Source: Bacteroidota bacterium (GTDB lineage Bacteria > Bacteroidota > Ignavibacteria > UBA10030 > UBA8401). From it: DNA of 64,000 nt. Shown here piece by piece: positions 1-64,000 of the stretch. The notes under the pieces were generated by a model. That model was not told the DNA's origin. It saw only the letters and a list, made by a program, of their open reading frames with translations, and ran no database searches. The stretch is taken from positions 1 to 64,000 of the forward strand of contig WBUG01000010.1 of assembly GCA_008933835.1 (NCBI GenBank), in the 5' to 3' direction. Each line of letters starts with the position of its first letter. Position 1 is the first letter of the stretch. Both the position numbers and the translations under genes were made by a program.

Positions 1-524
1 GATTCATACCGGGAGTGGATTCCTTTATTGCCGCTGAACTGCCCGTCGTAATTCCCCGTGGCGTGGAGGGGCTGATGCATGTCCCCCACGTAATGACCGA
101 GGTCCGATGCGGTCTGGTACCGCGCCGTGTCCCCCCGCTTCACCTGTGCGGTGAGCGAATCCATCACCCACACCGTGGCCCACCAGGAGGTGCCGTTCTT
201 CCGGACGACGTCGCGGCCGTGGAGCGAGACGAGACCGAAAAGATCGGACGACAGGTTGGCGTAGTTCGGATAGTTATCGAGGTCGAGGAAATGGCGCCAG
301 TACTCACCGTAGAAGTTCGTGTCGAGATGGCGCAGTCCGCCCCGGTTGTCCGGGTCGGAGGCGTGCGCTTCCAGGAACGGCGCCTGGACCGCCAAGGAGG
401 ACATCGAGGGGGGCAGGTGGGTGACGGCGTTCTTGTTGATGAACTTGTGCGTCACGCCACCCCAGGCGAAGAGCGAGCCGTGAACAAGGATAAGGGGGGT
501 GATGATGAAAAGGAATCGGCGCAT
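1..524 (-). CDS. S1/P1 nuclease-like / zinc-dependent phospholipase C-like secreted protein, truncated by window start (C-terminus outside)
   Basis: Reverse-strand translation MRRFLFIITPLILVHGSLFAWGGVTHKFINKNAV...DLGHYVGDMHQPLHATGNYDGQFSGNKGIHSRYE; signal peptide, W/H start of mature protein and GD-HQPLH zinc motif. Absent from the ORF track because it has no stop in the window. Confidence 0.75.
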   Translation of the reverse strand, partial: MRRFLFIITPLILVHGSLFAWGGVTHKFINKNAVTHLPPSMSSLAVQAPFLEAHASDPDNRGGLRHLDTNFYGEYWRHFLDLDNYPNYANLSSDLFGLVSLHGRDVVRKNGTSWWATVWVMDSLTAQVKRGDTARYQTASDLGHYVGDMHQPLHATGNYDGQFSGNKGIHSRYE

Positions 525-591
525 GGTCCCTGCGAATCGTGTGTCCGGTCAATATACGACAAATCGGCGAAAGGAAGAAGCCGCGGTAGGT

Positions 592-1308
592 TCAGCGGGG
601 AGCGGCGAGACGCCGCTTCATGCGTTCGATGCGGCCGTGGTCCGACGCCAGCACGGGAGGATACCGGAGCGCTTCGGTGAAGACGCGCTTCGCATCGTCC
701 GGCCGCTCCATGTCGACGTACAGCTGACCGAGTTCGAACCGGTGCCGGATGATGTCCGGCGCCAGCTCCACAGCCTTTAGGAGAGACCGTTCCGCGTCGG
801 CGAAACCGCCGGGAGGGAGTCCGCCGAGCAGCAGGTCCGCGAGCTGCCGTTCCATCCAGCCGACCTTTCCGAGCGTGCGGTAGAATGTGCCGAGGACGGA
901 ATGGGCGACGTCATTGCGCGGGTCCAGCTCCACCGCCCGGTCGAGCGCGCGTTTGATGTCGTTCGCCCGCGCCACCTTCGCGCGGACCCCTTCGTACATC
1001 GCCACATACCCGGTCGCAATGGCGTACCACGTCTGCGCGTCGGAACTGAGTGGATCGGTCTCGACGGAGAGCTTCGCATGCCGCTCCGCGTCACGGTAGT
1101 ACGGTTCGCGGCGGTCGCGAGGCACCGTGTCGCCGATGGTGATGTAGCACCGCGCCAGTCTCCAATGGGCGCCCGACGCATCGGAGTTCCTGGTGAGGGC
1201 CGACTCGTACAGTACGATGGCCTCCGTATACCGGAAGCGGCGGAACGCATCATCGCCGTCACGGAGCACGGAAGAGACAGAAAGGAGAAGGAGCAGGAGC
1301 GCGGTCAT
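592..1308 (-). CDS. TPR-repeat protein with signal peptide
   Basis: 238 aa; tandem TPR-like helices (HWRLARCYITIGD, NDVAHSVLGTFYRTLGK, RHRFELGQLYVDMERPDDA). Confidence 0.75.
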   Translation of the reverse strand: MTALLLLLLSVSSVLRDGDDAFRRFRYTEAIVLYESALTRNSDASGAHWRLARCYITIGDTVPRDRREPYYRDAERHAKLSVETDPLSSDAQTWYAIATGYVAMYEGVRAKVARANDIKRALDRAVELDPRNDVAHSVLGTFYRTLGKVGWMERQLADLLLGGLPPGGFADAERSLLKAVELAPDIIRHRFELGQLYVDMERPDDAKRVFTEALRYPPVLASDHGRIERMKRRLAAPR

Positions 1309-1347
1309 GGGTGAATATAGAATCCCGGCGTTATGCGAACGTTACCG

Positions 1348-2106
1348 TCATACGAAGAAACGGTTATAGAGAAGTTTGAGCACGGTGGCGAGGACGACCG
1401 TGATATAGAGCGGTTTGATGATGGCGATTCCCTTCTTCACCGCCCAGCGCGCGCCGAACTGCGCGCCGACGACCTGTCCGGCCGCCATGACGAAACCGTG
1501 GACGAACCAGACCGAACCGCCGGCGATGAAGATGACGATGGCGATGATGTTGCTGGAGAAGTTCATCACCTTCGTATAGCCGGTCGCCTTCTGGATCTCC
1601 ATGCCGAGCATCACCATCAGCGCGATGGCCCAGAACGAGCCGACGCCGGGACCGAAGAATCCGTCATAGAACCCCAGCAGAACGCCGAACAGGGCGTAGA
1701 ACGGCGTCACGCCCATCTTCGGCGGAGCGTCGGAGCGGCCGAGCGCGGGAGTGACGATGGTGTAGACCGCGATGCAGAACAGCAGCAGGGGGATGAGGGT
1801 GTTCAGGAATTCGGGACTGACCTGCTGCACCGCCCAGGCGCCGGCCGCGGCCCCGGCGAAGGTGAAGAGGATGCCGGTCCGCGCCTTGCGGAGGTCGACG
1901 ATGCCTTTCCGCCAGTAGTACACCGCCGCCGTGATGCTGCCGAAGGTCCCCTGGAACTTGTTCGTACCGAGCGCGATCTGCGGCGGCACACCCACGGCGA
2001 GGAGCGCCGGCAGCGCGATGAGCCCTCCCCCGCCGGCGATGGCGTCCACGAAGCCGGCGAAGAGGGCCGCGGTGAAGAGGATGACGAAGGTCTCCGGATC
2101 GTTCAC
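1348..2106 (-). CDS. TSUP (TauE/SafE) family membrane permease
   Basis: VNDPETFVILFTAALFAGFVDAIAGGGGLIALPALLAVGVPPQIALGTNKFQG is the TauE/SafE signature; likely GTG start at 2106 overlapping the upstream stop (GTGA). Confidence 0.85.
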   Translation of the reverse strand: MNDPETFVILFTAALFAGFVDAIAGGGGLIALPALLAVGVPPQIALGTNKFQGTFGSITAAVYYWRKGIVDLRKARTGILFTFAGAAAGAWAVQQVSPEFLNTLIPLLLFCIAVYTIVTPALGRSDAPPKMGVTPFYALFGVLLGFYDGFFGPGVGSFWAIALMVMLGMEIQKATGYTKVMNFSSNIIAIVIFIAGGSVWFVHGFVMAAGQVVGAQFGARWAVKKGIAIIKPLYITVVLATVLKLLYNRFFV

Positions 2107-3416
2107 GATGCCGCCAGGTCCTCCCTCCGCTCCACCGTCTCGATGTATCCCGCGCACACGACGTCCCCCATCACGTTGATGACGGTACGGCCCATGTCCA
2201 GGATGCGGTCCACGCCGAGGATGATGGCGATGCCGTCCGGCGGCACGCCCACCTGGGCAAGGACGATCATCAGCAATGGAAGCGAACCGGCCGGAACGCC
2301 CGAGACGCCGACCGCGGAGATGACGCACAGGGCGACCACCAGGACCTGCTGACCGATGCTCAGGTCCACGCCGAACACCTGCGCCAGGAAGAGGACGACG
2401 GCCCCTTCGAAGAGGGCGGTGCCGTTCATGTTCATCGTAGCGCCGAGCGGCAGGACGAACGAGGCGACGCGCGGCCGGATGCCGAGCGCGGTCTCGGAGA
2501 CGCGGATGGAGGTCGGAAGCGTTCCGTTGCTCGACGAGAGGGAGAACGCGGTGATCATGATGGGCATCGCGTCACGGAGGTACTGCACCGGGTCCCGCTT
2601 CGCGACGAACTTGAGAAGGAACGGATAGAAGACGAAGAGCTGGAACGCGTATCCTGTCAGGATGAGCACCACATAGAGGCCGAGCTTCTGCAGCAGGTCC
2701 AGACCGAACCGGGCGGTGACGGCGAAGATGAGGCAAAAGACCGCCGCGGGGGCGAGCTTCATGGCGAAGCCGACGATCATCGTCATCGATTCGGTGAGGG
2801 CGTCCAGCCACGTCATCATCACCTGCCGGCGTTCCGCCTGCACCTTCGTCAGCGCGCTGCCGAGGAGCAGCGAGAAGACGATGAGGGGGATCATCTGCAT
2901 GTCCACGATGGCGCGGGTGATGTTCCGCGGAATGAACATGTCCAGCAGCTGGTTCACCACTCCCAGCGCTCCGGGAGCGACGGCCGTACCGGAGCGGGAC
3001 TGGAGCTCCGTCGTCTGCGTGGCGAACGTTTGCATGAGGGTCTCCCGCGCTCCCGCGTCGAATCCGTCGCCGGGGCGGAAGACGTTCAGCAGGAAGAGCC
3101 CCACCGTCGCGGCGACGACGGAGGTGACGAGGAAGAACGCGAGGGTCCGTCCTCCCAGCTTTCCGAGCTTCGTGAGGTCGCCGAGACTGGCGACGCCGCT
3201 GGCGAGCGAGGCGAAGACGAGCGGCACGACCACGATGAAGAGCATCCGGAGGAACACCTGTCCGACGGGATGCGCCACCGTATCGATGAGGAGGTTGAGC
3301 GTCTCCTTCGCACCGTCATTCCCTGCGACCAGCAGGTTGACGACGATGCCGGTGACGGCGCCGGCGAGCAGACCGCCGAGGATGCGCCAGTGGGAGGAAT
3401 CGGACTGTGCGGACAT
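2103..3416 (-). CDS. dicarboxylate/amino acid:cation symporter (DAACS family)
   Basis: 437 aa; FRMLFIVVVPLVFASLASGV, FSLSSSNGTLPTSI, NMNGTALFEG and VSGVPAGSLPLLM motifs of the GltP/DctA family. Confidence 0.92.
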   Translation of the reverse strand: MSAQSDSSHWRILGGLLAGAVTGIVVNLLVAGNDGAKETLNLLIDTVAHPVGQVFLRMLFIVVVPLVFASLASGVASLGDLTKLGKLGGRTLAFFLVTSVVAATVGLFLLNVFRPGDGFDAGARETLMQTFATQTTELQSRSGTAVAPGALGVVNQLLDMFIPRNITRAIVDMQMIPLIVFSLLLGSALTKVQAERRQVMMTWLDALTESMTMIVGFAMKLAPAAVFCLIFAVTARFGLDLLQKLGLYVVLILTGYAFQLFVFYPFLLKFVAKRDPVQYLRDAMPIMITAFSLSSSNGTLPTSIRVSETALGIRPRVASFVLPLGATMNMNGTALFEGAVVLFLAQVFGVDLSIGQQVLVVALCVISAVGVSGVPAGSLPLLMIVLAQVGVPPDGIAIILGVDRILDMGRTVINVMGDVVCAGYIETVERREDLAAS

Positions 3417-3444
3417 CGGACCTCTCGTGGTTGTCGTGACGGGT

Positions 3445-3942
3445 TCAGATCATCGCGGGCATGCCCATGGCGGCCCATTCCTGTTTCGCGGGACCGTAGA
3501 GACCCGGAACCGACACTCCGGCCAGACGCATCACGACGGTCATCTGCGAGCGGTGGTGCGCCTGATGGGCGAGGACGACGGCGAGGGTCTTCGAACGGCT
3601 CCACTGTTCGCCGTACATCGGTATCTCGCCGGAGAGCATCGCGTCGGTCCAGTGCTCCCGCAGTCCCCTTTCAAAGCGTTCGCAGTTCCGTCGGTACGAT
3701 TCGAGCGCGGAGGCGACGGTGGTGCACACCAGCGGTTCGCCGGCGTGGGACAGCCCGATGCCGAGATGCGAGCCCATCTCCTCCACCGATTCGACGATGT
3801 GGCCCGCGAGCCGGCCGAGGGTCCGCACGTCGGGGTGCACGGACACGGAGAGCGACACGTCCGTCAGCGCTCCGAAGAGCTGCTCGGTCAGCGTCCGTTC
3901 GATACCCCAGAGAAGGTGAAAATCTTCCATCGTTCTGAACAT
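3445..3942 (-). CDS. DinB family protein
   Basis: 165 aa; three spaced His (HIVES, HQAHHRSQM) in DinB/YfiT-like helical context. Confidence 0.8.
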   Translation of the reverse strand: MFRTMEDFHLLWGIERTLTEQLFGALTDVSLSVSVHPDVRTLGRLAGHIVESVEEMGSHLGIGLSHAGEPLVCTTVASALESYRRNCERFERGLREHWTDAMLSGEIPMYGEQWSRSKTLAVVLAHQAHHRSQMTVVMRLAGVSVPGLYGPAKQEWAAMGMPAMI

Positions 3943-3955
3943 GGTCGTTCCATTC

Positions 3956-4426
3956 TTATGGTCGCGTGATCCGCAGCGGCACCATGGAGGCGGTGGCCGT
4001 TGCCGTGAGTTTTCCCTTCGCGTTCACCCCCTCCGCCGAGAGATGGAGAGCGGACGCACCGCGGGAGACGATGCGCGCCGTGACGGTGAGACGGTCTCCG
4101 GGCGCGATGGGCCGGATGTAGACCGTATGCAGTTCCAGCGTGGTGCAGGGGGTACGGGCCGCGAGGTAGCTGAGGGGTCCGAACACGTTGTCGAACGCCG
4201 CGGTGATGAAGCCTCCCTGCATCACCTTCATGGGATTGAGATACTCCTCCCGCACGGGGAACGAGGCGGCGAGCAGCGTCCGGGACTCGTACCGCACGTA
4301 CTCCCCCTGCATGAAGGAGGAGCAGTTCGGCGGGAGCGCGGCGTCCGGAAAGAGCCCGCCGAGCTCGGCGAATTCGGCGTTCAGCAGGTCGAGGGACATT
4401 GCCGTACCGTCATGGTCGTTGTGCAC
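3956..4426 (-). CDS. PaaI-like hotdog-fold thioesterase
   Basis: 156 aa; MQGGFITAAFDNVFGPLSYLAARTPCTTLELHTVYIRPIAPGD hotdog signature. Confidence 0.8.
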   Translation of the reverse strand: MHNDHDGTAMSLDLLNAEFAELGGLFPDAALPPNCSSFMQGEYVRYESRTLLAASFPVREEYLNPMKVMQGGFITAAFDNVFGPLSYLAARTPCTTLELHTVYIRPIAPGDRLTVTARIVSRGASALHLSAEGVNAKGKLTATATASMVPLRITRP

Positions 4427-4435
4427 TCCGCCGGT

Positions 4436-5404
4436 TCATACCGTGACGGTGAACTCACCGTCCTTCATGATGAGCGTTCCGTCGAACCAGACCGTCGGTC
4501 GCCGGACGAGACCGTCCAGATGGCTCGCGACGCGAACCGTTCCCCCCATCGACTTGTTATCGCCGAAGGCGATATGGATGGTCCCCATCACCTTCTCGTC
4601 CTCGATGATCTTGCCGGTGATGACCGCTTTATCGTTGGTGCCGATGCCGAACTCTGCGACGGTGTACGCGTCCTTTCCGTGCGGTTCGAGCAGACGTTTC
4701 AGCTGCTCCGCCTCCGGTCCGCCGGTGATCTCCGCAGCGTATCCATCCTTGACGACGATGCGGATAGGGGTCGAGAGCAGGCCGACCTGCGCGAACGATC
4801 CGTCCACGACGATGACGCCGTTCGAGCCCCCTTCCACCGGAGCGAGGTACGCCTCACCGGTGGGAAGATTGCCGGACTGCCCCTTCTCGCGGAAGAGTCC
4901 GGAGCTGGCGTGGGCGGTCCGGCCGGCGATGGGCATGGTGATGTCGGTCCCAAGCGGCGTGGTGACCCGCACGGCGGAGCTCTTCTCCAGCATCGCGCAG
5001 AGCGTGTGCGTGCGGCGGGCGATGGCGTGGTAGTCCGCGTTCATGCAGCGGACCATGATCTCCTCCGTCACGCCGGGGAGCGTGGCGATCCGGACGCCGA
5101 GCGCGCTGGCGGCGCGGCGCGAATCGGTGTGCGTCAGCGATTTCGAGGTCGGACAGAAGACGACGTCGAACTTCTTCATCAGTTCCGCCACTTCCGGCGG
5201 CGGTTCTTCGCCGTTGGACTTCCTCGGGAGGATCTCGGTGAGCAGAACGTCGTGTCCCAGCGCTTTGGCCGCCTGCCACAGGGCGTAACCGAGCAGACGC
5301 TGCGGTTCGTCGGTGACGACCAGGATGCGTTCCCCTACCTTCGCGCCCATGCAGTCACGCACGGCGATGGTGGAGGCGGAGAGAAGTGCAGAGGAGATGT
5401 TCAT
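4436..5404 (-). CDS. M29-type aminopeptidase (leucyl aminopeptidase / AmpS-like)
   Basis: 322 aa; RILVVTDEP, HASSGLFREKGQSGNLPTGEAYLAPVEGGSNGVIVVDGS and EFGIGTN motifs. Confidence 0.82.
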   Translation of the reverse strand: MNISSALLSASTIAVRDCMGAKVGERILVVTDEPQRLLGYALWQAAKALGHDVLLTEILPRKSNGEEPPPEVAELMKKFDVVFCPTSKSLTHTDSRRAASALGVRIATLPGVTEEIMVRCMNADYHAIARRTHTLCAMLEKSSAVRVTTPLGTDITMPIAGRTAHASSGLFREKGQSGNLPTGEAYLAPVEGGSNGVIVVDGSFAQVGLLSTPIRIVVKDGYAAEITGGPEAEQLKRLLEPHGKDAYTVAEFGIGTNDKAVITGKIIEDEKVMGTIHIAFGDNKSMGGTVRVASHLDGLVRRPTVWFDGTLIMKDGEFTVTV

Positions 5405-5418
5405 GGGAGAATGTCGAT

Positions 5419-5509
5419 GGTATATGGAAGATGGTAGTCGGTAGACGGTAGATGGTAGATGGTGGACGGTAGATGGTAGATGGTAGATGGTAGATGGTAG
5501 ACGATAGAT
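5419..5509. repeat. 13-unit degenerate heptanucleotide tandem array, consensus GGTAGAT
   Basis: ggtatat ggaagat ggtagtc ggtagac ggtagat ggtagat ggtggac ggtagat x4 ggtagac gatagat, in strict 7-bp phase. Confidence 0.95.
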
Positions 5510-5527
5510 GGCTCTCTATGACTTTGC

Positions 5528-5893
5528 TTACCGTGTTGTATTTCTGCGGTATCGAATGAGACCGCTGAGCAATGAGTCCACCGTATCCAACTTCTGCTGC
5601 ATCCTCGCCAGAGATGCCTCCGGCACCATACGGCGGCGGCGAACGATCTCGAGATGTGTGTCCAATTCGCTCAACGAGGACCTGGCGATGACGAAGAACT
5701 GCACCGAATCCTTCGCTCCCTGACGGGCCGCCCCTTCGGCGATGTTCGCCGGAACCGACACGGCTGAACGCTTCATCTGCGACATCAACCCATACCGTTC
5801 GTCCGATGGCAGGAGATCGGCGACGGTGTACGATTCCATAACCAGTTCCATCGCTTCCTGCCACACCAACAGCTTTTTATGCCCCTTCTCCAT
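5528..5893 (-). CDS. four helix bundle protein (23S rRNA intervening-sequence protein family)
   Basis: 121 aa; KLLVWQEAMELVMESYTVADLLPSDERYGLMSQMKRSAVSVPANIAEGAAR is the family signature. Confidence 0.93.
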   Translation of the reverse strand: MEKGHKKLLVWQEAMELVMESYTVADLLPSDERYGLMSQMKRSAVSVPANIAEGAARQGAKDSVQFFVIARSSLSELDTHLEIVRRRRMVPEASLARMQQKLDTVDSLLSGLIRYRRNTTR

Positions 5894-5943
5894 TCACTCT
5901 CTCTTCACCGACATCTCCCCTCCACCGTTCACCTCCACCAAGC

Positions 5944-7230
5944 TCACGCCTTGATCGTTTCCAGCCCGTGCGCGTGCGGACCGGTCTCGCGACGGCGGAG
6001 GAGATACGCGAAGAGGAAACCAAAGAGACCGAGCGACGAGAAGATCCACATGCCGGTCGTGTAACCGTCCGGATTCGCGGCGCTGGCGCCGGAGGCGTCG
6101 TTGGCCCAGCCGATGAGGAAGTTGAATCCCGCCAGTCCGATGTTCTGGATGAGCGTCATCAGACCGTACGCGGTGCCGAGCTTCGATTCGTCCACCAGGT
6201 AGCTGACCGCCGGCCACATGATGCCGGGAATGAGCGAGAACGCGATGCCCATCATCGCCATCGGGACGTAGAGAGAGACCTGCGTGTAAGCCATCATCAG
6301 GTAGACCGGCACGAGCAGCAATGAACCGAACATCATGAAGAGCGCCCGCTTGCCGACCTTGTCCACCAGCAGACCGAAGAGCGGCGTGGCGACCATCGCG
6401 AAGAGGGTGAGCATGCTGGAGAGGAAGCCGCCCATCTCGCGCGAGGTGCCGTGGGCGTCGATGAAGAACTTCACCGCGAAGGTCTGGAACGGGAAGATGG
6501 CCGAGTAGAAGGTGATGCAGAGCGCGACGATGTACCAGTAGGAGACGCCGAACTTCCAGATGTCCGAGAAGACCACCTTGTCCGTGGCGCCCGCCTGGCC
6601 GATCCGGTACTTCTTCTCCGCCCCGGATTCGAGCACCCAGTAGAGCACCGCACCGGCGACGCAGACGACGCCGAAGACGACCGAGATCATCAGCGCGGAG
6701 CGCCAGTCGCCGTAGTACGAAGAGGCCCACGACGGGGAGTTGAGCGCGGCGAAGGAACCGAGGCGCGCGATGGTGAGATTGATGCCGAAGGCGAAGCTCA
6801 GTTCCTTCCCCTTGAACCATTTCGCGATGGCGGTCGTGACCGCCACGATGAGCGATTCCGCCCCCAGGCCGAAGACGAGACGCCCCGCCGCCATGACGGC
6901 GAGCGTGCCGCTCGAGACCGTGATGACCGCGCCGAGCAGACAGAGCGCGGCGAAGATGAACGTGGACTTCTTCGTCCCCAGCCGGTCGATGATGAACCCG
7001 CCGATGAGCACCATGACGATGTTCGGCAGACTGTAGATGCCCTGGAGCAGACCGATGTCCGAATCGGTGAACCCGAGCTGCTGCACCAGCACGTCCGCCA
7101 GCGGACTGACGGCGTCGTAGATATAGTAGTTGCCGAACATCGCCAGCGAGATGAGGACGAGGACGAGCCAGCGGAAGGCGCGGGGAGGCGCCGGGCGTTC
7201 GACGGCGGTGGAATCCATGGGTACGGTCAT
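5944..7230 (-). CDS. MFS transporter
   Basis: Start at MTVPMDSTAV; 12-TM pattern with GFIIDRLGTKK and LLVDKVGKRALFM MFS loops. Confidence 0.88.
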   Translation of the reverse strand: MTVPMDSTAVERPAPPRAFRWLVLVLISLAMFGNYYIYDAVSPLADVLVQQLGFTDSDIGLLQGIYSLPNIVMVLIGGFIIDRLGTKKSTFIFAALCLLGAVITVSSGTLAVMAAGRLVFGLGAESLIVAVTTAIAKWFKGKELSFAFGINLTIARLGSFAALNSPSWASSYYGDWRSALMISVVFGVVCVAGAVLYWVLESGAEKKYRIGQAGATDKVVFSDIWKFGVSYWYIVALCITFYSAIFPFQTFAVKFFIDAHGTSREMGGFLSSMLTLFAMVATPLFGLLVDKVGKRALFMMFGSLLLVPVYLMMAYTQVSLYVPMAMMGIAFSLIPGIMWPAVSYLVDESKLGTAYGLMTLIQNIGLAGFNFLIGWANDASGASAANPDGYTTGMWIFSSLGLFGFLFAYLLRRRETGPHAHGLETIKA

Positions 7231-7317
7231 TGGGTGACGGACGTATCGGATGACGGTAGGGAGAATATAAAGAAATTGGGGTAAGGGAAACAGCCTTTTT
7301 CCGGAGGGGGAAATAAA

Positions 7318-7342
7318 AAGGCGCGTCAGCATGACGCGCCTT
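7318..7342 (-). terminator. rho-independent terminator of pepD
   Basis: Perfect 11-bp stem aaggcgcgtca-gca-tgacgcgcctt followed on the minus strand by TTTATTT. Confidence 0.88.
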
Positions 7343-7367
7343 CCGGTACCGCTCTCCGCAACGGGGT

Positions 7368-8822
7368 TCAGTTCATGCTGCGAAGGATCTCCAGCGTGAA
7401 GGCGTAGAACTTCTCCACCGTGTCGATATGGATCTTCTCGTCCGGCGAATGCACCCCTTCGAGGGTCGGACCGAACGAGATCATGTCCATACCCGGGTAC
7501 TTCTCGCCGATGATGCCGCATTCCAGTCCGGCGTGGATGGCCTTGATGTGCGGCTCACGCCCGTACAGGCGCTTGTACGCCTCCTTGGCGGTGATGAGGA
7601 TCTTCGACTGCAGGTTCGGCTTCCAGCCCGGATACCCTTCGGTGTGGACGGCCTTCGCGCCGCCGAGCGTGAAGATGGCGTTCATCGTCTGCAGCGCCTC
7701 GAGGATCTCCGACGCGACGGAACTGCGCTGGCTGGTGATGAGCTCGATCTTCCCCTTCTCGGTGCGGATGATGGCGACGTTCGTCGAGGTCTCGACGAGG
7801 CCGGGGATGTCCGCGCTCATCTTGAGCACGCCGTGCGGCAGCGCCGCGACGGTGCGGTAGAGCGCCGCCTGCTGCGCCTTCTTCAGCACCTTCGGCTTCT
7901 TCACCTCGACCGGTTCGACGAGCAGCTGCAGGTCCGGTTCCACGGAGGAGAGCTCCGCCTTCGCGGTGGCGTTCCACTCCGCCACGATCTTCCCGGCCTT
8001 CTTCACATCCTTCTTCGGGACGAAGACCACCGCCTCCGCCTCACGCGGGATGGCGTTGCTCTTGTTCCCCCCCTCGATGTGCGAGAGGCGCGCGCCGGCC
8101 GCTTCGAGCGCCGTCAGGACGCGGTTGATGATCTTGATGGAGTTCCCGCGCCCCTTGTCGATCTCGAGCCCGGAATGCCCCCCTTTCAGTCCCTTCACGA
8201 CGACCTTCAGGCCGACGGTGCCGCGCGGGGCGTTCTCGAGCGCCAGTTTCCACGTGCCGTGGGTGTTCCGTCCGCCGGAGCAGCCGACGTACACGGACCC
8301 TTCCTCCTCGCTGTCCAGGTTCATCATGGTCTTGCTCTCGAGGAATCCCGGCTTCAGGTTGTTCGCACCGGTGAGGCCGGTCTCTTCGTCCACCGTGAAG
8401 AGGAGCTCCAGCGGACCGTGCTGCAGCGTGCGGTCCTCCATGATGGCGAGGTTCGTCGCCACGGCGATGCCGTTGTCCGCGCCGAGCGTGGTGCCGTTGG
8501 CCATGAGGAAGTTGCCGCTGCGCACCAGTTCGATGGGGTCCTTCAGGAAGTCGTGCACCTTCTCCTTGTTCTTCTCCGGCACCATGTCCACATGCCCCTG
8601 CAGGCAGAGCATCGGTACGTGCTCGCGCCCCGCGGAGGCGGGCTTCTTCACGACGACGTTCAGGAACTTGTCGCGCTTGGCCTCGAGGCCGAGCTTCTTC
8701 GCCGTCTCCATGATGTAATCGCTGATGCGCTTCTCATGCTTGGACGGACGGGGGATGCGGCTGATCTCGGCGAAGTACTTCCACACGAGCGCCGGCTGTA
8801 ACCCTGTGATGGCTTCTGACAT
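7368..8822 (-). CDS. pepD: aminoacyl-histidine dipeptidase (M20)
   Basis: 484 aa; LCLQGHVDMVPEKN, TLGADNGIAVA, LFTVDEETGLTGA, GLKGGHSGLEIDKGRGN motifs. Confidence 0.93.
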   Translation of the reverse strand: MSEAITGLQPALVWKYFAEISRIPRPSKHEKRISDYIMETAKKLGLEAKRDKFLNVVVKKPASAGREHVPMLCLQGHVDMVPEKNKEKVHDFLKDPIELVRSGNFLMANGTTLGADNGIAVATNLAIMEDRTLQHGPLELLFTVDEETGLTGANNLKPGFLESKTMMNLDSEEEGSVYVGCSGGRNTHGTWKLALENAPRGTVGLKVVVKGLKGGHSGLEIDKGRGNSIKIINRVLTALEAAGARLSHIEGGNKSNAIPREAEAVVFVPKKDVKKAGKIVAEWNATAKAELSSVEPDLQLLVEPVEVKKPKVLKKAQQAALYRTVAALPHGVLKMSADIPGLVETSTNVAIIRTEKGKIELITSQRSSVASEILEALQTMNAIFTLGGAKAVHTEGYPGWKPNLQSKILITAKEAYKRLYGREPHIKAIHAGLECGIIGEKYPGMDMISFGPTLEGVHSPDEKIHIDTVEKFYAFTLEILRSMN

Positions 8823-8867
8823 TGGACACCTCTGTTGGCTGATGATTGAAAGAGTTTCGGATCGGAG

Positions 8868-9221
8868 TCAGGAACGGTCGAACGTGACGAGGTCCCCCCG
8901 CTCCAGATGCCGGAGGAAATGCGTGATGCGCCCCTCCACCGGTTCCACCGCCGCGCCGAAGCGCTGCTGCAGACCATCGGCGATGGAGGAGACCGTCGTG
9001 GCGCCGTCGCACCGCTCCCAGATGGCCGTTCCGACATCGTCCAGATTGATGCGGAAGTACGGCCTGCGGAGGTACGGCATCACCCAGCGGGCGAGCAGCG
9101 GATGGCGGAACTTCGGCACGAGGATGACGGTCTTCCCCTCCCCGGTGCGCTCCCATTCGGCGGCGCGTTTCGGGCGGAGGTCCCAGAGATTCTCGTACGG
9201 TCGGTCGGTTGCGGTCGGCAC
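8868..9221 (-). CDS. PqqD family protein
   Basis: 117 aa; FRINLDDVGTAIWERCDGATTVSSIADGLQQRFG. Confidence 0.8.
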   Translation of the reverse strand: MPTATDRPYENLWDLRPKRAAEWERTGEGKTVILVPKFRHPLLARWVMPYLRRPYFRINLDDVGTAIWERCDGATTVSSIADGLQQRFGAAVEPVEGRITHFLRHLERGDLVTFDRS

Positions 9222-9272
9222 GATGGACCCTTCGGTTCGATGGACGGAACGGCGGCACGGCCGCCAAAAACG

Positions 9273-9312
9273 GCCATGGTAGGACGCGTCACGAACTTCG
9301 TCCTACCATGGC
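9273..9312 (-). terminator. long hairpin, probable terminator downstream of the OPT transporter gene
   Basis: 14-bp perfect arms gccatggtaggacg / cgtcctaccatggc with a 12-nt spacer; followed on the minus strand by ccgTTTTT. Confidence 0.7.
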
Positions 9313-9363
9313 GGAACATCGGTCTTTTCAGTGTTGAACGTCCGCGCGGGGCGCGGCGTTCCC

Positions 9364-11385
9364 TTACATCATCGCGCTCGGTGGCGCCGGTTCGTCCGGA
9401 CGGCCGGCGTTCTTCACCGGGAGCATGACCAGGACGTAGCCGACGATGAGGAACACCGCGAGACTGCCGATGAACGACGGGTTCTCGAAGATGGCCGGGG
9501 TCTGGACGTCCCAGAACGCCATCGCCGCGAAGACGAGCCCGACGAGCGCCTCGCCCGCGATGAGACCGGCGGCAATGAGGGTGCCGTTGTTCTCCACGCG
9601 CACCTTCTGCGCCTCGTTGAACTGCCGCTTGGCCGACACCTTGTCCACGATCCCCTTGATGAGACCGCCGACGAAGATGGCGAAGGTCGTCTCGAGCGGC
9701 AGGTACATGCCGACGCAGACGAGCATCGGGCTCTTCACCTGCACGAGGATGAAGCCGATGGCCATCAGGATGCCGACGATGATGAGGGGCCACGCCATCT
9801 GGCCGCCGACGATGCCCTGCGACACGAGCGCCATGAGGCTCGCCTGCGGTGCCGGCAGCGCGCGGCCGCCGAGGCCCGTACCGCCGGTGTTGATGTCCGC
9901 CTGGTGCAGCACGATGATGGGGAAGATCATGACGAGCGACGCCACGACGACGCCGATGAGGTCGCCGATCTGCATCTTCCACGGCGTGCCGCCGAGGATG
10001 TGACCGACCTTCAGGTCCTGCAGCATCTCGCCCGCGACCGCGGCCGAGACGCAGATGACGCCGGCGACGCCGAGCACCGCGGCCACGCCGGTGATGCCGG
10101 TCTGGCCGAGCGCCACCATCAGCACCGCGGCGACGATGACCGTCGACAGGGTGAGCCCGCTGATGGGATTGTTGGAGGAGCCGATCATGCCGACGAGGTA
10201 GCCCGAGACGGCGGCGAAGAAGAAGCCGGCGATGACCATCACGACGGTGGCGGTCAGCGCGGCGGCGACGTCCTGCGCGAAGTGATTATAGAGGAAGAAG
10301 GTCAGCACGGCCGCGACGGCGATGCCGCCGAACACTTTCGCGATGCTCAGGTCCGCCTCGACGCGGTTCGTTTCGCCCCCTCCGGCCGCCGCTTTCTTGA
10401 CGTCGCCGATGGAGCGCTTGAGGCCGCCGATGAGGTTCTTGCGCATGCGGAAGAGCGTGTACGCCGCGCTCATCAGCATGCCGCCGATGGCGATGGGGCG
10501 CACGATGAAGCGCCACACCATCTGCGCCTGGCCGAGCCAGTCATGCTCGGTCAGCCCTTCGGGATGGGACGCTTCAAGGCTCGGTCCGAGCCAGAACAGG
10601 AGCAGCGGCACGAAGAGCCCCCACGCCAGCAGACCGCCGGCGAAATTGAGCGCCGCGAGGCGGGGTCCGATGATGTACCCGACACCCATGTACGCGGGGC
10701 TGACGCCCGGGGTGGAGATGACGAGTCCGCCGCTCGCATTGAGCGACGTACCGGTCTTGCCGAGCTCCACCGGACCCTTCACGAAGGGGATGAACTTCTC
10801 CCACGACGCGGCGAAGAGGCTGAGCTGCTTGAACGCCTGGATGACGGCGCCGATGAGACCGGCGACGAAGAGGTAGACCGCGCCGCTGCCGCCGCGCTGT
10901 CCCGCCTTGTGGATCTCTCCCGCCGCCACCGATTCGGGGAACGGCAGTTCGACGTCCTCCACCATGACGCGGCGCAGCAGCGTCACGAAGAGCACGCCCA
11001 TCACGCCTCCCACCATCATGATGGCGGTCGCTTCGATGTAGTGGCCGGAGAGGTCGGTCCAGACGCCGGAGATGAGGAACGCGGGGATGGTGAAGATGGC
11101 CCCCGCCGCCACCGACTCGCCGATGGAGCCGATGGTCCGCGTCATGTTCTCTTCGAGGATGGAGCCGCGCAGCACGCGCAGCATCGCCATGCCGATGACC
11201 GCCGCGGGATACGTGGCGGCGATGGTCATGCCGGCCTTCAGTCCGAGGTACGCGTTAGCCGCACCGAGGATGACGGACATGACCAGACCGATGATCACCG
11301 CGCGGAGCGTGAACTCCTTCATGTCGGTGGCCGCCGGGACGTACGGAACGTACTTCTTTCCGCCGCCGGATTGTGCTTCTGCCAT
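9364..11385 (-). CDS. OPT family oligopeptide transporter
   Basis: 673 aa; FTLRAVIIGLVMSVILGAANAYLGLKAGMTIAATYPAAVIGMAML typical OPT N-terminus; multi-TM. Confidence 0.92.
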   Translation of the reverse strand: MAEAQSGGGKKYVPYVPAATDMKEFTLRAVIIGLVMSVILGAANAYLGLKAGMTIAATYPAAVIGMAMLRVLRGSILEENMTRTIGSIGESVAAGAIFTIPAFLISGVWTDLSGHYIEATAIMMVGGVMGVLFVTLLRRVMVEDVELPFPESVAAGEIHKAGQRGGSGAVYLFVAGLIGAVIQAFKQLSLFAASWEKFIPFVKGPVELGKTGTSLNASGGLVISTPGVSPAYMGVGYIIGPRLAALNFAGGLLAWGLFVPLLLFWLGPSLEASHPEGLTEHDWLGQAQMVWRFIVRPIAIGGMLMSAAYTLFRMRKNLIGGLKRSIGDVKKAAAGGGETNRVEADLSIAKVFGGIAVAAVLTFFLYNHFAQDVAAALTATVVMVIAGFFFAAVSGYLVGMIGSSNNPISGLTLSTVIVAAVLMVALGQTGITGVAAVLGVAGVICVSAAVAGEMLQDLKVGHILGGTPWKMQIGDLIGVVVASLVMIFPIIVLHQADINTGGTGLGGRALPAPQASLMALVSQGIVGGQMAWPLIIVGILMAIGFILVQVKSPMLVCVGMYLPLETTFAIFVGGLIKGIVDKVSAKRQFNEAQKVRVENNGTLIAAGLIAGEALVGLVFAAMAFWDVQTPAIFENPSFIGSLAVFLIVGYVLVMLPVKNAGRPDEPAPPSAMM

Positions 11386-11435
11386 AGGTGTCTCCTGTTA
11401 AGTGAAGAAAGGATGATGGATGCGTTGATGAACGA

Positions 11436-12347
11436 TCAGCGGCCGATGCCGAGCATCGCCTTGAACACGTGCCCGGCCATCTGCGGGTTCTCCTTCAGAC
11501 GGCGCGTCGAGTAGCCGTACCAGTCCTTCCCGAACGGAACGTACACCCGCAGGCGGTGCCCCTCCGCGAGGAGCTGCTTGCGCCGCTCGTCGCGCACGCC
11601 GAGGAGCATCTGGAACTCGTACCGGGAGCGGTCGACCTTCCGCTCGGCCAGCAGCGCCTTGGCGCCGTCAATGAGCACGTCGTCGTGCGTCGCGATGCCG
11701 ACGTAGCATCCCGCGTCGAGCAGGATGCGAAGCAGGAAGAGGTAGTTCCGCTGGATGCCAGCGCGGTCCTTGATGGCGACCTGCGGCGGCTCGTTGTAGA
11801 TGCCCTTGCAGAGGCGCACGTTCGCCCCCTCCGCCGCCAGCCGCCGGACATCCTCCTCGCTGCGGTGCAGGTACGCCTGGATGACGATGCCGACGTTGCC
11901 GTGCCGGCTCCGCATGTGGCGGTACAGTTCGAGCGTGCCGTCCGTGCAGGTGTGGTCCTCCATGTCGATGCGGACGAAGTTGTTCTGCTTCGCGGCGGCC
12001 GTGACGATCTGGTCCAGGTTCCCGATGCAGAACTGCCGCTCCATCTTCAGCCCCAGCGAGGTGAGCTTGACGGAGAGGTTCGAATCGAGCGAATGCTTCG
12101 CGATCGCCTTCAGCACTTCCAGACTGCCGAACATGCTGTCGGTCGCCTGGTCCTGCGTCACGATGTCCTCCCCGAGCACGTCCACCGTCGCCATCGCTCC
12201 CTCCCCGTTCAGTCGGCGAACGGTGGCGACGGCGTCCGAGAGCGTTTCACCGGCGATGTACCGCGACGCGACGGCCCCCACGACGGCCTTGGGGATGAAG
12301 GGCAACGACCGGACGACGAACGAGTTGAGGAGATTCATAGAACGCAT
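11436..12347 (-). CDS. proline dehydrogenase
   Basis: 303 aa; VDVLGEDI, SVKLTSLGLKM, RIDMEDHTCTDGTL, VRLCKGIYNEPP, FQMLLGVRDE, YVPFGKDWYGYSTRRLKENP. Confidence 0.92.
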   Translation of the reverse strand: MRSMNLLNSFVVRSLPFIPKAVVGAVASRYIAGETLSDAVATVRRLNGEGAMATVDVLGEDIVTQDQATDSMFGSLEVLKAIAKHSLDSNLSVKLTSLGLKMERQFCIGNLDQIVTAAAKQNNFVRIDMEDHTCTDGTLELYRHMRSRHGNVGIVIQAYLHRSEEDVRRLAAEGANVRLCKGIYNEPPQVAIKDRAGIQRNYLFLLRILLDAGCYVGIATHDDVLIDGAKALLAERKVDRSRYEFQMLLGVRDERRKQLLAEGHRLRVYVPFGKDWYGYSTRRLKENPQMAGHVFKAMLGIGR

Positions 12348-12395
12348 TCAAACGGCGATAGAGTGAATTCGATGATGACCGGTTCGGCGTCCGCC

Positions 12396-13796
12396 TTACA
12401 ACGGAAAGACGAAGCTCACCTTCGGCGTGATGCGTTTCTGCGGTTTGTATCCGCTGATGTTGCCGTCGGCGTCCTTCTCCGGTGCGAAGGTCCAGGTGTA
12501 GACCGTCGAGACGATCATGAACGGATACGGCTTGTAGCCGACCTCCGCGTAGAGCAGCGACCGGTCGTCGAGCGTGAACATGTCGGTGTTGCTCGTGATG
12601 TTCCTCTTGTCGTACCCGGCGCTGAGGGAGACGAGCGGGATCTTCTCGCCGGTGTTCGCGCCGAGGTGCAGCGCGCCGCTCTTCGGATCGTTGTCCAGCC
12701 GCTGGTACATCCCCTGGATCTGGAGAGTACCAAGGATGTCCACCGTCAGGCTGCCGAAATAGCCGGGGCCGGGAGACTTCGTGTTCGCCAGCAGCTGCGC
12801 CTTCGTCGAGAACTGCGTGACCTTCCCGGTCGTGTCGACGGCCAGAGAATATCGCTCGAGCTCGTAGAACGAGTCGAAGTACGACGGAAGGTACTGGTCC
12901 GTCTGCGCGAAGCGCCGCTCGAACCGTGTGAAGACCCTCACCAGACCGAAACCGGAGAAGTTCGTTTCGAGTCCGGCGGACATGCCGGAGCCGAAATCGA
13001 GGATCTTCGCGTAATCATAATAGAGCGTCATGTCGATGATCGGCAGACGAAGGAGCGGCAGGCCCAGATCGAAACCGATGATGCTGAGACCGCCGGCGTT
13101 CTGCTTGGAATCGAAAGGATAACCGGCGGATTCCGGTCGCGGCACCACCGGAGGCATCTGTGGCGCGGTGGCAGCATTGTAGTAGATATCGGCGGCGTCA
13201 TCGCGCAGGTCCGTGGCGAACGTCGCGCCCACCTCCAGCGCGCTGATGACGGGGATGGCGTTGGCCTTCGTGAACTGGAGCGGACGCACGTAGCCGCGCA
13301 TGCCGAGCAGTCCCGCGGCGCCGAAGTCGCCGTACACCGATTCGAAGCCCCATTTGCCGAAGTCCAGGTCGAGCTCCGCGCCGAGGCGACGGGCGTCGAC
13401 GCTCGGGCTGTTCTTGTAATTATAGACGATGGAACCGTGACCGAGCCGCGCGTAGTCGAGCATGCCGAGCCGGACGTAGATCTGGTCCCCCTTGGACCCG
13501 TACCGAAGGTACCGGACGATGCGCAGGTAGTCGTACGTCTCGTCGAAATCCTCCTTGCGGATCTTCTGATCCTTGCTGCTGATGTGCAGGTTCAGGTCCA
13601 GTCCCACCCCGAACTTCCCGAACGCCAGTTCCGGCGCGATGTTGACGAGGTAGTACGCTTCGCCGTCGATCCACGTCATGCCCATGCCGCCGGTCATGAC
13701 GCCGGAGGTGGAGGATGCGGCGGCGGCCTTGGACGGGGCCTTCTGCGCGGAGAGGAACGTGACGCCGATGAGGAGAGCGATGATGAGGGATCTCAT
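12396..13796 (-). CDS. outer-membrane beta-barrel-like hypothetical protein
   Basis: 466 aa; signal peptide (MRSLIIALLIGVTFLSAQ), alternating amphipathic strands, terminal VSFVFPL. Confidence 0.6.
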   Translation of the reverse strand: MRSLIIALLIGVTFLSAQKAPSKAAAASSTSGVMTGGMGMTWIDGEAYYLVNIAPELAFGKFGVGLDLNLHISSKDQKIRKEDFDETYDYLRIVRYLRYGSKGDQIYVRLGMLDYARLGHGSIVYNYKNSPSVDARRLGAELDLDFGKWGFESVYGDFGAAGLLGMRGYVRPLQFTKANAIPVISALEVGATFATDLRDDAADIYYNAATAPQMPPVVPRPESAGYPFDSKQNAGGLSIIGFDLGLPLLRLPIIDMTLYYDYAKILDFGSGMSAGLETNFSGFGLVRVFTRFERRFAQTDQYLPSYFDSFYELERYSLAVDTTGKVTQFSTKAQLLANTKSPGPGYFGSLTVDILGTLQIQGMYQRLDNDPKSGALHLGANTGEKIPLVSLSAGYDKRNITSNTDMFTLDDRSLLYAEVGYKPYPFMIVSTVYTWTFAPEKDADGNISGYKPQKRITPKVSFVFPL

Positions 13797-13797
13797 G

Positions 13798-14346
13798 TCA
13801 GACTCCGAAGAGGATGCGGACGATGAACACCGCGCCGAGCATGCCGAAGAGGTCGGCGATGAGGCCGGCGGGGAGCGCGTGCCGCGTGTTCTTGATGCCG
13901 ACGGAACCGAAGTACACCGCCAGGATGTAGAAGGTGGTCTCGCTGCTGCCGTACATGGTGGAGGCGAGCACGCCGATGAACGAATCGGGGCCGTGCACCT
14001 TCATCAGTTCGGTCATGAGCCCCATTGAACCGCTGCCCGAGAGGGGGCGCAGCAGCGCCAGCGGAAGGGTCTCGGCCGGCATGCCGATGAGGTTCGTGAC
14101 CGGGGAGAGGAGCGCCACCACGACGTCCATCGCCCCGCTCGCGCGGAAGATGCCGATGGCGAAGAGCATGGCGACGAGGTACGGGATGATGCGGACGGCG
14201 GTGTTGAACCCGTCCTTCGCCCCCTCCACGAACACCTCGTACACCTTCACCTTCTTGACGAGCCCCCATCCGAGGAAGACCAGGATGAACAGGGGGATGG
14301 CCGCGGCGGACATCACATTGATGACGGAACGGAAGAGTTCGGCCAT
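13798..14346 (-). CDS. spmB: spore maturation protein B-like (nucleoside recognition domain)
   Basis: 182 aa; VKVYEVFVEGAKDGFNTAVRIIPYLVAMLFAIGIFRASGAM and LLRPLSGSGSMGLMTELM. Confidence 0.85.
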   Translation of the reverse strand: MAELFRSVINVMSAAAIPLFILVFLGWGLVKKVKVYEVFVEGAKDGFNTAVRIIPYLVAMLFAIGIFRASGAMDVVVALLSPVTNLIGMPAETLPLALLRPLSGSGSMGLMTELMKVHGPDSFIGVLASTMYGSSETTFYILAVYFGSVGIKNTRHALPAGLIADLFGMLGAVFIVRILFGV

Positions 14347-14347
14347 G

Positions 14348-15334
14348 TTACGCCTCCTTCCCTTCCGGCGCCGGGTCCGGCTCCAGTTCCTTCTTGTACC
14401 GCGGCAGCCGCTGCAGCAGCTTCACCGCCACCAGTCCCGCCGCCGTGGCGCAGCCCGCGCCGAAGATGGAGGTGCCGATGATGATGCCGGGGTCCGCCGA
14501 GCCGACCCCCGCGCGGATGGCGATGGCGGTGGCGGGGATGAGCACCAGACCGCCGGTGTTGATGACGAGGAAGGTGCACATCGCGTTGGTGGCGGTGCCG
14601 GCCTTCGGGCTCAGCTTGTTCAGCTCCTCCATCGCCTTCAGGCCGAGCGGCGTGGCGGCGTTGTTGAGACCGAGCATGTTCGCGGCGATGTTCATGATCA
14701 TCGCGCCGACCGCGGGATGGTTCGGCGGGACGTCCGGGAAGAGCCGCTTGGTCACCGGCGTCATCAGGCGCGTGAGCGCCTCCAGCAGACCGGCCGCCTC
14801 TCCCACCTTCATGATGCCGAGCCAGAGCGCCATCACGCCGATGAGGCCGAGCGAGATGGTGACGGCGACGTCCGCGTACTCGATGGCCGCTTTGGTCACC
14901 GCCCGGATCTTGACGAACGAGACGCGTTCCATCACGACGGTGACGTTCCCCGTCGCGGGATCGAACGCCGTGACGCTCCCCTCGAGCTTCTCCTTCCCTC
15001 CCGCCGCCTTCGCCATCTCCTTCCAGAATCCCGGCGTGGCGTCCCCCACCGGCGCCTCGAGCCGCATCGCGCCGGAGGCGAGCGTCGTGACGGTCACGGG
15101 CTGGCGAACGTCCGAACCCTGTGCGACGCCGTAGAACGCGGCGAAGTCCGATGCGGGGATGAGCAGAACGCCGTCGTAGGTCGGATGCAGGGATGCGGAG
15201 CGGGAGGAGTGTTCGATGCGGGCATTGTGCGGGACGCCGTTGCGGTACGGATTGGTCACCTCATCGGCGATGTCCCGTCCCGCCGCGGTGAAGATGCCGA
15301 TCAGGAGCAGGGAGATCCAGACATAATTGAGCAT
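14348..15334 (-). CDS. spmA: spore maturation protein A-like (nucleoside recognition domain)
   Basis: 328 aa; LNYVWISLLLIGI..., ALTRLMTPVTKRLFPDVPPNHPAVGAMIMNIAANMLGLNNAATPLGLKAMEELN; 1 bp from spmB. Confidence 0.87.
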   Translation of the reverse strand: MLNYVWISLLLIGIFTAAGRDIADEVTNPYRNGVPHNARIEHSSRSASLHPTYDGVLLIPASDFAAFYGVAQGSDVRQPVTVTTLASGAMRLEAPVGDATPGFWKEMAKAAGGKEKLEGSVTAFDPATGNVTVVMERVSFVKIRAVTKAAIEYADVAVTISLGLIGVMALWLGIMKVGEAAGLLEALTRLMTPVTKRLFPDVPPNHPAVGAMIMNIAANMLGLNNAATPLGLKAMEELNKLSPKAGTATNAMCTFLVINTGGLVLIPATAIAIRAGVGSADPGIIIGTSIFGAGCATAAGLVAVKLLQRLPRYKKELEPDPAPEGKEA

Positions 15335-15420
15335 AGCGGGCCGCGATTATGGAGAACCTGTGATAAACCCCATCAATATACGGGAAGGAAAAAAGCGAAG
15401 CAAGGAAGGAAACGGAACGG

Positions 15421-16542
15421 TCACCCGACCGGGAGCGTGAACGAGATGGTGGTGCCGCGGTTGACCTCGCTCTGGGCGGCGATGGAACCGCCGTGCGCCT
15501 GGACGATGAGCTTGCAGATGGCGAGCCCGAGTCCCGTCCCCTTCTCGGCCGTCTTCTTGGCGGTCGACGCCTGCCGGAAATGGTCGAAGAGGATCGGGAG
15601 TTCCTCCGACGGAATGCCGATGCCGGTGTCGGTGACGGAGACGAGCAGTTCCGTCGGGTCGGGATCCGCGTTCCCTTTGATCTCGATGGAGACGCGTCCG
15701 CCGGGCGGGGTGAACTTCAGGGCGTTGGAGAGGAGGTTGTTCATCACCTGCTCCAGCTTCCCCAGGTCCCCCTTGATCTTCGGCAGGTCCGCCGGGATGT
15801 AGAGCGCGAGCTCGATGCCTTTGCGCTTGTACTGCAGACCGATGAGGTTGAGCGACCCTTCCACCACCTCGTGGATGGTGAGGGTCCGCTTGTCCAGCTG
15901 CATCTGTCCCGCCTGGTACTTCGACAGGTCGAGCAGGTCGTTCACGAGGTCGAGGATGCCGCGGGTGGACTGCGAGATGGTGTTCAGCACGCCGAGGCTG
16001 TCGCGGTCGAGCGACGCGTTCTTGGTGTGATGCTGCACCATGTCCTCGATGCTGGCTTTGATGACGGTGAGCGGATTGCGCAGGTCGTGCACGAGCATGG
16101 CGGTGAACTGCGCCTTCACCCGTTCGAGCTCCCGCTGCATGGTGGAGACGCGGAAGATGGAGCGGATGCGCGCCATCAGTTCGTCCACCTCGATGGGTTT
16201 CGTGAGGTACTCTTCGGCGCCGAGGAGGATCCCCTCGGAGATGCTCTGGGGATCGCTCTTGGCGGCGGTGAGGAAGATGACGGGGATCTTCTCGGTGCGG
16301 TGGTTCGCCCGGAGACGGCGCAGCGTCTCGAACCCGTCCATGCCCGGCATCTGGATGTCCAGCACGATGACGTCCGGCTGGTCCCGTTCGGCGATGACGA
16401 GACACTCCGGTCCGCTCGCGGCGCGGAGCATGACGATGGGCTTCTTCTTGAGGGCGAAACCGAGGAGTTCGAGGTTGTCCGGTGTGTCGTCGACGAACAG
16501 GACCGTGAGCGTGGAATTGGAGGAGTCGTCCGTTTGGAACAT
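15421..16542 (-). CDS. hybrid response regulator-histidine kinase (REC-HisKA-HATPase_c)
   Basis: 373 aa; VLFVDDTPDNL...DVIVLDIQMPGMDG...FLTAAKSD, LVHDLRNPLTVI, NNLLSNALKFTP, DTGIGIP, GTGLGLAI. Confidence 0.92.
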   Translation of the reverse strand: MFQTDDSSNSTLTVLFVDDTPDNLELLGFALKKKPIVMLRAASGPECLVIAERDQPDVIVLDIQMPGMDGFETLRRLRANHRTEKIPVIFLTAAKSDPQSISEGILLGAEEYLTKPIEVDELMARIRSIFRVSTMQRELERVKAQFTAMLVHDLRNPLTVIKASIEDMVQHHTKNASLDRDSLGVLNTISQSTRGILDLVNDLLDLSKYQAGQMQLDKRTLTIHEVVEGSLNLIGLQYKRKGIELALYIPADLPKIKGDLGKLEQVMNNLLSNALKFTPPGGRVSIEIKGNADPDPTELLVSVTDTGIGIPSEELPILFDHFRQASTAKKTAEKGTGLGLAICKLIVQAHGGSIAAQSEVNRGTTISFTLPVG

Positions 16543-16679
16543 GGTCAGCTGCCCGTGTGGTGGTGGTCCGTCGACGGCACGTCCGTGCGCGGGACATGCC
16601 TTGAAAAAGTAGCAATGAAAGGTCTGATAAGCAAGCCGACCCTTCCATTTCTAATGATTCGGACCTTTAAAAAACGCAA

Positions 16680-16699
16680 GGCCCCCGTTTCCGGGGGCC
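16680..16699 (-). terminator. rho-independent terminator of the 1228-aa T9SS cargo gene
   Basis: ggcccccg-tttc-cgggggcc hairpin followed on the minus strand by TTgcgTTTTTT. Confidence 0.88.
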
Positions 16700-16727
16700 C
16701 TGGTGACGCGCACGGCGGAAGCCGCGC

Positions 16728-19700
16728 TTACTTCATCAGCATCATCTTCTTGGTCGAGATGAACGAGCCCGCTTCGACCCGGTAGATATAGACGCCCGAG
16801 GCGACGGTGCTGCCGTTGTTGTTACGGCCGTTCCACACGACCTGATGGAATCCGGCGTTCATGTCCGTGTTGACGAGCGACCGCACTTCGCGGCCGAGGA
16901 TGTCGTACACCGTCAGCTTCACGCTCGCATCGTTCGGCAGGGCGAAGCGGATGGTGGTGGACGGATTGAACGGGTTCGGATAGTTCTGCTCCAGCGCGAA
17001 CGCGGTCGGGATGGCCGATTCACCGCCGCCCACGCCGGTCAGGACCTGCAGCGTGACGCCGTACGTGGTAACGGCTTCCTTCTGCGCCGCACGGGCGTTG
17101 TTCAGCAGTTCCTGCAGCGAGTTGCCGACCACCAGACCGATACCGGCCGTGACGGTGTCACCCGCCGCGAGGTTGTACGGTCCGACCGAGCTGAAGATGC
17201 TCATATCGTTGGCCGAACCGCCGTCGCCGTACTCATCCGATGCACGGAAGGTGGAGATGTACGTGTACTTGTTGCTGTCCACCATACGGCCGCTGTACAC
17301 CTCGTTCGGACCGACCGCGATGCGGCCGCCCGCGAACACCGTCTGGGTGAGCGGAACCACGCCGGCGTAGTTGGTGCCGTTGTAGATGTACGCGACGTGG
17401 ATCTTGAACGGCGCTCCGCCGTTCACCCCCGCGATCTGGTTGGTGGAATCCTTCAGGATGCCTCCGCGGTCAGCGTCCCCCGCCGAGGTCATGTCGAAGT
17501 CGAAGAACGACCCGACCCGCAGGTTGTTGATGGCCGACGCGGTCGTGTTCATGACATCGAAGCCCATCAGCAGGAAGCCGTCCTTGCCCGCCGCCGTGTC
17601 GAGCGACGTGTTTTGATGCACAAGGATGCCGAGCGGGTTCGCGTACATCGAGTCGTCGAACATCGTCTCGGTCTCGATCTTCGAACCGGACTTCTCCACC
17701 ATCAATGGGGCGCGGTGACGGAAACCGGGGTTCCAGCTCGGGGCCGCCTGGAAGCGCGCGGCGTTCGGAACGCGGTCCTTCGCGTTGCCGATGATGAGCG
17801 AACCCTCATAGAGCCGGTCCGCACCGTTCATCTTGAAGCCGACGCCGTCCTGGTACGCATCGAGCGCGCCCACGTGACCGACGTTCGTGATGGCGGCTTC
17901 GATCTTCGAGTTCTTCACGGTGACCATTTCGCGCACGATCGGCGGGAAGTACGGCCGCACGTCGTCGAAGTAGTAGGTGAAGTTGGCGCCGCCGTCGCCG
18001 GAGGTGCCGAGGTCGAAGATGACGGTGACGCGGTCATACACCTTGGTCTCGTCGATGCCGGTGAAGTCCCACGTCAGCTCTTCCCACGCGTTGGCGGTGG
18101 TCGCCGTGACGTCGACCTCCTTGTTGATGCCGCCGTTCGCCTTGTTCTCGAACTTCAGGAGCATCTTCGCACCGACCTTCGGCATGTAGACCTTGGCGCG
18201 GAACTTCTTCGTCATCGAGAAGTCCACCGGTCCGGCGAGGTCCATGTACGCACCGGCCCACGGGTCGCCGGTCCCCTTCACCATGCGGGCCACCATCGGA
18301 GTGGTGTTGATGCCGCCGGAGACGGGATTGGGCATGACCTCGACCTGGCCGCCGCTGAAGCCGGTCCAGTTGTACGCGGTGTTCGGGGTCTCGAAGGTCA
18401 GCGGCAGCGACGGCGGAACGACCATCGGCTTGATGTCGTTCGTGTCGCGCGGCAGCCACTGGTAGCCGCTCGTGAACGGCGAGGTGTTGTCGAACTGACC
18501 CGCCACGCCGACGATGGTGATCGGATACGCCGGTTCCGGGATGCCGTCGATGTTGGTGTCGCCGTCGATGCGCATCGTGATGGAATCGCCGCTCGCGTCG
18601 GTGAAGAGCATGTTCACGCTCGCGCCGAGTGCAGGCCATGCGGGGGAACTGACCGACTTGGTCACGTTGCGGACTTCAACGAGAGAGTTCTCCCACAGCT
18701 CGCCGTTCTGCAGCAGCTGCTTGATGGTGGCCACGCGCGGTTTCACCGGTTTCGGCGAGGGACCGAGGTCGGTGAACGTGACGCCGGGGTTCACGAACTG
18801 GAACTTGCTGCCGCCGCCGGTCGGATTGTCCGTCGTGCCGGTGATCTCATACACGTTGCCGCGTTTCACGTCGAACGCCGCCGGAGCGACGAAGACGGTC
18901 ACGCCGCCGAGACTGTCCTGCACCACGATCTCATTGTTCGTCACCTGGAAGATGGAATCCTCCACGATGACCTCGCCGCGGGCGCGGATGCCGTACCCCT
19001 TGAACTTGAGCACGCCGAGCGTGTCCACGTCACGCGGACCGTTCGTGTACGCCAGCTTCGTCAGACCGGCATAGTACCCGCTCAGGATGGCGGAGGCGAA
19101 ACTCAGGCCGGCACCGTCGGTGACCGAGGCCTTGAAGTTCACACGCCGTCCGTCACGGTTGACCGTGCCGGGGATGATGCCGCGGTAGATGCGGCCGGAG
19201 ACCTGCGACAGCGCGACGGTCGCGGAGTCGGTGCCGAGCGCATCGCTCACCGCCGTGGCGGAGCCGTAGTAGGTCAGCGAACCGGACGAGACCGGCTTCA
19301 GGCTCAGGATGTTCAGGTTCACCGTGTCCGGTTCGCCCGCGAGCGGGACGAACGGAGCGCGGTTGTTGTACGTGACCACCGGAGCGGCCAGCGGAACGCT
19401 GAACTTGCCGACGCCGTTGTTCGTCGCGAGCGCGATGAGGGTCGTGTCGGCACTGTTGTAGAACACTTCGCCCGTTCCGTTCGTGTTGGTGACGGAACCG
19501 AGATTCGCCGTGACGCCGACGACGTACGCCTGGGCGCCGCCGTTCGTGATGTCGACGACGCGGAAGATGGACGGCGTCGTGTTGCCGGAGTACATCGCGA
19601 GGAACTTCCGGCCGCCGAACTCGAAGTAATGCGTGGTCGAGGCGCCGCTCGACACGATGCCGGTCGAGACGGTGTCGAGCGGATTACCGAGCGTATCGTA

Positions 19701-20414
19701 CTTGATCGCCGGCTTGCCCGCCGTGTTCAGCCACATATCGCCGAGGGTGTTCGAGACCGGGCCGAAGCCCAGCACGCCGGCGGCCCAGCCGGTCGGCACG
19801 AACGACCGCCGCAGCACGAGCGTGTCGGCGGAACGCTGGAATATGTGCACCGGACCCGGAGTGGCGTTACCGGAGATGTAGAGAAACGTCTCCTGCCCCG
19901 AACCAATGGCATGCAGCGCATCGCCGATACGGGGACCGAGCAGTGAATCGTTATACACGAGCACCGGAGCGGCCGCTTCGTTCGCCCAGGTGTAGATCTT
20001 CACCGGGGCGGCCTTGGTCACGGTCGTCTGCAGGTTCGCGGTATAGATACGGCCGTCCGTGCTCACCGCGACGCGGTTGAACGGGAACACGCCGCCGGTG
20101 ATGCCGGTCATATCGAGACGGCCGAGCGTGTCGCCGTTCGCGCCGTCGAGGATCATGATGCAGTTGAACGCCGAGTCGCGCGTGGCGACCAGGACGTGAC
20201 CCGTCGCGGGGTTGAACGCCATGCCGCGGACGCGGTCACCGGTGCCTCCGCCGGCGGGACGCTTGAACCATTGCGGACCTGCGGCAACTCCGCCGATGAA
20301 CGTACCGGACGTGTCCAGCCATACCTTCGGCAGGACGCTCTGACCGTACGTCATCGAGCTGAGCAGCAGCAAACCCGTCAACAGAAGAGAGAAGAGACGT
20401 ATCTCTTTTTTCAT
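16728..20414 (-). CDS. large secreted protein with type A T9SS C-terminal sorting domain
   Basis: 1228 aa; signal peptide; QNYPNPFNPSTTIRFALP...LTVYDILGREVRSLVNTDMNAGFHQVVWNGRNNNGSTVASGVYIYRVEAGSFISTKKMMLMK. Confidence 0.9.
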   Translation of the reverse strand: MKKEIRLFSLLLTGLLLLSSMTYGQSVLPKVWLDTSGTFIGGVAAGPQWFKRPAGGGTGDRVRGMAFNPATGHVLVATRDSAFNCIMILDGANGDTLGRLDMTGITGGVFPFNRVAVSTDGRIYTANLQTTVTKAAPVKIYTWANEAAAPVLVYNDSLLGPRIGDALHAIGSGQETFLYISGNATPGPVHIFQRSADTLVLRRSFVPTGWAAGVLGFGPVSNTLGDMWLNTAGKPAIKYDTLGNPLDTVSTGIVSSGASTTHYFEFGGRKFLAMYSGNTTPSIFRVVDITNGGAQAYVVGVTANLGSVTNTNGTGEVFYNSADTTLIALATNNGVGKFSVPLAAPVVTYNNRAPFVPLAGEPDTVNLNILSLKPVSSGSLTYYGSATAVSDALGTDSATVALSQVSGRIYRGIIPGTVNRDGRRVNFKASVTDGAGLSFASAILSGYYAGLTKLAYTNGPRDVDTLGVLKFKGYGIRARGEVIVEDSIFQVTNNEIVVQDSLGGVTVFVAPAAFDVKRGNVYEITGTTDNPTGGGSKFQFVNPGVTFTDLGPSPKPVKPRVATIKQLLQNGELWENSLVEVRNVTKSVSSPAWPALGASVNMLFTDASGDSITMRIDGDTNIDGIPEPAYPITIVGVAGQFDNTSPFTSGYQWLPRDTNDIKPMVVPPSLPLTFETPNTAYNWTGFSGGQVEVMPNPVSGGINTTPMVARMVKGTGDPWAGAYMDLAGPVDFSMTKKFRAKVYMPKVGAKMLLKFENKANGGINKEVDVTATTANAWEELTWDFTGIDETKVYDRVTVIFDLGTSGDGGANFTYYFDDVRPYFPPIVREMVTVKNSKIEAAITNVGHVGALDAYQDGVGFKMNGADRLYEGSLIIGNAKDRVPNAARFQAAPSWNPGFRHRAPLMVEKSGSKIETETMFDDSMYANPLGILVHQNTSLDTAAGKDGFLLMGFDVMNTTASAINNLRVGSFFDFDMTSAGDADRGGILKDSTNQIAGVNGGAPFKIHVAYIYNGTNYAGVVPLTQTVFAGGRIAVGPNEVYSGRMVDSNKYTYISTFRASDEYGDGGSANDMSIFSSVGPYNLAAGDTVTAGIGLVVGNSLQELLNNARAAQKEAVTTYGVTLQVLTGVGGGESAIPTAFALEQNYPNPFNPSTTIRFALPNDASVKLTVYDILGREVRSLVNTDMNAGFHQVVWNGRNNNGSTVASGVYIYRVEAGSFISTKKMMLMK

Positions 20415-20651
20415 GATGACTCCTCTTGGTGATTGGGGATGTGATCGTTTAATATGGAGCGTGGGTTGTAGTGGTGAGCTGTAAGTTCAACACGAGCAAT
20501 ATAGGAAATGTTCAAGTGAAATCAACCGGGAATTTCCATGAAACGTCTCCCCTTTTCACCCTGTCAAGTCTTTTTTTCGGGTGAAACGGGGATGGTCACC
20601 CATGTCGAACAAGGTCGTTGCCGGTCCGGCGCGGACCGGCAGCACGTCCGT

Positions 20652-22448
20652 TCACGGTGAGACGGCGTCGTTCATCGTCCGCAAAAAGGTCTTCGCATCC
20701 ACGAATCCGGTGATGCGCGCTTTCTCGGCGCCGTCGGCGGCGATGACGAGCATGGTCGGGACCCCTTTGATGCCGAAGCGCTTCGCCAGCGCCTCCGTCT
20801 CGGGTTCGCCGGAGCGTGTGAGGTCCGCCTTGTACATCGTGAAACGTTTCGACGCCGCGATGACCTCCGCATCAGAGAAGGTCATGGCGTCGAGTTCCTT
20901 GCAGGGGATGCACCAGTCCGCGTAAAAGTCGACGATCATCGGCTCCTTCGCGGCGAGCGACGCGTCGTACGCCGCTCCGGTGAACGGACGCCATTCGGGC
21001 GCGCGCTTCTCCTCCGGCATCAGCGCGAAGACCGACACGCCGATGACGAGCAATGAGAGCACGGTCTTCACCGCCCGGAATCCCGTCACGCCGTTCCCCT
21101 TCCGGTCCGCAAGGAGCAGGATGAGCGACGCGACGATGCCGAAGACCGGCAGCGCCGCCGTATCGAACGGCGCGGGAAGCACGGGACCGAGGAAGTACAG
21201 CGCCATGCCGAGCATGACGAACCCGAAGACGTGCTTCACCCCTTCCATCCACTCGCCGGAACGGGGCAGGTTCCTGATCTTGCCGGAGAAGAGCGCCAGG
21301 AAGAGGTACGGCAGACCGAGTCCCACGGCGAGCACGAAGAACATCAGGAAGCCGAGCAGCGGGTCCCCTGCTGCCGCCACCACGGTCACGAGTCCGATGA
21401 CGAAGGGACCGATGCACGGCGCCGCGACGACGCCCATGGTGAGTCCCATGAAGAACGCTCCGAACATCCCGCCCCGCGCCCCGCCGGCCGCCGCCATCCA
21501 CGAACCCGGAAGATTGAATTCGTAGACGCCGAACTGGCTCAGCGCCAGCACCACGAAGAGCGCGGCGATGCCGATGATGACGTACACGTTCTGCAGCAGC
21601 GCGCCGAAGAGCGCGCCGCTGAGCGATGTGGCGACGCCGATGACCGAGTAGGTGAGCGCCAAGCCGAGCATGTAGAGCAGTCCGAGAAGGAAGAGCCGGC
21701 TCGTCTTCCCTTCGCTCTGGCCGCCGAAGTACCCGATGGTGATGGGGATGAGGGGATAGACGCACGGCGTCAGGTTGAGCGCCAGTCCGCCGAGGAAGAT
21801 GAGGAGCAGCGCGACGCCGAGCCCGCTCTCCTCCAGCGTCGCCGTGAGCGTGTCCTTCTTCTCCGGCGCGCCGGCGTACTGCTCCAGCACCGGTGCCGCC
21901 TTATCGCCAGTGGAATCGGCCGCGGCGGACGGTTCAGGGTTCGGCGCCGGCGTCACGGCGATGCCGTCGCCTGCGGAGGTGACCGTGACGGTCATCGCCG
22001 CGGAGACTTTCGTCGGTGCAAGACAGGTGATGTCATTACACGCCTGGTACTCGAACGTGACGGTCAGCGGATGCTTCCCCGGCGACAGTGAGCGTTCGCT
22101 CTTGATGATGAGCGGTATCTCAATGACGCCGTCGAACACCGAGACCGGCTGGTCCGAGAAACCGAACATCATGTCCCGCGGTTCGGGATACTGGATGGTG
22201 GCGGCTCCGAACCCATCTCCCGAGACAGTGACCCTGGAGGGGATGAGGACCTCGTCATGCGGCCGGTGCGAATTGATGTGCCACGGTTTGACGATGGTGA
22301 CCGTCAGCAGAGTACGGAACGATTCTCCCGCCGCTACCGTCGGTTGTTTTTCCGGCAGCGCGATGGTGACCGGTACGGCCTCCTGCGCCGGTGCGGACGA
22401 AACGAGCAGGAACAGGGAGAGTGCGAACGAACGGATGATGGTGCGCAT
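20652..22448 (-). CDS. dsbD: protein-disulfide reductase DsbD
   Basis: 598 aa; DsbD-alpha-like N-domain, 8-TM core (LNLTPCVYPLIPITIGYFGGQ), thioredoxin domain DFYADWCIPCKELDAMTF. Confidence 0.92.
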   Translation of the reverse strand: MRTIIRSFALSLFLLVSSAPAQEAVPVTIALPEKQPTVAAGESFRTLLTVTIVKPWHINSHRPHDEVLIPSRVTVSGDGFGAATIQYPEPRDMMFGFSDQPVSVFDGVIEIPLIIKSERSLSPGKHPLTVTFEYQACNDITCLAPTKVSAAMTVTVTSAGDGIAVTPAPNPEPSAAADSTGDKAAPVLEQYAGAPEKKDTLTATLEESGLGVALLLIFLGGLALNLTPCVYPLIPITIGYFGGQSEGKTSRLFLLGLLYMLGLALTYSVIGVATSLSGALFGALLQNVYVIIGIAALFVVLALSQFGVYEFNLPGSWMAAAGGARGGMFGAFFMGLTMGVVAAPCIGPFVIGLVTVVAAAGDPLLGFLMFFVLAVGLGLPYLFLALFSGKIRNLPRSGEWMEGVKHVFGFVMLGMALYFLGPVLPAPFDTAALPVFGIVASLILLLADRKGNGVTGFRAVKTVLSLLVIGVSVFALMPEEKRAPEWRPFTGAAYDASLAAKEPMIVDFYADWCIPCKELDAMTFSDAEVIAASKRFTMYKADLTRSGEPETEALAKRFGIKGVPTMLVIAADGAEKARITGFVDAKTFLRTMNDAVSP

Positions 22449-22657
22449 AAGTGTCTATTATAGAGAGGGAGTTGCAGGGTGCGTATCTCGTAGTATCGAA
22501 CATCGGCACGCCGGGCAAGGTTTCCCGGCGTCCTGGGTATGATGCGTCTAATATAGAAAAAGGTCCCCCCTTTTCCCACGAACGGCGGTGACTTGATTCT
22601 CTGTGGGCTTTGTCGTATGTTTTCAGCGCAATCCACAGATCCACTCATGGAGGTCTT

Positions 22658-23080
22658 ATGTCGCGTAGTTTAAACAAGGTTCAATTGATCGGAAATCTGG
22701 GAAAAGACCCCGAATTGAAGTACACGCCCAGCGGAGTCGCCGTTGCCACGTTTTCCGTCGCCACCAGCGAATCCTGGAAGGACCAGGAGGGAAACCAGCA
22801 GGAAAAAACCGAATGGCACAACGTTGTCGCATGGCGTAAATTAGCCGAGATCGTCGGTGAATACCTGAAAAAAGGGAAGAAGGTCTACATCGAAGGGAAG
22901 CTGCAGACCCGCTCCTACGAGAAGGATGGCGTCAAGCGGTACATGACGGAGATCGTCGCTGACCAGATGATCATGCTGGACAGCGGCGGAGGTTCCGGCC
23001 GCGGTTCCGCGGGGAGTTCGATGTCCGAACCCTCGCATACGTCGTCCGATGCACCCAAGGATGACGACCTTCCGTTCTAG
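22658..23080 (+). CDS. ssb: single-stranded DNA-binding protein
   Basis: [40 protein letters not shown]...; acidic C-terminus DDDLPF; ggaggt RBS upstream. Confidence 0.97.
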
Positions 23081-23101
23081 AACAATCAGCGCCACATCAC
23101 G

Positions 23102-23121
23102 GCCCCGTCGTACGACGGGGC
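23102..23121 (+). terminator. rho-independent terminator of ssb
   Basis: gccccgtcgtacgacggggc followed by tttttatta. Confidence 0.9.
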
Positions 23122-23144
23122 TTTTTATTATCCTCCGAACGCCC

Positions 23145-24839
23145 ATGAAGAACGCCCTGCTGCTCCTCCTCATCCTTTTCATCGCCGCACCGTCGTCCCT
23201 CCAGTCCGCGTCACGCAAACCGGTGAAAGCGAAGAACGGCATGGTGGTCTCGGCCGACCCGCTCGCGACGCAGGCGGGCGTGCAGATCCTGAAACAGGGT
23301 GGGAACGCGATGGACGCCGCGGTGGCGGTCGGGTTCGCGCTGGCGGTGACGTATCCCGCCGCGGGGAACATCGGCGGCGGCGGGTTCATGAACATCCGGT
23401 TCGCGGACGGCCGGGCGTTCGCCATCGACTACCGCGAGAAGGCGCCGGGGAAGGCGCACCGGGACATGTTCCTCGACCCCTCCGGGAAGTTCCTCGATTC
23501 GCTGAGCACCGTCGGTCATCTCGCTTGCGGCGTACCGGGAGCGGTGGCGGGAATGCTCACCGGTCTCGAGAAGTTCGGCACGATGGACCGAAAGAAGGTG
23601 ATCGGTCCCGCCTACGAACTCGCCCGGAACGGGTTCCCCCTCCTGCCGGAACTGGCGGAGGACCTCAACTCGGAACGGCGTACGTTCCTCCGCTTCCCCG
23701 GAAGTGCGAAGTACTTCGTGAGCCGCGATTCCGCGTACCGTGAAGGGGAGGTGTGGACGCAGAAGGACCTGGCGAAGACCCTGAAGCGGATCATCGACCG
23801 GGGGCGCGACGGATTCTACGCCGGCGAGACGGCGGACCTCATCGTCGCGGAGATGCGGCGCGGCGGCGGGCTCATCTCGCATGAGGACCTGAAGAACTAC
23901 GACGCCGTCGTGCGCGAGCCCCTGCGCGGCACGTACCGCGGGTACGAGATCATCGCCCAGCCGCCGGTCAGTTCCGGCGGCATCGCGCTGCTGCAGCTGC
24001 TGAACATCCTCGAAGGGTACGACCTCCGCTCCTCCGGCCATAACTCCGCCGCCACGCTGCACCGCTACATCGAGGCGATGCGCCGCGTGTACGCGGACCG
24101 CGCCGAGCACCTCGGCGATCCGGCGTTCTACGACGTGCCGGCGGCGGGGCTCATCTCCAAGGAGTACGCCGCGCAGCGCCGTGCGACCATCGACACGGCA
24201 AAGGCCTCCTCCAGCGCGGAGGTGTCGCACGGCGCGCCGCCGCGCCGCGAGAGCGAACAGACGACCCATTATTCGGTCGTGGACCGCTGGGGCAACTGCG
24301 TGAGCGTCACCACCACTATCAACGGCGGCTTCGGCAACTCCGTGGCGGTGGACGGGGCAGGATTCCTGCTCAACAACGAGATGGACGACTTCTCCGCCAA
24401 GCCGGGCGTTCCGAACATGTTCGGCGCCGTCGGCAACATCGCCAACGAGATCCAGCCCAACAAGCGGATGCTCTCCTCCATGACCCCCACCATCGTGCTG
24501 AAGGAGGGGAAGCCCTTCATGGTCATCGGCACGCCGGGCGGCACCACCATCATCACCACCGTGATGCAGGTGATCTGCAACGTCGTCGACTTCGACATGA
24601 ACATCCAGCAGGCCATCGACGCCCCGCGCATCCATCACCAATGGACGCCGGACGTCACCTACTATGAGAAGCGCGGGCTCTCCTTCGACACCATCGAGAA
24701 GCTGAAGGCGATGGGGCACCGGCTGCAGGAGCGCCGCGGCACGTCGGGACTCGCCGAAGGCATCGTCATCGACGGCGTCCGCGGATTCTACTACGGCGCC
24801 ACGGATCCGCGCGGGTACGGACTGGCCGCCGGGTACTGA
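23145..24839 (+). CDS. ggt: gamma-glutamyltransferase
   Basis: KNGMVVSADPLATQAGVQILKQGGNAMDAAVAVGFALAVTYPAAGNIGGGGFMNIR; QTTHYSVVDRWGNCVSVTTTIN; SSMTPTIVLKEGKPFMVIGTPGG. Confidence 0.95.
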   Translation: MKNALLLLLILFIAAPSSLQSASRKPVKAKNGMVVSADPLATQAGVQILKQGGNAMDAAVAVGFALAVTYPAAGNIGGGGFMNIRFADGRAFAIDYREKAPGKAHRDMFLDPSGKFLDSLSTVGHLACGVPGAVAGMLTGLEKFGTMDRKKVIGPAYELARNGFPLLPELAEDLNSERRTFLRFPGSAKYFVSRDSAYREGEVWTQKDLAKTLKRIIDRGRDGFYAGETADLIVAEMRRGGGLISHEDLKNYDAVVREPLRGTYRGYEIIAQPPVSSGGIALLQLLNILEGYDLRSSGHNSAATLHRYIEAMRRVYADRAEHLGDPAFYDVPAAGLISKEYAAQRRATIDTAKASSSAEVSHGAPPRRESEQTTHYSVVDRWGNCVSVTTTINGGFGNSVAVDGAGFLLNNEMDDFSAKPGVPNMFGAVGNIANEIQPNKRMLSSMTPTIVLKEGKPFMVIGTPGGTTIITTVMQVICNVVDFDMNIQQAIDAPRIHHQWTPDVTYYEKRGLSFDTIEKLKAMGHRLQERRGTSGLAEGIVIDGVRGFYYGATDPRGYGLAAGY

Positions 24840-24925
24840 AACGCGGTTTTTGTCCCCTCTTTTCAGTATCTTCTCCTTGAACCACCGCAGGTCCTGACCT
24901 CCGTTCTGCCTGCCGTTCCCTGCCC

Positions 24926-25594
24926 ATGAACGAACGTATATCCATGACGCACCGCCGTGCCGTTTGTCTGCTCGCCGCTATGCTCGCCCTCGCCGGCGGG
25001 TGCGACGAATCGCTGCCGGCGTACGCGCCCCCCGCGGACATCCTCTCCGTCTCCGTGCGTCCGCTGAACGCCGTCTCGGACACCGTGCGGTACACCATGC
25101 AGGACAACAACAATCCGAACCTCGTCCGCGTCACGATGAACTCCCTCTCCCACGGGTACGAGATCATGCTGGTGAACCGGTACGAGGAGACCATTCAGGA
25201 CGACCTGGAGATCGACGGCACGCTCGAACTGGCGTGGAGAGAGAAGCCCGAGCTCACAGCGGTGCTCCCGCTCTCGAACACCGCCTTCTTTGACGGCGGC
25301 TACGATCCCTCCACCCGACTGCTCACCATCAATCCCGGCGACACCGTCCGGCTCCGCGTGTACTGGAACTTCCGCCTCGCAACGACGGAGTGGGCGTTCA
25401 CCCAGATGAAGTACACCGACGGACCGTCGTACTTCACCGGTCCGCTCCAGTCGGCATCCGACCGTATCCACGTCCCCATGGCGCTGGCCGGAACGGTGAA
25501 AGTGAAACTGCTCCGCTCCCTCTCGTTCACCGAAGCGCGGACCGAGGACGACATCGTCGTCAACTTCAAAGGAAAGGTCCTCAATCCGCCGTGA
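24926..25594 (+). CDS. hypothetical lipoprotein
   Basis: 222 aa; lipobox-like LLAAMLALAGGC; beta-rich remainder. Confidence 0.65.
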   Translation: MNERISMTHRRAVCLLAAMLALAGGCDESLPAYAPPADILSVSVRPLNAVSDTVRYTMQDNNNPNLVRVTMNSLSHGYEIMLVNRYEETIQDDLEIDGTLELAWREKPELTAVLPLSNTAFFDGGYDPSTRLLTINPGDTVRLRVYWNFRLATTEWAFTQMKYTDGPSYFTGPLQSASDRIHVPMALAGTVKVKLLRSLSFTEARTEDDIVVNFKGKVLNPP

Positions 25595-25608
25595 CCGGCG
25601 GGAACCCG

Positions 25609-28600
25609 ATGCGTCCGCTCCGCACCGTCATATCGCTCATACTCCTGACCGCCGCCGCCGTGGCACAGCCGCCCTGCAGCCATCCGCCGCCGTACGACTG
25701 CACGGAGCTGAACGTCAACGATGTCGCCGTGTACATCGACAACAACGGCAGCGTCCGGAACTTCTACTACCCGAACCCCGGCGCGAACGTCTCGCTCCTC
25801 CCGCAGGCGCAGCTGATGATCGGCGCCGTCGTGAACGGATCGCCCCGCAGTACGTGGGGATTTTATCAGGGACCGTCGGTCTCCCAGTACAGCCCCGGTC
25901 CCCTCCTCAACGGCCGGCCCGACACCGCGCGGGAAAGTTTCGCGACACGGTACCGTGTGTACCGCATCGCGCGGAACTGGGAATCGATGCGGGAGAGCGC
26001 CGTGAAGGAGGGATACCGCACGGATTACGCCGAATGGCCGGCCGCGCTCGGCGCGCCGGTCGATACCGCCGGGCGGCCGCTCTTCCTCGGCGACCAGACC
26101 GCCTGGTGCGTCTGGAACGACGCCGATTCGCTGAGCGGAGCCGCCTTCGCCGGCGTTCCGCTGAAGGCCGAGGTCCGTATGACGATGTGGGCGTACGACG
26201 ACGACCCCATCCTTCGGCACGCCCTCTTCGTGAAGTACGACATCGTCAACCGCAGCGATACGCTCTGGAAGGACTTCTACGCCGGACAGTACTTCTCCGG
26301 CGGCATCAACAACACGCGCACGTACGCCGGCACCGATTCTGTCCGCGAACTGCTCTACCTCTACAGCGGCTCACCGCTCACCACCGCGTACGGCGTCCGT
26401 ATCCCGGCCGTCGGCGTCGTCGCGCTGCAGGGTCCCGTCGTCCCCGCGCCCGGCTCCGCCGCGTTCGACTTCGGCCGGACGGTGACGGGTGCACGCAACC
26501 TCCGCGCCGCCGCCGCATCCACCTTCCCGCAGGGACTCCCGTTCGATGAACGGCGTCTCTATGACGGACTCGCCGGGTTGGACCCGTACACGGGCGGACC
26601 GTACATCAATCCGCAGACCGGACGGCCGACCCGCTTCCTGTACGGCGGCGACCCCTGGCTCAATACCGGATGGATCGAACGCAACGAGAACGTCAACACC
26701 GGTTTCCGAGAGACCATGCTCTCCCACGGTCCGGTGGACGTCCCCCCGGGCGGTTCCGTCTCCGTCGTCGGCGCTTTCATCGTCGGCCGGGGCAGGGACC
26801 CGTTCCACAGCGTGACCATCCTTAAACACTTCGCGTCGTACGTGCGGAGCGCCTACATGGCGCTGCTCAGCCCCACCGCCGTACCGCAGCCGGCCGTCAC
26901 CTCTTCGGCCATGAACGGCACCGTCATCCTCACCTGGAACAGCGGCGCGGAACGCGACCTGCCGAACGGATACCGGTTCCAGGGATACAACGTCTACCAG
27001 GGCGAGACCGCGAACGGACCATGGCACCGCATCTTCACGGCGGACAAGAACGACAACGTCGTCATCCTCTCCGAAGAGACGTATCAGCCCGAGTTCTCGT
27101 CGCTCTCCTCGCGCGGCATCCAGACCCTGCCGAACGCCGGGCTGCAGCATCATCTCATCGTCACACGCGACACCCTGCTCAACGCTCCGCTCACCGACGG
27201 ACACGCGTACCACTTCTCGGTCCGCGCGCTGTGGGAGAGCTCCGACAACCGTCCGATGGTGCTCGAGAGCGGCGACCGGCCGGCGACCGTCGTTCCCGGC
27301 GGCCTCCCGCCCGGTTCGGACATCGTCTCCCCGCTCACGCGCATCCCGCATGACCGTGTGCACGACGATGCGCTCATCGTGGAGGTGGTGGACCCGCTCC
27401 GGCTGAAGGGGAACCCGTACCGCGTCACGCTCCACGTCTCGAACGACACCGTCACCTGGGACGCGGTGAACGAAGCCTCCGGCGCCGCGGTGCTCACCGG
27501 ACTGCGCACCGTCAACGGTGAATCCTCCCCCGTCATCGACGGCTTCACGCTTCGGCTCCGCCGTCCCGCCGTCGGCGTGCGCCGCGATCAGCAGACACCC
27601 CGCGGATGGGAGTACCTTCCGGAGGGGAACCGGTGGCTCACCGGCGCCTCCCCCACGCTCATCATGGACGCTTTTCAGAACGGTCTGGTGTATCCCCAGG
27701 TCACCAACTACATCGGCCGCGGCGGCACGAAGGTGAAAGCGGACCAGCTCCGGCGTGTCGAGCTCCGGTTCAGTTCCTCGCTGACCCAGAAAGCGTACCG
27801 GTACGTTGACAAGGTCCGGGGATTCCCCTTCAACGATCCGCCGAAGGACACCTCCTTCGTCCCGTACATCCTGAGGCGCGGCTCCGGCTACGTGTACCAG
27901 GAGATGGTGGATGTCCCCTTCACCGTGTGGGAAGTGGATTCGCTGGACGGCGACCCCGTTCCGCGGCAGCTGGCGGCGGGATTCGTCGAAACGAACGACA
28001 GTCTCACCTCCTCCTCGGGACGGTATCTCGGCCGCGGCAGCGTGAACGGCCGGTGGGATCCCACCTCCGCGGCGGGGGGCGGCGGTGAGATCCTCTTCGT
28101 GTTCTCGTCGCCGTACACGGACGCTCCGCAGGCGCCGTACAACGCGACCTCGTTCAACCTCTTCTTCCATCCCGATTCGTTCGACGTGATGTACCTCCTC
28201 TCCTCCCGGAACGACACCACCCTCACGAAGGAGCGGTTCCGTACCGCGCAGGAGGGGGACATCTTCCGCATCACGCCGAACTATCCGCTGAAGGACGGAC
28301 AGACGTACCGCTTCTCGTCCTCACCGGGCACCGTCGGCAGCGCCGCACTCGCGAAGGAACAGCGGGCGATGGAACGCATCACCGTCTTTCCGAACCCGTA
28401 CATGGGAGGCCACGCGCTCGAGAGTTCCCCCTCCAAGCGCTTCGTACGCCTCACCGGACTTCCGGCGCCGAGCCGCATCCGCATTTACGCCCTGAGCGGC
28501 CGGCTCGTCCGCACCTTCGAACATCTCAGCGCCTCGTCCGGCTTCTCGGACTGGGACCTCCGGAACGACGAAGGGATCAAAGTGGCGAGCGGACTCTATC

Positions 28601-28686
28601 TTATCCATATCGACTCTCCCGGCATCGGCACCACCGTACTGAAACTGATGGTGCTGTATCCCGACGAACGGCTGAATGCGTACTGA
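25609..28686 (+). CDS. large secreted protein with Fn3-like region and T9SS-like C-terminal domain
   Basis: Start at MRPLRTVISLILLTAAAVAQ, 15 nt after the lipoprotein stop; Fn3-like AVTSSAMNGTVILTWNSG...; C-terminus PSRIRIYALSGRLVRTFEHLSASSGFSDWDLRNDEGIKVASGLYLIHID. Confidence 0.8.
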   Translation: MRPLRTVISLILLTAAAVAQPPCSHPPPYDCTELNVNDVAVYIDNNGSVRNFYYPNPGANVSLLPQAQLMIGAVVNGSPRSTWGFYQGPSVSQYSPGPLLNGRPDTARESFATRYRVYRIARNWESMRESAVKEGYRTDYAEWPAALGAPVDTAGRPLFLGDQTAWCVWNDADSLSGAAFAGVPLKAEVRMTMWAYDDDPILRHALFVKYDIVNRSDTLWKDFYAGQYFSGGINNTRTYAGTDSVRELLYLYSGSPLTTAYGVRIPAVGVVALQGPVVPAPGSAAFDFGRTVTGARNLRAAAASTFPQGLPFDERRLYDGLAGLDPYTGGPYINPQTGRPTRFLYGGDPWLNTGWIERNENVNTGFRETMLSHGPVDVPPGGSVSVVGAFIVGRGRDPFHSVTILKHFASYVRSAYMALLSPTAVPQPAVTSSAMNGTVILTWNSGAERDLPNGYRFQGYNVYQGETANGPWHRIFTADKNDNVVILSEETYQPEFSSLSSRGIQTLPNAGLQHHLIVTRDTLLNAPLTDGHAYHFSVRALWESSDNRPMVLESGDRPATVVPGGLPPGSDIVSPLTRIPHDRVHDDALIVEVVDPLRLKGNPYRVTLHVSNDTVTWDAVNEASGAAVLTGLRTVNGESSPVIDGFTLRLRRPAVGVRRDQQTPRGWEYLPEGNRWLTGASPTLIMDAFQNGLVYPQVTNYIGRGGTKVKADQLRRVELRFSSSLTQKAYRYVDKVRGFPFNDPPKDTSFVPYILRRGSGYVYQEMVDVPFTVWEVDSLDGDPVPRQLAAGFVETNDSLTSSSGRYLGRGSVNGRWDPTSAAGGGGEILFVFSSPYTDAPQAPYNATSFNLFFHPDSFDVMYLLSSRNDTTLTKERFRTAQEGDIFRITPNYPLKDGQTYRFSSSPGTVGSAALAKEQRAMERITVFPNPYMGGHALESSPSKRFVRLTGLPAPSRIRIYALSGRLVRTFEHLSASSGFSDWDLRNDEGIKVASGLYLIHIDSPGIGTTVLKLMVLYPDERLNAY

Positions 28687-28721
28687 GAAAATTAAAAATT
28701 AAGAATTAAAAATGAAGAATG
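28687..28721. repeat. heptad array, consensus AAAAATT
   Basis: gaaaatt aaaaatt aagaatt aaaaatg aagaatg, starting 1 nt after a stop codon. Confidence 0.85.
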
Positions 28722-28799
28722 TGGGTGCAGGATTTCGGCTCTTCTGTGCCTTGCTGCTGCAACCTCGTAGCGATACCGTGCTTTGTGATTTTCACATTC

Positions 28800-28827
28800 T
28801 GTGATTTGTACTTTGTAATTTGTGATT
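28800..28827. repeat. heptad array, consensus TGTGATT
   Basis: tgtgatt tgtactt tgtaatt tgtgatt, with degenerate units just upstream. Confidence 0.85.
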
Positions 28828-28868
28828 TCCACCGATTCGTGTTTCGTTCCTCTTTTATATCGACCTTG

Positions 28869-29858
28869 ATGTTGGGCCTCGCGCTCACCGGCACGCTCCA
28901 CTCCGCCACCGGCGGAAAGCGGGGTACCGCGGGCGCGCAGGAACTGCTCGTACCGGTCGGCGGACGCGCGACGGCGCTCGGCGGCAGTGCGGCGGCGGAC
29001 GTTGCGGGGGCCGAGGCGCTCTTCTGGAACCCGGCCGGAATCGTCCGGACCGCGCGTCCATTCGAAGCGCTCTTCTTCCACCAGACACATCTGTACGATA
29101 TCGCCAACATCGCCGCCGGAGCGACGGTCTCGTTCGGCGAAGCGGGCACCGTCGGTCTGCTGGTGCGTTCCCTGCAGGTCGGCGCCATTCCGGTCACGAC
29201 GGTGGACCGGCCGTACGGAACGGGCGACACGTACACTCCTTCGTTCGTGACCTACGGTATCGCCTACGGACGACGGTTCACCGACATGATCTCGCTCGGC
29301 GTGACGGTGAAGCTCGTCACCGAACGGGTGCTGGAGGCCTCCGCCGTCGGTCTGGCGTTCGACGCCGGACTGCAGTACCGCACCGGGGTGGAGGGGCTCG
29401 AGATCGGATTCGTCATCCAGAACATCGGCGACGACATGCGCTTCGACGGCGAATCGCTCAACGAGCCGAACACGCTCTACCCCAACCGCACCGTCATCGC
29501 GCCGTTCCCCCTTCCCACCACCATCCAGATCGGTGCGACGTACGACCTCCGGTTCGACGACGCCGGCCGGCTGCGGCTCATGGGGAAGGTGCAGAGCAAT
29601 TCGTTCGATACGGACCAGTACATCGCGGCGCTCGAATACTCGTTCGCCGACCGGCTCTTCCTCCGCGGCAGCGCCGACCTGCACGGTGATGTGCGCCGCG
29701 ACGCGTTCGGGGCCGACATGTTCACCTACCCCTACGCCGCCGGCGCGGGGGTGCGCCTCACGCCCGCCGACGGCATCGAGGCATCGTTCGATTACGCGTT
29801 CCGGTACTCCCGGACGTTCACCGGCAGTCATTCGTTCGGCCTCACCGTCGCTCTGTGA
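28869..29858 (+). CDS. PorV/PorQ-family outer-membrane protein
   Basis: TAGAQELLVPVGGRATALGGSAAADVAGAEALFWNPAGI...; start uncertain (in-frame ATG at 28719 lies in heptad-repeat sequence, ATG at 28869 is more plausible). Confidence 0.85.
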   Translation: MLGLALTGTLHSATGGKRGTAGAQELLVPVGGRATALGGSAAADVAGAEALFWNPAGIVRTARPFEALFFHQTHLYDIANIAAGATVSFGEAGTVGLLVRSLQVGAIPVTTVDRPYGTGDTYTPSFVTYGIAYGRRFTDMISLGVTVKLVTERVLEASAVGLAFDAGLQYRTGVEGLEIGFVIQNIGDDMRFDGESLNEPNTLYPNRTVIAPFPLPTTIQIGATYDLRFDDAGRLRLMGKVQSNSFDTDQYIAALEYSFADRLFLRGSADLHGDVRRDAFGADMFTYPYAAGAGVRLTPADGIEASFDYAFRYSRTFTGSHSFGLTVAL

Positions 29859-29896
29859 GCGGCCGGGGCATCATTCACCGTCCAGACCATCACGGC

Positions 29897-32404
29897 ATGT
29901 CCGTTCGCATCATCATACCGCTCCTCCTGTTGAGCTCCCTCCTCGCCGCCCAGAACAGCGGGCGCATCGAAGGGACCGTGCGCGACCGCGCAACGAAAGA
30001 ACCGCTCGTCGGCGCCAGTGTCATCATCACCGGCACGGCGGCCGGAACGGTGTCCGACGCGGAGGGCCGGTACCGCATCGGCGGCCTCGCTCCCGGCACG
30101 TACACGCTCCGCGCGGAACTGCTCGGCTACGCGGGGTACACGGTGCAGAACATCACCGTTGCGGCGGACCGGACCGTCACGCAGAACTTCGCGATGGAGG
30201 TCGCCGCGGTCGAGATGCGCGAGATCGTGGTGAGCGCGCAGCGGACGCAGATCCAGGCGGAACAGACCGGCACGCTCCAGCGCGTGTCGTCGGACGAGAT
30301 CATGCTCCTCCCCGTCGCGCAGTTCCAGGAGGCGGTGCGCCTGCAGGCCGGCACCACGCTCGAAGGGAACGTGCGCGGCGGCAAGACCACCGAGGTGATG
30401 TACCTGGTGGACGGCATGCCGATGCAGGACATGATGAGCGGCGGCATGAACGCCGAACTCCCCACCTCCTCCATCGCCGAGCTCACCATCCAGACCGGCG
30501 GGTTCGAGGCGGAGTACGGCAACGCCCTCTCCGGCGTCATCAATGTCGTGACCAAATCCGCCCCTTCCACGCACCAGTTCATGCTCCACGGCGCCACGGA
30601 CGACCTGCACGGCGGCACCGCGTCGAACAAGACCGCGCTGCTGGAGGGTTCCGCGGGGGGACCGGTCATCGGCGGCATGCTTTCGTACTACGCCACGCTC
30701 ACCTGGCGGCGCACCGGTTCGCGCTGGTGGCAGGACTTCGCGCGCACCATGCCGGACGACATCGAACACTCCCTGAGCTCCTTCGGCAAGCTGGACTACA
30801 TCCACTCCCCCTCCACCCGCCTGTCGGCGCAGCTCCTGTATTCGCAGATGGACACGCGGGACTACGAGTTCAGCTGGCGCTTCAATCTCGCCGGCCTCCC
30901 GCCGCGGGACCGCACCTCGTACCGCGGGGCGCTCGTGCTGACGCACCTGTTCGATCCCACGACGGTGCTCACCACGCGCGTGAGCCACTCGGTGACCGAC
31001 AACGCCGTCGGCACCGGCGCCCGCTCCGGCATCGATCCGACGGACATCTACCAGTACGACCTCTTCCTCCAGTACATCGTCTCCGGCGCGCGCAACCTGT
31101 GGAGCCGCACGTCGCAGAGCGTCACGCTCGTCAAGTCCGACCTCTCCACGCAGTTCGACGGCGGACACCTCTTCAAGACCGGCGGAGAGCTCTTCCTCTA
31201 CGGCCTGTCGGCGGACATCGTGAAGTACGAGCCGCAGAAATCGTACTTCGGGAAACCGCTCGTCACCGAACCGCCCCTCAACTTCAGCACCGCCTACACC
31301 TACCGGCCGTACTCCGGCTCCTTCTTCGTGCAGGACAAGTTCGAGGTGAAGTCCAGCGGCATGATCGTCAACGTCGGCGGCCGGGTGGACTTCCTCGATC
31401 CCCGCGCCTCCCGTCCCGCCATCGAACTCATCCCCGTGTCGGACAACGAGTACACCTCCGCCTACAAAGGGGAGGTCCCCGCCCGCATGAAGGTCGAGTT
31501 CTCCCCCCGCTTCGGCATCTCCATGCCGTACGGCGAATCGGGCAGCATCTTCCTGAACTACGGACACTACGTCCAGTTCCCGCTCTTCGACTACCTCTAC
31601 TCGGGCCTCGACGTGGTGGCGCAGCAGCGCGGCGTCAGCGCCGTGGTGGGGAATCCGGACCTGAAACCGGAGAAGACACGGGCGTGGGAGGTGAGCGTGC
31701 GGCAGGCGGTCACGGACGAGCTCACCGCGACGCTGCTCTACTTCCGGAAGGAGACGGAGAACCAGGTGGACAGCAAGACGTTCATTCCGAGCGACAGCAA
31801 GGCGGCGGGGGATTACGGGTTCGCGGAGTTCGTGAACAACCCGAGCGCACAGGCGGAGGGGCTCGAAGCGCGGCTGAAGAAGAGCGGCGGTGAGGTGCTC
31901 AACGGCGAGCTGTCGTACACCTTCATGCTGGCGCAGGGTCTGAGCGAGAACGCGACGCAGGGGCTCAACCTCGCCCAGTACGGCATCACCCCCTACACCT
32001 CCCTCTTCTACCTGAGCTGGGACCAGCGTCACACGGTGAAGGTCTCCGCCTCCCTCTCCCTGCCGTACGGCGTGGAGGTGCAGGCGTTCTACAACTTCAA
32101 CACCGCGCGCCCCTACACGTACTTTCCGTCGCGGGACGGCTTCACGCCGCTCGATTCGACGCTGCTCTTCGTCCCGAACAACCGGCGGATGGAGAACTAT
32201 TCGGCGCTGGACCTGAAGGTGAGCGCCACGGTGCCGTACGACGACGCGGTCCGCATGGTCGTCTACGCCGACATCCGCAACCTCTTCAACGACCGCAACC
32301 TCCGCTGGATGGACTCCTCCGGCCGCATCGGCGGCGAACTCTCCGATCCCGGCGCGTACTACACCGGTTTCCGCATGACCACCGGCGTCCGCTTCGAGTT
32401 CTGA
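29897..32404 (+). CDS. TonB-dependent receptor with N-terminal carboxypeptidase-like regulatory domain
   Basis: NSGRIEGTVRDRATKEPLVGASVIITGTAAGTVSDAEGRYRI; plug domain EVMYLVDGMPM...SSIAELTIQTGGFEAEYGNALSGVINVVTKSA. Confidence 0.93.
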   Translation: MSVRIIIPLLLLSSLLAAQNSGRIEGTVRDRATKEPLVGASVIITGTAAGTVSDAEGRYRIGGLAPGTYTLRAELLGYAGYTVQNITVAADRTVTQNFAMEVAAVEMREIVVSAQRTQIQAEQTGTLQRVSSDEIMLLPVAQFQEAVRLQAGTTLEGNVRGGKTTEVMYLVDGMPMQDMMSGGMNAELPTSSIAELTIQTGGFEAEYGNALSGVINVVTKSAPSTHQFMLHGATDDLHGGTASNKTALLEGSAGGPVIGGMLSYYATLTWRRTGSRWWQDFARTMPDDIEHSLSSFGKLDYIHSPSTRLSAQLLYSQMDTRDYEFSWRFNLAGLPPRDRTSYRGALVLTHLFDPTTVLTTRVSHSVTDNAVGTGARSGIDPTDIYQYDLFLQYIVSGARNLWSRTSQSVTLVKSDLSTQFDGGHLFKTGGELFLYGLSADIVKYEPQKSYFGKPLVTEPPLNFSTAYTYRPYSGSFFVQDKFEVKSSGMIVNVGGRVDFLDPRASRPAIELIPVSDNEYTSAYKGEVPARMKVEFSPRFGISMPYGESGSIFLNYGHYVQFPLFDYLYSGLDVVAQQRGVSAVVGNPDLKPEKTRAWEVSVRQAVTDELTATLLYFRKETENQVDSKTFIPSDSKAAGDYGFAEFVNNPSAQAEGLEARLKKSGGEVLNGELSYTFMLAQGLSENATQGLNLAQYGITPYTSLFYLSWDQRHTVKVSASLSLPYGVEVQAFYNFNTARPYTYFPSRDGFTPLDSTLLFVPNNRRMENYSALDLKVSATVPYDDAVRMVVYADIRNLFNDRNLRWMDSSGRIGGELSDPGAYYTGFRMTTGVRFEF

Positions 32405-32423
32405 CCCGGACCGGCCGCTCCGC

Positions 32424-34511
32424 TCACTTCACCAGCATCAACTTCTTCACCGCCGAGTACGCCCCGGCCCGCATCGTACAATAATAGACACCGCTGGAGA
32501 GCCGGCTGCCGTCGAATCGCGCTTCATACCGTCCCGGACCGCGGCGCTCGTTCACGAGGGATGCGACACGCCGGCCCAGGATGTCGTACACGTCGATGGA
32601 GACATCGGCCGCCGCCGACACGTCGTACGGGATGACGGTCGAGGGATTGAAGGGATTCGGACGGTTGTTCCGCAGCGACATCGCCCGCGGAAGGCTCCCC
32701 TCCGCATCGATCCCCGAAACCGCCGGAGAGAAGTACGCTCGAATGGTCTGATCGCATTCCGGTTGGATGAATGCGTAGGAGCTCACCGGCCCGATGTTCG
32801 TCCGGTTCACGACGACCGAATCGGTCTTGTATCCCTCCGCGGGCGTGATGGTGTACGTTTTCGTCACGAGATTCGTACTGGTGACGAATCCGTTCGGTTC
32901 AATGCTCCCTCCGGAGTCCGCCCACGAGTAGATGAACACAGAGACGGTCAATCCGCCATTCTCCGCTTCACGCTTTGGTACCGCAACGGTTCGAAAGACC
33001 CACATCGCCGGTCGCGGCGCTCCTTCCCCTGCTGCCGACGAGCCTCGCGCCGTGTCGAGCAGATAGAGGAACGGCACCGTCGGCGTGAATGTACTGTCCG
33101 GCGGCGCGGCGAATGGGAAGAGGGCATCCATATACCGTGTAGAGTACCGTTGCACATCCGTACCGTACTGATTCATCATATCGGCCGCCTGCAGAGCATA
33201 CCGGATCCTTCCGCCGGCCGTGTCCAACCGGCCGTTCACGAAGACCGGTTCGGACCAGAAGGCGGCTTTTGTCCGCCCTTTGATCGAGATGGCCGGATAG
33301 GCGTTGCCGATACCGTTCCCGCTGTACCGATAATAACTTGAATCGTATTCGGAAGAGGCGCCGCGGGTCCGGTCCGAAATGATGGTCCATTGCCACGATT
33401 GTGGACCGCGGTACAGGGTATAGAAGCGGTTCGAAACGCGTGAACTGTCCAGGACCTTGAGGCAGTATCCGTTGACGACCAGATGCAGTGAGCTCTTGGC
33501 ACCGGGGTACACCTTCTCGTCCACCGCCGCGGCGTACTGAGCGAAGTTCTCAAAGAGCACGTGGACCGTGTCATTGGGAGCGACCCCGAGCGGCTCGCCG
33601 TCCACACCGAGCGTGGTCCATGTCCAGTTCGCCCCTTTGTCCGTCGATGTGAAATACCCGATGCGGTCAGCGCTGTCCGGGTGTGCCGTGCCGAGCGGCG
33701 GGAGCGAACCGGCGCCGGTCAGAGCGGCAGGCCGGTAGTACGCGCCGTCAGCGCCGACCAGGAGAGGCGACGCACCCACGATATCGAATCCGCTGTGCGG
33801 AAGGTGTCGGCGCAGGCTATCGATGCCCACCCATGACGAACCGAAATCGGACGACCGTGCGACGAGGAGATCGTTCTGACCGATGTTGGCGGTGAAGAGG
33901 ATGTCGATCCTCGACGGGTCGTAGGTGACCTGCGGATCGCTGACAGAACGGTGAGAGAAGAGGGCCGGCAGTTCCGTTTCCGTGAAGTGCCCGAGTCCGG
34001 GACCATCGTCGATAGCCAAGTAGGTCTTTCCGCCGGCGACGTAGGTCATGATGGCGATCCCCTCCCCGCCGCCGCCGGTGATGACGTCGATGCCCGCGTG
34101 TCCGGTCCCTCCCAGCGTGCGCGGGTGCGGGTATCCGGTGACCATCGATCCGTCAGCGCTCCATCGTACGTACTTCGCGACCGCACGGTTCCCGGGCGAC
34201 GGCAGGGAGAGGTCCCGCTCCAGAAAGGTCATGTGCATCTGATTCGTGCCGTCGTATCGCACGATTCGTCGCCCGAATCCCGCGGTGATCCCTTCGTCGA
34301 AGTCGCTGACACCGATGATGATCCCGTCGGCGGGTGTGACGTTCGGTGCTGAACGAAACGGACGGACATTCTGCACCGAAGGCACGGGCACATCTGTCCG
34401 GAACAATCGTTTGGTGTCGAAATCGGTGCGGGTCCGTTCGCGGTGCTTGTTGGCGGCGTCGGAGGAGTTGACGAGAAGAAGGAGGAACAGGACGAACAGT
34501 GTGCGCTTCAT
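32424..34511 (-). CDS. secreted protein with T9SS C-terminal sorting domain
   Basis: Signal peptide MKRTLFVLFLLLLVNSSDA; C-terminus NNRPNPFNPSTVIPYDVSAAADVSIDVYDILGRRVASLVNERRGPGRYEARFDGSRLSSGVYYCTMRAGAYSAVKKLMLVK. Confidence 0.88.
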   Translation of the reverse strand: MKRTLFVLFLLLLVNSSDAANKHRERTRTDFDTKRLFRTDVPVPSVQNVRPFRSAPNVTPADGIIIGVSDFDEGITAGFGRRIVRYDGTNQMHMTFLERDLSLPSPGNRAVAKYVRWSADGSMVTGYPHPRTLGGTGHAGIDVITGGGGEGIAIMTYVAGGKTYLAIDDGPGLGHFTETELPALFSHRSVSDPQVTYDPSRIDILFTANIGQNDLLVARSSDFGSSWVGIDSLRRHLPHSGFDIVGASPLLVGADGAYYRPAALTGAGSLPPLGTAHPDSADRIGYFTSTDKGANWTWTTLGVDGEPLGVAPNDTVHVLFENFAQYAAAVDEKVYPGAKSSLHLVVNGYCLKVLDSSRVSNRFYTLYRGPQSWQWTIISDRTRGASSEYDSSYYRYSGNGIGNAYPAISIKGRTKAAFWSEPVFVNGRLDTAGGRIRYALQAADMMNQYGTDVQRYSTRYMDALFPFAAPPDSTFTPTVPFLYLLDTARGSSAAGEGAPRPAMWVFRTVAVPKREAENGGLTVSVFIYSWADSGGSIEPNGFVTSTNLVTKTYTITPAEGYKTDSVVVNRTNIGPVSSYAFIQPECDQTIRAYFSPAVSGIDAEGSLPRAMSLRNNRPNPFNPSTVIPYDVSAAADVSIDVYDILGRRVASLVNERRGPGRYEARFDGSRLSSGVYYCTMRAGAYSAVKKLMLVK

Positions 34512-34677
34512 GGCACGCTCAGACGTTGTGGGTGCGCTGTCAACGGGCGCTGACACCGGTAAGGTACTGCGCCCGCGGAGGAATGTCAATGTTCGGTCCG
34601 TGCCGGACATCGGAAATCACCCCTGTTTTCCGTATATTACCGGACAATTCTCTCGCGTTCACGAACGAATACGGACA

Positions 34678-35637
34678 ATGATGGCAGAAGAACAGAAGTT
34701 CGATCCCAACGCCCCCATTCAGGTCGGCGGACAGGCGGTCATCGAAGGGGTGATGATGCGGGCGAAGGGGATGATCGCCACCGCGGTGCGCCGCGCCAAC
34801 GGCGAGATCGTGGTGAAGAAACAGCCGTTCCGCTCCGTCATCGAACGGTATCCCGCGCTCAACAAACCGGTGGTGCGGGGGGCGGTGGGACTGCTCGAGA
34901 TGATGTACATCGGCATCAGCACGCTCAATTATTCCGCCGAGATCGCGATGGAGGACGAAGAGGCGGCGAAGAACCCGGACGGGCCGAAGAAGGAACGGAA
35001 GGCGCAGACCTCGTTCGCCCTTACCATGACCCTCCTCTTCTCCCTGGCGCTCGGCATCGGCATCTTCTTCTTCCTCCCCCTCTTCGCGGCGACGCAGCTC
35101 TTCGACGTGGAACAGCGTCCCCTCGCGTTCAACCTGCTCGCGGGCGCCATCCGCATCGCCATCCTGCTGGCGTACCTCTACGGCATCTCGAAGATGAAGG
35201 ACGTGCACCGGCTCTTCCGCTACCACGGCGCGGAGCACAAGGCGGTCTTCGCCTTCGAACAGAACGCTCCGCTCACCGTGCGGGACGCCATCACGTACAC
35301 GCGCTTCCACCCCCGCTGCGGCACCAGCTTCGTGCTGCAGGTGATGCTCATCGCCATCCTCGTCTTCAGCGTGATGGACACCATCCTCCTCTCGCTGCTC
35401 GGCGAACTGACGCTCCCGGTCCGGCTGCTGACGCACATCCCCTTCATCCCCGTGCTCGGCGGCATCGGCTATGAGGCGCTCAAGTTCTCCGCCAAACACA
35501 GCGCCTCCGCCGCCGGCAAATGGTTCGTCGCGCCCGGCCTCTGGCTGCAGACCATCACCACGCAGGAACCGGACGAAGCGATGATGGAGGTCTCCCTCGC
35601 CGCGCTCAAGGCCGCGCTCGGCCGGGAAGAAGCGTAA
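34678..35637 (+). CDS. DUF1385 domain membrane protein
   Basis: QVGGQAVIEGVMMRAKGMIATAVRRANGEI; FRYHGAEHKAVFAFE; THPRCGTSF-like FHPRCGTSFVL; directly upstream of prfA. Confidence 0.92.
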   Translation: MMAEEQKFDPNAPIQVGGQAVIEGVMMRAKGMIATAVRRANGEIVVKKQPFRSVIERYPALNKPVVRGAVGLLEMMYIGISTLNYSAEIAMEDEEAAKNPDGPKKERKAQTSFALTMTLLFSLALGIGIFFFLPLFAATQLFDVEQRPLAFNLLAGAIRIAILLAYLYGISKMKDVHRLFRYHGAEHKAVFAFEQNAPLTVRDAITYTRFHPRCGTSFVLQVMLIAILVFSVMDTILLSLLGELTLPVRLLTHIPFIPVLGGIGYEALKFSAKHSASAAGKWFVAPGLWLQTITTQEPDEAMMEVSLAALKAALGREEA

Positions 35638-35652
35638 GGGAAGGAAAATAGA

Positions 35653-35711
35653 TCGGTTCATTGGTTCATTGGTTCGTTGATTCAATGATACAATCAATCA
35701 ATGAACCGATG
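35653..35711. repeat. octamer-phased inverted repeat upstream of prfA
   Basis: gatcggtt cattggtt cattggtt cgttgatt caatgata caatcaat caatgaac cgatggac; outer arms atcggttcattg / caatgaaccgat perfect over 12 bp. Confidence 0.85.
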
Positions 35712-35734
35712 GACCAATCACTCGTCACTGCACT

Positions 35735-36823
35735 ATGAGTTCTCTCGTCGAAAAACTCCTCTCCATCAAGCGCCGCCATGCGGAGGTGCAGGAGCTCCTC
35801 GCCACGCCCGAGGTCATCGCCAATCAGCCGCGCAGCCGCGAGCTGGGACGCGAGTTCCGGGAACTGGAGTCCATCGTGAAGGCCTCGGACATCTACCTGA
35901 AGCTCCACAACGACATCGAGGGGAGCCGCGCCGTGCTGAACGCGGGGGGAGATCCGGAACTGAAGGAGATGGCGCTGGCGGAGATCGGCGAACTGCAGCC
36001 CAAACTGGCGGCGATGGAGGAAGAGGTGAAGCAGCTCCTCCTCCCCAAGGACCCGAACGACGACCGGAACGTCATCGTCGAGATCCGCGGCGGCACCGGC
36101 GGCGAAGAGGCGGCCCTCTTCGCGGCGGACCTCTACCGCATGTACGTCCGTTTCGCGGAACGGAAGAAGTGGAAGGTCGACACGCTGGACTGGAACGAGA
36201 CCGACAAGGGGGGATTCAAGGAGGTCACCATCAGCATCGACGGCGAGGACGTGTACGGCACCCTCAAGTTCGAGAGCGGCGGACACCGCGTGCAGCGGGT
36301 CCCCGAGACCGAGGCGCAGGGACGGGTCCATACCTCCGCCGCCACGGTGGCGGTGCTGCCGCAGGTGGAGGACGTGGAAGAGGTGAGCATCAACCCCGCG
36401 GACCTGGACATCGACACCTACCGCTCCGGCGGCAAGGGGGGACAGAACGTGAACAAGGTCGAGACCGCCGTGCGCATCACCCACCGTCCCACCGGCATCG
36501 TCGTGGCGTGCCAGCAGGAACGCTCGCAGCTCCAGAACCGCGAACGGGCGATGAAGATGCTCCGCTCCAAGCTCTACGAGATCAAGCTCAACGAACAGGT
36601 GAACGCGCAGGCGCAGGCTCGAAAATCCATGGTCGGCTCCGGCGACCGGAGCGATAAAGTGCGCACCTACAATTTCCCGCAGAACCGCGTCACCGACCAC
36701 CGCATCGGACTGACGCTCTACAGTCTGGACCGTTTCATTGACGGGGATATCGACGAGATGCTCGAGGCATTACGGCTGGCGGACCGGGCGGAGAAGCTCA
36801 CGACAATGAACAATGATCAATGA
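35735..36823 (+). CDS. prfA: peptide chain release factor 1
   Basis: 362 aa; VQRVPETEAQGRVHTSAATVAVLP (PxT codon-recognition motif), GGKGGQNVNKVETAVRITHRPTGI (GGQ), GSGDRSDKVRTYNFPQNRVTDHRIGLTL. Confidence 0.95.
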   Translation: MSSLVEKLLSIKRRHAEVQELLATPEVIANQPRSRELGREFRELESIVKASDIYLKLHNDIEGSRAVLNAGGDPELKEMALAEIGELQPKLAAMEEEVKQLLLPKDPNDDRNVIVEIRGGTGGEEAALFAADLYRMYVRFAERKKWKVDTLDWNETDKGGFKEVTISIDGEDVYGTLKFESGGHRVQRVPETEAQGRVHTSAATVAVLPQVEDVEEVSINPADLDIDTYRSGGKGGQNVNKVETAVRITHRPTGIVVACQQERSQLQNRERAMKMLRSKLYEIKLNEQVNAQAQARKSMVGSGDRSDKVRTYNFPQNRVTDHRIGLTLYSLDRFIDGDIDEMLEALRLADRAEKLTTMNNDQ

Positions 36824-36880
36824 ACAATCATCAATGAACAAATTTCTTTGTTAATTGTTCATCGTTGATTGTTGATTGTT
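36804..36880. repeat. 11-unit heptad array, consensus CAATGAA / inverted GATTGTT, between convergent prfA and tadA
   Basis: caatgaa caatgat caatgaa caatcat caatgaa caaattt ctttgtt aattgtt catcgtt gattgtt gattgtt; the second half is the approximate reverse complement of the first. Confidence 0.93.
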
Positions 36881-37338
36881 CACCGCTCCTTTCGTTTCTT
36901 CCCGAAGAACTCCTTCAGCAGCATCCCACACTCCTGGTCCAGCACTCCCCCGATGACATGCACCCGGTGGTTCAGCTTCTGGTTCTCGGTGATGTTCATG
37001 ACGCTTCCGCTCGCCCCCATCTTCGGATCATAGCAGCCGAAGACGACGGTGGGGATGCGCGACAGCACGATGGCGCCGGCGCACATCGGACACGGCTCCA
37101 TCGTCACATACAATACGCACTCCTTCAGGAACTTGCTCTCCAGATGCGCCGCCGCCGCGGTCAACGCGATCATCTCCGCGTGCGCGGTCGGGTCCCGCAT
37201 CGTCTCCACCTGGTTGTACCCCTTCGCGATGACGCTCCCGCCGTGCACTACGACCGCTCCCACCGGCACTTCGTCCGCATCGTACGCCCGTTCGGCCTCG
37301 CGCAGGGCGAGCGCCATCCATCGTTCGTGCGGGGTCAT
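36880..37338 (-). CDS. tadA: tRNA-specific adenosine deaminase
   Basis: ALREAERAYDADEVPVGAVVVHGG; PTAHAEMIAL; TMEPCPMCAGAIVLSRI zinc/deaminase motifs. Confidence 0.94.
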   Translation of the reverse strand: MTPHERWMALALREAERAYDADEVPVGAVVVHGGSVIAKGYNQVETMRDPTAHAEMIALTAAAAHLESKFLKECVLYVTMEPCPMCAGAIVLSRIPTVVFGCYDPKMGASGSVMNITENQKLNHRVHVIGGVLDQECGMLLKEFFGKKRKER

Positions 37339-37339
37339 G

Positions 37340-37888
37340 CTACTTCTTCTCCGGGGTGTGAGGGTGCAGTCCCACAAGAGGACCGACCGGCGAGTCCACC
37401 GTCTCGTACACCTGCGCGGCGGAGAACTCCTTGAGGGCGTGGTTGATGCGCTGCGACGCGTTCTCGATCTCGTCGAGCCGCTTCTGCGATTCCTTGTCCG
37501 AGGCGGACTTGCGCAGCAGGCGCGTGTAGCCGAGGATGATGGCGAGGGGATTGTTGATCTCGTGTTTCAGCGTCAGGATGACCTCGTGCAGCGTCCGGAT
37601 CTGCGTCTCCTTCAGGGCGATGTCGTGCGACTTCTCCAGCATCTCACGCTCCTTGGCGTGGAGCCGCTCGCGCAGCTCGATCACCTTCACCATCGCGTAC
37701 GCCAGCAGCCACATCCAGAAGAGCGTGTCGAAATGCCGCAGCGCGTCGGTCGCCCCGAAATGCCGGTTCTTGAACCGGATGTAGAAGTCCATCGTGGTGA
37801 TGAAGTAGTAGCCGTAGATGAAGTACGACGCCAGGATGGCGGGATAGCGGAGGATGAACTCCTTGATCGCCGAGAGGGCTTTGGTCAT
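37340..37888 (-). CDS. membrane protein with histidine-kinase dimerisation (HisKA/H-box) domain only
   Basis: Hydrophobic N-terminal segments, coiled coil, H-box LKHEINNPLAIILGYTRLLRK; ends at ...GLHPHTPEKK with no N/G boxes. Confidence 0.75.
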   Translation of the reverse strand: MTKALSAIKEFILRYPAILASYFIYGYYFITTMDFYIRFKNRHFGATDALRHFDTLFWMWLLAYAMVKVIELRERLHAKEREMLEKSHDIALKETQIRTLHEVILTLKHEINNPLAIILGYTRLLRKSASDKESQKRLDEIENASQRINHALKEFSAAQVYETVDSPVGPLVGLHPHTPEKK

Positions 37889-37975
37889 GGTGTGACGATG
37901 GTTGTTGGGCGACAACTGTCGTCAAGATAGCGAGATGTTGTCAGGAAGGCAAATGCCGCGCGGAAGCGCCGGGGA

Positions 37976-38494
37976 TCACACCAGGAAGGAGGCCAGGGCG
38001 TAGGAAGAAGAGCCCAGAACGACGCCCATCAGCACGTCGCTCGGGTAGTGGACCCCCAGATAGACGCGGGAAACGCCGATGAGCAGTGCCAGGGCCGCCA
38101 TCACCGGCGCCAGCGCGGGGAGCGCGGCGCTAAACAGGAGCGCTGCCACGGTCGCGGCCGCTGTGTGCCCGGAGGGGAAGCTGAACTCGTCCGGAGGCTC
38201 CACCAGATTCTGAATGCCGGGCATGGCGTGGCAGGGACGCTTTCGGGTGGTGAGCTGCTTGATGGTCTTGTAGAGGGAGAGTTCGATCGCGAACGCGAGA
38301 AGTCCGGTGAGCAGCCAATCGGAGCCTGCGTCGGTCACGAAGAACAGCGCCGCGCTCAGCATGGCCCACAGATATCCGTCCCCCGCCTTCGTCACGAAGC
38401 GCATCAGCCGCGTCAGACCCTTCCCCCTCCGCGCGATGATGCGCAGGATGGCGCTCTCGTCCCACCCGATGATCCGCTGCCGTATCTGCTCCAT
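37976..38494 (-). CDS. PAP2 superfamily phosphatase
   Basis: 172 aa; KQLTTRKRPC, FSFPSGHTAAATVAALL, SRVYLGVHYPSDVLMGVVLG. Confidence 0.92.
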   Translation of the reverse strand: MEQIRQRIIGWDESAILRIIARRGKGLTRLMRFVTKAGDGYLWAMLSAALFFVTDAGSDWLLTGLLAFAIELSLYKTIKQLTTRKRPCHAMPGIQNLVEPPDEFSFPSGHTAAATVAALLFSAALPALAPVMAALALLIGVSRVYLGVHYPSDVLMGVVLGSSSYALASFLV

Positions 38495-38583
38495 GGTCCT
38501 TCCTTCTCCGTTCTGTGCCGCAAAGATGGCGAAAAGACGTTATGGATGTGTTAGCGGAGTGTTATCGATGTGTGAAGAGAATT

Positions 38584-38655
38584 TGATAATCAACAACTGA
38601 ATCAATTGTATGATCTGATGATTGAGGGATTGAATGATTGAAAAAGTGAAATTAT
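38584..38655. repeat. degenerate octamer-phased array (TGATGATT/GAATGATT)
   Basis: tgataatc aacaactg aatcaatt gtatgatc tgatgatt gagggatt gaatgatt gaaaaagt gaaattat. Confidence 0.6.
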
Positions 38656-38741
38656 CAGAGAACGGGAGGTGAGAAAACGGTTGCACGCTTCTCACGACAT
38701 CCAATTTGAAAATTTTTACTTCTTCCGGAGGACAAATAAAA

Positions 38742-38769
38742 AAGGTCCTTCCGGGGGAGAAAGGACCTT
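38742..38769 (-). terminator. rho-independent terminator of hybrid kinase gene
   Basis: aaggtcctt...aaggacctt stem followed on the minus strand by TTTTTTATTT. Confidence 0.88.
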
Positions 38770-38796
38770 CAGCGAGTATGAGGAGGGGAGGTGCGG

Positions 38797-40770
38797 TTAT
38801 GGGGTGTTGCGGAACTGTTCCACCGTCCGCCGCAGGAGGTCGAACTGCATCGGTTTCTGCAGGAAGACGGTCCGTTGGTCGAGCCGGTTGCGGATATCAT
38901 GATCGGCGCCGGAGATGAGGATGGCCGGCGTCCGTTTCGTCTTTTCCAGGCCGCGCATGCGCTCGATGAGCTCCAGCCCGTCCATGCCCGGCATATTCAG
39001 GTCGGTGAGCAGCAGGTCGGGCGCGTCGGATTCGATGTACGCGAGCGCTTCGGCCCCTGTCGCGGCGAAGAGGATGCGCGCGTCCGGCGAGAGGCGTTTC
39101 ATGAACCGGGAGAGGATGAGCCGGTTCCCCTGCTGGTCGTCCACGATGAGCACGGTGCCGCAGCAGGGAGCGGAGGTCTTCGGGAAGGTGAGGCGGAACT
39201 CGGTCCCCTCCCCCGCTCCGGAGCGCACTTCGATGGTGCCGTTGTGCTGCTTCATGATCTCGGCGCACATCGGCAGTCCGAGCCCCGTCCCCGCCTCGCC
39301 GTGGAGCCCTTCACGGGTGTACTTCTCCTCCACTTTGAAGAGCTTCGGCAGGTCTTCCGCCGGGATGCCGGTGCCGGTGTCGGTCACCGTCAGCACGGTG
39401 CCGGAGGAGGTGTCGATGGCCACGCCCAGCTCCACGGTGCCGCCGGCCGGGGTGAACTTCAGCGCGTTCCCCGTCAGGTTCATCAGCAGCTGACGGAAGA
39501 GCGCCTCGTCCGCCGTGACCGTGGTGCCCTCCGGCACGGCGGAGCGGAGCGTGACCTTGTGACGGTGCGCCAGACCCAGCAGCGCCGAGACCACCTCGCC
39601 GGCGACGGTCCGCACGTTCACCGGCGCCGGGTTCACCCGCACACGGCCGGTCTCAAGCTTGGACCAATCGAGCAGTGAGTTGACCAGCGCGAGCTGCTGC
39701 TGCGCCGCATCGTTGATGAAACCGATGTATTCGAGCTTCTCCTTGTCCGTGAGGGACTGGAAATCGTTCTTCAGCAGGTCGCAGAAACCGAGGATGGAGC
39801 CGAACGGGGACCGCAGGTCGTGCGCGATGACCGCCAGCAGCTTGTCCTTCTGCGCGTTGGACCGCGTCAGTTCCTCCTTCGTCGCTTCGAGACTGCGGAT
39901 GGTCGCCTGGATCTGCTGCTCCATCTCCTTCCGTTCCGTGATGTCCTCCAGCGCCCCTTCGAATCCCGACACCGCGCCGGTCGCGTCGCGCAGCGTGCGC
40001 GTGTGCGCGAGCACCACGATGACGGCGCCGTTCCGTTTCTTGAGCATCAGTTCCACGGGACCGGACAGACGGCCGGAGCGCAGGTCCTCGTAGAACCTCT
40101 TCCGCTGGTCCGCATGGAGGTACACGTCGCGCGCAAGGTCCAGCGACAGCAGCTCGTCCACCGTATCGTAGTCCAGCAGACGCATCATGGCGGTGTTGGC
40201 GTTCGTCAGCTTCCCTTCCACGCTGGAGGTGTAGAGCGGCAGCACCGAGTTCTGGAACAGCGCGCGGTACTGGTTCTCGCTCCGGCGCAGCGATTCGTCC
40301 CACCGTTTCCGCTCGCCGATGTCGCGGTACTCGGTCAGCACGAACACCTCGTCCGCCGAATCCACCAGCACGGAGGTGATCACCTCCGCGTCCATCCGGC
40401 GTCCGCCGGAGAAATGGAGCTCCGTCTCGTACCGCTGCGTGAGCGAGCGTTCCTTCACCTGGCGTTTGTACTCCTCCATCACGAGTCCGCGGTCGATGGT
40501 GTGGTGGAGGAAGACGATGAAGGGAAGGTTCACCAGGTCCGGTTCGTTCATGCCGGACATCGCGCAGAACGCTTCGTTCACCGCGACGATGGTCCCGTCA
40601 CTGTCGGTCAGCAGCATGCCGTCGTGCGTGTGGTCCCACACCATCTCCAGCAGGTCCGTCGTGACCCGTTCAGAACGGTAGAACGAATAGTTGGATAACG
40701 ATTCCTCGGACTGGATCTGAGGTTCGTTCTGCAGGATGGAAATGACCTTTGCGGTCGTTGCCGATTGATT
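38797..40770 (-). CDS. PAS-containing hybrid sensor histidine kinase (PAS-PAS-HisKA-HATPase_c-REC)
   Basis: H-box IAHDLRSPFGSILGFCDLL; NLTGNALKFTPAGG; DTGTGIP; C-terminal receiver VLIVDDQQGNRLIL...DLLLTDLNMPGMDG. Confidence 0.92.
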   Translation of the reverse strand, partial: NQSATTAKVISILQNEPQIQSEESLSNYSFYRSERVTTDLLEMVWDHTHDGMLLTDSDGTIVAVNEAFCAMSGMNEPDLVNLPFIVFLHHTIDRGLVMEEYKRQVKERSLTQRYETELHFSGGRRMDAEVITSVLVDSADEVFVLTEYRDIGERKRWDESLRRSENQYRALFQNSVLPLYTSSVEGKLTNANTAMMRLLDYDTVDELLSLDLARDVYLHADQRKRFYEDLRSGRLSGPVELMLKKRNGAVIVVLAHTRTLRDATGAVSGFEGALEDITERKEMEQQIQATIRSLEATKEELTRSNAQKDKLLAVIAHDLRSPFGSILGFCDLLKNDFQSLTDKEKLEYIGFINDAAQQQLALVNSLLDWSKLETGRVRVNPAPVNVRTVAGEVVSALLGLAHRHKVTLRSAVPEGTTVTADEALFRQLLMNLTGNALKFTPAGGTVELGVAIDTSSGTVLTVTDTGTGIPAEDLPKLFKVEEKYTREGLHGEAGTGLGLPMCAEIMKQHNGTIEVRSGAGEGTEFRLTFPKTSAPCCGTVLIVDDQQGNRLILSRFMKRLSPDARILFAATGAEALAYIESDAPDLLLTDLNMPGMDGLELIERMRGLEKTKRTPAILISGADHDIRNRLDQRTVFLQKPMQFDLLRRTVEQFRNTP

Positions 40771-40875
40771 CATGACTTCCCCCGTCATTGAATTGAACTC
40801 GCTGTGCCGTTTAAGAGCAACGGGGGTGCCGGAGAATAACGGCGATTTTTAAGGATTTTGCCCGGTTTGAGATAG

Positions 40876-40904
40876 GGGTAGATTGTAGATTCTACAATCT
40901 ACCC
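40876..40904. repeat. perfect 29-bp palindrome, 14-bp arms and 1-nt centre
   Basis: gggtagattgtaga t tctacaatctaccc. Confidence 0.95.
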
Positions 40905-41090
40905 AAGCTCGAAGGGGTTTTGAGCGGTCAGGGCGTGTCGGAGCGGTCAGAAGTGTCTAGCTATGACACGACAAAGATGATATTGACATAGGATTCAGGA
41001 TTCACAGAGCGCAACGCCGAGCATCGGGTCATGATGGACGATTCTTGGCGTCGCACGACGTCCGGTTCAGCATGTACTCCATAGCGATGG

Positions 41091-41876
41091 TCAGAACGGA
41101 TAGGAGATGGTGAGGATCGGCGGCACAGGGGCGGGACCGCCGGAAGCGGCCGTGAAGGAGTTCTCGTCATTGCGGTGGAGGTACGGGATGGCGAGTCCGA
41201 TAGCGGTGCCGGCGACGGCGCCAACGAGCACATCGGTGGGATAGTGCGCCCCCGCATCGTACCGCAGATAGCCCACTCCGCCGGCGGAGAGGAGCGCTCC
41301 CGTCCACACGTACGGTACGGAACGGCTCCCCCGGTGATGACGGTCGTAGACGGCCGCCAGAAAGACCGCCGACGCGAACGCGAACGTGGTGTGACCGGAG
41401 AAGAACGAACGCGAAGGGTCGCTTCGCTCCTTCACCTCGAACGGAACGTCGGGATTGTAGACGAGCGGCCGGTACCGGAGCACCGGTCCTTTGGCGAATG
41501 ATGGGACGAAGGCGGCGTACGTCATGGTCTCGAGGTACATCAGCGTGAACGTCCCCCACCCCTTCCGCACGTCGGCGTCCGCCAGCAGCACGAGCGGTGC
41601 GCCGATGGTGATGCCGACGAGCCAGTCGCTGGCCGTTGCGCTCGCTTCGGAGTAGTTGTACGTCGCGCTCCGGTCGAACCGGTTCACCGCGGAACGGTCC
41701 AGTCCCGCGACGACCTCCCGCGTGAGCGGACGGAGCGTATCATCCAGGGCGGACGCAGCGAATGCCGTCGCGACGCCGGCACCAAAGATGATGCCGTCCC
41801 TCCCCCAGGAGCTCCGGAACGGTTCCTGTGCGGAGGCGGTGATCGTGACGAACAACAGCGGAACGATGAACTTCAT
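41091..41876 (-). CDS. PAP2 superfamily phosphatase, exported
   Basis: 261 aa; signal peptide MKFIVPLLFVTITASAQ; RYRPLVYNPD, SFFSGHTTFAFASAVFLA, YDAGAHYPTDVLVGAVAG. Confidence 0.88.
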   Translation of the reverse strand: MKFIVPLLFVTITASAQEPFRSSWGRDGIIFGAGVATAFAASALDDTLRPLTREVVAGLDRSAVNRFDRSATYNYSEASATASDWLVGITIGAPLVLLADADVRKGWGTFTLMYLETMTYAAFVPSFAKGPVLRYRPLVYNPDVPFEVKERSDPSRSFFSGHTTFAFASAVFLAAVYDRHHRGSRSVPYVWTGALLSAGGVGYLRYDAGAHYPTDVLVGAVAGTAIGLAIPYLHRNDENSFTAASGGPAPVPPILTISYPF

Positions 41877-42013
41877 AGAGCGGACCGGGTTCGTATCGGA
41901 TGCATGGTGAGGATGCTGTTCATGCCGGAGGGATCATTGTGCTTCTCCTCCGTGCTTCATGGTAAAACAAAACATCCTCATTATCAATCCTGTCCGCTCC
42001 GCCTCCGGCCCCG

Positions 42014-44560
42014 TCACGGCATCGCGCGGTCCTGCGCCATCGCCGGGGTCTCGCGCTTGCTCTGCCAGACGGCCCACGCGATGGAGAACGCGCAGAGCAG
42101 GGCGACCGCCAGTCCGACCAGCCGCGCCGAATGCTCGCCGACGGAGGGGTCGATAAGGTTGTAGCGCAGCACCAGCCCGAGCGTCAGCAGGCTCACCATG
42201 TTCATCACCTTGATGAGCGGATTCACCGCCGGTCCGGCGGTGTCCTTCAGCGGGTCGCCCACCGTATCCCCCGTGACCGCCGCTTTGTGCGCCTCGGAGC
42301 CTTTGCCGCCGTAGATGCCGTCCTCGATCATCTTCTTCGCGTTGTCCCATGCGCCGCCGGCGTTGGACATGAAGACGGCGATGAGCTGTCCCACCAGGAT
42401 CATCCCCGCCAGGAATCCGCCGAGCGCGTACGGACCGAGCAGGAAACCGACGCACACCGGCGCCATCATGGCGAGCACGCCGGGACCGATCAGCTCCTTC
42501 TGCGCGGTGTTGGTGCAGATGTCCACCACGCGGCCGTAGTCCGGCTTCTTCGTGCCGTCCCAGATCTGCGGGTCACGGAACTGGACGCGGCATTCGTTCA
42601 CGATGTCGAACGCGGCGCGCCCCACCGCACGGATGAGCATGCTGCTGAAGAGGAACGGCACCGCGCCGCCGATGAGGAAGCCGATGAAGACGACCGGGTC
42701 GGCGATGGTGAGCCGTCCCGCTTCCGTCACGTACTGCAGGATGGTCATCTGGTCGATCTTGTCCTCGCTGCCGACGGCGATGACGGCGATGAAACTGGAG
42801 AAGAGGGAGACCGCGGCGATGACGGCGGAACCGATGGCGATCCCCTTCGTCTCCGCCTTGGTGGTGTTGCCGACCGCGTCGAGGTCCGCCAGGATCTGCC
42901 GCGCCCGCTTGTAGCTGCCCGCCTCCCGCCGCTCCATCTCCTCCGGCTCGTACCCCATCTCGCCGATGCCGTTGGCGTTGTCCGCCACGGGACCGAACAC
43001 GTCCATCGAAATGGTGTTGCCGGTCAGCGTCAGCATGCCGATGCCGACCATGGCGACGCCGTAGGCGACGAAGAGGGGGGGCGTTCCCGCGAACACGAGC
43101 ACCGTCAGCAGGATGGTGACGGCGATGACCAGGATGGTGACGACGGTGCTCTCGTAGCCGACCGCGAACCCCTGGATGATGTTCGTGGCGTGGCCGGTCT
43201 GGCACGCCCGCGCCAGCGACCGCACCGGTGCATGACCGGTGTGCGTGTAGTAGCTCGTCACCTTGTTCAGCACGATGGCGAGCAGCACGCCGATGAAGCA
43301 GGCGATGGCGGGACGCATGTCGAGGCCCGGCACGCCGAAGTTCGCCCAGAACGCCGGTGCTGTCGGATCCATCGCCCAGAACTCCGCCGGCGCCTCCTTC
43401 AGCACGCCGGGAAAGCGGAGGTACAGGAAGCCGAGCACGATGAACCCCGTCACGCTGATGGCGGAACCGATCCAGAATCCGCGGTGCACGCTGTGCAGGG
43501 CGGTGTCGGACGTGTCCTCCTTCCCCGCCTTCACGGAGTAGGTCGAGACGATGGAGCCCAGCACGCCGATCCCCCGGACGAGCAGCGGGAAGATGACGCC
43601 GATGTGCCCGAAGCTGGCCATGCCGAGGATCATCGCGGCGACCATGGTCACCTCGTAGCTCTCGAAGATGTCGGCGGACATTCCGGCGCAGTCCCCCACA
43701 TTGTCCCCCACGTTGTCCGCGATGGTCGCAGCGTTGCGCGGGTCGTCCTCCGGGATGTCCTGTTCGATCTTGCCGACGAGATCGGCGCCGACGTCCGCCG
43801 CCTTGGTGTAGATGCCCCCTCCCACGCGCATGAAGAGCGCGAGCAGCGTTCCGCCGAACCCGAAGCCGAGCAGCGCTTCGTACGCCTGCTCCCCGAAGAT
43901 GATGAAGATGACCGTTCCGCCGAGCAGTCCGAGCCCGTCCGTCAGCATGCCGGTGACGGTGCCGGTGCGGTAGCCGAGCTGCATCGCTTCGCCGTAGCTG
44001 CGCGTCGCGGCGGCCGCCACGCGAAGATTACCGGTGGTCGCCAGCCGCATCCCGACGAAGCCCACCGTCCAGCTGAAGAGCGCGCCGACGAAGAACGACG
44101 CCGCGCGCCCCCACCGGAACGCATCGACGGTGCCGGAGTACGTGAGGAGCAGGAGGAGCGTGAGCAGAAGGATGAGCGGACCGATCTTCCGGAACTGCGC
44201 CCCGAGGTACGCGTTCGAACCCTCGCGAACGGCCGAGGCGATCTCCCGCATCTTCGCCGTCCCCTGGTCCGCCTTCAGCACCTGCGACGCCAGCAGGGCG
44301 GCATAGATGAGCCCCGCGACGGCGATGAGGAGGACGACGAACAGCATGGCGACCTCCAGCGGCGCGAAGGTGGTGTTCTCCGCGAACATGGGGAACGGCA
44401 CGAAGTGCGCTCCCTCAGCGGAGGCGTGCGCCGGAGGCGTCCGGTCCTGGCCGAAACCCGGCTGCCAGAAGTACGCCGCTCCAAAGAGGAGCATCATCAG
44501 CATCAGGTATCGCCGCCGGGCAGCGGCGGTGAGTTTGAACATCCGGTTGAAATATTTCAT
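42014..44560 (-). CDS. hppA: membrane-bound proton-translocating pyrophosphatase, predicted K+-independent
   Basis: 848 aa; GGGIYTKAADVGADLVGKIEQDIPEDDPRNAATIADNVGDNVGDCAGMSADIFESY; GNTTKAETKG; GGAWDNAKKMIEDG. Confidence 0.96.
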   Translation of the reverse strand: MKYFNRMFKLTAAARRRYLMLMMLLFGAAYFWQPGFGQDRTPPAHASAEGAHFVPFPMFAENTTFAPLEVAMLFVVLLIAVAGLIYAALLASQVLKADQGTAKMREIASAVREGSNAYLGAQFRKIGPLILLLTLLLLLTYSGTVDAFRWGRAASFFVGALFSWTVGFVGMRLATTGNLRVAAAATRSYGEAMQLGYRTGTVTGMLTDGLGLLGGTVIFIIFGEQAYEALLGFGFGGTLLALFMRVGGGIYTKAADVGADLVGKIEQDIPEDDPRNAATIADNVGDNVGDCAGMSADIFESYEVTMVAAMILGMASFGHIGVIFPLLVRGIGVLGSIVSTYSVKAGKEDTSDTALHSVHRGFWIGSAISVTGFIVLGFLYLRFPGVLKEAPAEFWAMDPTAPAFWANFGVPGLDMRPAIACFIGVLLAIVLNKVTSYYTHTGHAPVRSLARACQTGHATNIIQGFAVGYESTVVTILVIAVTILLTVLVFAGTPPLFVAYGVAMVGIGMLTLTGNTISMDVFGPVADNANGIGEMGYEPEEMERREAGSYKRARQILADLDAVGNTTKAETKGIAIGSAVIAAVSLFSSFIAVIAVGSEDKIDQMTILQYVTEAGRLTIADPVVFIGFLIGGAVPFLFSSMLIRAVGRAAFDIVNECRVQFRDPQIWDGTKKPDYGRVVDICTNTAQKELIGPGVLAMMAPVCVGFLLGPYALGGFLAGMILVGQLIAVFMSNAGGAWDNAKKMIEDGIYGGKGSEAHKAAVTGDTVGDPLKDTAGPAVNPLIKVMNMVSLLTLGLVLRYNLIDPSVGEHSARLVGLAVALLCAFSIAWAVWQSKRETPAMAQDRAMP

Positions 44561-44594
44561 AGGGATCGTTCCGTCATGGTTGAATGAAGTGCGG

Positions 44595-45365
44595 TTAAGA
44601 GAGAGATTCCGTGGCCGAGCGCCACCATTTGGCGTGGTTCACTTCCAGTTCCCGCCGTTCCGGGAAGGGATAGTGCCTGATGCCGGTCTGGTCGCCGATG
44701 AAGAAACCGCGCCGGATGGTCCGGAAGAACCCGTGGACGCGCGGAGAACGCGAGACGGTCTTGGAGGGTTTGCCGGAGCCCTGCTCCAGCTCCTTCACGC
44801 AGTCGATGATGTGCATCGGATCGGCGTACGGCAGATATCCGGCGAGGCGGCCGGTTTCGTCGCGGTCCAGCAGCATGTCCGCGAAGAAGATGCGCGGAAC
44901 GGAGATGGGGTTCGCGGGGTCGGTGAGGAACGTCGCGAACTTCGATGGAGCGAGGGCCGAGACGACCATCGGCGAGACGGGACAGAGCTCGTCGTACAGG
45001 TTCACCCCCGGTTCCTCCTTCGCCGTGTAACCGTCCGCCTGCAGCGCCAGTACCCGGCCGTCCGCCGTCACGAGGTAGAGCGGACCGAACGCGCCGAGGT
45101 CGATATGCTCGAGCACGCGGTAGATGCTGATGTACTTGCTCCGCTTCGGACTGCCGTCGGGGTGCGGAACGCAGCGCTGTTCGATGTCGTCCAGCCGGAA
45201 GAACCCGCCGCGAAGAGCGGCGCGGTCGATCTCGAAGAAGAGCACGTTGCCCCGGGTGTTCTTCTGCGTCCCGACCGCCATGTAGCGTCCGAACGCTTCC
45301 GGTTCCAGGTGCGAGGCGACGAGCGCTTCGCAGCGGTTGCATAACATATAGAGATGGATCTGCAT
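44595..45365 (-). CDS. conserved hypothetical protein
   Basis: MQIHLYMLCNRCEALVASHLEPEAFGRYMAVGTQKN...; coding-like composition; no family recognised. Confidence 0.65.
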   Translation of the reverse strand: MQIHLYMLCNRCEALVASHLEPEAFGRYMAVGTQKNTRGNVLFFEIDRAALRGGFFRLDDIEQRCVPHPDGSPKRSKYISIYRVLEHIDLGAFGPLYLVTADGRVLALQADGYTAKEEPGVNLYDELCPVSPMVVSALAPSKFATFLTDPANPISVPRIFFADMLLDRDETGRLAGYLPYADPMHIIDCVKELEQGSGKPSKTVSRSPRVHGFFRTIRRGFFIGDQTGIRHYPFPERRELEVNHAKWWRSATESLS

Positions 45366-45455
45366 GGCGTTTCCTCCTATGGAATGTGCTTCCGGCGATG
45401 TCACCGTCCGGTGCGGGAGATGAATTCAGATAAACTTGTAGTGTTTAAAATGAAG

Positions 45456-45482
45456 CGGGCGTTCCGCTGAACGAAACGCCCG
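45456..45482 (-). terminator. hairpin of uncertain role (terminator or leader) upstream of the hypothetical gene
   Basis: cgggcgtt...aacgcccg stem, followed on the minus strand by cttcaTTTT. Confidence 0.35.
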
Positions 45483-45882
45483 TGTCGTGGTTGCCTTCTC
45501 CGGTCACCGGCCGGAAGCAACGGTGGTCTATGAACGATACCGATGGTCACATCAAGGCGTTCATTGTACCTCTTCATTAGTCGATAAGCAAGGATGATTC
45601 CATGGTGCGCAACATGGCGTGCCGCTGCCACCGACAGCCGGACGCCGTCTCCACAATGATGTTGGAATTATTATGCAGTATGTCACTGATAACGAACATG
45701 CGCCTGTTTCACATCATAGTGCATGGAATGAGAATGTGCTTCGGAGATTGATAGTCTATAATAAAGGTGACATCTCTTCAATATTTCCGATACGGTTTAA
45801 AATAAAGAAACAGATGATAGCACTTCATCCGAGTCTTCGTTTCCATCTCTTCCTTTGTGTCTTTGTGTGATGCTCTTTTTTA

Positions 45883-46189
45883 AGTCCCCACCCGAACTCA
45901 TCCGGTATTCTCGTATTTGGTTGTAAAACCTCCTCCATCTCTCCGTAACAACCCTTGCCGCGGTCAATGTATCAAAGACCTCTCCAGTGAGCAACTCATC
46001 TCCGAGTTTACCATTGAACGATTCGATGGATCCGTTCCCCCAAGGACTTCCCGGTTCTTAGAGGACTTCAGCTTCGTGGAGGTTTGCGATGATCTGTTCT
46101 GCGGTGTGATTCTTTCGCGCCAAGGCGGGATCCCTTGCTTGTCGATCCAATATATCAAATTGGACCGGCTTGGGGGGGGGGACAGGTCA
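45883..46189 (-). mobile_element. internally deleted IS3-family element (MITE-like remnant)
   Basis: Minus strand: left end TGACCTGTCCCCCCCCCC at 46189; orfA start ARKNHTAEQIIANLHEAEVL* (46120-46058) runs straight into orfB C-terminus EPGSPWGNGSIESFNGKLGDELLTGEVFDTLTAARVVTERWRRFYNQIREY; right side ends near GGGTGGGGAC at about 45883. Confidence 0.85.
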
Positions 46190-46945
46190 GTCGCCTCCGG
46201 CAACCAGCAAGGCTCCGGAACCCTCCGAGCATCTTCCGCGTCGTAGGCTGGTGCCGTTGTCTCTGCTGATGTCACCGCGACTTCCGAGTCTTTAGTCACT
46301 TTCGTTCTTTGCGCCTTTGCGTGACATCTTTTAACATGAAGAAGGCCCTGATTTCTCAGGGCCTTCTTGTACACCCGACATCCCCCTGCGTCAGACCACA
46401 ACGAAAACGGCAGGGTCTGACTTCGGGGGATTCGGAGTCTCCCGCCTAATGTAACATCTCCACGGCGGGACGTCGCCTCCGGCAACCAGCAAGGCTCCGG
46501 AACCCTCCAGGCATCTTCCGCGTCGTAGGCTGGTGCCGTTGATTCCGCTGATGTCACCACGATTTCCGAGTCATTAGTCCCTTTCGTTCTTTGCGCCTTT
46601 GCGTGACATCTTTTAAAATGAAAAAAGGCCCTGATTTCTCAGGGCCTTCTTGTACACCCGACATCCCCCTGCGTCAGACCACAACGAAAACGATAGGGTC
46701 TGACTTCGGGGGATTCGGAGTCCCCCGCCTAATGTAACATCTCCACGGCGGGACGTCGCCTCCGGCAACCAGCAAGGCTCCGGAACCCTTCAGGCATCTT
46801 CCGCGTCGTAGGCTGGTGCCGTTGATTCCGCTGATGTCACCACGATTTCCGAGTCATTAATCCCTTTCGTTCTTTGCGCCTTTGCGTGACATCTTTTAAA
46901 ATGAAAAAGGCCCTGATTTCTCAGGGCCTTCTTGTACACCCGACA
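46190..46945. repeat. ~283-bp direct repeats, two full copies plus a partial third running into tRNA-Arg
   Basis: tcgcctccggcaaccagcaaggctccggaaccct... begins at 46191, 46473 and 46756; copies are near-identical; the third is interrupted at the tRNA 3' end. Confidence 0.95.
46907..46930 (-). terminator. terminator of tRNA-Arg, duplicated in the upstream repeat copies
   Basis: aaggccctga-tttc-tcagggcctt with TTTTTCATTTT following on the minus strand. Confidence 0.88.
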
Positions 46946-47008
46946 GGAGTCGAACCTGTAACCCCCAGCTTCGTAGGCTGGTGCTCTATCCAGTTGAGCT
47001 ACGGGTGC
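46935..47008 (-). tRNA. tRNA-Arg(ACG)
   Basis: GCACCCGTAGCTCAACTGGATAGAGCACCAGCCTACGAAGCTGGGGGTTACAGGTTCGACTCCTGTCGGGTGTA folds as a cloverleaf; anticodon loop CTACGAA. Confidence 0.95.
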
Positions 47009-47242
47009 ATTTATCTGTTGAGTCCCGATGAACGGCATCGGGATTCTGAAAACGGCTGCTGCTCGCAAACATCGCTCGCAGGCCGTTTTCGAACTACGGG
47101 TGCATGACGAAAAACGTAGATTCGTTCACAAATATACTGATTTCTTTGTTTTTATCAAAATAGAAATTCACACAAGGGGCATCGGATGTTATCGTATCCG
47201 GTCGATGGGATACGGAAGCAGAAAATGCCGTATATTACCACC

Positions 47243-47791
47243 ATGAAATCGATCGGCGTCTTTTGCGGTTCCAGCAGCGGCTCTCATCCCGCATTCATCG
47301 AAGCGGCGGTGCAGACGGGCCGGCTTCTGGCAGAACGGAACATCACGCTCGTGTACGGCGGCGGTTCCCACGGCATGATGGGAGCGGTCGCTTCCGCCGC
47401 CCTGGAGCACGGCGGCAAGGTCGTCGGCATCATCCCAGGTCTGCTCGTGGAAAAGGAAGCGGCGCGGCGTGACATCAGCGAACTCATCGTCGTCGGTTCG
47501 ATGCAGGAACGCAAGGCGAAGCTCATGGAGCGTTCTGACGGCTTCATCGTTCTCCCCGGCGGCGTCGGCACGATGGACGAACTGTTCGAGATGATGGCGT
47601 TCGTGAACCTCGGCGTACACCGCAAACCGTCCGGCATCCTCAACACGAACGGATTCTACGACGGCATCATCGCGTACACGGACCACGCGGCGGCCTCCGG
47701 ATTCATCCGCCCCGCCACGCGGCGTCATCTCGTGCACGCGTCGGAACCGTCCGCACTGCTCACACAGATGGAGGCGCTCCATGGCCAATAA
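47243..47791 (+). CDS. LOG family / TIGR00730 Rossmann fold protein
   Basis: KSIGVFCGSSSGSHPAFIEAA, YGGGSHGMMGAVASAAL, RKAKLMERSDGFIVLPGGVGTMDELFE. Confidence 0.95.
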   Translation: MKSIGVFCGSSSGSHPAFIEAAVQTGRLLAERNITLVYGGGSHGMMGAVASAALEHGGKVVGIIPGLLVEKEAARRDISELIVVGSMQERKAKLMERSDGFIVLPGGVGTMDELFEMMAFVNLGVHRKPSGILNTNGFYDGIIAYTDHAAASGFIRPATRRHLVHASEPSALLTQMEALHGQ

Positions 47792-48191
47792 CCGAACGAC
47801 CTTCGCCTCCGGCGCGAAGTGGGAAGAGCTCGTCGGCTACTCCCGCGCGGTGCGGGTGGGCAACACCGTGGAAGTGACCGGCACCGTGGCGGTGGACGAA
47901 CACGGTCACGTGGCCGGACGGCACGACCACTACCAGCAGACGAAGTTCATCCTGCAGAAGATCGACCGCATCCTGCACCAGGCCGGCGCCGCGCTGAAGG
48001 ACGTGACCCGCACCCGGATGTTCGTGACGGACATCTCCAAGTGGCAGGAGTACGGCCGCGCGCACGCGGAGGTCTTCCGCACCATCCGTCCCTGCACCAC
48101 CATGGTGGAGGTCTCGAAACTCATCTCTCCGGAGTTCCTCATCGAGATCGAAGCGACGGCGGTGATCGCGGAAGAGCGGGCGGAACCGTGA
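47781..48191 (+). CDS. RidA (YjgF/YER057c/UK114) family protein
   Basis: FASGAKWEELVGYSRAVRVGNTVEVTGTVAVDEHGH...; overlaps the preceding stop by 11 nt. Confidence 0.9.
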   Translation: MANNRTTFASGAKWEELVGYSRAVRVGNTVEVTGTVAVDEHGHVAGRHDHYQQTKFILQKIDRILHQAGAALKDVTRTRMFVTDISKWQEYGRAHAEVFRTIRPCTTMVEVSKLISPEFLIEIEATAVIAEERAEP

Positions 48192-48237
48192 GCGGGGCTG
48201 ACCGGCCGTTCGTCGCCGGCGACCGTACGCTGTGGAT

Positions 48238-48268
48238 GATCCCCCTTGTCTCAAAGACAACGGGGATC
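48238..48268 (+). terminator. putative terminator hairpin after the ridA-like gene
   Basis: gatccccc ttgtct caa agacaa cggggatc followed by tattctatt. Confidence 0.55.
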
Positions 48269-48416
48269 TATTCTATTGATATTGTAAGACATCCATCGAC
48301 AGGCAGCTGTGAACTGTTGACAGCATTACCGGGCGCAGAAGCGATGCGCCGGTCCGCCGCATCGATGATGATGCATCGATCTTTTTCCTCGATGATGATC
48401 CCATGGTGACCGTTCA

Positions 48417-49469
48417 ATGAATGACCGAGAACAGGCTGCGGAGGAGTTCCGCCGGCAGGGTTTCCGCATCGCCCGTGTGGCGGCGGAGCATAAGGAGCTC
48501 TACTCCGTGCTGCTGGACGGGGCCGTCGTGCCGGCGGAGGTGACCGGACGCTTGATGTACTCCGCCGAGCACCGGCGCGATTTTCCGGCGGTGGGCGACT
48601 GGGTGGCCGTGCAGCATTTCGAAGGCTCCAGCGCCATCATCCACCACATCCTGCCGCGGCGCACCGTCATCTCCCGCAAGACCTCCGGCAAGGAGTTCGA
48701 CGAGCAGCTCATCGCCGCGAACGTGGACCTCGTCTTCATCGTCCAGTCCCTCGACAACAGCTACAACCTCCGCCGGCTCGAACGCTTCCTGGTGGTCGCC
48801 ACCGAGAGCGGCGCCCGTCCGGTGGTGCTGCTCAGCAAAGCGGACCTCATCGGTGCGGACGAGCTCGCCGTACGCATCGCCGAGGTGACCGCCGTCTCCC
48901 CCGGCGTGCACATCATCGCCTACAGCGCCAAGACGCTGGACCACGTCGGCGAGATACGCACGCTCATCGATGCGGAGACCACGGTCTGCTTCGTCGGCTC
49001 CTCCGGGGTCGGCAAATCGACCCTCATCAACCGTCTCATCGGGGCCGACGTGCTGGAGACCTTCGAAGTGCGCGAGGAGGATTCGAAGGGACGGCACACT
49101 ACCACGCGCCGGCAGCTGCTGCCGCTGGAGGGGGGCGGGTTCGTCATCGATACGCCGGGGATGCGGGAGCTGGGACTGTGGAGCGTGTCGGGGAGCCTAG
49201 AGGAGGTGTTTCCGGAGATCGCGGAGCGGTCATCGTCGTGCCGGTTCACGGACTGCACGCACACGCATGAGCCGGGATGCGCCGTCCGGGCGGGGGTGGA
49301 GAGCGGCGACGTGGCACCGGAGCGGTACGACAGCTACCTGAAGCTGAAGAAGGAAGCGGAGTACGTCGCAGCGCGGAGCGACATCCGAAAGCAGCAGGAG
49401 CGGAAGGCGAAGGAGAAGCAGCTCGGCCGCGCCATCAAGCAGGTGTTCAAGAGCCGCAAGAAGCAGTAG
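48417..49469 (+). CDS. rsgA: ribosome small subunit-dependent GTPase A
   Basis: FVGSSGVGKSTLINRL circularly permuted GTPase; DTPGMRELGLW; CRFTDCTHTHEPGCAV zinc motif. Confidence 0.95.
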   Translation: MNDREQAAEEFRRQGFRIARVAAEHKELYSVLLDGAVVPAEVTGRLMYSAEHRRDFPAVGDWVAVQHFEGSSAIIHHILPRRTVISRKTSGKEFDEQLIAANVDLVFIVQSLDNSYNLRRLERFLVVATESGARPVVLLSKADLIGADELAVRIAEVTAVSPGVHIIAYSAKTLDHVGEIRTLIDAETTVCFVGSSGVGKSTLINRLIGADVLETFEVREEDSKGRHTTTRRQLLPLEGGGFVIDTPGMRELGLWSVSGSLEEVFPEIAERSSSCRFTDCTHTHEPGCAVRAGVESGDVAPERYDSYLKLKKEAEYVAARSDIRKQQERKAKEKQLGRAIKQVFKSRKKQ

Positions 49470-49476
49470 ATCCCGG

Positions 49477-50673
49477 TCACACCTTCCGCAGCGCCTGTTC
49501 GAAGTCCGCGATGAGGTCGCCGATCCCCTCGGCGCCCACGGAGATGCGGACCATCCCCGGCGTCACGCCGTGCCGCTTCAGCTCCGCCGCGCTCATGTTC
49601 ACATGGCTCGAGTAGACCGGGATGCTCACCAGCGTCTCGACCCCGCCGAGCGACATCGCGTTCACCGCCACGTTCAGCGCGTCGCACAGCCGCACCGCCC
49701 CCTTCACTCCCCCCTTCACCTCCATCAGCACCATCGCCCCGAATCCGCTCATCTGCCGCTTCGCGACGGCGTGTCCGGGATGGGACGCCAGTCCGGGATA
49801 GAGCACGCGCAGCACCTTGGGGTGCCGCTCGAGACGCTTCGCGAGCGCCAGAGCGTTGTCCGTCTGCATGCGGACGCGCAGTTCGAAGGTCTTGAGACTC
49901 CGCCCGATCAGGAACGCCGCGAACGGGTCCGGGGTGCCGCCGAGGTACTTGGCGAGGTGACGAACCCCCTTGATGAACGGTGCGGGTCCGACCGCGGCGC
50001 CGGCGAGCAGGTCGCTGTGCCCGCCGATGTACTTGGTGGCGCTCTCCACCACGGAATCGTACCCCATCGCGAGCGGGGACTGGAACAGGCAGGTGGCGAA
50101 GGTGTTGTCCACCATCGCATGGATGCGGACGCCGCGCTTCCGGCCGGCGGCGCGGACGTGCTTCAGGGCGGCGGCGAGGTCCACGATGCCGACGGTGGGA
50201 TTGGTCGGCGATTCGCAGTAGAAGAGCTTCGTCCGCTCCGACACGAGCGCTTCGATGCTCGAGAGGTCCTCCGCCTCCGCGTACCGCACGGTGACGCCGT
50301 AGAGCGGCAGCACGTCGCGGAAGAACCGGTACGTCCCGCCGTACAGCGTCGGCGTGCTGACGATCTCGTCCCCCGCCTTCACCAGCGAGAGCACCGCCGT
50401 GCTGATGGCCGCCATGCCGGAGGCGAAGAGCACCGCATCGTCCGCGTCGTTCATCAGCGCCAGCTTCTGCTCCACATCCTCCACGCTGGGATTATGGTAG
50501 CGGGAGTAGACGTACACGGAGGGGTCCCCCTTCGCGTACCGGACGGCGTCCTGCGAATCGGCGAAACGGTACGTCGAGGTCTGGTGGATGGGGAGCGTCA
50601 CCGCCCCCTTGAACGGGTGGAGCTTCTTTCCGTGGATGGCGCGGGTGGCGAAGGAGCGCTTCTTCGTCGGCAT
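49477..50673 (-). CDS. cystathionine gamma-synthase / methionine gamma-lyase type PLP enzyme
   Basis: FATRAIHGKK, YSRYHNPSVEDVEQKLALMNDADDAVLFASGMAAIS, VDNTFATCLFQSPLAMGYDSVVESATKYIGGHSDLLAG. Confidence 0.92.
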   Translation of the reverse strand: MPTKKRSFATRAIHGKKLHPFKGAVTLPIHQTSTYRFADSQDAVRYAKGDPSVYVYSRYHNPSVEDVEQKLALMNDADDAVLFASGMAAISTAVLSLVKAGDEIVSTPTLYGGTYRFFRDVLPLYGVTVRYAEAEDLSSIEALVSERTKLFYCESPTNPTVGIVDLAAALKHVRAAGRKRGVRIHAMVDNTFATCLFQSPLAMGYDSVVESATKYIGGHSDLLAGAAVGPAPFIKGVRHLAKYLGGTPDPFAAFLIGRSLKTFELRVRMQTDNALALAKRLERHPKVLRVLYPGLASHPGHAVAKRQMSGFGAMVLMEVKGGVKGAVRLCDALNVAVNAMSLGGVETLVSIPVYSSHVNMSAAELKRHGVTPGMVRISVGAEGIGDLIADFEQALRKV

Positions 50674-50774
50674 GCGGTGTCCTTGCATTGTGATGACTCT
50701 CTCCTAGATACGAAAAGTCCGCCGCGGAAACAACCGGACGGCGGACCATGGAGCGCGGAGGGATGCGGCGCTGG

Positions 50775-52361
50775 TCAGTCGATGTTCTCTTCGTACTCCA
50801 CTTTGAACCGCTGGAGCGCCTTCAGGATAGCCTCGGCGATCTTCTGCTGACCGGAGGGACTGCGGAGGAACTTCTCCTCCTTCGGGTTGGAGAGGTATCC
50901 GGTCTCGACGAGCACGTTCGGCATGGAGGCGCCGACCAGCACGTAGAACCCCGCCTGCCGGACCGGCTGACGCTGTCCCTCCATCCCCGCGCTCATCGTC
51001 TCTTCCAGCAGCTCGGCGAAGCGTTCGCTCTGCTTCACGTACGCGCTCTGCGCCATGGTGAGGATGATGAAGTTCTCCTCGTTCAGTTTCTGGTAGCGGT
51101 CCTCGTAGTCCTTCTCCAGCTTCACCACCTCGTTCTCCTTCTCGGCGATGCGGATGGCGTCCTCGGTCTTGCCGGGCCGGAGCAGGTAGATCTCGAATCC
51201 GGCGGCGCTGGAGGGTTTCCGTTCGGTGGAATTGCAGTGGATGCTGATGAAGAGCTTCCCCCCCGCCTCGTTGGCGATCTGTCCCCGCTTGAACAGTTCG
51301 ACGAACCGGTCCGTGGAGCGGGTGTACACCGTCTTCACGCCGGGCATGTACTTGTGGATGAGGCTCCCCAGTTTCAGCGCGACGCCGAGAGTGACGTCCT
51401 TCTCCCGCGTGCCGATGACACCGAGCGCTCCGGGATCATGGCCGCCGTGTCCGGGGTCGATCACCACCACGTCCAGTTTCCATTTGTTCTTCTGCGCCTT
51501 GATCTGCCGCGCCGTTTCGAGGCGCGACCGTTCGGCCGCCTGCACGCGGCGGACCGAGTCGGCGTTCACGGGCCGCTTCTCCTCCGGCGCCGGCGGCACG
51601 AGCGTGAGGAGCAGGTCGTCGCTGGTCTGGTCCTGCACCAGTTCGGAGGCGGCGATGCGTCCGCGCAGGTTGATGCTCAGCTGCAGAGCGGTCTCCGTCA
51701 TCACCGGCTTCACGCGCCGCACCGGTCCCGCCGTAAAGGAGGAGTCGAGCGCCAGCGTGTCCCCCGTCGCGGCGGGGAGCGTGACGTAGATCCAGTCGCC
51801 GGACTGGACGCGGCTCGGGTCCGGCACCGGCGCGCTGAGACGGATGCGGACGAGCGTTCCGTTCTTCTTCTCCTCCACCTCCACCCCGGTCACCGCGGGT
51901 TCGACGGAGGGCGGGGGCGCGGGACGGTCTTCGATGACCAGCCGTGCGGCGCTGAGCGTGTTGAGGAGGGCGATGAGTTCGGCCGAAGAGGCGTACGTGA
52001 CGCCGTCAAGGACGAGCACCGGATGGGAGAGCTGATAGACCTTGTACCGGCGGGTGGCCGGGTTCATCTGCATGACGAACGGATTGTCCGCGGTGAACTT
52101 GAGGATGGCGCTGTCGAGGCGGAGCTCCGCTTTGCGGAGGGTGGCGTTCTCCGCATAGCGCAGCGAGAGCATGGCGGCGACGTCCGGCAGCGCGACGAAC
52201 CGGCGTACGCCGAGCGTGGCGGTGCGTACGTCGGCGGACTGGGTTCCGGAGACGATACGGACGCTGCCGGCGAGCGGCACGGCGGTCTGGGCCGGGAGCA
52301 GTGCGGCAGCGGCGAACAGGAGGACCAGAAGACGGTATGACGGACGGAGCGGGAGGGTCAT
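50775..52361 (-). CDS. N-acetylmuramoyl-L-alanine amidase (AmiC-type, exported)
   Basis: Start [25 protein letters not shown]; catalytic [66 protein letters not shown]. Confidence 0.93.
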
Positions 52362-52858
52362 GACCGGTAGTTGGTGAACTGGACCGGCACCGGCAGGTCC
52401 GCGCCGCGCAGCATGGCGATGACGGATTGGAGGTCGTCGCGGTCCTTCCCCGTGACGCGCACCTGGTCGTCCATGATCTGCGCCTGCACCCGTATCTTCG
52501 TCTCCTTGATCATCGCCACGATCTTCTTCGCGTTCTCCTTGTCGATGCCCACCTGGAGCGTGATCTTCTGCCGGGCCATTCCCTGCGTCGCCGGTTCCAC
52601 GGCGCCGTACTTCAGCGACTTGAGGTGGATGCCCCGCTTCACGAACTTGTTCTGGAGGACGTCGATGACCGCTTTCAGCCGGAACTCGTCGTCCGACGTG
52701 ACGGTGACGACCTTCTCCTTGTCGTTGAATTCGATGGTGGTCTTGGTGTCCTTGAAGTCGTACCGCGTGAGGACCTCCTTCCGCGCCTGGTTCAGGGCGT
52801 TGTCCACCTCCTGCATGTTCACTTCGGAGACGATGTCGAACGAGTTCTGCTGTGCCAT
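52358..52858 (-). CDS. yajQ: YajQ family nucleotide-binding protein
   Basis: [75 protein letters not shown]. Confidence 0.95.
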
Positions 52859-52908
52859 GGATTCCCTTATTTTCCCTTAATGTACGGCGATTTTGCGGAC
52901 GAGACAAC

Positions 52909-53533
52909 CTATTTCAGGATCTCCCCCGCTTCGCGGCTCCAGAAGAGCAGGTCGAGTTCGTCCGTCGTGATGCCGACCGCGCGGCTGAACCGGAGGAACG
53001 CCCGTTCGACGGCGCGGTAGCGTTTCGGCGTCAGCGCGGCGGGAACGGACGACACCGTGACGCCGCAGGTTCCGGAGGATGTGCCGGTCGAGGATGGCGA
53101 GTCCGTCGTTGCGTCCCACGTTGCGGAGGAAGTGCGTCGCCTCCTTCATGCTCATCCCCTTCACGTTCCGCACGAGCCATTCCCGTTTTTCGGCCGCCGG
53201 CAACGGTCCGCTCACCACCGGGGCGATGAGGTGGTATCGCTCCTTCATCTCCGCGATGCGGAGCGCCTTCGTCCGGTGGAACCGGATGTAATGTGTCTTG
53301 TCGAAGAGGACCGGCAGCGGGTCCGCGTCCCGGTCCCGGTACCGCAGCTCCTCGAAACGCCGCTGCGCCTTTCCGGCGTTGACGGCGGAGGATTGCGGCG
53401 TCATCAGGCAGTAGAGCAATTCATAGAAGTAGCGTTCCTCCGGCACGCGGCGGAAGTCGGCGAGCCGCGCCCGGACGGCGGACCGTTTCGCGGCGAACTC
53501 CCGGTGCAGCTCATCAAGGTGTCGGTACGGCAT
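52909..53533 (-). pseudogene. N-glycosylase/DNA lyase (Ogg2-type 8-oxoguanine glycosylase), frameshifted
   Basis: Frame 1: ...ATHFLRNVGRNDGLAILDRHILRNLRRHGV; after about 53050 the coding frame shifts to ...SVPAALTPKRYRAVERAFLRFSRAVGITTDELDLLFWSREAGEILK* ending at 52909. Confidence 0.85.
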
Positions 53534-53534
53534 C

Positions 53535-54428
53535 TCACGCCACCCGGTAGAGTGTCCGTTCCTTCCGCAGCAGCCCTTCCGCGCACATCCGTCCGAGCAG
53601 TCCCTCCACCCATTCGACGTCCTTCTGCGCCGCGTCGTTCCACAGCCCCGCCGCGAGCTGCGGCGCGGAGGCGGGACCGCCGTGCAGGAATGTGAGCAGA
53701 CGGCCGCGGTGGAGGCGGCGCGGTACGCCGCGCCACATCGGTTCGCGCTTCGCCGTCCGTTTCACCGGTTCCGCCAGTCGCGGAGAGAACGCCGAGGGGC
53801 AGCGGCGGGCGAGCGGACAGGCGCCGCAGCGGGGACGCCGCGCGTTGCAGACGGTCGCCCCGAGGTCCATCAGCGCCTGGTTCCAGTCGTACGCGCGGCG
53901 GGGCGGCAGCAGCCGCTCCGCGATGCGCCACGCCTCCTCTTCCGGCACGTACGCGCCGGTCCGGTCCGGACGGCGCGTCAGGCGCGAGACGATGCGCCGC
54001 ACGTTCACGTCCACCACCGGCACCGCGGCGCCGAACGCGAAGCAGGCCACCGCGTGCGCCGTGTAGCGGCCGACGCCGGGAAGTTCGCGAAGCGCTTCCG
54101 GTGTTGAGGGGAAACGGACGGGTCTGCGGGATGCGACGATGCGCGCCAGCGCATGGAAGCGGAGCGCGCGCGAATTGTATCCGAGACCGGACCAGGCGCG
54201 GAGCACGTCGGACTGCGGCGCGCGGGCGACGTGCGCGACGGTGGGGAACCGGCGGAGCCAGCGGCGGAAATGCTCCGCGGCGCGGGACGCCTGCGTCTGC
54301 TGCAGCATCGTTTCGGAGAGCAGGATGCGGTACGGATCGCGCGTGCGCCTCCACGGAAATGGACGCCGGTGCACGGCGTACCACCGGAGGAGCGAACGGC
54401 GGATGTCACGGATGTCGGACGGCGTCAT
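53535..54428 (-). CDS. MutY-like A/G-specific adenine glycosylase without NUDIX-like C-terminal domain
   Basis: FPWRRTRDPYRILLSETMLQQTQ, LPGVGRYTAHAVACFAFGAAVPVVDVNVRRI, Fe-S C-x6-C-x2-C-x5-C (CNARRPRCGACPLARRC). Confidence 0.87.
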   Translation of the reverse strand: MTPSDIRDIRRSLLRWYAVHRRPFPWRRTRDPYRILLSETMLQQTQASRAAEHFRRWLRRFPTVAHVARAPQSDVLRAWSGLGYNSRALRFHALARIVASRRPVRFPSTPEALRELPGVGRYTAHAVACFAFGAAVPVVDVNVRRIVSRLTRRPDRTGAYVPEEEAWRIAERLLPPRRAYDWNQALMDLGATVCNARRPRCGACPLARRCPSAFSPRLAEPVKRTAKREPMWRGVPRRLHRGRLLTFLHGGPASAPQLAAGLWNDAAQKDVEWVEGLLGRMCAEGLLRKERTLYRVA

Positions 54429-54456
54429 GGTGCGGTCACGGAACGGTGGAAAACGA

Positions 54457-54492
54457 CATTGCCACACGGTGCCGTGGCACGGTGTGGCAATG
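54457..54492 (-). terminator. long hairpin, probable terminator of the response regulator gene
   Basis: cattgccacac g gtgcc gt ggcac g gtgtggcaatg; one internal mismatch; followed on the minus strand by tcgTTTT. Confidence 0.75.
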
Positions 54493-54521
54493 GGGAACGC
54501 GCCGGCCGGGCGGGCGCCGGT

Positions 54522-55196
54522 TCACTCTTCCTTCAGCACGAATCCCTGGCCGTACACGGTGTGGATGAGCTTCTTGTCGTACGCCTTGTCGATGGAATTG
54601 CGGAGGTAGTTGATGTAGACGTCCACGAAGTTGGTGCCGGCGTCGAAGTGATGTCCCCACACGTCCTCGGCGATCTGTTTACGCGACACGATCTTCGTCT
54701 TGTTGCGCATCAGGTACTCGAGCAGCGAGAACTCCTTCGGGCTCAGTTCGATCTCCTTCCCGCCGCGCACCACTTTGCGCGCCACGAGGTCCATCGTCAG
54801 GTCCGCAATGTCCAGTTTCACCACTTCGGCCTGCGCCGGCACGCGGCGGAGCAGTGCGTCGATGCGCGCCATCAGTTCCTTCATGTCGAACGGCTTGGCG
54901 AGGTAGTCGTCCGCGCCGAGTTTGAGACCCTTCACCTTGTCGTCCACCGCGTTGAGGCCGGAGAGGATGAGCACCGGCGGGAGCGACGAACGCTTGCGGA
55001 GGTCCTTCAGCACGTCGAAGCCCGATTTCTTCGGCAGGGAGAGGTCGAGGATGACGAGGTCGTACTCGTTCGCCTCCAGCTTCTCGGACGCCTCTTCGCC
55101 GTTGAACGCCAGCTCCACGGCGAACGTCTTCGAGAGCCGTTTCTCGACCAGCATGGCGATATCCTTGTGGTCTTCGACCACGAGGATGGTCTTCAT
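54522..55196 (-). CDS. OmpR-family response regulator
   Basis: MKTILVVEDHKDIAMLVEKRL...YDLVILDLSLPKKSGFDVLKDLR...LKLGADDYLAKPFDMKELMARI; winged helix SPKEFSLLEYLMRNKTKIVSRKQIAEDVWG. Confidence 0.95.
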   Translation of the reverse strand: MKTILVVEDHKDIAMLVEKRLSKTFAVELAFNGEEASEKLEANEYDLVILDLSLPKKSGFDVLKDLRKRSSLPPVLILSGLNAVDDKVKGLKLGADDYLAKPFDMKELMARIDALLRRVPAQAEVVKLDIADLTMDLVARKVVRGGKEIELSPKEFSLLEYLMRNKTKIVSRKQIAEDVWGHHFDAGTNFVDVYINYLRNSIDKAYDKKLIHTVYGQGFVLKEE

Positions 55197-55403
55197 GTCC
55201 TCATCGGTTTTTTTCACGGTCCTGTCCGGGAAATGTATGGTGACGTGAAACGCCGCGTCCCCCCGGCCGGTCCATCCGGCCTGACCAGCCGTATCATAAG
55301 CAAAATTGACGCCGTATTCAATCCCCCGCCCCGTTCAGCCGACGGCACCCCTCCGGAACACCTTGAACCACGGGGCATAATTGCCTACCTTTTTCCCATC
55401 ACA

Positions 55404-57566
55404 ATGGAATCCATGGCCAGAAAGATCAAGATCGGCATCGATGTCGGCGGCACGTTCACCCACGCGGTGGCGGTGGACGTGGAGCGGTACGAGATCGTCG
55501 GGAAAGGGGTCGTCCCCACCACCCACCACGCCCGGGAAGGGGTGGCGCTGGGGGTCGTCCAGTCCATGCGTTCGCTGCTGGATTCGGCCGGCATCGCGCC
55601 GGAGGAGGTGCTCCTCATCGCCCACAGCACCACGCAGGCGACGAACGCGCTGCTGGAGGGGGACGTCGCACCGGTCGGCATCATCGGGATGGGCAAAGGG
55701 CTCGAAGGCCGGCGGGCGAGGCATGAGACGAACACGGACCGCATCGAACTGGCGCCGGGGAAGTTCGCCCGGACCTTCCACCGTTTCCTGGACACCTCCG
55801 GTCCCCTCTCCGACGCGGTCATCTCGCGCACCGTCAAGGAGCTGGTGAACGAAGGGGCGCACGTCATCGTGGCGAGCGAGGCGTTCGGGGTGGACCATCC
55901 CGCCAACGAGCGGCGCGTCGCGCACACGGCGCAGGAGATGGGCATCCTCGCCACGGCGGCGTCGGACATCTCGCAGCTCTACGGCCTCCGCATCCGCACC
56001 CGCACCGCGGTCATCAACGCGAGCATGATGCCGAAGATGCTCGAGACGGCGGACATGACCGAAGAAGCGGTGCGGAACTCGGGCATCAACGCGCCGCTGA
56101 TGGTGATGCGGAGCGACGGCGGCATCATGGACATCAACGAGATGCGCCGGCGTCCCATCCTCACGATGCTCTCCGGCCCCGCCGCGGGCGTGGCCGCCGC
56201 GCTGATGTACATCCGCATCTCGGACGGCATCTTCCTCGAGGTGGGCGGCACCAGCACCGACATCTCGGTCATCAAGAACGGCAAACCGGTCATCCGCACG
56301 GCGGAGATCGGCGGGAACCGGCTCTTCGTCCGGACGCTCGACGTGCGGACCATCGGCGTGGCGGGGGGCTCGATGCTGCGGCTCCGCGACGGGAAGGTGG
56401 TGGACGTGGGACCGCGCAGCGCGCACATCGCGGGGCTGAAGTACGCGACCTTCTTCAAGGAGCATGAGGCGCCCGCCGTCCGTTCGTTCACCCTGAAGTA
56501 CATCCGGCCGCGCGAGGGGGATCCCGCCGATTACGTCGGCGTCGCCCTCGACGGCGACACGCCGACCGTCGCCGTCACCCCCACCGGCGCGGTGAACGTG
56601 CTCGGCATCGCCACGGGCTACAGCAAGGCGTCGTCGGACCTCGTGCACCGCATCTTCGACTGGCTGGCGAAGGAGATCGGGACCACGGCGGAGGGCCTGG
56701 CGTCGGAGATGCAGGGGATCTGCGCGGCGAAGGCGAAGGAGGTGGTCGAGGCGATCATCGACGAGTACCGTCTGGACCGTTCGCTGCTGACGCTCGTCGG
56801 CGGCGGCGGGGGCGCGGAGGCCATCGTCCCCTCCACCGCGAAGGCGATGGGGATGCGGTACACCATCGCGGAGAACGCGGAGGTCATCTCCGCCATCGGC
56901 ATCGCGCTCGGCATCATCCGGGACACCATCGAACGGACCATCATCAATCCCACGGACCAGGACCTGCTCCTGCTCCGCAAGGAGGCGATGGAGCGGGTGC
57001 AGCGGATGGGGGCCATTCCCGAGACCATCGACGTGACCATCGACGTGGACCGGCAGACCAAACGGGTCACCGCCGTGGCGACCGGCTCGTCCGAGCTGCG
57101 CACGCGGGACGTCCGCTCCGCCGTGAAGGGGAGCGCCGAGCTCGCCGCCATCGTGCGCGCGTCCATGGAGGTCCCCTCCGCCGAGCTCTGCGCGCGCGCG
57201 GGGGTGCTGCACGTGTTCCGCGGTGAGCGGCACGTGTCACGGTTCTTCGGTCTCTCCCGCCGCACCCTCCATCCCCTGCGGGTCATCGACGAAGAAGGGA
57301 TCGTCCGTCTGCAGCTCGCCGACGGCGAGGTGCGGACCTCCACGGTCGGCATGGCGGGGGGCGCCATCCGCGCGCTCATCGACGAGTTCACGCAGTACGG
57401 CGACGCCGGCGGCCTGCTGCCGGACATCTTCCTCATCGCCTCCGGGCGCGTCATCGACCTGACAGGGCTCGTGAACAAGGACCAGATCCTCGCCATGGCG
57501 CAGGCCGAGACCGAGAAGGTCCCCAGCGACGAGCCGGCGGTCATCGTCGGCGCCCGGAAGAGATAG
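55404..57566 (+). CDS. hydantoinase/oxoprolinase (HyuA-type) family protein
   Basis: IKIGIDVGGTFTHAVAVDVERYEIVGKGVVPTTHH; IAHSTTQATNALLEGDVAPVGIIG; MRSDGGIMDINEMRRRPILTMLSGPAAGVAAALMY; MESMAR start, not the 54153 ORF start. Confidence 0.92.
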   Translation: MESMARKIKIGIDVGGTFTHAVAVDVERYEIVGKGVVPTTHHAREGVALGVVQSMRSLLDSAGIAPEEVLLIAHSTTQATNALLEGDVAPVGIIGMGKGLEGRRARHETNTDRIELAPGKFARTFHRFLDTSGPLSDAVISRTVKELVNEGAHVIVASEAFGVDHPANERRVAHTAQEMGILATAASDISQLYGLRIRTRTAVINASMMPKMLETADMTEEAVRNSGINAPLMVMRSDGGIMDINEMRRRPILTMLSGPAAGVAAALMYIRISDGIFLEVGGTSTDISVIKNGKPVIRTAEIGGNRLFVRTLDVRTIGVAGGSMLRLRDGKVVDVGPRSAHIAGLKYATFFKEHEAPAVRSFTLKYIRPREGDPADYVGVALDGDTPTVAVTPTGAVNVLGIATGYSKASSDLVHRIFDWLAKEIGTTAEGLASEMQGICAAKAKEVVEAIIDEYRLDRSLLTLVGGGGGAEAIVPSTAKAMGMRYTIAENAEVISAIGIALGIIRDTIERTIINPTDQDLLLLRKEAMERVQRMGAIPETIDVTIDVDRQTKRVTAVATGSSELRTRDVRSAVKGSAELAAIVRASMEVPSAELCARAGVLHVFRGERHVSRFFGLSRRTLHPLRVIDEEGIVRLQLADGEVRTSTVGMAGGAIRALIDEFTQYGDAGGLLPDIFLIASGRVIDLTGLVNKDQILAMAQAETEKVPSDEPAVIVGARKR

Positions 57567-57618
57567 GCCGGAACACCGCCTCTTCCGCCGTCCGCCTTCA
57601 CCCTTCCCGATTACTTCC

Positions 57619-59901
57619 ATGACACGCTTCACTCTGCTACGAACGTTGACCTTCACGGTGATGTTCACTGCCCTCCTGCAGGGCGGCATCACCGGCCGGG
57701 TCGTTGACGCCTCCACCGGCACTCCGGTGGCGGGAGCGAGGGTCGAAACGCCCGGCGTTCCGTCCGTCCGGACCGACAGCACGGGCCGCTTCTCCTTCGC
57801 AACCCTCACGGAGGGGCTCCGGGTCATCACGGTCTCCCACATCGCCTTCGCCCGCTTCGAAGGGGAGTTCCGCTGTTCGGAAGCGACCTCCCTCCTCATC
57901 CCGCTGACCCCTTCCGCCGTGACGATGCCGGACGTCATCGTGCGGAGCACCCGCGGCACGCAGCCGGTCCGGCGTTCCGCCGTTCCCTCCGCCGTCGTCC
58001 CGGGGAACGACGCCGCGTCCGACCCATCGGGCGGTCCCATGGAACGCCTGTCGGCGGTACCGGGGATCTCCGCGGCGTCCGACGGCCCCTGGTCCGCCGC
58101 GCCCTCCATCCGCGGGCTCTCGCGTTCCAACACCGTGCTCGCGGTGGACGATGTCCGGCTTGAAGCGGCGACGGACATCGCCGGAGTCCTTTCCATGGTC
58201 GACCCGTACGACCTGGAGCGCATCGAAGTGGTGAAGGGTCCCGGTTCGGTGATGAACGGTACCGCCTCCTCCGGCGGTGCGGTCAACTGCATCGTCCGGA
58301 GAGCACCCTTCACCGAAGAACCGGCCGCCCGGTTCGAAGCGGTCATCGGCGCCGCGGATGTGAACGACGCACGCACGCTCCACGCCGCTGCGGAAGGCTC
58401 CAACGCCGGCGCGCGGTTCCGCGTCAGCGCGCTCTACCGCACGGCGGACGACTACCGCACCGCCGCCGGGACCGTACCGAACTCACGGTTCACGGACGGA
58501 GGATTCTCCCTCTCCGGCGGAGCGCGGTTGGGAGAGCGGCAGACGGTGGACCTGCTCGTGCAGGAAATGCAGGGTCATGACATCGGGATACCGGGCGGAA
58601 GCGCCATCGCGTCCGCCGCAACGGCGGAGTTCCCGTTCACCCGCCGCTCGCTGGTGCGGGGGGAGTACACGGTCACGGACGTCGCTCCCGTGCTCCACTC
58701 CCTGAGCGTTCGGATCTCCCGGCAGTCCATCCTTCGCAACGTGCGCATCGTGCAGTCCCCCGCCGTCACGCTCACGCCGCATGCGGAGCATGAGACCTAC
58801 GCGGCCTCCGCCGAAGCGCGGCTGCGTCCGGCGGAGGGTCATGCGGTCTCCGCCGGCGTGGAGGCATGGGAGCGGCGGCTCGTGAGCCGGCGCGAGCGCT
58901 ACGCGGCAAACGGAACGGTGACCACCGAAGCGCCCCTTCCCGATTCCCGCTTCGCCAGTATCGGCGCCTTCCTCAGCGACGAATGGGACGTTCCATCGCT
59001 CCGTTCGGTGCTCACGGCAGGCGTCCGCGCGGACCGCATCATGGTCCGGAACGACGCCGTCTCGACGCCGCTGTCGGTCGTGCGCGGGTCCGACGGTTTT
59101 CCGCTGGACTTCATCGCCGTGCCGGTCTGGCCCGCCGGAACGGAACAGAGTACGGCCTGGAGCGCGATGGCGGGGGTGCGGCACTCACCGGCGGAAGGAT
59201 GGGATTGTTCGCTCCTCTATTCGACGGCGTACCGGGCGGCGACACTTGAGGAACGTTTTCAGTACATTCAGCTCGGCGGTCCGGTGCGCGCCGGAAATCC
59301 CGCGTTGCGGCCCGAGCGGAGCGGGATGGTGAACGCCGCCGTGCGATGGACCGGTCTCCGGAGCGCGTTCTCCGCGGAACTGTTCCATACGAGCCTGCGG
59401 GACCTCATCACCGAAGTGCCGGGGACGTTCAACGGCGCGCCGGCACAAGTGAAGACGAACATCGGTTCCGCATTCCTCTACGGGTACGAACTGGCCGCAT
59501 CAGTGTCGCTCACGCGCGGTCTGCTCCTTCATCTGCGTGCCGCATGCGTGCGGGGTGAAGACCGCTCCGGCGGTACGGACCTGCCGATGATGCCGCCGCT
59601 CACCGCCGGAATGACCGTGGAATGGAGAGCGCCGGAAGCGGTGACGGTGTCGCTGGACCTCAGCGCCGCGGCGGACCAGCGGCGGACCGGCGCCGGAGAA
59701 TCGCCCACCGGCGGATACGCCGAAGCGGGGCTCCGGTTCCTCTCCGCCCCGTTCGACATGGCCGGAACCTCGGTCACCGTCGGAGGGGGCATCAAGAACT
59801 TCGGGGACCGGCTCTTCCGGAACCATTTATCGACCGTACGGGGGATGAACAGGAACGAACCGGGTCGGAACATCTATGTCACCATGATGGTGACGAGGTA
59901 G
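57619..59901 (+). CDS. TonB-dependent receptor
   Basis: GRVVDASTGTPVAGARVETPG...; plug AAPSIRGLSRSNTVLAVDDVRLE...YDLERIEVVKGPGSVMNGTASSGGAVNCIVR. Confidence 0.92.
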   Translation: MTRFTLLRTLTFTVMFTALLQGGITGRVVDASTGTPVAGARVETPGVPSVRTDSTGRFSFATLTEGLRVITVSHIAFARFEGEFRCSEATSLLIPLTPSAVTMPDVIVRSTRGTQPVRRSAVPSAVVPGNDAASDPSGGPMERLSAVPGISAASDGPWSAAPSIRGLSRSNTVLAVDDVRLEAATDIAGVLSMVDPYDLERIEVVKGPGSVMNGTASSGGAVNCIVRRAPFTEEPAARFEAVIGAADVNDARTLHAAAEGSNAGARFRVSALYRTADDYRTAAGTVPNSRFTDGGFSLSGGARLGERQTVDLLVQEMQGHDIGIPGGSAIASAATAEFPFTRRSLVRGEYTVTDVAPVLHSLSVRISRQSILRNVRIVQSPAVTLTPHAEHETYAASAEARLRPAEGHAVSAGVEAWERRLVSRRERYAANGTVTTEAPLPDSRFASIGAFLSDEWDVPSLRSVLTAGVRADRIMVRNDAVSTPLSVVRGSDGFPLDFIAVPVWPAGTEQSTAWSAMAGVRHSPAEGWDCSLLYSTAYRAATLEERFQYIQLGGPVRAGNPALRPERSGMVNAAVRWTGLRSAFSAELFHTSLRDLITEVPGTFNGAPAQVKTNIGSAFLYGYELAASVSLTRGLLLHLRAACVRGEDRSGGTDLPMMPPLTAGMTVEWRAPEAVTVSLDLSAAADQRRTGAGESPTGGYAEAGLRFLSAPFDMAGTSVTVGGGIKNFGDRLFRNHLSTVRGMNRNEPGRNIYVTMMVTR

Positions 59902-59916
59902 GAAGGGAACGACAGG

Positions 59917-60771
59917 ATGGATTGGATCGTGACCGCATCGCTCTCGGCCGTTCTCTCGGCCGGTGCCGCGTTGACACAGAAGAAGGCGCTCGCGACGCTC
60001 GACACCGCGCCGTTCTGTTTCGCTCTCACCGCCGCCGTGGCTCTGCTGTCGCTTCCGCTCCTGTCCGGCGCCGCCGCCGTGCCGAACGATGCGGTATGGG
60101 TGGTGCTCGCGAAGAGCGTGATGCAGGCGGCGGCGTTCTGGTGCGTGATGTCCGCCCTGAAGCACGCGGACATCAGCGCGGCGCTGCCGCTGCTGGCGGT
60201 GACACCGGCGCTCACGGCGCTCATCGCCTGGGGGGCCATCGGCGAGCGGCTCAGCGGCAGCGAATGGGCGGCGATGGCCCTCATCGTGACCGGCGCCGCG
60301 TCGGTGGAACGGACGCGCGCGGCGGGACGTCCGGCGCCGTCGATGTCCAAAGGCCTCCGCTACGTCGGCGCCGCGCTGGTCATCTACGCCCTCACATCGG
60401 TCACGGACCGGTACCTGCTCACGCAGCGGGCGCTGCATCCCCTCTCGCTCCTCTTCTGGCAGCACCTGTGTGCGGCGGTCATCTTCGCCGGAATGATGCT
60501 CGTCCGTCGCGTCCCCTTCCCATCCTTCGCATCCGTTCCCGCGCCGCTGCGCTGGATGATCGCGCTGACCGCGCTCCTCACCATCGGATACCGGTACACC
60601 GAGTACGACGCGATGCGGTACGCCCCGGCGGCGCTGGTGCTCTCCGTCAAACGCACGTCGGTCATCATGGCCGCCGCCGCGGGAGGGCGTCTCTTTCGGG
60701 AACCCCGCACCGGCATCCGCGTCGCCGGAGCCCTTCTCATCGTCGCCGGGGGATTCCTCTTCCTGCTGTGA
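59917..60771 (+). CDS. EamA/DMT family transporter
   Basis: 284 aa; two five-TM halves, LPLLAVTPALTALIAWGAIGERLSGSEWAAMALIVTGAA and terminal VAGALLIVAGGFLFLL. Confidence 0.83.
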   Translation: MDWIVTASLSAVLSAGAALTQKKALATLDTAPFCFALTAAVALLSLPLLSGAAAVPNDAVWVVLAKSVMQAAAFWCVMSALKHADISAALPLLAVTPALTALIAWGAIGERLSGSEWAAMALIVTGAASVERTRAAGRPAPSMSKGLRYVGAALVIYALTSVTDRYLLTQRALHPLSLLFWQHLCAAVIFAGMMLVRRVPFPSFASVPAPLRWMIALTALLTIGYRYTEYDAMRYAPAALVLSVKRTSVIMAAAAGGRLFREPRTGIRVAGALLIVAGGFLFLL

Positions 60772-60804
60772 TGCCGCACAGCACGGAGAGGACGGAAGCC
60801 GCCG

Positions 60805-63387
60805 TCATTCCTCCAGGAACAGGTCTTCGATGTTCGCTCCGGTCAGGAACGACCGGAACAGCCGCACATCGTCGATGATGCCGTTCAGATATTGGAATCC
60901 TTCGCTTCCGCGCCGTGCCCGTCCGAGCACCAGCTGGTTCGCGGCGAGATTGGCGTTCGGGAGCGCCATCGTCTGCTCCAGTTTCTTCGCGCCGTTCAGG
61001 TACAGCACCGCCTGATAGTTCCCCGGCGACACCTGCCGGAATCCCGCCGTCACCATGATCCACTTCCCGAGAATGTCGTTCTCGTAGACCGCGTCGAACG
61101 ACGTGGAGGTCCCTCCCGTGTTGTTCACGACGATCTGCAGCTTCAGCTTCCCGGCCTCATTGTCCGCCGCGACGAACCATCCGGCCGCACCGGCGGAGTT
61201 CGACCAGGCGGCGAGCGGCGTCAGGGCGGAGAGACCCGGCTCCAGTTTCGTCCAGAACGACACCATCACCGGTGCGGTCGCGCCGGCCGAATCCATGAAG
61301 GGAGTCGTCATCATATACTGCGCACCGGACAGCCGGCGGGCGTGCGCATCATTGCCGAAACGGTTGACGGCGGCGGCGGAGCCGTAGTCCTGCAGCGGAC
61401 CGCCGGAACCCCAATAGGTCTTGTTCCACTCCTGCCACGTCGCCACCATCGGATAGAACGCGGTCTGCGATGCGGTGTACTTTCCGTAGAACATGTACAC
61501 GCTCAGCGCGTACGAAAGCGGGAAGGCCATCCCGTCCACCCGGTAGTCGATGTACTTCGCGTGCGACAGATTGATGCCGTACGTGCCCGGGGTGACGTTG
61601 GGAATGCTGAACGACCCGTTGGACCCGGTGGAGACCGTCGACGTCGCCGGCACCGTCGTGACCGTCGTGTTGGCGACCCCCTTCATCGAGACGATGGAGA
61701 CCGCCGTACCGCTGATGGTGGTCAGTCCCGGCCCGCCCGATCCGCTCATGGGCACCTCGCCGATCCAGACCGTGTCGCCGAGCCGGCCGACAGTGGCCAT
61801 CGCGGAAGCGGCGTCGTAGCCCGATTTCGTCAGCTTGAGCTGATACAGTCCGGCGGGGATGTTCCCCTTCAGCGTGAAGATTCCCGCCGCGTCCGTCATC
61901 GCCGAGAGCGGAGGGTTCGACAGTTCCACCAGCACGCCGTCGACCGGAAGCTTCAGCGCGTTCAGCACCTTTCCGGAGATGACGGTCGTCAACGAAACGG
62001 GCTGCAGATCGAAATCGAGCGTGGCGGTCTGCGATTCTGCGACGTCGGCCCCCTTGGTCTGCGTCGCGTACGTGCCCGCCGGCACCGAGACGGTCACGGA
62101 ATGATGGCCCACCGGCAGGTCGGCGGCGGTGTACACTCCCGCGGCGTTCGTCGTCACCGTCCGGCCTCCGTCGTCATGGAACGTCACCGTCGCTCCGGCG
62201 ACGGGCGCCTTCGTGTTCGCATCCCGCACGGTCCCCTGCAGCGTGCCGGTCTTCACCGCGGCCGGTGTGACGACGACCGTGACGGAGAGCTGGTCCGGCG
62301 ACGATATGGTCACGGACTGTTCCGCCGTGACGATGGCCGGATGTTCGCAGCGGACGGTGTACTGGCCGTACGGCAGCGCGGTGAAGAAGGCTTGACCGGA
62401 CGAATCGGTCTCCGCCGAACGGGTGCCCGGGGTCAGGAAGACCTTGATGGTCGGCAGCGGGATCTGTCCCGTCGGCGCCGAAACGACCACCGTCACTTTG
62501 AGACTGCCGGTACCCGCGGCCGCGGGGATGAGCGCCAGATTCACCGTCTGCGTCCCGCCGGCAGCGAGCGTGACCGGCGTGAAGGACGCGGCGCTGAAAC
62601 CGCTCTTGGAAACGTTCACCGAGTACGTTCCGGCGGGAACGTTGTTCAGCTGGTAGTTCCCGTTCGCATCGGTCTTCGCGGAGGAGGAGGCGGGCTGCGT
62701 CGTCACGTCCGCATCGGCGACCGGCGCACCGGTGACCGAGTGGGTGACCGTCCCCTTGATGGTGCCGGTCTGTCCCCCCTGCACGGGCGCCATCGTCACG
62801 GTGACGGACGCGGCCGCGCCGGCGGTGACCTGCACGTTCGCCGTGCCGGCCTGGTAGCCGGAAGCGGTCGCGTTCACCGTGTACGACCGCACGGGCACCT
62901 GGGTGATGGTGAAGACCCCCGCCGTGTCGGTCACCACCGTGACGGTGGCCGGAACGGTCGTGACCGATGCTCCGGGTATGGGGCGCGAATCGGCGCTGCT
63001 GACGACCGTACCCTGGATGGAACCGGTCGGCAGCTCGGCCGGAGCGAGCACCACCTGCAGCACGGTGTTCTTGTCCGCCGCAACGCTGACATCCATCGAC
63101 TTCTGCACGTACGCATCTTTCGCGAACCGGATCACATACTCCCCTTTGTCGACGGCGTCGAGCAGGAAGACACCGTCCGCGTCCGTCGAGGCGGACACGG
63201 TGGGAGGAAGGGTCGTTACGGCGACGCCGGCAAGACCGAGGTTCGAGATGCTGTCTCGCACCACGCCGGAGATCTTCCCCGGCTTGGTTCCGCCGGTGAG
63301 TTCGTCGAGCTTTTCACAGGAGTTGAACGTGAGGAGAAGAAGGGCTGCAGTCGCGATGCTACGGAAGAGAACACTGGTACGATTCAT
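60805..63387 (-). CDS. lipoprotein with seven tandem carboxypeptidase-regulatory-like domains and C-terminal LamG-like domain
   Basis: Lipobox LLLTFNSC; seven repeats of the G.I.GTV......P..GA.VTT.P.....TD..G.Y.....P.G.Y.V type; C-terminal FWTKLEPGLSAL...YLNGAKKLEQTM...FQYLNGIIDDVRLFRSFLTGANIEDLF. Confidence 0.83.
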   Translation of the reverse strand: MNRTSVLFRSIATAALLLLTFNSCEKLDELTGGTKPGKISGVVRDSISNLGLAGVAVTTLPPTVSASTDADGVFLLDAVDKGEYVIRFAKDAYVQKSMDVSVAADKNTVLQVVLAPAELPTGSIQGTVVSSADSRPIPGASVTTVPATVTVVTDTAGVFTITQVPVRSYTVNATASGYQAGTANVQVTAGAAASVTVTMAPVQGGQTGTIKGTVTHSVTGAPVADADVTTQPASSSAKTDANGNYQLNNVPAGTYSVNVSKSGFSAASFTPVTLAAGGTQTVNLALIPAAAGTGSLKVTVVVSAPTGQIPLPTIKVFLTPGTRSAETDSSGQAFFTALPYGQYTVRCEHPAIVTAEQSVTISSPDQLSVTVVVTPAAVKTGTLQGTVRDANTKAPVAGATVTFHDDGGRTVTTNAAGVYTAADLPVGHHSVTVSVPAGTYATQTKGADVAESQTATLDFDLQPVSLTTVISGKVLNALKLPVDGVLVELSNPPLSAMTDAAGIFTLKGNIPAGLYQLKLTKSGYDAASAMATVGRLGDTVWIGEVPMSGSGGPGLTTISGTAVSIVSMKGVANTTVTTVPATSTVSTGSNGSFSIPNVTPGTYGINLSHAKYIDYRVDGMAFPLSYALSVYMFYGKYTASQTAFYPMVATWQEWNKTYWGSGGPLQDYGSAAAVNRFGNDAHARRLSGAQYMMTTPFMDSAGATAPVMVSFWTKLEPGLSALTPLAAWSNSAGAAGWFVAADNEAGKLKLQIVVNNTGGTSTSFDAVYENDILGKWIMVTAGFRQVSPGNYQAVLYLNGAKKLEQTMALPNANLAANQLVLGRARRGSEGFQYLNGIIDDVRLFRSFLTGANIEDLFLEE

Positions 63388-63721
63388 GTCGTATCCCCCG
63401 ATGACGATGGATGAACTGATTGATTGCAGAAATGGAACGGCAGTGGAGAAAGGTACACAATATTTGTACCTGCCATATCCGTTCATTTTCAATAGCATAT
63501 CTGTGCCCGAGCCTCCGCATCCTTCGCATGGTCAAGAATTCTTTTCACCCTTGTCGCATGAATACAATGACAATCGACTCCGATTGTCCGGTTTACACTG
63601 TTCACTATCCGTGACTTCGTTCTGAATCCTCGATGAGGTTCCGTCGTCGCGATTCTTTCGGCGGCGGCTGTCTCTCATCCGATTGTTCCGTACATTGGAG
63701 CAACCCCGGAGGATTCCTCCC

Positions 63722-64000
63722 ATGAAAAAGAACCCTTTCGCTCTTCTCTCTCTCCTCTTCATCTTCCACCTCACCGGCTGCGACCATCACACCGACGCCG
63801 TCGGCGTGAATCCCGATGACCGGATCACGCTCAAGGGACGCGTCGCATCCTCCTCGCTGGCGCGCGCCGGCGGAGCCGCGACGGCGGCGAAGGTGCTCGT
63901 CGTCCGCGACTTCGGCAATGCGGACATCGCCCTGATCGGTACGGACGGCTCCTTTTCGATGAACGTGGAACGGAAACCATGCGGTCTCGTCTTCCTGAGC
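63722..64000 (+). CDS. carboxypeptidase-regulatory-like lipoprotein, truncated at window end
   Basis: MKKNPFALLSLLFIFHLTGCDHHTDAVGVNPDDRITLKGRVASSSLARAGGAATAAKVLVVRDFGNADIALIGTDGSFSMNVERKPCGLVFLS; no stop in window, absent from ORF track. Confidence 0.75.
   Translation, partial: MKKNPFALLSLLFIFHLTGCDHHTDAVGVNPDDRITLKGRVASSSLARAGGAATAAKVLVVRDFGNADIALIGTDGSFSMNVERKPCGLVFLS

Follow-up and report, generated by a model that had tools for sequence, protein, structure and literature searches.

A tandem array beside a tRNA-Arg gene, read as the probable relic of a GIY-YIG element that targets tRNA genes in Bacteroidota

Why should a short repeat be stacked against the end of a tRNA gene and carry pieces of that gene in every copy? 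The window analyzed here, a 64-kb stretch from a Bacteroidota draft genome (3.57 Mb in 163 contigs), contains a single tRNA gene according to ARAGORN and Rfam, that for tRNA-Arg(acg). Because this gene sits at 46934-47008 on the minus strand, the array next to it lies on its 3′ side. The original prediction described a direct repeat of ∼283 bp in 2.7 copies, and TRF recovers exactly this (46190-46945; period 283, 2.7 copies, 96% matches, score 1391), with unit spacings of 282 and 283 in a repeat search. A chance origin is excluded by that score together with the absence of any second array of period at least 40 in 459 kb of the source genome (395 kb of other stretches plus the window). Point changes at several sites distinguish the units from one another, and the array is therefore no trivial assembly stutter. 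The 283-bp repeat has no copy anywhere else in the draft, whether linked to a tRNA gene or not. The features of the tRNA gene and its 3′ side are as follows.

46934..47008, minus strand: intact tRNA-Arg(acg), nt 1 at 47008 (ARAGORN; Rfam tRNA, 66.8 bits)
46190..46945, minus strand: 3′-side tandem array, 2.7 units of 282-283 bp (TRF, repeat search, unit layout)
46904..46933, minus strand: terminator hairpin directly 3′ of the tRNA, with copies at 46622-46651 and 46339-46368 (inverted repeats)
46820..46903, minus strand: trailer/spacer with CACGCAAAGGCGCAAAG, GIY-YIG ORF absent (sequence)
46803..46819, minus strand: pseudo-tRNA piece nt 25-41 of unit 1, also at 46520-46536 and 46238-46254 (local alignment)
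46783..46787, minus strand: pseudo-tRNA piece GGTTC (nt 52-56), 5′ side of the T-loop, also in relatives G003 and G016 (sequence)
46723..46782, minus strand: insert A, ∼60 bp, at the T-loop, hairpin CCCGCC...GGCGGG, also in G003 and G016 (DNA fold)
46717..46722, minus strand: pseudo-tRNA piece GACTCC (nt 58-63) (sequence)
46664..46716, minus strand: insert B, ∼53 bp, within the T-stem, long hairpin (fold)
46652..46663, minus strand: pseudo-tRNA 3′ end nt 64-75, end of unit 1, next copy at 46369-46380 (local alignment)

Directly beyond the outer edge of the array is a poly-G run (46173-46181). An IS3-type transposase C-terminal fragment (EPGSPWGNGSIESFNGKLGDELL..., 45880-46060, minus strand; rve_3, E 1.6e-14), preceded by a stop, adjoins the outer end. 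Elsewhere in the window, TRF reports two heptamer tandem repeats, GATGGTA x 13.7 (5416-5511) and ACAATGA x 5.6 (36803-36841).

In minus-strand orientation, every unit proves to be a tRNA-Arg pseudogene, 5′-truncated but collinear, that retains nt 25-41, 52-56, 58-63, and 64-75 in the order terminator hairpin, spacer, nt 25-41, nt 52-56, insert A, nt 58-63, insert B, nt 64-75, and terminator again. The copies of the tRNA 3′ end, the anticodon-arm pieces with their 14-nt core, and the repeated terminator hairpin are all present where they had been predicted; the nt 25-41 piece aligns with a score of 29, the best of 200 shuffles reaching 28, and the middle hairpin copy passes a terminator scan. 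What had been described as one structured segment of ∼95 bp is indeed structured but resolves into two inserts around tRNA nt 58-63. Both inserts fold strongly (z-score -3.6, DNA fold), and the hairpin of insert B contains a GAA/GCA internal loop (ATCCCCC-GAA-GTCAGACC...GGTCTGAC-GCA-GGGGGAT). Because a copy of the terminator hairpin follows the tRNA end in every unit, the distal units are probably little transcribed.

The same insert A occurs at the same position in single-copy units at tRNA-Arg(acg) in G003 (L041) and G016 (L038); insert B is not in these units, and inspection by eye of the tRNA-Arg(acg) flanks in G005, G006, G008, G011, and G014 revealed no recognizable unit. We therefore infer from these orthologous units that the unit is older than the source genome and that its tandem expansion is more recent. 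The CACGCAAAGGCGCAAAG motif was found, among the loci searched, only in the window array and at the same tRNA in G018. As a general marker of units, CACGCAAAG was rejected, since apart from this array it turned up at the same tRNA of a single relative and nowhere else.

A further, mirror-image unit, missed by the original prediction, lies on the 5′ side of the gene. It comprises a copy of the tRNA 5′ end (47091-47105, ATGCACCCGTAGTTC), two hairpins (∼47048-47090 and 47023-47043), and then the real tRNA 5′ end.

47011..47105, minus strand: 5′-side unit (direct and inverted repeats)
47131..47158, minus strand: promoter-like site upstream of the 5′-side unit (consensus scan, 10/12, which does not demonstrate function)

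In the source genome, the gene for tRNA-Arg(tcg) has arrays on both sides, one of 95 bp x 6.1 carrying the tRNA 5′ end and related to the 5′-side unit of the window, the other of 84 bp x 4.3 carrying the 3′ end. Arrays with periods of 41-358 bp occur at 10 of its 44 tRNAs (TRF, within 300 bp), compared with none in 395 kb of its non-tRNA sequence (bin test, p=4e-11), and TRF also finds arrays at many tRNAs of G003 and G004. Unit sequences are unrelated between tRNAs, and unit lengths span 41-358 bp. Several contigs of the source genome (C11, C26, C43, C49, C51, C53, C58, and C137) stop a few hundred bases or less from a tRNA gene, which suggests that tRNA-linked repeats break the assembly.

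Partial copies of tRNA genes were counted in seven genomes of the family, drafts of unequal quality, as exact matches of at least 13 nt (13-mers) within 1 kb of the gene. A same-strand partial self-copy accompanies 51 of 287 tRNA genes, while the opposite strand yields 0 of 287. These copies obey a side rule: upstream copies mostly start at tRNA nt 1 and downstream copies mostly reach the 3′ end, the exceptions being interior pieces left by inserts and a few matches to neighboring tRNAs. Breaks cluster in the D-loop (nt 13-17), at nt 22-28, in the anticodon (33-38), at nt 42-47, and in the T-loop (56-61). One genome, G006, stands apart, with partial copies at 1 of 43 tRNAs versus 46 of 202 in five further genomes of the family (p=0.001, a contrast that rests on one lineage and is no phylogenetically independent series); a search of the same genome gave zero non-UvrC GIY-YIG matches.

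Neighboring tRNA pieces are separated by 51 distinct inserts, located in the T-loop (22), D-loop (7), anticodon loop (5), variable arm (1), or elsewhere (16, many of them after nt 22-23 in our own numbering). At least half of the sequence is self-paired in 43 of the 51, and at the seams mostly no tRNA base has been lost or gained. Several inserts consist of two palindromes of 11+11 or 15+15 nt with complementary loops (e.g., TCCC-AAA-GGGA and TTCC-TTT-GGAA), and such palindromes are rare elsewhere in the source genome. Double palindromes in pseudo-tRNA loops, several with complementary loops, were seen at L335, L371, L388, L379, L401, L405, L412, L298, and L213. Nearly the same palindrome, CCTGCCTGCCGGCAGGCAGG, follows nt 22 of a tRNA-Arg half at L033 (1985-2035), L186, L387, and L400, whose hosts belong to different families across the phylum. 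For some 5′-type inserts, the pairing partner is the D-arm strand of the tRNA, and the paired stretch encloses a TC/TC internal loop; barring some of these palindromes, the arms are no copy of the tRNA, and snap-back synthesis was rejected as their source. For comparison with REP/RAYT systems, the source genome has one weak Y1 transposase match (PF01797), and the TCC..GGA palindromes showed no dispersal across background sequence. A group I or group II intron was also discarded, as Rfam detects the tRNA alone and the tRNA itself is uninterrupted.

The recurrent companion of these units is a gene for a GIY-YIG endonuclease. In the full element, a small GIY-YIG ORF abuts an intact, co-oriented tRNA gene, and a truncated copy of that tRNA lies on the far side; the copy is the tRNA 5′ part where the element is upstream and the 3′ part where it is downstream, with palindromic inserts at the D-, anticodon-, or T-loop. 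The element thus splits the tRNA gene and restores it from the tRNA sequence that it carries itself. The source genome itself has such an ORF-bearing form, arranged as tRNA-Arg nt 1-34 with a palindrome after nt 22, the GIY-YIG ORF, and intact tRNA-Arg(tct). At tRNA-Ser(tga) of G004, 358-bp tandem units each carry a GIY-YIG ORF and a tRNA-Ser pseudogene; at tRNA-Pro(cgg), there are two GIY-YIG units in G015 and one in G010. At many loci, that of the window included, the ORF is absent, and pseudo-tRNA, hairpin, and leader or trailer units follow one another head to tail. ORF-bearing and ORF-less units also occur at the same tRNAs (e.g., L263, L329, L344, and L161), and the source genome (G000) combines few class-T ORFs (2) with many arrays, which counts against the explanation offered below.

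With UvrC left out, 72 GIY-YIG matches were examined in the family; 40 of them are no more than 500 bp from a tRNA, and every one of these 40 shares its orientation. Under a motif split into class T and other, drawn post hoc after the linkage had been seen, 37 of 43 class-T matches are near a tRNA versus 3 of 29 of the other class (p=1e-10). A profile built from 26 tRNA-adjacent members (A1) retrieved members in 96 of 148 Bacteroidota genomes; among the best 30 A1 loci, a tRNA adjoins 27, all co-oriented, and most have the split copy on the far side. In the protein tree, ORF-bearing units from different host families group together according to tRNA isotype (18 changes versus 30.6 when shuffled, 0/200), and the same target is thus reoccupied in different hosts. 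Active-site-type residues are invariant in the tRNA-adjacent members. The nearest solved relatives of the class-T catalytic domain are UPF0213 (E 7e-15) and SLX1 (E 8e-8); phages hold only weak relatives, and a phage origin of class T was rejected. SLX1 is a structure-specific nuclease, and we know of no role of UPF0213 or SLX1 nucleases as tRNA-linked mobile elements.

Taken with the anatomy of its units, the window array is probably a tandemly expanded, ORF-less relic of a homing element of this GIY-YIG type, one that targets tRNA genes. It contains no ORF and is most plausibly a non-autonomous relic that lacks any autonomous function; since no GIY-YIG ORF is left there, the derivation of its unit from an ORF-bearing element rests on anatomy. 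In the mechanism that we propose, a class-T nuclease would cut its tRNA gene, and repair of the break would either insert the element (homing, at the same tRNA isotype) or duplicate the flank together with a tRNA end. Survivors would be only those events that leave one intact tRNA, which may be why the side rule holds. The class-T nuclease would in this way make the units, and copy number could later shift through unequal exchange between short direct repeats. The palindromic inserts are a feature that a simple cut-and-repair model fails to explain.

Nuclease-driven amplification of a tRNA segment has a precedent, since a tRNA-Tyr segment of phage T6 is amplified in tandem through the action of SegB, a GIY-YIG homing endonuclease whose homologues co-localize with tRNAs in phages (PMC13096335). 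T4 segB likewise lies 5 nt before a co-oriented tRNA-Arg; however, SegB has 221 aa, its match to the class-T A1 profile (0.9 bits) is not significant, no split tRNA-Arg copy is present at segB, and its setting is a phage rather than a chromosome. An incomplete literature search for tRNA-linked GIY-YIG elements of bacteria returned only this paper on the phage enzyme SegB, and as far as that search goes, we found no earlier report of the element described here. Palindromes that resemble the inserts are known from mitochondria, where double-hairpin or repetitive hairpin-forming elements of Allomyces and sponges occupy RNA genes and spacers and are proposed to be mobile (PMC2800124). They share with the inserts the short palindromes, single or double, but they are mitochondrial and dispersed, with no tie to a nuclease or to tRNA fragments.

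A close structural parallel is in Escherichia coli K-12, where tyrV is followed by 3.1 units of 178 bp (L384), each with nt 67-85 (the last 19 nt) of tRNA-Tyr, and where the tyrT-tyrV spacer is another such unit. Like the window array, these repeats (rttR sRNA, tpr) are tandem units 3′ of a tRNA that carry the tRNA 3′ end, and a hairpin-rich insert breaks up their T-arm at the T-loop; in the tyrT units, the 5′ half of the T-arm is followed by an insert of 67-68 nt exactly at the T-loop seam. They differ in that the insert sequence is unrelated, no GIY-YIG ORF is annotated at the locus, and the phylum is another. The resemblance is one of structure with no evident sequence similarity and is no proof of a common origin.

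The original prediction proposed either a scar of repeated integration and excision or a small tandem element that recreates the tRNA 3′ end. The second proposal came close, so that the interpretation as a whole is partly supported; the first, in which a tRNA-targeting tyrosine integrase would have left the array behind, we consider very improbable. Its appeal is that the tRNA 3′ end recurs at every junction, that attB sites classically fall in the T-loop or the anticodon loop, and that tRNA-integrating genomic islands also rebuild part of the tRNA at the insertion site. Those islands, however, depend on an integrase and are far larger, and their anatomy is unlike that of the array: a simple att core would be a tRNA 3′ end with no interior tRNA, and units of 41-358 bp that hold collinear pieces from nt 25-63 and an interrupted T-loop are not what att cores give rise to. 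The 5′ side of the tRNA is used as well, and the recurrent companion gene is the GIY-YIG endonuclease. Around the array, no tyrosine integrase was seen in the ORF list by eye, and a profile search gave only the IS3/rve-type transposase fragment, which is no tRNA integrase.

Neutral tandem duplication, in which replication slippage or template switching would act on tRNA genes and the GIY-YIG ORFs would be separate passengers of these loci, is a more serious competitor, though still an unlikely one. Most arrays, the one in the window among them, lack an ORF, copy numbers vary, and expansion needs no more than short direct repeats; arrays could grow by slippage or recombination with no nuclease involved. 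Against such a process stand the restriction of arrays to tRNA loci in the sampled stretches, the strictness of the side rule, the presence of units with and without the ORF at the same tRNAs (e.g., L263, L329, L344, and L161), and the near lack of units in G006. There is a small chance that the units encode a functional processed RNA, as proposed for the rtT RNA of E. coli tyrT: they fold strongly, and the E. coli tyrV/tyrT units pair the same anatomy with an annotated sRNA, but little transcription is expected past the terminator copy that follows the tRNA end in each window unit, and unit sequences differ from tRNA to tRNA. An assembly artefact has next to no probability. The genome is a draft in which several contigs end at tRNAs, yet the units differ by point changes, and the same architecture is present in E. 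coli K-12 and in the single-contig genome G184, whose tandem ORF units at spacings of 317-323 bp argue against an artefact.

The relic of a GIY-YIG homing element thus remains the reading that we prefer for the window array. A wider proposal, which we offer tentatively and as rather less than an even bet, is that minimal (∼300-bp) selfish elements parasitize bacterial tRNA genes throughout the phylum. In it, an SLX1/UPF0213-like, structure-specific GIY-YIG nuclease would recognize the tRNA gene in its folded or cruciform state, split it, and restore it with a half borne by the element; paired palindromes would sit seam-precise in the loops of the discarded half, and ORF-less satellites, the E. 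coli tyrT repeats included, would be non-autonomous derivatives.

One odd repeat has thereby become a case of a general phenomenon, in which tRNA genes across the Bacteroidota are accompanied by small nuclease elements and satellite arrays. For the E. coli tyrT repeats, which have gone unexplained for decades, it offers a testable origin, and the palindromes inserted exactly at the tips of tRNA loops raise a concrete question. It also carries a warning that such arrays may cause draft assemblies to break off at tRNA genes. The evidence speaks for a selfish element that has been little noticed and has its home on tRNA genes, and it suggests that a mobile element may dwell on essential, nearly invariant genes by rebuilding them.
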